Positions 1 through 35,822 of a stretch of 35,822 bases of DNA are shown in pieces. Source of the DNA: Candidatus Thalassarchaeaceae archaeon (GTDB lineage Archaea > Thermoplasmatota > Poseidoniia > Poseidoniales > Thalassarchaeaceae); the NCBI GenBank assembly GCA_030747395.1, contig JASLKT010000002.1, positions 39,177 through 74,998 on the forward strand. The letters are read 5' to 3'. Within the stretch, counting starts at the first letter, position 1. Each line of letters begins with the position of its first letter. The position numbers were made by a program, and so were the translations under genes. The notes beneath the pieces were generated by a model. It had not been told where the DNA came from. It worked only from the letters and a program-made list of their open reading frames with translations, and made no database searches.

Positions 1-197
1 GGCTTCTGCACTTTCATTTTCAGTTTCAGCCACTGGCTTTTCTTCATAGGCAGTCCCACATTAGAAGTTACCATGCAAACAGAAAAATTGCAGCAGAATG
101 AGACGGTCACATTTGCCACTCTCGTGGCGACACGCAGACCGAGATGCCCGAAAGATGGTGCCCTGGTTCACTCCAGTGGCAATAATGACAATGGAAA

Positions 198-536
198 TTG
201 GCGGCCAATGGCACGCCCAACAGTATGGCGACACATACACCAACGAAGTTTGGAGGCGATGGCTTGAGTCGTACAAAGCGACTTCGAGAAGAAGTGTGTC
301 GGTTTCTCGGTGAGCGTGGACGTGCAAACACCGTCGAAGTTTTTGACCACCTCAATGAGCGCTTCAGTTGGGGTGCAACAATGAACCAAGTGGGGAACAT
401 ATTGGCAAAAGATACTCGATTTGAAAAAGTCGGCAGTGTCCGTGATTTCTTCCGTGGAGCGCGTTATAGTGTCTGCTTGTGGGCCTTATCTGGTCGGAAT
501 CATGGAGATTCTGGCCCGTCGAAGGCGACAGCGTAG
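198..536 (+). CDS. Small putative winged-helix-like protein, function unknown
   Basis: ORF of 112 aa; segment TKRLREEVCRFLGERGRANTVEVFDHLNERFSWGATMNQVGNILAKDTRFEKVG resembles wHTH/HARE-HTH-type helices; true start uncertain. Confidence 0.55.
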   Translation: MAANGTPNSMATHTPTKFGGDGLSRTKRLREEVCRFLGERGRANTVEVFDHLNERFSWGATMNQVGNILAKDTRFEKVGSVRDFFRGARYSVCLWALSGRNHGDSGPSKATA

Positions 537-568
537 GCATCAAGTGATGTCTGCTAGGCGCCAGTTGC

Positions 569-1459
569 ATGGCCCACCCTGTATGGCGCTTGATACGCGG
601 GGGGAATGTCCTCGTTGGAGCCTCCACCGTAGCGGTTGGAGCCCTCATGGTGACAACGACCTTCACCCAGGTTGAACTCGTCCTAGTTCTATTGCATGCC
701 ATTTGTGTGGCCACATTTATGGCCGCATGGAATGCCTTCAATGATGTGCAAGATCATGAAACAGATGCCGTTAATCACCCCGAAAGACCGATTCCAAGTG
801 GGGCTTTGACACTCATTCAGGCCAAAGCAGTCGGTCGTGCAACTTTCCTGCTCTCGATTATTGCCCTGCTGGCTGCGATGTCTGTTGCTGCACTCTATTC
901 CGACCATCTGGAATCGTGGCTACCCAGTATCGGAATTTGGTTTGTAGCCTTCTTGCTGATGTTCCACTATGAAATGGTCGTACCTGCATCATTTATGCTC
1001 AAACACAAGGGGCTTTCTGGAAATCTTGCAATTTCTCTACTTGTTGGAATAGTCATTGTATTTGGTGCAGCAGCTGTCAATGGTATCCTGACACCTCTGG
1101 TCTGGATTGTTGCCATGGTTGCAATGCTCGTCAATGCTGCCAGAGAAATTGTCAAGGATATTGAGGATGAAAGTGGTGATGAAGATCGGGATACCTTACC
1201 CAAGCAGGTTGGGGCTGAACGCGCACGGGCCATAGCACAATTGCTTGTTCTTGCATCACTGATTCCACTGGTGGCACCTTATGCGAGGGGGATATTGCCA
1301 ATGGGCCTCCTAATTTTGCAAACACCAGCCTTGTTTGTTCTTGTGACGGTAAAACCACGCCTCTATAGAGGGGAGGACCACGCCGCACAAAAGAGTTTGA
1401 GATTGGCCATGCTATTGGGCCTTACTGGATTTCTGGCAACGGTTCTAATTTCAGCCTAA
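569..1459 (+). CDS. UbiA-family prenyltransferase (archaeal lipid biosynthesis, digeranylgeranylglyceryl-phosphate synthase-like)
   Basis: UbiA motif NDVQDHETDAVNHPERPIPSG, second Asp-rich motif NAAREIVKDIEDESGDEDRDTLPKQVG, multiple TM segments. Confidence 0.88.
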   Translation: MAHPVWRLIRGGNVLVGASTVAVGALMVTTTFTQVELVLVLLHAICVATFMAAWNAFNDVQDHETDAVNHPERPIPSGALTLIQAKAVGRATFLLSIIALLAAMSVAALYSDHLESWLPSIGIWFVAFLLMFHYEMVVPASFMLKHKGLSGNLAISLLVGIVIVFGAAAVNGILTPLVWIVAMVAMLVNAAREIVKDIEDESGDEDRDTLPKQVGAERARAIAQLLVLASLIPLVAPYARGILPMGLLILQTPALFVLVTVKPRLYRGEDHAAQKSLRLAMLLGLTGFLATVLISA

Positions 1460-2421
1460 TACAATTCGATGTAAGCCTGAAATGCCGCTGGATTACAGAG
1501 ATATGTGAGAATCGCCATTTGCGCCCACATTCGATTCTCGGCCTGATCAAACACGATGCTGTTTGCACTATCAATGACTGCATCTGTGACCTCTTCTCCC
1601 CGATGGGCAGGTAAACAGTGCATGAAACCAAAACCCTCTGACGCATGCGATACCAATTTTTCGTTAACCTGGAACCCTTCAAACGCTGCAATTTTGTCAG
1701 TAAGATGTTCCTCCCCCATACTGATGAAAACATCGGTGTAAATGATGGTTGCATTTTTACAGGCATCTACTGGATTATTCGTTTCAATCATGAGAGCACC
1801 GGTTTTTTCGGATATTTTTGTTGCTCTTTCAACGACATCTTCAGCGGGTTCGTGGCCCTCAGGAACCGCCCAAATACAATCGACACCCAGCATTGCACAC
1901 GCCAGCATCAAATCGTGAAGGACGTTGTTACCATCGCCCACCCAAGCGACGCGTTCACCCTCTAATGTTGGATTACGTTCCATGATTGTCATCAAATCTG
2001 CGGCTGCTTGACAGGGGTGATGCTTGTCGGAAAGTGCGTTGATAACGGGTATGGTTGAATTCTCAGAAAGTGTCGTCACCATGTCGTGGCCAAAACAACG
2101 GTATGTAATTCCGTCAAGGAATCTAGACAATACGGCTCCGGTGTCAGCGATGGTTTCGGACTTACCCATTTGGATATCGCCTTTGAGTAATGTCAACGGT
2201 TGACCTCCCAATTTGTGTACCCCTACTTCAAAGGAGACTCGTGTCCGAGTACTCGGTTTTTCGTAGATGCACCCTATGCTTAATTCATCTAAGGGTCGGA
2301 AGTCATAATCAGGTTCAGGATCTTGTTTGTATTGTATGGCCCACTCCAGAATACTGCGGAGATCCTCGCCCAAATCGTCGATAGCCAGAAGATGCTGAAT
2401 ATCGCTCATGAAATCCCTCAA
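1456..2421 (-). CDS. argF: Ornithine carbamoyltransferase
   Basis: Carbamoyl-phosphate motif EKPSTRTRVSFEVG, HPCQ motif (KHHPCQAAADL), HCLPAHRGEEVTDAVID near C-terminus. Confidence 0.93.
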   Translation of the reverse strand: MRDFMSDIQHLLAIDDLGEDLRSILEWAIQYKQDPEPDYDFRPLDELSIGCIYEKPSTRTRVSFEVGVHKLGGQPLTLLKGDIQMGKSETIADTGAVLSRFLDGITYRCFGHDMVTTLSENSTIPVINALSDKHHPCQAAADLMTIMERNPTLEGERVAWVGDGNNVLHDLMLACAMLGVDCIWAVPEGHEPAEDVVERATKISEKTGALMIETNNPVDACKNATIIYTDVFISMGEEHLTDKIAAFEGFQVNEKLVSHASEGFGFMHCLPAHRGEEVTDAVIDSANSIVFDQAENRMWAQMAILTYLCNPAAFQAYIELY

Positions 2422-3236
2422 TTTCGTTCATCTTCTATGTCGCCGGCAAAACCATCTCTGGCGTCGGCCATGCCGCCGAAAATGTTCTGGGCGAACGAGA
2501 GTATGTCGGCCAGCCCTTCTTCTTGTTCGCTCGATAGTGGAATAAGTCCTGGTTGGATTTGGGCATTTTGCATCATCCGAAGCTGGCCGATAGCAAATTC
2601 CGTCCTCTGGCCGCCGGCTTCTTCGAAAAGTGCAGCTTCAAGTTGATCCAAATCCTCGCCCCAACCAAGAACTCTGTCGAGATCCTCAGGGGGCAACAAA
2701 TCTGCTTTTGAAAGGAAATTTGCAGTTGGCAGACCCAATCTGAAATGTACGATGTTGGAAAGTAGCATCTGGGATACGAATCCAGATGCCGATTGTGAAA
2801 GCATCGGATCAAATAGGAATATCAAGGCCGCCTGTCCTTGTCCAAGAACCTCAACCATGTGTGAACTGGCTTCTCTGAAAGCGAACAACTCAACCTGTCC
2901 GGGTGTGTCGATGACCAACAGGTCGCCTGAAAGCCCTTCTAGTTCGTCTTGAATGTCATAAGACTGGGCTGCAACAAGGTCGGCCGCTAAGATTTGGGCA
3001 CCATTTGGCCCAAGATCGTATTCTTCCATCACTTCGTGTAGTGAAATCAAGTCACGAACATCGAATTCAGGGTCATAATGTACCCTTTCAGCACCGGGAT
3101 CTAGGTTGATTGTAAGACATTCAACCTCAAGAAATCGAGTCCAGCGCTGGAATGCGGTCACGAGGGTGCTCTTGCCTGCGCCGGCAGTACCAACGACGAA
3201 TAGTACGGGAGGCATGCTGCTGTCGCTAACACTCAT
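2418..3236 (-). CDS. GPN-loop GTPase family protein
   Basis: P-loop GTAGAGKSTL, NLDPGAE, GPN tripeptide (DLGPNGAQ), DTPGQVELF G3 motif, SKADLL G4-like; overlaps the argF start by 4 nt (ATGA). Confidence 0.9.
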   Translation of the reverse strand: MSVSDSSMPPVLFVVGTAGAGKSTLVTAFQRWTRFLEVECLTINLDPGAERVHYDPEFDVRDLISLHEVMEEYDLGPNGAQILAADLVAAQSYDIQDELEGLSGDLLVIDTPGQVELFAFREASSHMVEVLGQGQAALIFLFDPMLSQSASGFVSQMLLSNIVHFRLGLPTANFLSKADLLPPEDLDRVLGWGEDLDQLEAALFEEAGGQRTEFAIGQLRMMQNAQIQPGLIPLSSEQEEGLADILSFAQNIFGGMADARDGFAGDIEDERN

Positions 3237-3379
3237 GAAAGGGTGCCATCAACAGTGGTTCATCAACCCTCCGACAGACCCACGGTCCTATGGACCGAGC
3301 AATATGCGACTCAACAATGGTTATACCACATCCAACATCGTCCCGATGCTATCCCAAGCGTTGGGACGGAGGAATTAGA

Positions 3380-6133
3380 ATGAGTGACGAAAACGATGAT
3401 GGAAACATGCCACCAGCACCACCCGGAATGCCGCCAGCACCACCTGGACTGGATTCACTGGCTCCACCTGCACCACCTGAAGCACCACCTGCACCACCTG
3501 AACCTCCTGAAGCACCACCGGCACCGCCCGGATTGGGCGCACCTCCTGAACCACCCGAAGCACCACCGGCTCCACCGGCACCGCCCGGATTGGAAGCACC
3601 ACCGACTCCACCGGCACCGCCCGGATTGGAAGCACCACCGACTCCACCGGCACCGCCCGGATTAGAACCACCTGCACCACCTGAAGCACCACCGGCACCA
3701 CCTGAAATGCCTGAAATCGATGAGGATGATGATTTGCTTGTAGACCCAATGGACTTGTTGGATGGAATGGAAGAAGATGTGCCTGAAGCACCTCCTGAGC
3801 CACCTGTAATGTCCGAACCACCGATGCCCCCTGGGCTCGATTTACTCGCACCTCCAGCACCACTGGAAGAGAGTGAGGAACAAGAAGAGGCTCCACCGGC
3901 ACCACCCAGCCTTGACCTTTTGACTCCTGCTACTGAGGACGATTCTGATGTTGGTGAACCTGAAGAAATGGTTGATTCTGAACATTCAATGGCTGGCGGA
4001 AAAATTCGCAATGCATCTGATGTCGATGCAATTCCCGGTCACAAATTGATCGGAACTCTTGAAGAATCTGAAGATGTCACCCTTACCCCGGACGGGGAAA
4101 TGGTCAAGCAATCAGTGAAAGGTGTTCTAACGCTGAAAAATCCCAGTGACACAGATCGATTATGGGATATCGATGTTGTGCTAAACGATACTGATTTCTC
4201 CGATATTGCTTCTGAACTACCCTTCTCTGAATTAGAATCCGGGGCTGATCAAAGTGTCGATTACAACGTTGAAGGCCCACGTATGCTATGTGTTCGAGAG
4301 CGGATTGACACCAATCCATCACGGAATCAAGAAAGAAGCCTTTCCCTTGAGAGGAGTGGGGATGCACAGGACATCGAATTGGAGCTTGAAGTCGAAAATA
4401 TGGGCCCAGTTCAACTCAATGGAATTGTTGTAACGAGAACATTCCCTATTGAAATTCAAGTTAGTGAAGGTGACGGATTTGAAAAGCAGGGTGATACGGT
4501 AACATGGTCAGTTGGTCGATTGGGTTCTGGCGAAAGTCGCACGCTATCGATTCCAACATCTGTTACAGCTGAGGCAGTTGGAGCGATCGACGCTGGACAT
4601 GCAACCGCAACATACAGTGCTGATGCGACCCTTTCTGGAATGAATTTCAATGAAGTTGATGCGCACTGCCGAGGATTTTCCTATATGGTCGTCGATGAAG
4701 ATGAGCGACCCGACAATTACCGCTGCCAAGCAGTATTTGAAAATCGATCTTCGTTTACTGTTGATTTGACCAAATTAACTGTCAGCCAAACAGGTATTGA
4801 TGAAAATCTGTTTGAAATTGATGATGTTGAAGATGATGTTTTGCCAGACGGTCGCTGGGAAAGTGATGTCGAAGTCGTACACTCAACTGAAAAGCCAACC
4901 TTCAGTCAGGAATTACTCTACACTGTTTTGCCTAGGGTAAGTCAAGCAACTGAAGGAAATGTCACATTGCAACCCCTGACCATCGAAGTGCTTGAAGCAG
5001 CAGTCGAGAAATCATACTCAGTCGATGTTCTACGGCACTACCGGCAAACCGAATTAATTGCAACTATGGATATTGAAAACACAGGCTCAGCAACCATCAA
5101 TTTGCTCAGAATTACTGATGACATCCCCGGTATTTTCGATGCACCAGATGCTGACAGTGTCAAAGCCAGTATCGATGGCAATGAACTGATTAGAGACCAA
5201 TTCCGTATCGAACTCAAGGAAGGAATCTCACTTGAAGAGAATAGAACTTCACCAGATGGCCCCGGTCACACGATGTTGATTACAATCGGCACAAAAGGAC
5301 CAATCGGTTTGGCACCAGGGCACAAGATGTGTATCACATATCCACTTGTTGCCCCTGACCCCAGCCCGGCAAATGACGTCGTTGCTGCACCAGCTCGAAT
5401 TGATTTCAGTTCAGAGCGATTTGGGCCAGTTGCCACACGAGGACTCAATGTTGTCCCAGCTGTCCGAGTAACGCACAGAAAGGTGAATTATGACTCTGGC
5501 AAGGAAGTCTTTCCTGCCGGTGGCGCGGGGCGCTATGAAGCCATGATTATGTTCAAGAATCGAGGCGATTCAGGGCTCGAAAATGTTGTGATCCATGATG
5601 TCATTCCAGGTGCATTTGAGTTGCTCGAATGGAAGGTCACATCATCTGGTGGAAACATCGTTAAATGTGACATGGTCGAAGATGCAACCACTGATGGGAA
5701 GAAAATGTCATGGAACATTGGCACCGTATCTCGTGATGAAAGAATCGAAGTGACCTACGAATTCAAGGGTGATCCAGAAATTGGATTCAAAGTGAGTGAT
5801 GCACAAGAGATTCACGGTATTGATGTAGGTGCAGAAATCGAAGATGACGAATCACCTGCGGAATTGCCTTCAGAACAACCTACTGAAGAAGTCGAAGAAG
5901 AGGCTGCTGAAGAAGAAGTCGAAGAAGAGGCTGCTGAAGAAGAAGTCGAAGAAGAGGCTGCTGACGAAGAATCCGGTGACGAAGATGATGAAATGGACGC
6001 TGCTCTGGCGAAACTTACAGGCTCAAGCGGTTCTGCTGAAAGTGACTCATCCGAGGCAAGGTCGTGCACAATTTGTAACGCAGAAGTTGCAGCAGGATTA
6101 ACTCAGTGCCCAGTATGTTCATTCACATTCTGA
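3380..6133 (+). CDS. Large protein with Pro-rich repeat N-terminus (PPAPPGLEAPPT), DUF11-like domains, acidic repeat and C-terminal zinc ribbon
   Basis: ORF 3290..6133; start at ATG 3380 preceded by GGAGGA Shine-Dalgarno-like motif; repeats such as IENTGSATINLLRITDDIPG and FKNRGDSGLENVVIHDVIPGAFELLEW (DUF11-like); CTICNAEVAAGLTQCPVC at C-terminus. Confidence 0.85.
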   Translation: MSDENDDGNMPPAPPGMPPAPPGLDSLAPPAPPEAPPAPPEPPEAPPAPPGLGAPPEPPEAPPAPPAPPGLEAPPTPPAPPGLEAPPTPPAPPGLEPPAPPEAPPAPPEMPEIDEDDDLLVDPMDLLDGMEEDVPEAPPEPPVMSEPPMPPGLDLLAPPAPLEESEEQEEAPPAPPSLDLLTPATEDDSDVGEPEEMVDSEHSMAGGKIRNASDVDAIPGHKLIGTLEESEDVTLTPDGEMVKQSVKGVLTLKNPSDTDRLWDIDVVLNDTDFSDIASELPFSELESGADQSVDYNVEGPRMLCVRERIDTNPSRNQERSLSLERSGDAQDIELELEVENMGPVQLNGIVVTRTFPIEIQVSEGDGFEKQGDTVTWSVGRLGSGESRTLSIPTSVTAEAVGAIDAGHATATYSADATLSGMNFNEVDAHCRGFSYMVVDEDERPDNYRCQAVFENRSSFTVDLTKLTVSQTGIDENLFEIDDVEDDVLPDGRWESDVEVVHSTEKPTFSQELLYTVLPRVSQATEGNVTLQPLTIEVLEAAVEKSYSVDVLRHYRQTELIATMDIENTGSATINLLRITDDIPGIFDAPDADSVKASIDGNELIRDQFRIELKEGISLEENRTSPDGPGHTMLITIGTKGPIGLAPGHKMCITYPLVAPDPSPANDVVAAPARIDFSSERFGPVATRGLNVVPAVRVTHRKVNYDSGKEVFPAGGAGRYEAMIMFKNRGDSGLENVVIHDVIPGAFELLEWKVTSSGGNIVKCDMVEDATTDGKKMSWNIGTVSRDERIEVTYEFKGDPEIGFKVSDAQEIHGIDVGAEIEDDESPAELPSEQPTEEVEEEAAEEEVEEEAAEEEVEEEAADEESGDEDDEMDAALAKLTGSSGSAESDSSEARSCTICNAEVAAGLTQCPVCSFTF
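3586..3665 (+). repeat. 36-nt in-frame tandem repeat encoding PPAPPGLEAPPT
   Basis: GGCACCGCCCGGATTGGAAGCACCACCGACTCCACC repeated in tandem within the Pro-rich region. Confidence 0.85.
5884..5965 (+). repeat. 27-nt in-frame tandem repeat encoding EEVEEEAAE
   Basis: gaagaagtcgaagaagaggctgct(gaa) repeated three times. Confidence 0.85.
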
Positions 6134-6898
6134 TCAGTCGAAATCGAACAAATCATCGGGAATTTCGACGTCTGTTCGGGATTCTTTGACTGGTTTAGCC
6201 TTGCTAATCCCACTCAAATCGATTTGATTTTGAGTCTGATTATCTCCGAGGAGTTCTGTGATTGCATCACTTGGTGGAGCCTGTAAATCGGCAGCAGTAA
6301 TGCCCGCCATGGCTTCAACGGAATCTGCTGCAAATGTAGGTGACTCAATAGCGAATTCTCTACGGGAATCAAGCGATGCAGATTCGGCGGTTAACTCACC
6401 CGTTTCAAGAATATCCAATTCGGGCACCTGTGTACCAATAATGGGCGAACATTCGCGCAAGAAATCATGCAATATTCTGCTCGAATTTCCACCTTGCAAA
6501 AAAGCACTCCGAGAACGTTCCCATGCTTCCTCCTTGCGACCTCTGTTCCAAATGGTTCGGCATAGACCAACGGTCGCAACATCAGTGGGGGCGCCGACAG
6601 AAAGCGCACGACCCCAAAGTGACTCGGCCAAACGTAACTTGTTGAGAGAAGAAGCTGTTTCTGCCGCAGCGATTGCAGCATCCGCACGCTGCGGGTGATC
6701 TTTGAGAACGGACCTGAATACTTTCAATGCCTTTCGTTCTTTACCAATGCTCCGCAGTACCTTACCATGCCGCATTTTGAATTCGGGTTCTCGTCGCCAC
6801 CTTTTGCTGGCCGAACGTAGAATAGATTCTGCCAGATTTAGGTCACCCGCTATTTCCGCGGCGTGTGCATCACGCAGGGCCTGTTCTGGGGAGTCCAC
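6134..6898 (-). CDS. TPR-like repeat protein
   Basis: Helical repeats with spaced Ala/Gly: AAEIAGDLNLAESILRSASKRWRREPEFKMRHGKVLRSIGKERKALKVFRSVLKDHPQRADAA. Confidence 0.65.
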   Translation of the reverse strand: MDSPEQALRDAHAAEIAGDLNLAESILRSASKRWRREPEFKMRHGKVLRSIGKERKALKVFRSVLKDHPQRADAAIAAAETASSLNKLRLAESLWGRALSVGAPTDVATVGLCRTIWNRGRKEEAWERSRSAFLQGGNSSRILHDFLRECSPIIGTQVPELDILETGELTAESASLDSRREFAIESPTFAADSVEAMAGITAADLQAPPSDAITELLGDNQTQNQIDLSGISKAKPVKESRTDVEIPDDLFDFD

Positions 6899-6906
6899 GT
6901 GACCGC

Positions 6907-7923
6907 ATGTATGTCGACGAGTTGAATACTTCCCCTATCTTAGCGGAATATTCACGTTTTCAACCCGAAGGGTTGATGGCGCGCCCTCAACGGCACAGTG
7001 GTGTGGCGGAAGATATCCCAGAGCAACCCGAGATGCCTCTCGGCCAATTGTTCATGCCAATCCTACTGCTTATTGGCATGTCATTCATCCTCATGAGTGA
7101 TGGTCTACGGCTTTCAATGGCCAGTGTCGCTGGTAGTGTCCTTGAACCGACCCTGCCATTCCATGACCTGTATTTTGTCCCTACCGTGCTAATCGTCGGT
7201 TCTTCAATCATGATTGTGAACACAGTATTCCGTTCACTTTTCATGGACCCCATGCAGCAGGCACATCTAAATCATCGAAATAAACAATTGCGGAAATTGA
7301 TGAATGAAGCACGACTTTCGAGAGATCATGTGCGCCTTGAGAAGGTTCAGAAAATGCAGATGCATTTGATGCCTGAAACTACGAAATTGCAAATGGGTAT
7401 GATGAAACCTATGATGTTCACGATGATTTTCGTCATTGGTATTTTTAGTTGGATGTATGTAATGGTTGAAGAGTTCAGAGTAGATTATGTGAGTCTCCCT
7501 TGGAACCCTCAGTGGGGATTCAATGGGCGGATTTTGCTCTTCCCAGCTTGGATTCTTGCATACATCACCCTGAGTGCCCCACTTGGTAGAATTGTCGATC
7601 GCCACATCAAATTATTCCGATACCGAAGCCACCCCCTTGTTGTGTCTGGCGAAAAATTGGAAGAACCATTGCTAGTGATTCTCAAGGAAAAGAAGGCCAA
7701 GAAACAAAGGAATCGGAGAACACAGCGCAGTCAGCGTCGAAATCGAGGTTCTACTGAAGAAGTTGAAGAGGAGAAAGATTTGGGGGAAAAGCGCTCACAG
7801 GGTGGAAAATTCACCCGGATATTGGACGGGGTTTCTTGCCGTTCTTGTGGAGGCGAGGATGTCATTCGCACCGAATCTGGACGCAATAGATGCCAAGTTT
7901 GTCTCGATGAATGGAGGCGTTGA
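6907..7923 (+). CDS. DUF106/EMC3-TMCO1-like membrane insertase family protein with C-terminal zinc ribbon
   Basis: FMDPMQQAHLNHRNKQLRKLMNEAR coiled coil followed by MKPMMFTMIFVIGIFSWMYVMV TM; C-terminal CRSCGGEDVIRTESGRNRCQVC; directly upstream of cmk and cbf5. ORF opens at 6865, start chosen at ATG 6907. Confidence 0.85.
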   Translation: MYVDELNTSPILAEYSRFQPEGLMARPQRHSGVAEDIPEQPEMPLGQLFMPILLLIGMSFILMSDGLRLSMASVAGSVLEPTLPFHDLYFVPTVLIVGSSIMIVNTVFRSLFMDPMQQAHLNHRNKQLRKLMNEARLSRDHVRLEKVQKMQMHLMPETTKLQMGMMKPMMFTMIFVIGIFSWMYVMVEEFRVDYVSLPWNPQWGFNGRILLFPAWILAYITLSAPLGRIVDRHIKLFRYRSHPLVVSGEKLEEPLLVILKEKKAKKQRNRRTQRSQRRNRGSTEEVEEEKDLGEKRSQGGKFTRILDGVSCRSCGGEDVIRTESGRNRCQVCLDEWRR

Positions 7924-8468
7924 ATTTGGTTGCAAAGGTGACCATTAGTGGCCATCCTGGTTCAGGTACCAGCACACTTGTCGAGGGGGTTTGTAAAACG
8001 CTGAGTTGGAGCAAACTCAATGGCGGGCAGGTGTTTCGCGAAATGGCTGAAGAACGAGGTGTGTCCTTAGAGGAGTTTGGACAACAATGTATGGAGGACG
8101 CTTCCGTTGATCAAGCACTGGATAAACTACTGGTCGAAACGATGCTAGCGAGTGATAGTCCTGAAATTGTAGAAAGTCGGCTGGCAGGGTGGTGGGCTTA
8201 CAAGAAGGAATTGCATTGTCCAAGAGTTTGGATTGATGTTAGTGAGCGTGTACGAGCAGAAAGAGTTGTGAATCGTGAAGGTGGGTCACTAGAGGACCAA
8301 ATCGAACTCATTCGTGAGCGGATGGAATCGGATGGATCTAGATATTCCGAATATTACGATATTGACATTAATTCACATGATCCCTACACATGTGTAATTG
8401 AATCTGATGACATGTCCATCGAGGATGTCCTAGCACATGTTCTACACCATTTGGAGGAATTTTATTGA
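7911..8468 (+). CDS. cmk: Archaeal-type cytidylate kinase
   Basis: VTISGHPGSGTSTLVEGVCKTL P-loop, IVESRLAGWWAYK, RVRAERVVNREG; start could be an internal TTG/GTG. Confidence 0.85.
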   Translation: MEALNLVAKVTISGHPGSGTSTLVEGVCKTLSWSKLNGGQVFREMAEERGVSLEEFGQQCMEDASVDQALDKLLVETMLASDSPEIVESRLAGWWAYKKELHCPRVWIDVSERVRAERVVNREGGSLEDQIELIRERMESDGSRYSEYYDIDINSHDPYTCVIESDDMSIEDVLAHVLHHLEEFY

Positions 8469-9436
8469 TTATAATCGACGGAGAGGCGAAGACATCGCCA
8501 GCACACGGTTGCAACCCATTTGAACGGACCATAGAGGAATTGTTGGATGCTGGCATGATTGTGATTGACAAACCAGCGGGACCGAATAGTCACCAAGTTT
8601 CAGCTTGGGCTAGAGAAATTCTAGGCGTCGGAAAACTCGGCCATGGGGGAACATTAGATCCATTTGCGACCGGTGTTCTACTGCTTCTTTCAGGACGTTC
8701 AATGAGATTGACAAAGAAAGTACTCAGTCATGACAAGACTTACGTCGGCATTTTGAGGGGAAGTCGTAACTTTGATGCTGATGCCCTGGGGCGTGCAATT
8801 GCACAACTCTCTGGGGAAGTGTACAATGTCCCCCCTGAAATTTCTGCAGTAAAAATTCAAGTCCGTAGCCGCCGAATGAAAACTCGCCTTATCGATGTTG
8901 ATGGACGTGATGCGGCCGTTGAAGTTGTCTGTGAAGCGGGCACTTACATACGAACTCTAGCCCGTGATTTGGGGTTGTTAATAGGTCACCCTGTCGAACT
9001 GAAGGAGTTGCGAAGGACCCAATCCGGTCGTTTCAAAGAATTGCAATCAGTAACGCTCCAAGATTTGAAGGATGCTATTTGGCTTTGGCAGGAAAAAGGA
9101 GAAGAAGTAGCGATTCGAAGAATCCTCAGCCCTATCGAATCCTTGGTGAGTGGACTACCTGAGATAGTTGTCAAAGATGGGGCTGCTGGTGCCATTGCTC
9201 ACGGTGCACCCCTAATGCGACCCGGTATCGTTTCTATTGCAGATCATCTGGAAAGAGGCGATACAGTGCGGCTGATGACCATGAAGGGTGAATTGGTCGC
9301 TTTAGCATCAATGCTAACACGCTCAGAAATGGTTGTCGAGATGAATGAAGGTGAAGTCGCACGACCGGATTCTGTATTCTTGCCGCCCGAGGCATATCCT
9401 CGTGCATGGAAGAAGAAGGATTCCTCATCCGCATGA
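8465..9436 (+). CDS. tRNA/rRNA pseudouridine synthase Cbf5/TruB family with PUA-like C-terminus
   Basis: VIDKPAGPNSHQVSAWAREILGVGKLGHGGTLDPFATGVLLLLSGRSMRLTK catalytic region, AGTYIRTLARDLGLLIGHPVELKELRRTQSG; C-terminal PUA-like segment; TTG start. Confidence 0.9.
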   Translation: MIIIDGEAKTSPAHGCNPFERTIEELLDAGMIVIDKPAGPNSHQVSAWAREILGVGKLGHGGTLDPFATGVLLLLSGRSMRLTKKVLSHDKTYVGILRGSRNFDADALGRAIAQLSGEVYNVPPEISAVKIQVRSRRMKTRLIDVDGRDAAVEVVCEAGTYIRTLARDLGLLIGHPVELKELRRTQSGRFKELQSVTLQDLKDAIWLWQEKGEEVAIRRILSPIESLVSGLPEIVVKDGAAGAIAHGAPLMRPGIVSIADHLERGDTVRLMTMKGELVALASMLTRSEMVVEMNEGEVARPDSVFLPPEAYPRAWKKKDSSSA

Positions 9437-9644
9437 ATCTATAGAGCCGTTACGCTTGTTCAAATTCCTCGAATACCCACGTCTCTGTTTCAAGACGGAT
9501 CTTAAGTTTCGCCATGTGGTTTACCACCCCTGTCCCACCCCCCGATTGGAGCACCAATCATTGTGGGAACAGCCCGTAGAACCGACTACCCCGTATAACC
9601 ATTCAGGGTAAAAATCGCATTATCAGCCCAAATGGCGTTTTTTT
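9437..9644 (+). ncRNA. Candidate structured RNA or structured 3'UTR downstream of cbf5
   Basis: Several stems: 9480-9484/9493-9497, 9516-9520/9523-9527, 9531-9538/9563-9571 enclosing 9544-9549/9554-9559, 9587-9591/9606-9610; oligo-T7 at 9638-9644. Confidence 0.35.
9638..9644 (+). terminator. Oligo-T tract, candidate archaeal terminator
   Basis: ggcgTTTTTTTgcagg downstream of cbf5; archaeal termination commonly uses oligo-T on the non-template strand. Confidence 0.4.
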
Positions 9645-9657
9645 GCAGGATAAACCG

Positions 9658-12129
9658 CTACTCAATCTTACGAATTTGATTCGGTCCGTACATGAATACC
9701 AATATTGCAAATAATCCGAGGACTACAACTCCAACCCATAGGGTGGTATTATACTCATTTAGAACGGAGTTCGATTGCTGCTCTCCACTTGAATCGTCAG
9801 TAGATGTTGTCCTTTCCTGCACTATGACGTTTGTAGACCACAGGTTGTTTACTTCATTTGTTTCATCGAGTTCATCTGTCCAATCAATCTCAATTTCTAG
9901 AGTGACGTTTCCAGATTGAATATCCAAACGGTTCCATTCTTCGCAGGTCGCTGTTTCTAGACCACCAGGGGAAATCATTGCTATTTGTGGGGTCCCGATG
10001 GTTTGTCCATTGACTGAGCAACGCACGGTAACTGGTTGAGCGATGCTATTGCCGCTGTTTCGCACAAAAACTTCGATTGCAATGTCATTTCCTTCAATGA
10101 CTGAGGGTGAACCTGTATTCCTGTCCAGTATGCCAATGCTCTGAACCCAAACATCAGCGCGCTGAGTTACAATGACAGTAAGACTTTGATTTATTTCAGT
10201 CAACTCATCGGTTACAGAAATTGTGACTGTGTGGATTCCTATTGTGCTGGGACTAAACTCAATTTGACCAGCTGAGAAAACTGCCCATTCAGGTGTGATT
10301 TGAATATTCAACAAGTTGGATGCCGTGTCACGATCCCAATAAGCAAATGGAACTGAGAGGGATGAGTCGATTTCCATGGTCAACTCTACAGGAAGTGAAT
10401 CCATCTCTGGTGGGTCGTCAACAGCAGTGATGATGATTGCGATTTCATCGGTCCAAATATTCTGACGCTCATCCATAACCGAAATTGTGGCTGTTGTTTC
10501 ACCATGAGCATCTGAAACGGGTTGTAATCTGATTTGGCCATTGACGAAATTCGCTTCTAGGATAGATGCGTCGCCGCTCGACACTGTGACTACAAGGTCA
10601 TCATTGGAAGTAATATCATCCATGCAGGTGTATAGGAAGTCTAGCAAGCGTCCACCGCCATCTTCTTCGAACACCTGATCAGATTGGCCATCGCAAATGG
10701 GGTCACGATCCCATTCGATGAGGAAACCACCTTCAATGCCCATCTCGTCAACTTGGACAACAATATCTTCTGAACTCCCGTTGCTGGACCAATGGAATCG
10801 GGCCGATAGACCGACTTCAATCTCGCCGCCACCTGATGACAAGAGATGGCCAACAGTTGCCGTCAATTGGAACGTTGAGTTGCTTGAGGCGATATCATAT
10901 GACGCTACTTCCTCCCCATTCATCGCAACGCGCAACTTAGCGAACTCTGACACCATGGAGTGCACGTTCCCAATTATTTCTCCTTCAATTGTCAATATGG
11001 GGTCGTTGATATCGACCTTGAGACCCTCGATACACCCGTCGAGAAGGGTTGCATGGAATCTGACATATTGGGATGTTGTTTGAATTAATTCGCCTGATGA
11101 AATTGCACTTGTTGTAGACCAATCGTCACCATCTGCTGAACTCGAATAGTGCCAACTCGCATTTCCAATAACATCGGGATGGAATCGACCCCATGATTGT
11201 TCATGAGGCAGAGAAATGGAAGGTGTGACCCAGAAGCCTGTATTCTGGCCAGTAGTTTCCAAACCACAGGGAGATTGTGACAAATCCGTAAGTGTTCCTG
11301 TGGTTAAATTGATGTCAATGATTGGGAATTCATCAAAAGAGACTGAATGTGAGGCTTGAGCCAATTCAAAGGTCCCCCATGGCTGCATATGTTTGACAAT
11401 TAATCCTGCAGCATCCACTTGCAATTCTGTATCGTCAAATTCACCTACTGAGACGTAATCAAGCATGATTTTTAGATTAGAGAGTTCGCTCCAAGTCCAA
11501 GTTTTGATAGAGTCTAATGAATATACTTGAGCATTGTAATTCATGTGATTCAGTTCACCCATTGTATGAGCATATGTTTGGACGAGATGCTGTGTCCCTC
11601 CGGATTCGACAACGAATTGAACACTGTCCTGTTGCAAAGAATCTGGGACTCTAAATGCGACAGTCAATGACACGTTCGTGATTTCGTAATTCGAACCCTC
11701 ACTCAAATCAAATCCTGATAACTCAATGATGGGCCCTTTCGTCCAAGAAAACCCACCATCTGAATCTCCATCGGAGTCATTGTCGCAAACCGGATCAGAT
11801 ACTGGTTTGAAACAGTCAGGGGTGCCGATTGAGAGGTTGTCTCCAGACGGTGAAATTGTGGCCCAAGATGTGACTTCGTCGTAATTTGCAGGTCGATTAT
11901 GTGTGAACGATAATCGGCCATCCGCTATCATCGAACCGGAGTGTACTGCTGGCTCTTCACTGTACGCCTTGTTGGTGGAAAGGGACCATTCGGAGGCGTC
12001 AGCAAACGTCCCCGCAGGTAGCAAGTCAACCGTTTCAGAACGGATGACTGTGTCCCCCTCAACGTTGACGGGGATTATCGAAAATATGAGGAGAAGGACC
12101 AGCAGAACCGAGAGATTGCGGGTGTGCAT
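9658..12129 (-). CDS. Large secreted/anchored protein with CARDB-like and cadherin-like beta domains and C-terminal TM
   Basis: Signal peptide MHTRNLSVLLVLLLIFSIIPVNVEG; ADVWVQSIGILDRNTGSPSVIEGNDIAIEVFVRNSGNSIAQPVTVRC...DETNEVNNLWSTNVIV (CARDB-like); TM TTLWVGVVVLGLFAILVFMYGP. Confidence 0.82.
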   Translation of the reverse strand: MHTRNLSVLLVLLLIFSIIPVNVEGDTVIRSETVDLLPAGTFADASEWSLSTNKAYSEEPAVHSGSMIADGRLSFTHNRPANYDEVTSWATISPSGDNLSIGTPDCFKPVSDPVCDNDSDGDSDGGFSWTKGPIIELSGFDLSEGSNYEITNVSLTVAFRVPDSLQQDSVQFVVESGGTQHLVQTYAHTMGELNHMNYNAQVYSLDSIKTWTWSELSNLKIMLDYVSVGEFDDTELQVDAAGLIVKHMQPWGTFELAQASHSVSFDEFPIIDINLTTGTLTDLSQSPCGLETTGQNTGFWVTPSISLPHEQSWGRFHPDVIGNASWHYSSSADGDDWSTTSAISSGELIQTTSQYVRFHATLLDGCIEGLKVDINDPILTIEGEIIGNVHSMVSEFAKLRVAMNGEEVASYDIASSNSTFQLTATVGHLLSSGGGEIEVGLSARFHWSSNGSSEDIVVQVDEMGIEGGFLIEWDRDPICDGQSDQVFEEDGGGRLLDFLYTCMDDITSNDDLVVTVSSGDASILEANFVNGQIRLQPVSDAHGETTATISVMDERQNIWTDEIAIIITAVDDPPEMDSLPVELTMEIDSSLSVPFAYWDRDTASNLLNIQITPEWAVFSAGQIEFSPSTIGIHTVTISVTDELTEINQSLTVIVTQRADVWVQSIGILDRNTGSPSVIEGNDIAIEVFVRNSGNSIAQPVTVRCSVNGQTIGTPQIAMISPGGLETATCEEWNRLDIQSGNVTLEIEIDWTDELDETNEVNNLWSTNVIVQERTTSTDDSSGEQQSNSVLNEYNTTLWVGVVVLGLFAILVFMYGPNQIRKIE

Positions 12130-12248
12130 AGACCTGCGCTGCCGAGCAGCCCCTTCAATCCCTCGCCTGCGCGGGCGTATACATACAGAGCGAAGCGACG
12201 CTTGGCGCTTGCTTGAAATACCGTGCGCAGGTCGCCGTTTTACATCGT

Positions 12249-12321
12249 GGCTGCGGTGGTCTAGTGGTTAGGACGGTAGATTGTGGCTCTGCCACCCCGG
12301 GTTCAACTCCCGGTCGCGGCC
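12249..12321 (+). tRNA. tRNA-His (anticodon GTG), with encoded G-1 and C73
   Basis: Acceptor GCTGCGG/TCGCGGC, anticodon stem gtaga/tctgc with loop TTGTGGC, T-arm CCGGG-TTCAACT-CCCGG; G at 12249 can pair with C73, diagnostic for tRNA-His. Confidence 0.93.
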
Positions 12322-12324
12322 CCT

Positions 12325-12948
12325 TTACTCAATTCCAAGCTCTTGCTGAGGGATTTCATGCCCCATTCGGGTTGCCTTGGTTTCCAAATATCCGCGATTC
12401 TCTTCATTGACTCCTACAATCAATGGCATCCGTTCGATGACGGTGATTCCCAAATCCTGTAATGCAATTACTTTGTCAGGGTTGTTTGTGAGAAGGCTGA
12501 CATCAGAAATTCCAACCGCCCGTAGCATCTCGGCCGCAATTCGATAATCGCGGGCATCTGCAGGATGGCCGAGCATCAGGTTTGCATCGAGTGTGTCTGC
12601 GCCTTGATCTTGCAAATTGTAGGCCTGAATTTTCGCGTGCAACCCGATTCCTCTGCCTTCTTGTCGCAAATACAGTAGGCAACCCCAACCATGTAACTGA
12701 ATGGCCTGAAGGGCAGCGTCAAGTTGAGGTCCACAATCACATCTTGCAGAACTAAATGCATCACCAGTTAGGCATTCGGAGTGCATTCGAACAAGAACGG
12801 GGTCGGGTCCATCCATATCGCCCAATGTCAGAGCAACGTGATCAAATCCGGTTTCAGCGTCGTGAAATACGCGTATTCGAAATTCTCCATGGGCAGTGGG
12901 CAAACGAGCGTCGGCGGGGACTTCGCCTTTTTCGACAATGGGTGTCAT
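12325..12948 (-). CDS. ribA: GTP cyclohydrolase II
   Basis: VRMHSECLTGDAFSSARCDCGPQLDAALQAI zinc site, YLRQEGRGIGLHAKIQAYNLQDQGADTLDAN, LLTNNPDKV. Confidence 0.95.
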   Translation of the reverse strand: MTPIVEKGEVPADARLPTAHGEFRIRVFHDAETGFDHVALTLGDMDGPDPVLVRMHSECLTGDAFSSARCDCGPQLDAALQAIQLHGWGCLLYLRQEGRGIGLHAKIQAYNLQDQGADTLDANLMLGHPADARDYRIAAEMLRAVGISDVSLLTNNPDKVIALQDLGITVIERMPLIVGVNEENRGYLETKATRMGHEIPQQELGIE

Positions 12949-13220
12949 TCGTTTGCCTCCTTTCGTATACGGTAATGATACTCTCCCGCCTCTTCCTCTA
13001 CACCCAGAAGTGAGTCGCCACTTCTATTCAATAGTGCTGGAATGTCCATTTTGGTTTCTGGATCATCTGCCATCACCAAAACAATTTCACCAGGGGACAT
13101 TGTTGCCAATATGCGTTTTGTTTCATGAACTGGTACTGGGCAGTGGAAACCAAGCACGTCTAGAGTGACGTCGGCGAGTTCGAGTGCCATGGTCTGAGGC
13201 GGGTGCTCTCCTTTCTTCAA
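12945..13220 (-). CDS. TusA/SirA-family sulfurtransferase-like protein
   Basis: LDVLGFHCPVPVHETKRILATMSPGEIVLVMADDPETKMDIPALL: CPxP motif and typical fold sequence; overlaps ribA start by 4 nt. Confidence 0.88.
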   Translation of the reverse strand: MKKGEHPPQTMALELADVTLDVLGFHCPVPVHETKRILATMSPGEIVLVMADDPETKMDIPALLNRSGDSLLGVEEEAGEYHYRIRKEANE

Positions 13221-13246
13221 TGCGACGGGGGTTTTGATGAGAGGGA

Positions 13247-14197
13247 TTGAAGCGGGAACAGGTGCTGGGGAGGGTTGTGCGAGCGAATCAGAAGAGTCGT
13301 CCTAAAGACGACTTATCTTGGTCTGAAGTTGGAGAAATGGCCTATGGATATCTCCGCATTCCACTGGCATTGGTGTTTGTCGAAATTATCTATTGGTGGG
13401 CCACAGAACCCGATGCAAGTTTGGAACCATTGCAGGTTGTCTTGGCATGGCTATGGTCGGGGACCTCAAATCTGCTCTGGCCAGGTTCTACCGAATTGGT
13501 TTTCCATGGGCCATCTCAATCTTGGACTGGTGTGAATCTTATCGGCTCTGGGTTCGATTATGGCGAAGTACCATTGTATATTGATGCAGAATGTGCAGGT
13601 GTTCACGAAATCATGTTCCTCGGTGTTTTGATGTTATTGACGCCTGGTGTTGAACGAGGAATTCGTAACCGCTCATTGATCGGGATGGTTATCATTGTCC
13701 AATTCATCAATTTCCTTCGATTAATCGCACTATATCCAATCGGGATGGAATACGGTGAAGCGAAAATGAATGAGATGCATGAATTCATTTTCCGACAGGG
13801 GTTCCTGATTTTGTTAGTATTGTTCTGGATTGTTTGGTATATTCAATTGGAGCGAAATGGCGTCCGTGACAAAAAAGCCAAGCCGGCTTTGTCCGACCTT
13901 CCAAAAAAAGAGCAAATCAAGATGCGGGATACACTTCCAACCGCATCTGTAGTGACACTAATCTTCTGTGCAATCATCGCAATTTGGGCGACTCATGAAG
14001 TGACTATGAATGATGATAACCTTCAGTTCAAAGCAACCGCTGAAGAATGTGAAGGCTCTGAGTGCCAAAACGATGAAGCGAAGATTTGGTCGAATGTATG
14101 GGACCGATCTGTGCGTTTGTGGTTATTTTCGGGACTTCTTTCCGCCTTTGCGATTGTCAAAGTAGAACCGCTTGGAATCGGGGAGAGTGAGGAATAG
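13247..14197 (+). CDS. Archaeosortase/exosortase family protein
   Basis: Catalytic triad pattern: C116 in DAECAGVHEIMF, R158 in NFLRLIALYPIG, H178 in NEMHEFIFRQG, all next to TM segments; TTG start predicted. Confidence 0.82.
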   Translation: MKREQVLGRVVRANQKSRPKDDLSWSEVGEMAYGYLRIPLALVFVEIIYWWATEPDASLEPLQVVLAWLWSGTSNLLWPGSTELVFHGPSQSWTGVNLIGSGFDYGEVPLYIDAECAGVHEIMFLGVLMLLTPGVERGIRNRSLIGMVIIVQFINFLRLIALYPIGMEYGEAKMNEMHEFIFRQGFLILLVLFWIVWYIQLERNGVRDKKAKPALSDLPKKEQIKMRDTLPTASVVTLIFCAIIAIWATHEVTMNDDNLQFKATAEECEGSECQNDEAKIWSNVWDRSVRLWLFSGLLSAFAIVKVEPLGIGESEE

Positions 14198-15625
14198 TCA
14201 ATTTGCGATTTGCACATTGACTTCTGACCCGTTCATCGATTTCCCTTTGAGTGCATCGAGTGTGTGTTGAGCCTTCTCTCTGTGAATCTCTACAACAGCA
14301 ATTGTACCGTCAGTTTGAATTTGCCCGATGGCTAAATCTGGAAGCCGTGCTTGTTCTGAAACAAAATTGTGAATGGCAAGTTTGGATGTTTCGCTTGTGG
14401 AAAGCCGAATCGGCACCATTCCAAACACATCTGCACTTTCGCCCCAATCCATTTGTTTTCGGACGGGGTCACGGTCCACTCCTTCAGGGAGTTCAGGTGC
14501 TTCGACTTCTCTAACTACCATGTTCCATGTCGAGATGATTTTGGTCATGTTAGGGGCGTCTTCACCGGAGACAAACGACCAGGCTTCACCCTTGCGTCCC
14601 ATTCGACCAGTTCGGCCAATCCGGTGTACGTATGACTCAGAATCCGCTGGGATGTCATAATTGACAACCATGGTGACACCATCGACATCTAATCCGCGAG
14701 CAGCTACGTCTGTCGCGACGACGACTCGTGTTTTTCCATCGCGGAAATCAGAAATTATTCTTTCTCGCTTGTTTTGTGCCATGTCGCCATGTAATCCGAT
14801 CGCGGAAAACTTGTGGCGGTCCAACCGCTCGACAAGGAGGTCGACCATCCGTTTGGTATTGGAGAAAATGATAACTTGATCTTCCTTCGTGAGGCGAATC
14901 ATGAGTCGTCCCAGAACCCACAATTTATTGGCACGGCCAATTCGAACCATGAATTGGTCTATTTCAGGAACTTCAACGTCCAAGTCATCGCTCATGACGT
15001 GTTCTGCATCGGTAATGAATTCATTTGCGGCTTCAAGAATTTCTTGAGGGAATGTGGCGGAAAAGAGCAGGGTTTGCTGCCTATTTTCCAAACGTTCAAG
15101 GCACCAAAGAATATCTGGGAAGAACCCCATATCTAGCATTCGATCTGCTTCATCGAGAGCGAAGTGGGTAATGTTCTCCAAATTGATATGGCCTCTTTTG
15201 CTCATGTCGATGACGCGTCCAGGTGTGCCAACGATGATATCGCACCCGCTGTCTAGCACCTTGGCCTGCTTATCGATATCAGTTCCACCGTAAACAGTGA
15301 CAAATTTGAGGCCCCTTCCACCTTGTAACCATTGCATTTCCTCGCTGACCTGAGTCGCCAATTCTCTCGTAGGGCAGAGGACCAATGCTTGGGTTTGCCC
15401 GGTTGCTTGACAATTTTCAATAATCGGAATGCCGAATGCAACTGTTTTCCCTGATCCGGTTCGGGCTTGACCCACAATGTCCTTTCCCGAACGAGCCAAG
15501 GGAATGGCTTCGGCTTGAATCGGCGTGGCTAATTCCCAACCTTTTGCAGAAATAGCGTCGGCTATTTCCGGTGCTAGATCCCAATCCGAAAAACGGACTG
15601 TCGAAAGTGCATTGGTGCTAGACAT
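14198..15625 (-). CDS. DEAD-box RNA helicase
   Basis: Q motif, ARTGSGKT, PTRELATQ, DEADRMLDMGF, SATFP, HRIGRTGRMGRKGEAW. Confidence 0.95.
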   Translation of the reverse strand: MSSTNALSTVRFSDWDLAPEIADAISAKGWELATPIQAEAIPLARSGKDIVGQARTGSGKTVAFGIPIIENCQATGQTQALVLCPTRELATQVSEEMQWLQGGRGLKFVTVYGGTDIDKQAKVLDSGCDIIVGTPGRVIDMSKRGHINLENITHFALDEADRMLDMGFFPDILWCLERLENRQQTLLFSATFPQEILEAANEFITDAEHVMSDDLDVEVPEIDQFMVRIGRANKLWVLGRLMIRLTKEDQVIIFSNTKRMVDLLVERLDRHKFSAIGLHGDMAQNKRERIISDFRDGKTRVVVATDVAARGLDVDGVTMVVNYDIPADSESYVHRIGRTGRMGRKGEAWSFVSGEDAPNMTKIISTWNMVVREVEAPELPEGVDRDPVRKQMDWGESADVFGMVPIRLSTSETSKLAIHNFVSEQARLPDLAIGQIQTDGTIAVVEIHREKAQHTLDALKGKSMNGSEVNVQIAN

Positions 15626-15639
15626 CTGCGTCAGCTCGC

Positions 15640-15855
15640 TCAGAAGGTCTCAGCATCGCGCATTTCCTTCTGCAATTCGCCCATCCAATACTTTTCACAG
15701 TTCTCTCGGGTAAGCGCCACTCTCTTTTGGCGGACATGCTCGCGGATGTATTGACGGAACTTGAGGGCCTTCGTTCGGTTGACCCCTTTTGGCGTAATAC
15801 CATCCCAAAGATTGCTGAACTGCTCACGCTTCGTGTTGAACTCCTCGTCACTCAT
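15640..15855 (-). CDS. Small conserved-looking basic protein, unknown
   Basis: 71-aa ORF MSDEEFNTKREQFSNLWDGITPKGVNRTKALKFRQYIREHVRQKRVALTRENCEKYWMGELQKEMRDAETF, well placed between co-directional genes. Confidence 0.6.
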   Translation of the reverse strand: MSDEEFNTKREQFSNLWDGITPKGVNRTKALKFRQYIREHVRQKRVALTRENCEKYWMGELQKEMRDAETF

Positions 15856-15927
15856 GCAGATTCCTCGGCGTCGGCGACCTTCCGCCCCTCTTTAACCGTG
15901 CCGACTCCCCTACGGGGAGGTATTACC

Positions 15928-17262
15928 TCAAACAAGGTCGTCTGTTCCATCATCAAAATCCTCACCGTAGAAGATTTCATCTTGACTCGGTCTCCGAATC
16001 GAATCTGGTGTGATAGAAGGATTCTCGGGCTCATCTTTCTTTTCCGCTTGCATCACAACAGGAGGTGGTAAAGCCATTGACCCCTCATCCATTTCGACCT
16101 TTTCTGCAGGTGCAAGGTACGCATTTTTCTCGGCCTCTGTGCCCTCGAGAGAATCGTCAACCATCATTTCTTCAAGGAGGGTTCGGATATCAGAATTTGT
16201 TTCTTGCTGGAGCAATTCAGTAGCCAGTATTCTAACCTCTGCATCGACCATAATCACAGGTAACATCTTGATACAAGACGTGCGGATGTTTGAATCCGGA
16301 TGACGTGTTCCATCGGTAATCAATCGTTGCATTCTGAATGAATTTGGATCGAGTTTCTGTGATGCCTTCAATGCCGAAGTGCGTACGGCCTCATCGTCAT
16401 CGAAAAATGCTATTTCAAGTGCGATTTGTGTGACTTTAGGCGCGTGATCTGCGAGAGGGATGAGGGCGCGAGCGGCATGCCTCCTGACGATAACGGCTTC
16501 ATCTTGTAAGCACCACCCAATCAAGTCCCACAGCGTGGCAGACTTGTGTTTAGCCAAGCGAGAGAGTAGAGCTGCTGCCATGCCGCGGAGTTCGCCGTCT
16601 TCCTCTCGGATCAATTCGTCGATATGAAGTTCAGCAACTTCTGGCCAAGAGCCGGCAACCTGCTTGAGAGCAGTAAATGCAGACTTTCTCCTTGCTTTAT
16701 CTTCTGAGCGCAATTCACGGCGCATGGTTTCCTCTGTCACTGACGGAAATACTGGAGCGACGGTGATGAGACATTGTTGCGCTGCTTTCTGGACATCACT
16801 ATCAATATCTTCGAGCAATTCATGGAGATGTTCAAACAGATTCTCGGTATTCAACAATGCACAATAGGGTAAGCTGGACAAACCAGCAATCCGCAACCGG
16901 GTGTCGAGAGAACCCAGAGCGGTTTCAAGGACAGCATGTGCTTCCAACTGATTACTTCCGCGAATCCGGGGTAATGCTCGAATGGCATCTGGCTGTCGCA
17001 TCAACCTTTCCTTATCGAGCCAAATTACCTGTTCAAGTTCAATGTCGCCTCGAGCAAGAGGGAGAATTCTATCGAGTGGAATTTTATCCCAAACCCCCTC
17101 TGCAGGTTTGTATGCCAAGTCGAGGTGTTTCCTTCGTTTTCTACCCGCGTGTAGTGGCTTGCCCGTCTTGGGGTCTCTAGCAATGTATTCTCTCATGCAA
17201 TCACCACACAGGGTACTCTCCGACCTCTTCAAAGCCACCGGTTCGGGCCGCGCAGGAATCAC
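15928..17262 (-). CDS. HEAT-repeat protein
   Basis: Repeated ALxxxLxDxdpxVRxxAAxAL-like units (e.g. CLQDEAVIVRRHAARALIPLADHAPKVTQIALEIAFFDDDEAVRTSALKASQKL); GTG start at 17262 inferred because the ORF upstream of it looks non-coding. Confidence 0.8.
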   Translation of the reverse strand: MIPARPEPVALKRSESTLCGDCMREYIARDPKTGKPLHAGRKRRKHLDLAYKPAEGVWDKIPLDRILPLARGDIELEQVIWLDKERLMRQPDAIRALPRIRGSNQLEAHAVLETALGSLDTRLRIAGLSSLPYCALLNTENLFEHLHELLEDIDSDVQKAAQQCLITVAPVFPSVTEETMRRELRSEDKARRKSAFTALKQVAGSWPEVAELHIDELIREEDGELRGMAAALLSRLAKHKSATLWDLIGWCLQDEAVIVRRHAARALIPLADHAPKVTQIALEIAFFDDDEAVRTSALKASQKLDPNSFRMQRLITDGTRHPDSNIRTSCIKMLPVIMVDAEVRILATELLQQETNSDIRTLLEEMMVDDSLEGTEAEKNAYLAPAEKVEMDEGSMALPPPVVMQAEKKDEPENPSITPDSIRRPSQDEIFYGEDFDDGTDDLV

Positions 17263-17324
17263 TAGTGCATGACCTTTGGCCCAAGACGATGAAGAACCGT
17301 GAGGGGGTCCGACAATCTGTTCAC

Positions 17325-17894
17325 ATGACGACTGCGATGGATATTGCACCCGATATTGCGATACTATTGGCCCAAACGTGGCAAAATCATAGTGAAGAAT
17401 CGATTGATAGAGAGGCTGTTTGTCGGATTTGGGCTTTTGACATGGGTTGGTTCGACATGGAAACATCGAATCGTGTTCGAGATAATTTAGTCAGCGCAGG
17501 GTGGCTGGATGAAAATTCAGAAGGAGTCAGGCCAGGGGTTGAAATTTCTGCAATCGAGGTTCCATTTGGATGGTTGCCAACAATGCGATTATTGGAGAAT
17601 CCCCCTATTCTCCCTAAGGGAATATCTCCAATTTCAGAAGCAGAATCTGTGGAGAGGGTCGTTCCTGTGGATAAATCAGTAGAATCTGCACCTATTGATC
17701 CCGCTTCAACTCACATTACCAATCTGTTAGACCAGATTGCCAGCACTTCTGGCCTTGAACGGAAAGAGGTCATGCGTCGTGCACAGCGGAAAAGAAGGGC
17801 GCTTGGCCCCGTTACATTGTGGATGACCCTATTGTTGGTTGCACGTGAACAGCAACTACCCATGCGAACATTAATGCAAACCATTTCATCTTAG
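17325..17894 (+). CDS. DUF2240-like archaeal protein
   Basis: N-terminal helical wHTH-like segment and C-terminal LERKEVMRRAQRKRRALGPVTLWMTLLLVAREQQL resembling DUF2240; ORF opens at 17265. Confidence 0.55.
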   Translation: MTTAMDIAPDIAILLAQTWQNHSEESIDREAVCRIWAFDMGWFDMETSNRVRDNLVSAGWLDENSEGVRPGVEISAIEVPFGWLPTMRLLENPPILPKGISPISEAESVERVVPVDKSVESAPIDPASTHITNLLDQIASTSGLERKEVMRRAQRKRRALGPVTLWMTLLLVAREQQLPMRTLMQTISS

Positions 17895-20521
17895 TCGGAT
17901 ACAGAACCGTTCTTCGATTGCGTGTCCATAATCAAGAATACGGGCAATAAAATCAATGCGAGAATGAGGGAGAAGAAGACTGTGATCGCTGTCACAATCC
18001 CGAAATCTTGGACGACTGGCATTTGAGAGAATAATAGCACTGTGAATCCACACACGGTCGTTCCTGCGGACAATAAGAGAGCGACACCGGTCGAAGCATA
18101 CATCTCCCGTATCCCAAGCCAAATATCTCCTTCTCTATCCTTCATCGCCTCAAATCCCCTCCAAACATGTATGGAATAATCAATTCCCAAACCGATGGTC
18201 AAAGCGGTGACCATGACAGTCATGACATTCCAATTCAAATTCAGTACAGCCATGGCCCCAACCACCCATGTCGCTGCAATCCCAACGGGTAAGACAATGA
18301 TTAGAGCGGGTCCGATTCGGCGTGTAAGTGCCAAAAGAACTGTGAAACAAACTGCCAAGCTGATGAGGGTTGATTGCAGCTGAGATTCGGTTAGGCCGTC
18401 TAGAACTGCTTCAAGACTCACGCTGTCACCTGCGAGGTGTACATTCGTTCCATCCATACCTGGGTGATCAGCGAAACGACCGACGTCGTCCCTCAGTGCG
18501 GCGAGAACGGCAGAACTATCGCTGCTCGTCTTGACTTCGATCAGGACTTCCATGCGGATGTAGTGAATCGTGTCATCCGAATTGAATGCGATTACCTTTT
18601 CCAGCCGCTCGCTCCAACTTTCCCCAGAGAGAGGGTCTGCAATCGAATCATTCGTGCTCAAGGATTTCAAAGCCGCAGCAATGTTTCCTTCGGTGAATGA
18701 CTCGGTTTTTTCCAAGTGATTGTCGTCGACTGGTATCGTCAAATTATACATTGAACCGAAATTGGAATCACCTTCAACAGCATCGAACAAGATGAGATAG
18801 GGGCCATCGTAGGCCGGGTGAAAATTACCACCTGCTTGTGGTGAAACGACTCCTTTATTGTGCCCGAGATAACTGTCCAACGTTCTCGTTGCGCTCAGGA
18901 ATTGTGCGTCATCTGAAATCGCCGAGTGCCCATCTGCAGGTTCGATGAGGATGTAGATTGGTTTCCACCCAGCAGCATCGTATGATGCGTAGAGTTGATC
19001 GCGACCCTCCATGACATCCATATCTTCACTGAGAAAATCGGTGAGTTCAAATTCAGTTTCCAATTTCGCTGCAGCGAAAATCAACGAACCGACGGTCAAC
19101 ATTGCGGCAACACCGATGACTTTGGCCTGATGTGATTTCTGGAAATTGACCATGTATTGGCTAAAATTGCCAAATCGCATCCACTCTACGTGTTTCGCAA
19201 ACGCTGCTGATTCTCTCTCCATCACAACATGCAGTGCACCCACCAAAAGTGTAGAAGAAACGAAGGCACAAAATACACCTAAGGCCAGACCGAATCCGAA
19301 ATCTCGCAATGGTGGAAGTGGTGAAGCAATGTTGGCAACGAAGGCGGCCATTGTGGTGATCACTGCCAATGTCAAAGCGACCTTGAGGGTCTCAAATCCC
19401 TTGAGCCACGCTAAACTTGCCGAGTCACCTTCGGCACGGAAGGTGTTGTACCGTCGTTGTAAGTGAATACTGTAATCGATACCGAGTCCAAGAACGACTG
19501 GTGCTACTGCAACTTCAAGAATTGAAAATTGGATGCCTGCCAAAGCCAAACCACCATAGGTCCAAACAAGGGCTGCGGAAAGGCCAACCAAGGGGAAAGC
19601 AACACCTCGAACAGATCTGAATGCAAGAGCGAGTAGCAAGACAACGATGCCAACCGCACCACTCATCAGCATCACCAATTCACCGATTGTACTCTTGTTG
19701 ATATCATGACTCATCAAATCAAGACTTGTTGAGTGGAAATGCAGATTTGAAGTTGCTGAGAAATCATTGAGTTGGGCTCGAATGAAATCCTGCTGAACTT
19801 GACGGGCGGTGTCGTCAAGTTGGGGGTCAATCATAATCACCCAGAGTGTGCTAGTTGCAGTGGGGTCTGCATTTCCAGTAGCATTGGTAGGGTCTGTCGC
19901 CCTTGTAGACAGGTAATCACAAGTATTGGAGTAATCCAAATCTTGGTGAAGTAAACTGTCTTGAATGAATGCACCGGCTGCAAGTGCCCTGTCATCTGCA
20001 AGAGCGTCCCCGCATTCCGTACCTTCGTCGAGGACTGCATCAAGAAGTGAAGACCAAGATGTGTAATCGTTCAATGTCGTATTATTGGCAGCGGACTCGT
20101 CGATTGCATATTGTATGACTTGAGGTGCTGCGATGACAGATTCGATGTAATCATTGGATGAATGTGAACGATTCATGACCTCATCGAGAGCGCTTTGCTG
20201 CAAATGTAAACTATCGATGCTTAGGACACTCATTTCGTCATCGGTGGTCACATGGATGAACATCGGGCGGCTTTCAGCCGGGAAATCTTCCGACATTCGC
20301 TTTTCTGCTTGTTCCGCCGGAGTTTCTGGAGTGAAGGCGGACAAATCGGTGTCGAATTGCGGCATGGGGAATAATTGCGCCCCCAATGCGAGGGTTAGAA
20401 GCAATGCACCAATCAGAATGGGGATGGAAGATTTCTCAAAAGTGTCCGGACTAACGAGGGTGCGGTCAGTTGATTCCACACCACCCATAGGGGTGGCGAG
20501 CGGAATACGATTGATAAGCAA
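17891..20521 (-). CDS. MMPL/RND superfamily transporter (876 aa)
   Basis: Two sets of TM blocks with VLGLGIDYSIHLQRRY and TIGLGIDYSIHVWRGF motifs; large extracytoplasmic loops; alternative start ATG near 20488 (MGGVESTDR). Confidence 0.9.
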   Translation of the reverse strand: MLINRIPLATPMGGVESTDRTLVSPDTFEKSSIPILIGALLLTLALGAQLFPMPQFDTDLSAFTPETPAEQAEKRMSEDFPAESRPMFIHVTTDDEMSVLSIDSLHLQQSALDEVMNRSHSSNDYIESVIAAPQVIQYAIDESAANNTTLNDYTSWSSLLDAVLDEGTECGDALADDRALAAGAFIQDSLLHQDLDYSNTCDYLSTRATDPTNATGNADPTATSTLWVIMIDPQLDDTARQVQQDFIRAQLNDFSATSNLHFHSTSLDLMSHDINKSTIGELVMLMSGAVGIVVLLLALAFRSVRGVAFPLVGLSAALVWTYGGLALAGIQFSILEVAVAPVVLGLGIDYSIHLQRRYNTFRAEGDSASLAWLKGFETLKVALTLAVITTMAAFVANIASPLPPLRDFGFGLALGVFCAFVSSTLLVGALHVVMERESAAFAKHVEWMRFGNFSQYMVNFQKSHQAKVIGVAAMLTVGSLIFAAAKLETEFELTDFLSEDMDVMEGRDQLYASYDAAGWKPIYILIEPADGHSAISDDAQFLSATRTLDSYLGHNKGVVSPQAGGNFHPAYDGPYLILFDAVEGDSNFGSMYNLTIPVDDNHLEKTESFTEGNIAAALKSLSTNDSIADPLSGESWSERLEKVIAFNSDDTIHYIRMEVLIEVKTSSDSSAVLAALRDDVGRFADHPGMDGTNVHLAGDSVSLEAVLDGLTESQLQSTLISLAVCFTVLLALTRRIGPALIIVLPVGIAATWVVGAMAVLNLNWNVMTVMVTALTIGLGIDYSIHVWRGFEAMKDREGDIWLGIREMYASTGVALLLSAGTTVCGFTVLLFSQMPVVQDFGIVTAITVFFSLILALILLPVFLIMDTQSKNGSVSD

Positions 20522-20636
20522 GAAGGCGGCAAATGCTCACAGGATAGCAAATGAGTTGCTCCCGAACACACCCACATAGTGGGTGGGAGCATAAACAAGG
20601 CTCAAAAGGGTGGGCTGGGTCGGCGGGCTGGTCAAC

Positions 20637-20897
20637 ATGGCGATTAAGGTACTATTGAGCGAGGGTGTCGAACTCCGTATTCGGATTACAGAAGAAAGTC
20701 ACACAGCATTGCAACTATTCCGTTCGCGTCTGAATGAGAGCAAAGATGTCGAATATGCAAACTACTTTGTTGGACATCCAGAACTAGATCAACCTGAATT
20801 TTACCTTCGATGTAAAAAAGGCAAGAATCCAGCGAAGATTCTGAAAGGACTTTGCAAGGATATTGCCAAGGAATTCGATGGCCTAACCCTCCCCTGA
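20637..20897 (+). CDS. rpoL: DNA-directed RNA polymerase subunit L (Rpo11)
   Basis: VELRIRITEESHTALQLFRSRLNESKDVEYANYFVGHPELDQPEFYLRCKKGKNPAKIL. Confidence 0.88.
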   Translation: MAIKVLLSEGVELRIRITEESHTALQLFRSRLNESKDVEYANYFVGHPELDQPEFYLRCKKGKNPAKILKGLCKDIAKEFDGLTLP

Positions 20898-20907
20898 AGG
20901 AATTTGC

Positions 20908-22305
20908 ATGACACCCGCGGACATCGCGGCAGCCTGCGGACTAGCGGGGTATTCTTGTGAAGGTAATGGAATTGGTGGATTACTCAAATCCAGATTTGAG
21001 GATTTCCGAGTCGAAGAAGTGGGTCGAACCCCAGCCCTAGAGGGAAAGGGACGATTTACGGTTGTTAAGGCGACTTTGACCAATTGGGAAACAAACCGAT
21101 TTGTGGGTAAATTAGCCAGGAAATTAGGTATTTCCAAGAATAGGATTTGGTTCAGTGGTACGAAGGATAAGCGTGCAATTACGACCCAATTGCTTGTGAT
21201 TGATGCGCCTCAAAACAAAGTAGCGACAATCGAAATGCCAGATGTCGATTTGGAAATTTTGGGTCGCAGTCACCAAAAATTGGGATTTGGTGATCACAAT
21301 AGTAATCGATTCACAATCACCGTTCGCGGATGTGCGAATGCTGACGGGACGCCTCTAGAAGCGAAGGATGCCATTGCCAGAGTCAATGCCATTTTTGAAA
21401 ATATGGAAATCCGATTGGGAGCTGGAAAATTCCCCAATTGGATTGGCCCGCAAAGATTTGGGGCCACCCGTCCAGTGACACCTGTCGTTGGTCGTTCAGT
21501 AATCTCGGATGATTGGAAGGGGGCTGTTGATGCATATCTTGGGATGGCAGGAATCTATCAGCAGGACGAAGTGGACACTTTTCGAACACTTTGGCGGGAA
21601 ACTGCCGATGTCGAGAAATGTTTGGAAGTAATCCCAAAGCATCTTGGATTCGAGAGAGATATCTTGAAGCATTTGGAAAAGAGATCTGAGGATTGGGTTG
21701 GAGCATTCCGAAAGCTCCCCAACAACTTGCAATTGATGATGGTACACAGTCTCCAATCTGAAGCATTCAACCGAATCATCGCAGCAAGATTGGAAGCAGG
21801 ATTGACATTGTCAATACCAATCGTAGGAGATATTGTTGGGCTAATTCAAGATAATGGGAAAATTGACATGGCAAAATTGGTTGAAGTCGACACAGATATT
21901 TTGCCGAGGATTACCAGAAATTGCAAGAATGGAAGATTGGCAGTAACTGCGGCACTACCTGGTGGGGAAAGTGAGTACACAAATTCAAAACCGGGAAAGA
22001 TTGAGGAAAAAGTGCTTACAGAAATGAATCTGCTTGAGGAAGACTGGCAGGTAACGGGTATCCCAAGACTAACTTCGAAAGGAAGTAGGAGGGCGTTGAC
22101 TGTTTCATTCAACGAGTTCAGTGTGGAGGAAGCGGGAGAAGTTGAGGCTGACCAATTGGGGAAACGATTTGCCGAAGGTCCACGGGATGGAGAAGTTTGG
22201 CACCCCGATGGATGCAGTTTGCGTTTGCGATTCTCATTGCCAAGTGGAACATACGCTACAATTCTGATGCGTGAATTCATGAGAGCCCCTTTGACTCAAT
22301 ACTGA
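20908..22305 (+). CDS. truD: tRNA pseudouridine(13) synthase TruD
   Basis: FRVEEVGR, FSGTKDKRAITTQ, NSNRFTITVRG, FPNWIGPQRFGATRPVTPVVGR motifs. Confidence 0.95.
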   Translation: MTPADIAAACGLAGYSCEGNGIGGLLKSRFEDFRVEEVGRTPALEGKGRFTVVKATLTNWETNRFVGKLARKLGISKNRIWFSGTKDKRAITTQLLVIDAPQNKVATIEMPDVDLEILGRSHQKLGFGDHNSNRFTITVRGCANADGTPLEAKDAIARVNAIFENMEIRLGAGKFPNWIGPQRFGATRPVTPVVGRSVISDDWKGAVDAYLGMAGIYQQDEVDTFRTLWRETADVEKCLEVIPKHLGFERDILKHLEKRSEDWVGAFRKLPNNLQLMMVHSLQSEAFNRIIAARLEAGLTLSIPIVGDIVGLIQDNGKIDMAKLVEVDTDILPRITRNCKNGRLAVTAALPGGESEYTNSKPGKIEEKVLTEMNLLEEDWQVTGIPRLTSKGSRRALTVSFNEFSVEEAGEVEADQLGKRFAEGPRDGEVWHPDGCSLRLRFSLPSGTYATILMREFMRAPLTQY

Positions 22306-22309
22306 GTCA

Positions 22310-22582
22310 TCAAAGGCGACCGATTTCAAGGACTTCGACTTCGCCGACACCGACAATTTCTCGGATTGCATCTTCGAACGCGTCAACGGTCCCGTCGCCT
22401 TCTTGGATTACGCAGTGTGCTTCGACGAATTTTAGTCCAAATGCGAGTGGTTTGGTTTCGACCATTTGCACAACACCAACTTCACTTTCCATGCTATCCA
22501 TGGCATTGGCAATGTCATCAGCACTTGCGTCCTCAATATCGGGATCACACATGATTTTGTATTTGACAGCAACTTCACCCAT
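22310..22582 (-). CDS. Translation elongation factor EF-1 beta
   Basis: VAVKYKIMCDPDIEDASADDIANAMDSM...LAFGLKFVEAHCVIQEGDGTVDAFEDAIREIVGVGEVEVLEIGRL, typical aEF1B. Confidence 0.92.
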   Translation of the reverse strand: MGEVAVKYKIMCDPDIEDASADDIANAMDSMESEVGVVQMVETKPLAFGLKFVEAHCVIQEGDGTVDAFEDAIREIVGVGEVEVLEIGRL

Positions 22583-22596
22583 GAAAAATCCTCCAT

Positions 22597-22764
22597 TCAG
22601 GGACCCTGGAATTTACAATCAGGACAGATGTAGGTCACCGCCTGATTCCTGCACCTCTCTGAACGACCGATTGGTTCGCCACAATTTGGGCACGGGAATG
22701 AGGTGCTCTTGGCGTCCGTCAACGGTACGCCAGAGGCGGAGCAAGTAGATGCGCGCTTCTGCAT
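22597..22764 (-). CDS. Small zinc-finger protein of the HVO_2753 type
   Basis: Manual translation: MQKRASTCSASGVPLTDAKSTSFPCPNCGEPIGRSERCRNQAVTYICPDCKFQGP*; 55 aa so absent from the ORF track; adjacent to EF-1beta. Confidence 0.85.
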   Translation of the reverse strand: MQKRASTCSASGVPLTDAKSTSFPCPNCGEPIGRSERCRNQAVTYICPDCKFQGP

Positions 22765-22834
22765 AAGAATCCCTCAGCGAGCCGGCGAACGACTCCTCCT
22801 TAATATGGTTGACCGAAGGTCATAGGATGCTGTA

Positions 22835-23296
22835 TTATGCTTCCAAGATGGTCAATTTTCCCGTCCTACCCGTGGATACGACCTTCTGACCCTGACTATA
22901 CCGACACCAACCGCCTTGAATTGCGATAATGTCGCCAGTCCTTACTCGATCAACTTGGTCGCCCCACAGTACAAGGCCAATCAATCCAGTTTCATCCCTG
23001 CCACAAGCAGCAGCAATTGAACCAGTCCATCCCTTTGACATCACCGTTCTTCGAGGGTAACGACGCAATACAAGCAATTCAATCCGCCCAACTGGACGAT
23101 TTGGAATTACATTCTCAACGCGTGTACGTGGAATTTCTCTTGGGCGATTCCTTGCTTGATGTATCCCAACATGACGTAGGATACTTTCACGGGCGTTGTT
23201 TCGAATTGTTGGCGTGCTTTGGTTTTCAATTATACTTACAGACATTGTTTCCACTCCTTGGAGCGACTGAGATGGACGCTTTCGGTCCACCATCAT
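22835..23296 (-). CDS. OB-fold (RPA-like) nucleic-acid binding protein
   Basis: GSIAAACGRDETGLIGLVLWGDQVDRVRTGDIIAIQGGWCRYSQGQKVVSTGRTGKLTIL typical of archaeal RPA OB domains; start uncertain. Confidence 0.75.
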   Translation of the reverse strand: MMVDRKRPSQSLQGVETMSVSIIENQSTPTIRNNARESILRHVGIHQARNRPREIPRTRVENVIPNRPVGRIELLVLRRYPRRTVMSKGWTGSIAAACGRDETGLIGLVLWGDQVDRVRTGDIIAIQGGWCRYSQGQKVVSTGRTGKLTILEA

Positions 23297-23326
23297 TTCG
23301 CCGGGAGGTAAGTGAAAGTGAATGTG

Positions 23327-24124
23327 TTACTCTTTCTTTGGAATTCGACGAAAACCACTCTTAACGCTGTCAATGGGCACAGAATCCTTGTGCTGAATAA
23401 TACCTTCAGATTCAAGATGAGTGTTCAATTCCTGCGCAACTGATGTACCACGGGAACCTTTCTTCGGCCGGGGGAGTTTGTTCTTGCAAACGAGGAAAAC
23501 TTCTGAGGATGAATTGCGGGATGCCTCCGGCGAAAACCGCTGTACTCTTGAGAAACGCTGCTTTGCGGCATTCACCACACCTTCAATTCCAGTCCCTTGG
23601 AAAATTTTAGTGACAAACGAACCCCCGGGGACAAGTAGGGGCATTGTGAAATCAAATACCATCGCGACCAATTCGAGCGATATTGCTTGGTCGCGATCAT
23701 ACTGCCCTGTTAAACGTGGAGATATGTCTGAGACGATGGTATTGAACAGACGTGTTTCATCTGCGCCAACAGGTGGGAGGCTGGTCCCATCGACCTTAGT
23801 ACCCGCCTGTAATAAATCGAGAATCAACTCTTGAGATGTCGTTTCTGTGACATCACCAATAACCATTTGCGCACCTTCAATGGGTGCGCTAGCGAGAAGA
23901 TCGATACCGATGACCAATCCATTCGGACCGGTCTCTTCGACCGAAACTTGAGTCCACCCTCCTGGATGGCTACCTACATCGAGTATCAAGTCACCCTCGC
24001 GAATGAGTGTGAATTTCTCCTGAATCTGCTTAAGTTTGAAGGCCGATCTAGCCCGGTATCCCTTTGAGCGTGCCTGCCGACGCCAAGTATCGCGTTGATG
24101 AGCTTGGAACCAACGCTTGCTCAT
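23327..24124 (-). CDS. rlmE: RlmE/FtsJ-family 2'-O-ribose methyltransferase
   Basis: RSKGYRARSAFKLKQIQEKF, ILDVGSHPGGWTQVSVE, VSDISPRLTGQYDRDQAISLELV, GGSFVTKIFQG. Confidence 0.92.
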   Translation of the reverse strand: MSKRWFQAHQRDTWRRQARSKGYRARSAFKLKQIQEKFTLIREGDLILDVGSHPGGWTQVSVEETGPNGLVIGIDLLASAPIEGAQMVIGDVTETTSQELILDLLQAGTKVDGTSLPPVGADETRLFNTIVSDISPRLTGQYDRDQAISLELVAMVFDFTMPLLVPGGSFVTKIFQGTGIEGVVNAAKQRFSRVQRFSPEASRNSSSEVFLVCKNKLPRPKKGSRGTSVAQELNTHLESEGIIQHKDSVPIDSVKSGFRRIPKKE

Positions 24125-24164
24125 CGCACACCCTCAGCGTGGGGGCCGAACCCGAGATATGTAA

Positions 24165-25085
24165 ATGAGACCCGGCTCAAACGCTTGGAACATGCAGAAG
24201 GGGGTGGCTGTTGCTCTAATCACGCTCATTCTACTACCATTGGTGAGCGCCGATACAGGTTCCCCTGATGAATCAAGAGATGCTGTAGGGGGTCATGCCA
24301 TCTTATTGGAACATTATACAGCAACTTGGTGCGATAGTTGTGCCACTGTCGATCCGTGGATTTCTGAATTTTCAGATAGTCACTCTAGTCGAATGGTTCG
24401 CATTGCCCTACACCCGGATGATCACGACCCTTTTGGAAGCCCCCTTACCACGAAACGGGTGGCACTCAAACAGACTGACCATTCGCTATCATTGCCAACA
24501 TTTTGGTTTGATGGTCAAGGCGAATTGGAGGGGGTTGTGAGTGAATCACTACTTGAAAACCAATTGCGTTCAGCAGAATCCAATCGGGCGCATTGGATTG
24601 GGATGCAAGTTTCATGGGACACTTGGTACAGACAACCTCAGGGTGATGTGCAGAAGATCAGTGTACAAGTTGATGATTTACCTGAAAATGCGGAAATCAC
24701 AGTCTTCAGATTACAGACGCTAATGATGAATGGTGAAATCGCGAATAATGGCATCGATGTTCATCATGATGTGGCTACACAGATGATTACATTCTCACCT
24801 AATGGCACGGTCCTAGATTCCTTTGAGGGCGAGCATGGTTGGATTTTATCCAGTGATAACGCACTCAGTGAAGGTGACACATCCGTGTTCGCTCTGGAAA
24901 CAACGGGGGAAATAAACAGTTTTGTGACGGTTGTCGAAGTAAATGGCACTGTTCGCGGCGTAATCGGTATCTCAAATGATGATATGCCCCGAAAAGCGGA
25001 AAATTTCGCGAATTTTTCACTATTATTGTTACTAGGTGCGCTAGTGTGTTCAGGCGTAATCTCGCGCCAGGACAAGTTCCATTGA
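24165..25085 (+). CDS. Secreted/membrane-anchored thioredoxin-fold protein
   Basis: Signal peptide-like VAVALITLILLPLVSA; YTATWCDSCATVDPWISEF CxxC motif; C-terminal TM FANFSLLLLLGALVCSGVI. Confidence 0.78.
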   Translation: MRPGSNAWNMQKGVAVALITLILLPLVSADTGSPDESRDAVGGHAILLEHYTATWCDSCATVDPWISEFSDSHSSRMVRIALHPDDHDPFGSPLTTKRVALKQTDHSLSLPTFWFDGQGELEGVVSESLLENQLRSAESNRAHWIGMQVSWDTWYRQPQGDVQKISVQVDDLPENAEITVFRLQTLMMNGEIANNGIDVHHDVATQMITFSPNGTVLDSFEGEHGWILSSDNALSEGDTSVFALETTGEINSFVTVVEVNGTVRGVIGISNDDMPRKAENFANFSLLLLLGALVCSGVISRQDKFH

Positions 25086-25167
25086 AGTGGTCCTATATCA
25101 TACCCTCGTTTTTCTGTTCAAACGATATGCTGCGAAGCATTCATAGTCTGTCATTGCCAATATTACA

Positions 25168-25458
25168 ATGATGGCGTACATCCCCGAAGAAAGAGAAGAA
25201 GAGCGCCTAGGGGGCGCACAGGTCGATCGCGAATGGCTCGTCGAATACATCGTCGAACTGCCTGATGACAATACAATCCGCATGGTGACTATTCTGCGTG
25301 GAGCACAAATGGCAGATGTTCAAGGCAGGCTCTATGACATCTTGCGCGCGCAATATGCTTCAGAGGCTCGCCTGGATGTGACGGTAGTCAGAATGGAACC
25401 TGTAGACATGCGAACAGATGTTGCTCTCTTTGAGATCGGAGGTACATACCAGCCGTAA
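25168..25458 (+). CDS. Small protein of unknown function
   Basis: 96-aa ORF in an operon-like position; ORF abuts the convergent VKOR stop codon. Confidence 0.6.
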   Translation: MMAYIPEEREEERLGGAQVDREWLVEYIVELPDDNTIRMVTILRGAQMADVQGRLYDILRAQYASEARLDVTVVRMEPVDMRTDVALFEIGGTYQP

Positions 25459-26094
25459 TCACTTCTTGCTCGCCTTGTGCTTGGCAAGTAGTTCAGCCTT
25501 CGACAACTTTTGCACCGCATCCCAAGTTCCAGCATCCCGCTCGGAGCGTATTGTGAAGAGAATGTACATGCATGCGATGAGGGCAATGTGTACACTGGTG
25601 CAATATGGGCAGATGTGTGGCGCTCCTTCGACAAGGAAGAGTTCGACGAGAACCAACCAAACGATTCCGGGGGCACTAGGCAGACTCAGCCACCAAGCGT
25701 AGTCAACGTAAGACTTGGACCAATCTGCTTTCATATCCAAATAGATGGATAGGGTAATCCAACCCAAAACCGAGAACGCGCCGATTCCGACGACACCCCA
25801 TGGAATGCCGAAGAATTCGGAGTAAATTGGATCTCCAATCACTGAACCACATTGGACAACGCCCTCTGCGGCACAGAATTCAGAACCGCCTGTAACCATT
25901 TGATTGTGAATCATCCACGTCCAAGCACTCGCTGCCAAACCACTCATCTCGATGATGAATAGTCCCAGTAAGCGGCGACGCATTTGACTCATTTCCTGTA
26001 GTTGCGAAATCTTCTGATTGCTCGCAACCAAGCCGCCGATGGCCATCACGACCAGGAATGCGGTCAGTGGACCATATTCCATCATTGCACTCAT
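25459..26094 (-). CDS. Vitamin K epoxide reductase (VKOR) family membrane protein
   Basis: CAAEGVVQCGSVIGDPIYSEFFGIPWGVVG and CPYCTSVHIALIACMY CxxC motif with 4-5 TM segments. Confidence 0.88.
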   Translation of the reverse strand: MSAMMEYGPLTAFLVVMAIGGLVASNQKISQLQEMSQMRRRLLGLFIIEMSGLAASAWTWMIHNQMVTGGSEFCAAEGVVQCGSVIGDPIYSEFFGIPWGVVGIGAFSVLGWITLSIYLDMKADWSKSYVDYAWWLSLPSAPGIVWLVLVELFLVEGAPHICPYCTSVHIALIACMYILFTIRSERDAGTWDAVQKLSKAELLAKHKASKK

Positions 26095-26778
26095 TCAAGC
26101 ACTCTCCGTCAAATGATACTGTATGGCGTCACCGGGTTCGTGTAGCTGTGTGCCTTCCTTGTGCAGTGCGCTGTTCCAAACAACGATTCCATCTGGAGAA
26201 AGCAAGAGATGAAATGGAACACCAGGGATATCATAATCGTTGAATGCCCGAAGATTGAGGTCATCAACATAGGGCCAATTGTGCACATCGCCTGAGCGTG
26301 TTTCACAGTTTCGATCTTGGTTACAACCTTCTCGATCCCCCTTCTCTTGGAAAGCGATGATTTCGCCACGACTGTGGTCTGTATTGAGCATTCCAACTGA
26401 AACCGTGATGAATTGTACTGCCCCATTGGAACCGAAACTCGAGTAGAGATTTGACATCTGCGGTGCGTCTGACCAACAGTGCCCACAATCCGTATCCGCG
26501 AATTGCAAGAAAATGAATTGTCCACCTTCACCCTTCGACCAAGTGTGATTGATGTAATCATACAACCGGAATTCGTTCCAATTACCATTCTCATGCGCCT
26601 CACCAACGATGTCGGGTGCGAGTTGACCCTCGTCGACACCGATGTCAGCAGGCGGGGCCAATGTCCAGATGATGATGAGTAGAGCAGTCAAAATAGCTGA
26701 TATAGAGAAGAATGCGGAAATTCTGGCATCAGCATTCTCATCGTTAACGAGCAAGTTCGTGTTATGTTGTGTTCGCAT
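26095..26778 (-). CDS. TlpA/DsbE-like thioredoxin-fold protein, membrane anchored
   Basis: N-terminal TM ISAILTALLIIIWTLAPP; FIFLQFADTDCGHCWSDAPQMSNLYSSF CxxC; cis-Pro region DIPGVPFHLLLSPDGIVV. Confidence 0.85.
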   Translation of the reverse strand: MRTQHNTNLLVNDENADARISAFFSISAILTALLIIIWTLAPPADIGVDEGQLAPDIVGEAHENGNWNEFRLYDYINHTWSKGEGGQFIFLQFADTDCGHCWSDAPQMSNLYSSFGSNGAVQFITVSVGMLNTDHSRGEIIAFQEKGDREGCNQDRNCETRSGDVHNWPYVDDLNLRAFNDYDIPGVPFHLLLSPDGIVVWNSALHKEGTQLHEPGDAIQYHLTESA

Positions 26779-27758
26779 TACAATCCAATCTCCTGTATTA
26801 GTGTAGAAGCAGTGTGGCGAATGGCTTCCTCAGAATCGAAATTTGGGCCAAATCCTGTCGAGAATAGGGCCGTAGGGTCTAGCATCGTTTTGGGCACATC
26901 TCCAGCCCAGCCTCGATCGCCGCCAGTATATTCGATGCTGACATTTTCAAAGCCGGTTTCTTCGACAACAATTTCAGCAATTCGGCGGACACTGCAAGTA
27001 TCATGCGTGCCTAGATTGAAGCAATTGACCTGCTCATCTGTAGTCTCGGTTAGGTGAACCATCGCGCGTGCGCAATCCAGGACTTCCATGTACGATTTTT
27101 CTTGCCGGCCATTACCGAGCACCTCGAGTCGTGTTGAATCGGCCTTCAACTTGTGTATAAAGTCGAAAATAACACCATGCGTACCCCGCGCGCCCACGAT
27201 GTTAGCGAATCGGAACAACCAGGCCTTCAGTCCAAATGTACCCACCCAACTGGTAATCAGTGCTTCAGAACCTAACTTGCTTGCACCATACAAACTGATG
27301 GGGAACAATGGACCATATGATTCAGGGGTTGGCATCTCGGATGCCTCTCCATAGACCACGCTACTGCTCGAGAATGCGATGTTTTTCACATCCGCACATC
27401 GCATGGCTTCTAGGACGTTGTACGTTGCCACTGTTCCTTGCTTTAGATCGGTGTCAGTGACCCGGGTCCCCAAACGTATGTCTGGATTGGCTGCAAGATG
27501 GAAAACAAGGTCAATTTCACTCATTGCAGCCTTGACTGCATCAAGGTCGAGAAGGTCTCCTTCGATGAAATTGATTGATTCGCCATGGTGGGCGAGGAAT
27601 TCGTGCCGCCCACTGCTCATATTATCGAACACTGTTACAGTGTCTCCTCGGGCAACCAAGCGGTCAACGAGGTGTGAACCAATGAAACCGGCACCACCGG
27701 TCACGAGGACATTCATCATACTGACGACAGGGGAGTTGTTCTTCAATGCCACGTTCAA
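26778..27758 (-). CDS. NAD-dependent epimerase/dehydratase (UDP-glucose 4-epimerase-like SDR)
   Basis: MNVLVTGGAGFIGSHLVDRLVARGDTVTVFDNMSSG, YGASKLGSEALI catalytic YxxxK; true start likely MMNVLV/MNVLV near 27716-27719. Confidence 0.92.
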   Translation of the reverse strand: MNVALKNNSPVVSMMNVLVTGGAGFIGSHLVDRLVARGDTVTVFDNMSSGRHEFLAHHGESINFIEGDLLDLDAVKAAMSEIDLVFHLAANPDIRLGTRVTDTDLKQGTVATYNVLEAMRCADVKNIAFSSSSVVYGEASEMPTPESYGPLFPISLYGASKLGSEALITSWVGTFGLKAWLFRFANIVGARGTHGVIFDFIHKLKADSTRLEVLGNGRQEKSYMEVLDCARAMVHLTETTDEQVNCFNLGTHDTCSVRRIAEIVVEETGFENVSIEYTGGDRGWAGDVPKTMLDPTALFSTGFGPNFDSEEAIRHTASTLIQEIGL

Positions 27759-27772
27759 AGGTGTTTGGAATA

Positions 27773-28681
27773 CTAGTTGTCCTTTTGGGGAGAATTTCGG
27801 GATTTTCGTTTATCTTCCCGTTCCCGATTTTGTCTCTCTTGAATCTCTTTCTCTTGTCTCTCACGATTTCTGGTCCTGGACATCTTCTTTTTCGATGGGC
27901 GCCCCTTCAAGTGTGTTATTCGGCCACGTATGCGATTATCAAGCAGTAAGGTTCCGTAAATTCGGTCTTCGGGGCAGCATACAATGAGGACAGAGATACA
28001 ATCCTTGCTCAGATTGAGTTTATCGAACATGATGCCTTGAGAATGAGACTGTGAAAGGTGCTTTTGGATTTTATTTAACAAAAAATTATCCTTTGCAACT
28101 GTTTTGAATTCCACAGGGAAACTGTGCACCGAGTCGAAAGAAATTACGGCATCCGGTTTTGCGGGGTTTTTTCTATCGGAGTGTTCGTAGCTTTGGTTGC
28201 ATCTTTCGATGTGCTCGATATTATCGATCGCCTTCAGGAAAAAAACTTCGTACAATTCACCCCTGATGGAACCCTGTTTGGTCCTTTTTTTATTGTCCCT
28301 TCTTTTCAACCTCACCGTGCGTTTTGATGTGCGAGCAAAGTTTACCCTATAATGAGGGAAATACGCTTCGGAATCAGATTCATTGAAAAAATCAAAGATT
28401 TGTTTTGTGATTTTCTCCGTTTTCTTAGTCAACTCTTTGTTTAAGGACAAATCATTTTTGAGTGATTTTTCCAACTTCTTGTTCCTTTTCCAACTACCAG
28501 AATTTTCTGTTTTGACCCAGCGCTTTCTATGGCCACCGTGAATATGAATGGCATAAACCAAATTTCCGGATTCGCACACATCACAGCAGAAATCATTCAA
28601 ATCTAAATCACTAGGAATCTCATCCACATTGTCACAATCCAAACAGAGATATGGATCGGTGCATATTTCTTCAACTGTCAC
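27773..28681 (-). CDS. Putative Zn-finger/PD-(D/E)XK-like nuclease with basic C-terminal tail
   Basis: CLDC...CCDVC N-terminus; GELYEVFFLKA (E142), KPDAVI (D177), PVEFKTVAKDN (E191-x-K193) then IQKHLSQSHSQG; K/R-rich tail; visibly AT-richer than neighbours. Confidence 0.6.
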   Translation of the reverse strand: MTVEEICTDPYLCLDCDNVDEIPSDLDLNDFCCDVCESGNLVYAIHIHGGHRKRWVKTENSGSWKRNKKLEKSLKNDLSLNKELTKKTEKITKQIFDFFNESDSEAYFPHYRVNFARTSKRTVRLKRRDNKKRTKQGSIRGELYEVFFLKAIDNIEHIERCNQSYEHSDRKNPAKPDAVISFDSVHSFPVEFKTVAKDNFLLNKIQKHLSQSHSQGIMFDKLNLSKDCISVLIVCCPEDRIYGTLLLDNRIRGRITHLKGRPSKKKMSRTRNRERQEKEIQERQNREREDKRKSRNSPQKDN

Positions 28682-28798
28682 GTGTAACCCACTCTGTAAT
28701 GGGTGTTAAATTTTGGCAATGTGACAGAGTGCTATATTTGCCCGTAGGGCGGTTTTGAAAGGGAAGTCTTGAAATGCGTTCTCTGAAGCCCACCATTT

Positions 28799-29764
28799 AT
28801 GGAAGACATGGCCGAAGAGGTCGTCGTACCCATCGTTTGGGACGGTCCGATTATTGCAGCAATGCCTGTTTTCAATGAGGAAGAAACCATCGGTAGTGTT
28901 GTCCTTTCCTGTAAACCACAAGTCGATGAAGTTCTCTGTGTTGACGATGGGTCATCCGATGCATCTTCTCGAATCGCACGTTCTCTTGGGGCAACTGTTC
29001 ACCACCATCGTGCCAATCGCGGTTATGGAGGTGCCCTCAAGACGATTTTTGATACCGCCCAAGAGCGGCGTGCTAAGGCACTCGTCATCCTAGATAGTGA
29101 TGGGCAGCATGACGCTAGCGACATTCCGGCTCTGCTTGAACCCATTTTGGCTGGAGAAGCCGATGTGGTCATCGGTTCTCGATTTGTAGCAGGAGGTGGG
29201 GCTGAAAGTATGCCGACGTATCGTGCGCTCGGAATCAAGGTCATCACAGCAGCTTCAAATCTTTCGAGCGACCTCAATATCAAGGATACACAAAGTGGAT
29301 TCAGGGCATTCGGACCCAAGGCACTTGAGAGACTGAACTTCGACCATGATGGGATGGAATCGTGCCTTGAAATTCTCAATGCTTGTGACGATCTACGACT
29401 GAGGGTTACCGAAGTTCCAACCAAAATCAGATATGATGTCCCAAAGGGTAGCAGATACACTGCACTATCACACGGGTTTACTGTTCTGAGTTTCGCCCTC
29501 ATTTCACTATCACAGAAAAAACCTCTACTATTCTTTGGATTACCTGGAATTTCGCTGTTGGCAACCGGTGCTGCAATCGGCATGCGTGGCCTCAATGAAG
29601 TGGATGGACTGACAGATGGTGCAATTTCTCTTTCGGTGGGACCTGGACTCACGGCTGCATGGATTGGAATGCTGGGTGCGTCACTTTGCTTTGCGGCAAT
29701 GGTTTTGCACGGTGCTCGACGACTGATGCGACGTCTCTTGGTCGAAGAGTTCGGACTTGATTAA
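28799..29764 (+). CDS. Family 2 glycosyltransferase (dolichol-phosphate mannosyltransferase-like) with C-terminal TM segments
   Basis: AAMPVFNEEETIGSVVLSC, VDDGSSDASSRIARSLGATVHHHRANRGYGGALKTIF, ILDSDGQHDASDIPALL, TM segments at C-terminus. Confidence 0.92.
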   Translation: MEDMAEEVVVPIVWDGPIIAAMPVFNEEETIGSVVLSCKPQVDEVLCVDDGSSDASSRIARSLGATVHHHRANRGYGGALKTIFDTAQERRAKALVILDSDGQHDASDIPALLEPILAGEADVVIGSRFVAGGGAESMPTYRALGIKVITAASNLSSDLNIKDTQSGFRAFGPKALERLNFDHDGMESCLEILNACDDLRLRVTEVPTKIRYDVPKGSRYTALSHGFTVLSFALISLSQKKPLLFFGLPGISLLATGAAIGMRGLNEVDGLTDGAISLSVGPGLTAAWIGMLGASLCFAAMVLHGARRLMRRLLVEEFGLD

Positions 29765-29773
29765 ATGGTCTGC

Positions 29774-29796
29774 AAGAGGTCCCATAGGGACCTCTT
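29774..29796. promoter_or_regulatory. Perfect 10-bp-stem palindrome, AAGAGGTCCC-ATA-GGGACCTCTT
   Basis: Exact inverted repeat in the short gap between GT2 and MMPL genes; could be terminator or regulatory site. Confidence 0.6.
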
Positions 29797-29838
29797 TCAT
29801 CCGTGCCCTTCAATATCAAATGGTGATTCGACAAGACG

Positions 29839-32800
29839 ATGAGCGACTCGGATTCAGCAGGGCATGAGCCTGCACAACCGATTCTTCCAGTTGCCGAAGG
29901 TGAATCAATCATCACACGTTTACGTACGCTCTGGTCTGGACTTTCAGACCGGATGGACTCTGCAGGAGAAATAGCACACGATGCGATTGAAAAACCAGTG
30001 CGTGGATTGTATGGAGCCCTGCACAAATCACCCGGTGCTGTGATTGTCATCTTGTTACTCGTTACGGGCTTCATTGGCCAGTATTCGGTCGATTTTCAGC
30101 ACCAAATAAATGGTGATGTGGAGGTCTATTTACCAGATGGTGCTGAATCCAAGGATCTGCTACTCGAAGTTCGTGAAGGATGGTCTACAGACATTGTAAT
30201 GCTCTACATCCACACCGATAATGCAATTGAAGGGGAAACGAGAGGTACTTGCGAAGAAATCGATGATTGTGAACACAATGTGACCAGTGTCACCGTTCTC
30301 AATCAATTGTCCTACCTTGAAGGTGATGATGACAGTAGTCAAGGCAATTATGCCAGAGGATTGGATTGGGACAAAGAGGACCGAGGGCGAAATGATGGAG
30401 TCGTTTGGGTCTTATCTCCTGCACAGATAATCAAGGAAGAGAACAGTGCTCAAAATCGATTCAGATGTGCGATGGAAGAACATGGTGTCGCTGGATTCAA
30501 CCTTGAGGATTGTCCGATTACAACCGCCAGCCCCAACGAGGGGTATGTCATCCCTCAGGACCAAAATACAGTCAATGAAATGGTCGAAAATGCTGGTAGC
30601 CTGATGGATTCATTTGTTCGCGATACCAATGGGGATGGGATTTGGGATACCGCAGTCATCGTCATGGGCATTCGCTTTGAAATGGATGGGACGCAAATTG
30701 ATGCGCGGCCCGATCCAAAAGGCGAAGTTGGCGAGACAATCAAGGATCACAAAGCGTTCCTCCAATACACGAAAAAACTGGTTTACGATGCATCAGACAA
30801 GGAAATTTGTCCGCTTTGTGCGCGTAACTACGAGGTGAAACTTTCCCCCATGTGGTATGAAAATGACGATACTGGTGAACAGGAATGGCGAACGCCTGAC
30901 AATGGCGTGCGTCGTGCAATCACCGTCACGGGATTAACCCCTGTCCTGCACGACGTTTCAGATGCGGTATACGAACAACTCGAATACATGCTCCCTTGGT
31001 CACTGGCATTCGTCGCAGTCACCATGTTAATCTTGCACCGAAATCCCAAGGTTCTGATCATTTGCGGCACACCCATCGTCATGAGTTTGGCTGTGACCTT
31101 CGGAATCACGGTGATGGCCGACATCGAATTGACTCCGATGATTATTGCAGCAGGACCGATTCTCATTGGGCTTGGTGTTGACTATGCATTACATCTCATC
31201 AACCGAATTGAAGAAGGACGGAATGAACGTTTGGAAGAAGCCGCTGAAGAAGCATGGAGAAAACAGCGAGAAGGATTGCGCACAGAGGAAATTGATGCTT
31301 GGGATGCGGATGTTTACCTCGGGGCTACTGTTGATGCTGTGATGACGACTGGTAATGCCATTTTGCTATCGGCACTGACTACAATCGTTGGATTTAGTGT
31401 CCTAGCATGGCCATTCCTCGTCCCCATCAAGCCCATGCGAACGGTTGGATTGACACTGGTCCTTGGAATCGCTTGCACATTCTTCTTCTCGATGATCATG
31501 GTTCCAGTACTCGGATGGGTCCTCCGTTACCGAAAGAAAGGGTTGGAATCTGCCGACAAGGCTTGGAAGAAAATCGGCCAAGTGCCTGTCGTCGGGTGGT
31601 GGGCCGTCATATTGGTCGCCTTCTTGGTCAGTGCTGGTGGACTGTACATGATGGCAGATACAATGGGGGATGACATTACAGGTTCCTCGGATGAAGTTCC
31701 GCCCGGCCTGGAGTCATACCAAACACTGGCGGAATACAGTCGGGTGTTTGAGGGTGGACAAACGAACATGTTCATCGTTGATGCGACAGAACATACTGGC
31801 GAAAATGATGCCCCTATCAGAGATCTAGACGTACTCGATTCGATTGCTGCAATGGAAGAACGTATTGATGATGTCCCCGAAACAACAACGGTGAGTCTGG
31901 TCACAATTCTAAAGGCGGTGCACGTTGATTTGGGGATTCCTGGTGTGGAGTCACAGAGTTTGTGGGAAATTCTACATGATGAGTGTTGGAACATCACAAG
32001 GAATCCGGACTTTAGTGATGTATTGCACCCTGAATGTTTGCCATATTTGGGATCGAGTCAGCCACAAATGGTGAATGTGGCTTTCGACACACTGTCGGTC
32101 GAAATTCGCTCGATGCTGATGAATGAGGTAAGCGATTTGGCCGGAGGTGAAACCCAAACTCTAGTCTATGTCAATCAACCTTACATCAATCTCCGCGATG
32201 CTGGGGCATTGCGGAATGAAATTGATGGAATGCTCTCGGCTGGTTTCCCCACACTCCCAATGGTCGAAGTCAGTGAATTGACTGGAGGTTTGCCCCTCTC
32301 ATTGGATATCAACAAAGGCGTTCACGATGCACAAACTGATGCGACGTTCATGACCATGTTTGTTCTGCTCTTTGTCATGGCAATTCTGTTCCGCTCTTTC
32401 CGACTTGCATTCTTCACCATGACTGCAGTCGGTGTTGTCGTTTTGTGGCAACCACTGCTCATGTATAGTGGCGATGTGAACGTCAATGTATTCACAGCGA
32501 TGGTGTCCACCATCGTATTCGGAATCGGGGTCGATGATTCAATACACATCATTGATCGGATTCGGGAAGAGAAAGAAACTCCGGCTGGTATCGTGAAAAC
32601 AGTATCAAGAACAGGTCAAACCATCTTCGAAACAACAGCGACAACATGTGCTGGATTGGGTGCTGGACTGTTGGTTGACATCCCCGGGTTGAGGAATTTC
32701 TTCTTCCTGATGATGATGCTGATTACATTCGCCTTGTTAACTAGCTCAATTCTCCTTCCGGCAATGCTGGTCGGATGGCATACTCTGATGTTCAGAATGC

Positions 32801-32880
32801 GAGGGAAAGGAGAGTACCAAGATCTCGACATCGATGTGGTCGTAGCGAATAGTACCACAATGGATGCAATTCTCGATTAA
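29839..32880 (+). CDS. MMPL/RND superfamily transporter (1013 aa)
   Basis: GPILIGLGVDYALHLINRIEEG and VFGIGVDDSIHIIDRIREEK motifs, two TM bundles, two large extracytoplasmic loops. Confidence 0.92.
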   Translation: MSDSDSAGHEPAQPILPVAEGESIITRLRTLWSGLSDRMDSAGEIAHDAIEKPVRGLYGALHKSPGAVIVILLLVTGFIGQYSVDFQHQINGDVEVYLPDGAESKDLLLEVREGWSTDIVMLYIHTDNAIEGETRGTCEEIDDCEHNVTSVTVLNQLSYLEGDDDSSQGNYARGLDWDKEDRGRNDGVVWVLSPAQIIKEENSAQNRFRCAMEEHGVAGFNLEDCPITTASPNEGYVIPQDQNTVNEMVENAGSLMDSFVRDTNGDGIWDTAVIVMGIRFEMDGTQIDARPDPKGEVGETIKDHKAFLQYTKKLVYDASDKEICPLCARNYEVKLSPMWYENDDTGEQEWRTPDNGVRRAITVTGLTPVLHDVSDAVYEQLEYMLPWSLAFVAVTMLILHRNPKVLIICGTPIVMSLAVTFGITVMADIELTPMIIAAGPILIGLGVDYALHLINRIEEGRNERLEEAAEEAWRKQREGLRTEEIDAWDADVYLGATVDAVMTTGNAILLSALTTIVGFSVLAWPFLVPIKPMRTVGLTLVLGIACTFFFSMIMVPVLGWVLRYRKKGLESADKAWKKIGQVPVVGWWAVILVAFLVSAGGLYMMADTMGDDITGSSDEVPPGLESYQTLAEYSRVFEGGQTNMFIVDATEHTGENDAPIRDLDVLDSIAAMEERIDDVPETTTVSLVTILKAVHVDLGIPGVESQSLWEILHDECWNITRNPDFSDVLHPECLPYLGSSQPQMVNVAFDTLSVEIRSMLMNEVSDLAGGETQTLVYVNQPYINLRDAGALRNEIDGMLSAGFPTLPMVEVSELTGGLPLSLDINKGVHDAQTDATFMTMFVLLFVMAILFRSFRLAFFTMTAVGVVVLWQPLLMYSGDVNVNVFTAMVSTIVFGIGVDDSIHIIDRIREEKETPAGIVKTVSRTGQTIFETTATTCAGLGAGLLVDIPGLRNFFFLMMMLITFALLTSSILLPAMLVGWHTLMFRMRGKGEYQDLDIDVVVANSTTMDAILD

Positions 32881-32897
32881 TTCACCCTATGGGTGAA
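32881..32897. promoter_or_regulatory. Palindrome TTCACCC-TAT-GGGTGAA
   Basis: Perfect 7-bp inverted repeat with TAT spacer directly after the MMPL stop codon and 28-49 nt upstream of the next start. Confidence 0.55.
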
Positions 32898-32945
32898 AAA
32901 TCAGAATTGCGGTAGATTGAATGCGTGAATCTGACTAGACCACCC

Positions 32946-35609
32946 ATGAGCCGACGTGTCGCCATCCTCCTAGTGGCCTCGATGTTGGCCACTTCTTGGG
33001 TTGGTGCACTGACACCTGTACTGGCCACAGATTCCCGCTCAAACGAGGGCATGTCCATTGTCATTTCAAAAGAGGTTTGGACTTCATCTGAAACATTTGA
33101 GGCGACGGTTGGTCTATGGGGCCTCAGCATGGGGAGGGCGTATACATTGGAATGGCAAATTCGTACAGGAAATGGCACACTGGGCCCCAACGTAATCGTC
33201 GACAATGGATATCATAATTTCACTGCAAACTCTTCTGCGATACAAGTACAGATTGAAGCCAATCATCTAGATTCTTCATCGACACACCTTCATCGACTTC
33301 TTGTAGATTTGTCCGATAATAGTGGCTCCTTAATTGACAATCAAGCGAATTTTAGTTCGTTCACGAACACGTTGCCAGTTGCCTATTCAGACATCATCTT
33401 CTTTGGTGATTCTCTATCGGACATGGGCAACTCGTTCAACCAATGGGGAACACCTGATAGTCCCCCATATTGGAATGGAAGATTCTCCAATGGGGAAGTT
33501 TGGGCGGAGCAATTTGGTCGGTTTATGGGGTTGAGTATGAGTGCAGGTCGAGGCAGTGCAAATGGGAACAATCGTGCCTATGGCGGTGCTCATTCGGGTG
33601 ATGGAACATACCTATTTGTGATCCCAAATGTAGGCCAACAAGTTGACGATTATCTGCAAAATCGCCAAATCAATGCAAATGAATTGGTCGTCATTTTCTG
33701 TGGAGGGAATGACTTCGTGCACAGTGACGAAACCGATACTCAGCAAGTTGTGGATAATATCGAGGGGCATATGACTGATCTGACCGGTGCAGGGGCTACT
33801 GAATTCCTCATTCTTGACTTACCTCCACTTGACACGGTCCCCAGAGTTGCTGAAGAAAGAGATGCCGCGGGTGTTGCGGCTATGCATGAACGCATCCTTG
33901 ATTTCAATCAAAAATTACACACCATGCTAGACGATACCGTAAACAGTACATCACTGACCATTCATCGAGGAATGGCGTGGGGTATGTTTGACATTGTCTA
34001 CAACAATCCATCTCACTTCGGACTCACCAACATCACACACCCTGCCTGTGACCATGATGGATACACGTGTGAGGAGGGGGATACGATTGCTGCGAATGCA
34101 GAGGAATACATCTTTTTCGATAAAATGCACCCGACGTTGACCATGCACGATTTAATCGATTTGTACATCAGAGAATTGATGGGTGTTGACGATATAGATG
34201 GTGATGGCCTTGCCGACATTTATGATAATTGTACGAACACCTTGCCAGGTATAGAAATCGGGAGTGATGGCTGCGACATCCCGCCACCAGACACCGATGA
34301 GGATGGAGTCATCGACGATGAGGATGCATGTCCTGGGACAGATACCGGTTTGGGTGTGGATGAGAATGGTTGTGCAACCAATCAAATCGATTCGGATCAG
34401 GATGGTGTCATGGATGATGTAGACCAATGTCCAGATACACAACCGGGCTGGGAAGTAAACAGTATTGGATGCTCGTCATGGGAAACCGATGGTGATTCAG
34501 ATGGCGTTGTAGACGCCGAAGATGACTGTCCCAATACAGACCAAGGCGAAGACATTGATGGCGATGGTTGTGCAGACAATCAATTGGATTCAGATGATGA
34601 TGGTGTGACGGACGATTTGGATGCCTGTCCCGAAACACCGCGTGAAGAATTGGTTAACGAATTGGGGTGCTCAGGGTCACAGCTAGACGAGGATGCCGAT
34701 GGAATCTCCAATATCGACGATGCCTGTCCGAATACACCAATTGGAGAGGTGGAGGTCAATTCACAAGGATGCGGTCCATCTGAGAGAGATTCTGATGAGG
34801 ATGGAGTGAACGATCATATCGATACTTGCCCGGACACAGAATGGTTACATGAGACCGATGCGAATGGTTGTGCCGCCAATCAACGCGATACGGACGGCGA
34901 TGGACGGAAGGATTCCGTAGATGGTTGTCCAGAGGTGTGGGGTTCGTTGAATGGTTGCCCTATTCTATCCATTGAATTGGGCTTGGTTGAGTCGCCCGAT
35001 AGTGAAACGCGAACGGCCAATCTTTCCATTACGATTTCGTGTGAAAGTGATTGTCATATGTCTTGGGCACTGAAAGAGGGAGATGCAATTATTTCCGAAG
35101 ATGGAGATGCACTCAATGGAATCTATTACGTTAGTTACACGAACACTGTCGACGAATCGCGGGAATTGAATGCCCGGGTCAGTATTGATGGTATGTGGAA
35201 GGATACGATGCTGACAGTTTACTTCCCGCCAATTGGGGATGATACCGAATCTACCGACAATCAAACGGATTCTGTGAATCAAAACACGGATGCTAATCCT
35301 TCTGATGCGACAGGAAATCAAGATGTTGGATTTGAAATGGATTCAGGATCGATTGCCATGATTGCCATGCTGATTCTAGTCAACGTCGGTGTTGTGGCTG
35401 CCATCATGGCTGTTCGTTCAAAGTCTAGGGGAAAGAAAGATGGTCGCGAACTCTCAATGGCCGCTTTTGAGCGCGATTTGTTCGCCGATTCGGGGCCTGT
35501 GGCAAATATACCAGCAGCAGACCCACCCCCCATGATTGAGGCGGAATCCGTTCAACCAGTGGTTGCGGAAAACTCAGACTTGCCGAGCATCGAGGATCTA
35601 CTCGAATAA
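32946..35609 (+). CDS. Secreted SGNH/GDSL hydrolase fused to thrombospondin type-3 (Ca2+-binding) repeats and C-terminal TM
   Basis: Signal-like MSRRVAILLVASMLATSWVGALTPVLA; GDSL block FFGDSLSDMGNSF, GRFSNGEVWAE, FCGGNDF, DKMHPT; about 8 DxDxDGxxDxxDxCPxT repeats; TM SIAMIAMLILVNVGVVAAIMAV. ORF opens at 32925. Confidence 0.9.
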   Translation: MSRRVAILLVASMLATSWVGALTPVLATDSRSNEGMSIVISKEVWTSSETFEATVGLWGLSMGRAYTLEWQIRTGNGTLGPNVIVDNGYHNFTANSSAIQVQIEANHLDSSSTHLHRLLVDLSDNSGSLIDNQANFSSFTNTLPVAYSDIIFFGDSLSDMGNSFNQWGTPDSPPYWNGRFSNGEVWAEQFGRFMGLSMSAGRGSANGNNRAYGGAHSGDGTYLFVIPNVGQQVDDYLQNRQINANELVVIFCGGNDFVHSDETDTQQVVDNIEGHMTDLTGAGATEFLILDLPPLDTVPRVAEERDAAGVAAMHERILDFNQKLHTMLDDTVNSTSLTIHRGMAWGMFDIVYNNPSHFGLTNITHPACDHDGYTCEEGDTIAANAEEYIFFDKMHPTLTMHDLIDLYIRELMGVDDIDGDGLADIYDNCTNTLPGIEIGSDGCDIPPPDTDEDGVIDDEDACPGTDTGLGVDENGCATNQIDSDQDGVMDDVDQCPDTQPGWEVNSIGCSSWETDGDSDGVVDAEDDCPNTDQGEDIDGDGCADNQLDSDDDGVTDDLDACPETPREELVNELGCSGSQLDEDADGISNIDDACPNTPIGEVEVNSQGCGPSERDSDEDGVNDHIDTCPDTEWLHETDANGCAANQRDTDGDGRKDSVDGCPEVWGSLNGCPILSIELGLVESPDSETRTANLSITISCESDCHMSWALKEGDAIISEDGDALNGIYYVSYTNTVDESRELNARVSIDGMWKDTMLTVYFPPIGDDTESTDNQTDSVNQNTDANPSDATGNQDVGFEMDSGSIAMIAMLILVNVGVVAAIMAVRSKSRGKKDGRELSMAAFERDLFADSGPVANIPAADPPPMIEAESVQPVVAENSDLPSIEDLLE

Positions 35610-35623
35610 GTGAGGGGAAGTCC

Positions 35624-35764
35624 ATGGCTACTTGTCATTATGCTGGTTGTAGAAGTGCCGCACAACATAGATGTGGTTGTTGCGGGAAATCATATTGTAG
35701 TTCTTGCATGGTATGCACTCGTTACCCGGCAGTGTGTGCATATTGTAGTGATGATGATGATTAA
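35624..35764 (+). CDS. 46-aa Cys-rich zinc-finger-like protein
   Basis: Manual translation MATCHYAGCRSAAQHRCGCCGKSYCSSCMVCTRYPAVCAYCSDDDD*; 10 Cys and 2 His; below the ORF-track size cutoff. Confidence 0.65.
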   Translation: MATCHYAGCRSAAQHRCGCCGKSYCSSCMVCTRYPAVCAYCSDDDD

Positions 35765-35776
35765 CATGGCTGTAGA

Positions 35777-35822
35777 ATGAGAAGTAAAGCCGATAGTGTG
35801 CTTTTGATTACAAATCGATATG
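35777..35822 (+). CDS. Possible start of a gene running off the window (partial)
   Basis: ATG at 35777 opens MRSKADSVLLITNRY with no stop before the window end. Confidence 0.3.
   Translation, partial: MRSKADSVLLITNRY

Follow-up and report, generated by a model that had tools for sequence, protein, structure and literature searches.

The gene at positions 27773-28681 on the minus strand of the window (the whole 35,822-nucleotide stretch that was analyzed, part of contig C73 in a 1.6-Mb draft genome of the Poseidoniales, Marine Group II-type) encodes a predicted nuclease with a putative N-terminal zinc ribbon and a PD-(D/E)XK core. It belongs to a small new family within the very common and very large PD-(D/E)XK superfamily, and the sequence comparisons favor a single gene moving horizontally among Poseidoniales. 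Our assessment, held with slightly better than even confidence, is that the product is a metal-dependent, DNA-acting, stand-alone enzyme, a horizontally passed one-gene accessory module of the defense or processing type; its metal use, its DNA substrate and its role we infer. The open reading frame (ORF) is intact, with a GTG start, 302 codons and an undisturbed frame, as an earlier note made from the sequence alone had described, and the flanking genes are indeed an epimerase and a GT2 glycosyltransferase. The assignment of this coding sequence (CDS) to a zinc-ribbon and PD-(D/E)XK nuclease draws on the ORF, a family alignment, AlphaFold and Foldseek.

The gene is not strictly an orphan, as had been thought. 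A search of 319 genomes of the order identified four full-length relatives (in genomes G024, G182, G189 and G291; 29-38% identity to the window protein) and one fragment. An alignment-profile search of the order gave no further full-length member, a 390-genome draw from the phylum gave no member outside the order, and a conserved-peptide scan of 84,980 species genomes returned the same four relatives again. The genomes carrying relatives are Poseidoniales/Thalassarchaeaceae metagenome-assembled genomes and the Marine Group II chromosome CM001443. A presence/absence comparison across relatives, which the earlier note had proposed, reveals a patchy gene (5/319 genomes of the order) and not a core syntenic one. 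The fragment is a sixth, partial member at a contig end of G161 (L133/L019, C4), where the N-terminal 38 residues are 44% identical to the G291 protein; it is a true family N-terminus cut by the contig end. An N-terminal match in G234 was rejected as an unrelated multi-ribbon protein. A viral origin was likewise rejected, with no relative in phage and plasmid collections (tblastn) or in viral contigs, the latter examined by pattern scans of limited sensitivity that detect only close relatives.

Alignment of the five divergent homologs shows ∼40 invariant residues, including all expected catalytic and zinc residues, and the pattern is therefore more than chance. In the N-terminal half these are C13, C16, C33 and C36 (residues 13-36, 28574-28645, minus strand, as are all features of the protein given here), which probably form a C4 zinc ribbon, followed by A44-x-H46-I-x2-G50-x-R52-K53-x-W55-x3-E59 and W64; the conserved extension H-I-x2-G-x-R-K-x-W-x3-E (residues 46-59) lies at 28505-28546. 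Two CxxC pairs had been recognized at the N terminus and both are present, except that the second is C33-x2-C36 and C32 is not conserved. In the core, the alignment and the AlphaFold models place the invariant R140-G141-x-L143-Y144-E145 on helix α1 (∼residues 129-152, 28226-28297), and Q211-S212 on helix α2 (residues 206-221, 28019-28066). The PD-(D/E)XK motif itself, invariant as P176-D177 and P189-x-E191-F-K193-T194 and reading P189-V-E191-F-K193-T194 in the window protein, lies at 28100-28156 and is also seen by profile-profile comparison. Beyond helix α2, C235-C236-P237 (27971-27979, at the end of the following strand), R240 and D248 are invariant. Of the catalytic residues named earlier, D177, E191-x-K193 and the Q in IQKHLSQSHSQG are invariant in all five homologs, while E142 is not conserved (E/K/A/A/A across the family); because of this variation, E145 is the likely helix-1 acid, and the invariant set becomes E145, D177, E191 and K193. 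The highly basic C-terminal tail noticed before (∼residues 260-302, 27776-27904, by alignment and AlphaFold) is present, and its first part is common only to the window protein and the G291 homolog.

The predicted fold agrees with this assignment. Two AlphaFold models, both resting on 5 sequences, differ in the leading sequence: the window protein (pLDDT 71, pTM 0.64) or the G024 protein, which is shorter (pLDDT 81, pTM 0.77). The former contains helix 129-152, strands 178-182 and 186-194, helix 206-221, and strands 230-236 and 241-247; the latter has the same helix/strand order, and the α-β-β-β-α-β order of the PD-(D/E)XK core is present in both. RecB-like nucleases are expected to carry E, D, E-x-K and a helical Q in that order, and the window protein has the same order, with Q211 in the helix after E-x-K recalling their Q motif. 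Foldseek returned MGME1 and SSO0001/Cas4 as best PDB matches of the window-protein model and SSO0001 (Cas4, E 1.4e-4) as best PDB match of the G024 model, these fold-level matches being short with TM ∼0.3-0.4; against BFVD viral models, the best matches were Cas4-like and PD-(D/E)XK proteins. RmuC proteins from three genomes of the order are matched by the family profile as well (RmuC identity confirmed for one, PF02646, 2.2e-79); when profiles were compared with each other, E, PD and D-x-K-T of RmuC aligned with E145, PD and E-x-K-T of the family (prob 71, E 3.8e-5). RmuC is itself predicted to be a PD-(D/E)XK nuclease (PMC1189080). The PD-(D/E)XK reading of the earlier note, and the structure prediction by which it was to be checked, are borne out at the level of a predicted fold class.

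The likeness to these relatives is partial. The S-V-R-G-x(3)-E ... PD ... IP-(I/V)-(D/E)-x-K-T pattern aligns with RmuC of the same order across a match of 62 columns only; unlike RmuC, the window protein has neither an N-terminal membrane helix nor a long coiled coil, bearing instead a zinc ribbon and a basic tail, and none of the five family members matches PF02646 in Pfam. Cas4/SSO0001 and MGME1, RecB-like PD-(D/E)XK exonucleases, are the best structural matches; yet Cas4 has a full set of four Fe-S cysteines around the nuclease core, whereas the cysteines of the family here are limited to CCP and the C4 ribbon at the N terminus, with no Cas4 family match in Pfam. In further contrast to Cas4 and MGME1, the nuclease gene has no helicase partner and no CRISPR genes were seen nearby. 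We considered whether the protein might be an accessory exonuclease of the RecB/RmuC type that serves DNA repair or recombination and has no role in defense, since RmuC is the closest profile relative and the closest structures are the repair/processing exonucleases MGME1 and Cas4. Core repair genes are less patchy, however, than this one, which occurs in ∼2% of the order and whose sites are unrelated, and no repair gene is common to the loci; we consider this explanation improbable.

The evidence for movement comes from the insertion sites. The divergent epimerase/glycosyltransferase pair that flanks the gene is conserved in the genus. Similarity to same-genus genomes ends sharply at 27753-27757 and restarts at ∼28732-28740 in the closer ones, farther along in G088 and G086; only ∼29 bp separate the breakpoints in G090 (L022), an unoccupied site. 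The inserted segment, ∼978 bp at 27758-28735, is almost entirely CDS, and no terminal repeats or tRNA attachment site were found at it. Its 54-nt upstream part (28682-28735, minus strand) contains, by eye, an AT-rich TATA-like stretch (CAAAATTTAAC) ∼30 nt before the GTG, a possible promoter of a leaderless transcript. The junction is covered in 14 same-genus genomes, three of which (G090, G086 and G094) hold neither this gene nor another. The remaining 11 of 14 (L021, L023-L030, L032, L038) carry a different small gene of ∼85-90 aa (..NLLVGYVRRSNAGGAIK.SINTNAFGDCETYTTSDGQ..), which has no Pfam match and was not found in the window's genome.

At the other loci the neighbors of the nuclease gene differ in all five genomes. 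In G024 the insert consists of the nuclease CDS and four leader bases, and in relatives the flanks are joined directly at the stop of the upstream gene. In G182 a 1.35-kb stretch stands in place of 29 bp in the close relative G220; part of this difference is a DsrE gene, also found beside an HxlR-type regulator in G224, and the difference may in part be a loss in G220. In G189 the nuclease gene abuts TrmH, and in G200 (L057 2243-3700) the same slot holds a 485-aa HNH-type protein; the slot looks variable within genus g15. No partner gene is common to the five loci, and the only two-locus pairs involve ordinary genes, ribosomal protein L15e (G291/G189) and DsrE (G189/G182). In a separate observation, inspection by eye of G291 (L004 620-990) and L075 (∼2600-2960) showed a tRNA that carries an intron and the anticodon GTA; behind it lie three imperfect 62-nt repeats, at a spacing of 84-90 nt, resembling its 3' end. 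A relative that lacks the nuclease has a similar arrangement.

The gene tree crosses family lines: G024 (family f1) pairs with G182 (family f2) with support 98/97, though G182 and G189 are of the same genus, and the window genome G000 (f1) pairs with G291 (f2) with support 90/92. Together with the unoccupied sites, this cross-family tree leads us to favor horizontal transfer; an ancient duplication followed by many losses is possible and needs many more steps. Horizontal acquisition had been proposed before, in part from composition, and on that point the evidence differs. Compared with the other window genes, the nuclease gene is AT-rich as described (GC 0.406 versus 0.485 ± 0.017, ∼5 SD lower), but its GC3 of 0.455 equals the window mean of 0.455 and its codon usage is ordinary. 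The deficit sits at codon positions 1 and 2, and the AT-richness therefore reflects the amino-acid content of a protein rich in Lys, Arg, Asn, Asp and Glu (Lys and Arg make up 20%). Low GC was accordingly rejected as a sign of foreign origin. GC3 of the G182 and G291 homologs is below that of their surroundings (z -3.0 and -2.0). A connection with the 'Charybdis' mobile elements of Poseidoniales was also set aside, the main text of the article describing them (PMC12324425) mentioning neither nuclease nor zinc.

Such insertion sites could equally be the work of a free-standing homing-type (selfish) endonuclease, which would cut alleles lacking the gene and be copied in by repair; the selfish reading accounts for the sites as well as our preferred one does. 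A lone gene lies between conserved genes, sites are unoccupied in sister genomes (G090 for the window, and relatives of G024 and G182), the G024 insert is a bare CDS right behind the upstream gene's stop, the neighbors vary, and the genus-g15 slot behind TrmH carries an HNH-type protein in another genome. The seg/mob free-standing endonucleases of phage T4 are similarly intergenic, often promoterless cassettes in junctions between conserved genes (PMC2988022). The catalogued T4 enzymes, however, are GIY-YIG or HNH and reside in phage genomes, whereas the family here is PD-(D/E)XK and is likened to them from gene positions. No flanking 8-mer was common to at least three of the five sites, any cleavage site being putative only, and in a compact genome the same picture could arise from any accessory gene that recombines. 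We therefore regard homing as unlikely, and are slightly more doubtful of its specific form, in which a zinc-ribbon and PD-(D/E)XK endonuclease would spread in Marine Group II as bare-CDS cassettes exactly at gene junctions.

The same inserts bear on the suggestion that the protein is related to CdiA-CT-type tRNA nuclease toxins. Some CdiA-CT toxins do have a PD-(D/E)XK core (PMC9086364), and the window protein is small and basic, as a CdiA-CT-type or toxin-antitoxin tRNA nuclease might be. Such toxins come together with an immunity gene and with the parts of CdiA that deliver them (PMC9086364); by contrast, the 302-aa ORF begins with the zinc ribbon and contains no CdiA N-terminal parts or pretoxin/VENN region. 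There is no adjacent cognate immunity gene, as the earlier note had itself remarked, and the inserts of G000 and G024 contain the nuclease CDS only, so that an immunity or antitoxin gene would not fit. Nor is there a toxin-family match in Pfam, NCBIfam or PADLOC, and the structural neighbors (Cas4, MGME1) are DNA nucleases. Because delivery parts, an immunity gene and a common neighbor are all lacking, we did not assign this archaeal family to CdiA-CT, with which it shares the superfamily fold only; the chance that it is such a toxin appears very small.

We return to the reading of a stand-alone accessory nuclease. Nucleic acid would be gripped by the basic segments and by the zinc ribbon with its R-K-x-W extension, and the core of E145, D177, E191 and K193, with the help of Q211, would cut it in the manner of RecB/Cas4/MGME1/RmuC-type nucleases. 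DNA is our preferred substrate, and RNA is possible for the predicted enzyme. The module would spread horizontally among Poseidoniales, settle in gene-to-gene junctions, and attack foreign or damaged DNA. The earlier proposal of a defense or conflict nuclease stands as to the predicted nuclease fold, with defense as a possibility: the nuclease loci show no defense-gene neighborhood and no self-protection gene, and no PADLOC model matched the window protein even with E values as high as 10 allowed, the best value among the homologs being 0.0098 (LmuB). For these reasons the role assigned is a guess.

The abundant Poseidoniales of the ocean are uncultured archaea in which the movement of single genes, like the means of resisting viruses, is poorly understood. 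This nuclease family offers clean occupied and unoccupied sites, one insert that is nearly exactly a CDS, and a predicted nuclease that can be tested. Should it prove to be of the homing type, the range of free-standing homing would grow to include PD-(D/E)XK enzymes of marine archaea; should it be a defense enzyme, it would add a one-gene system.
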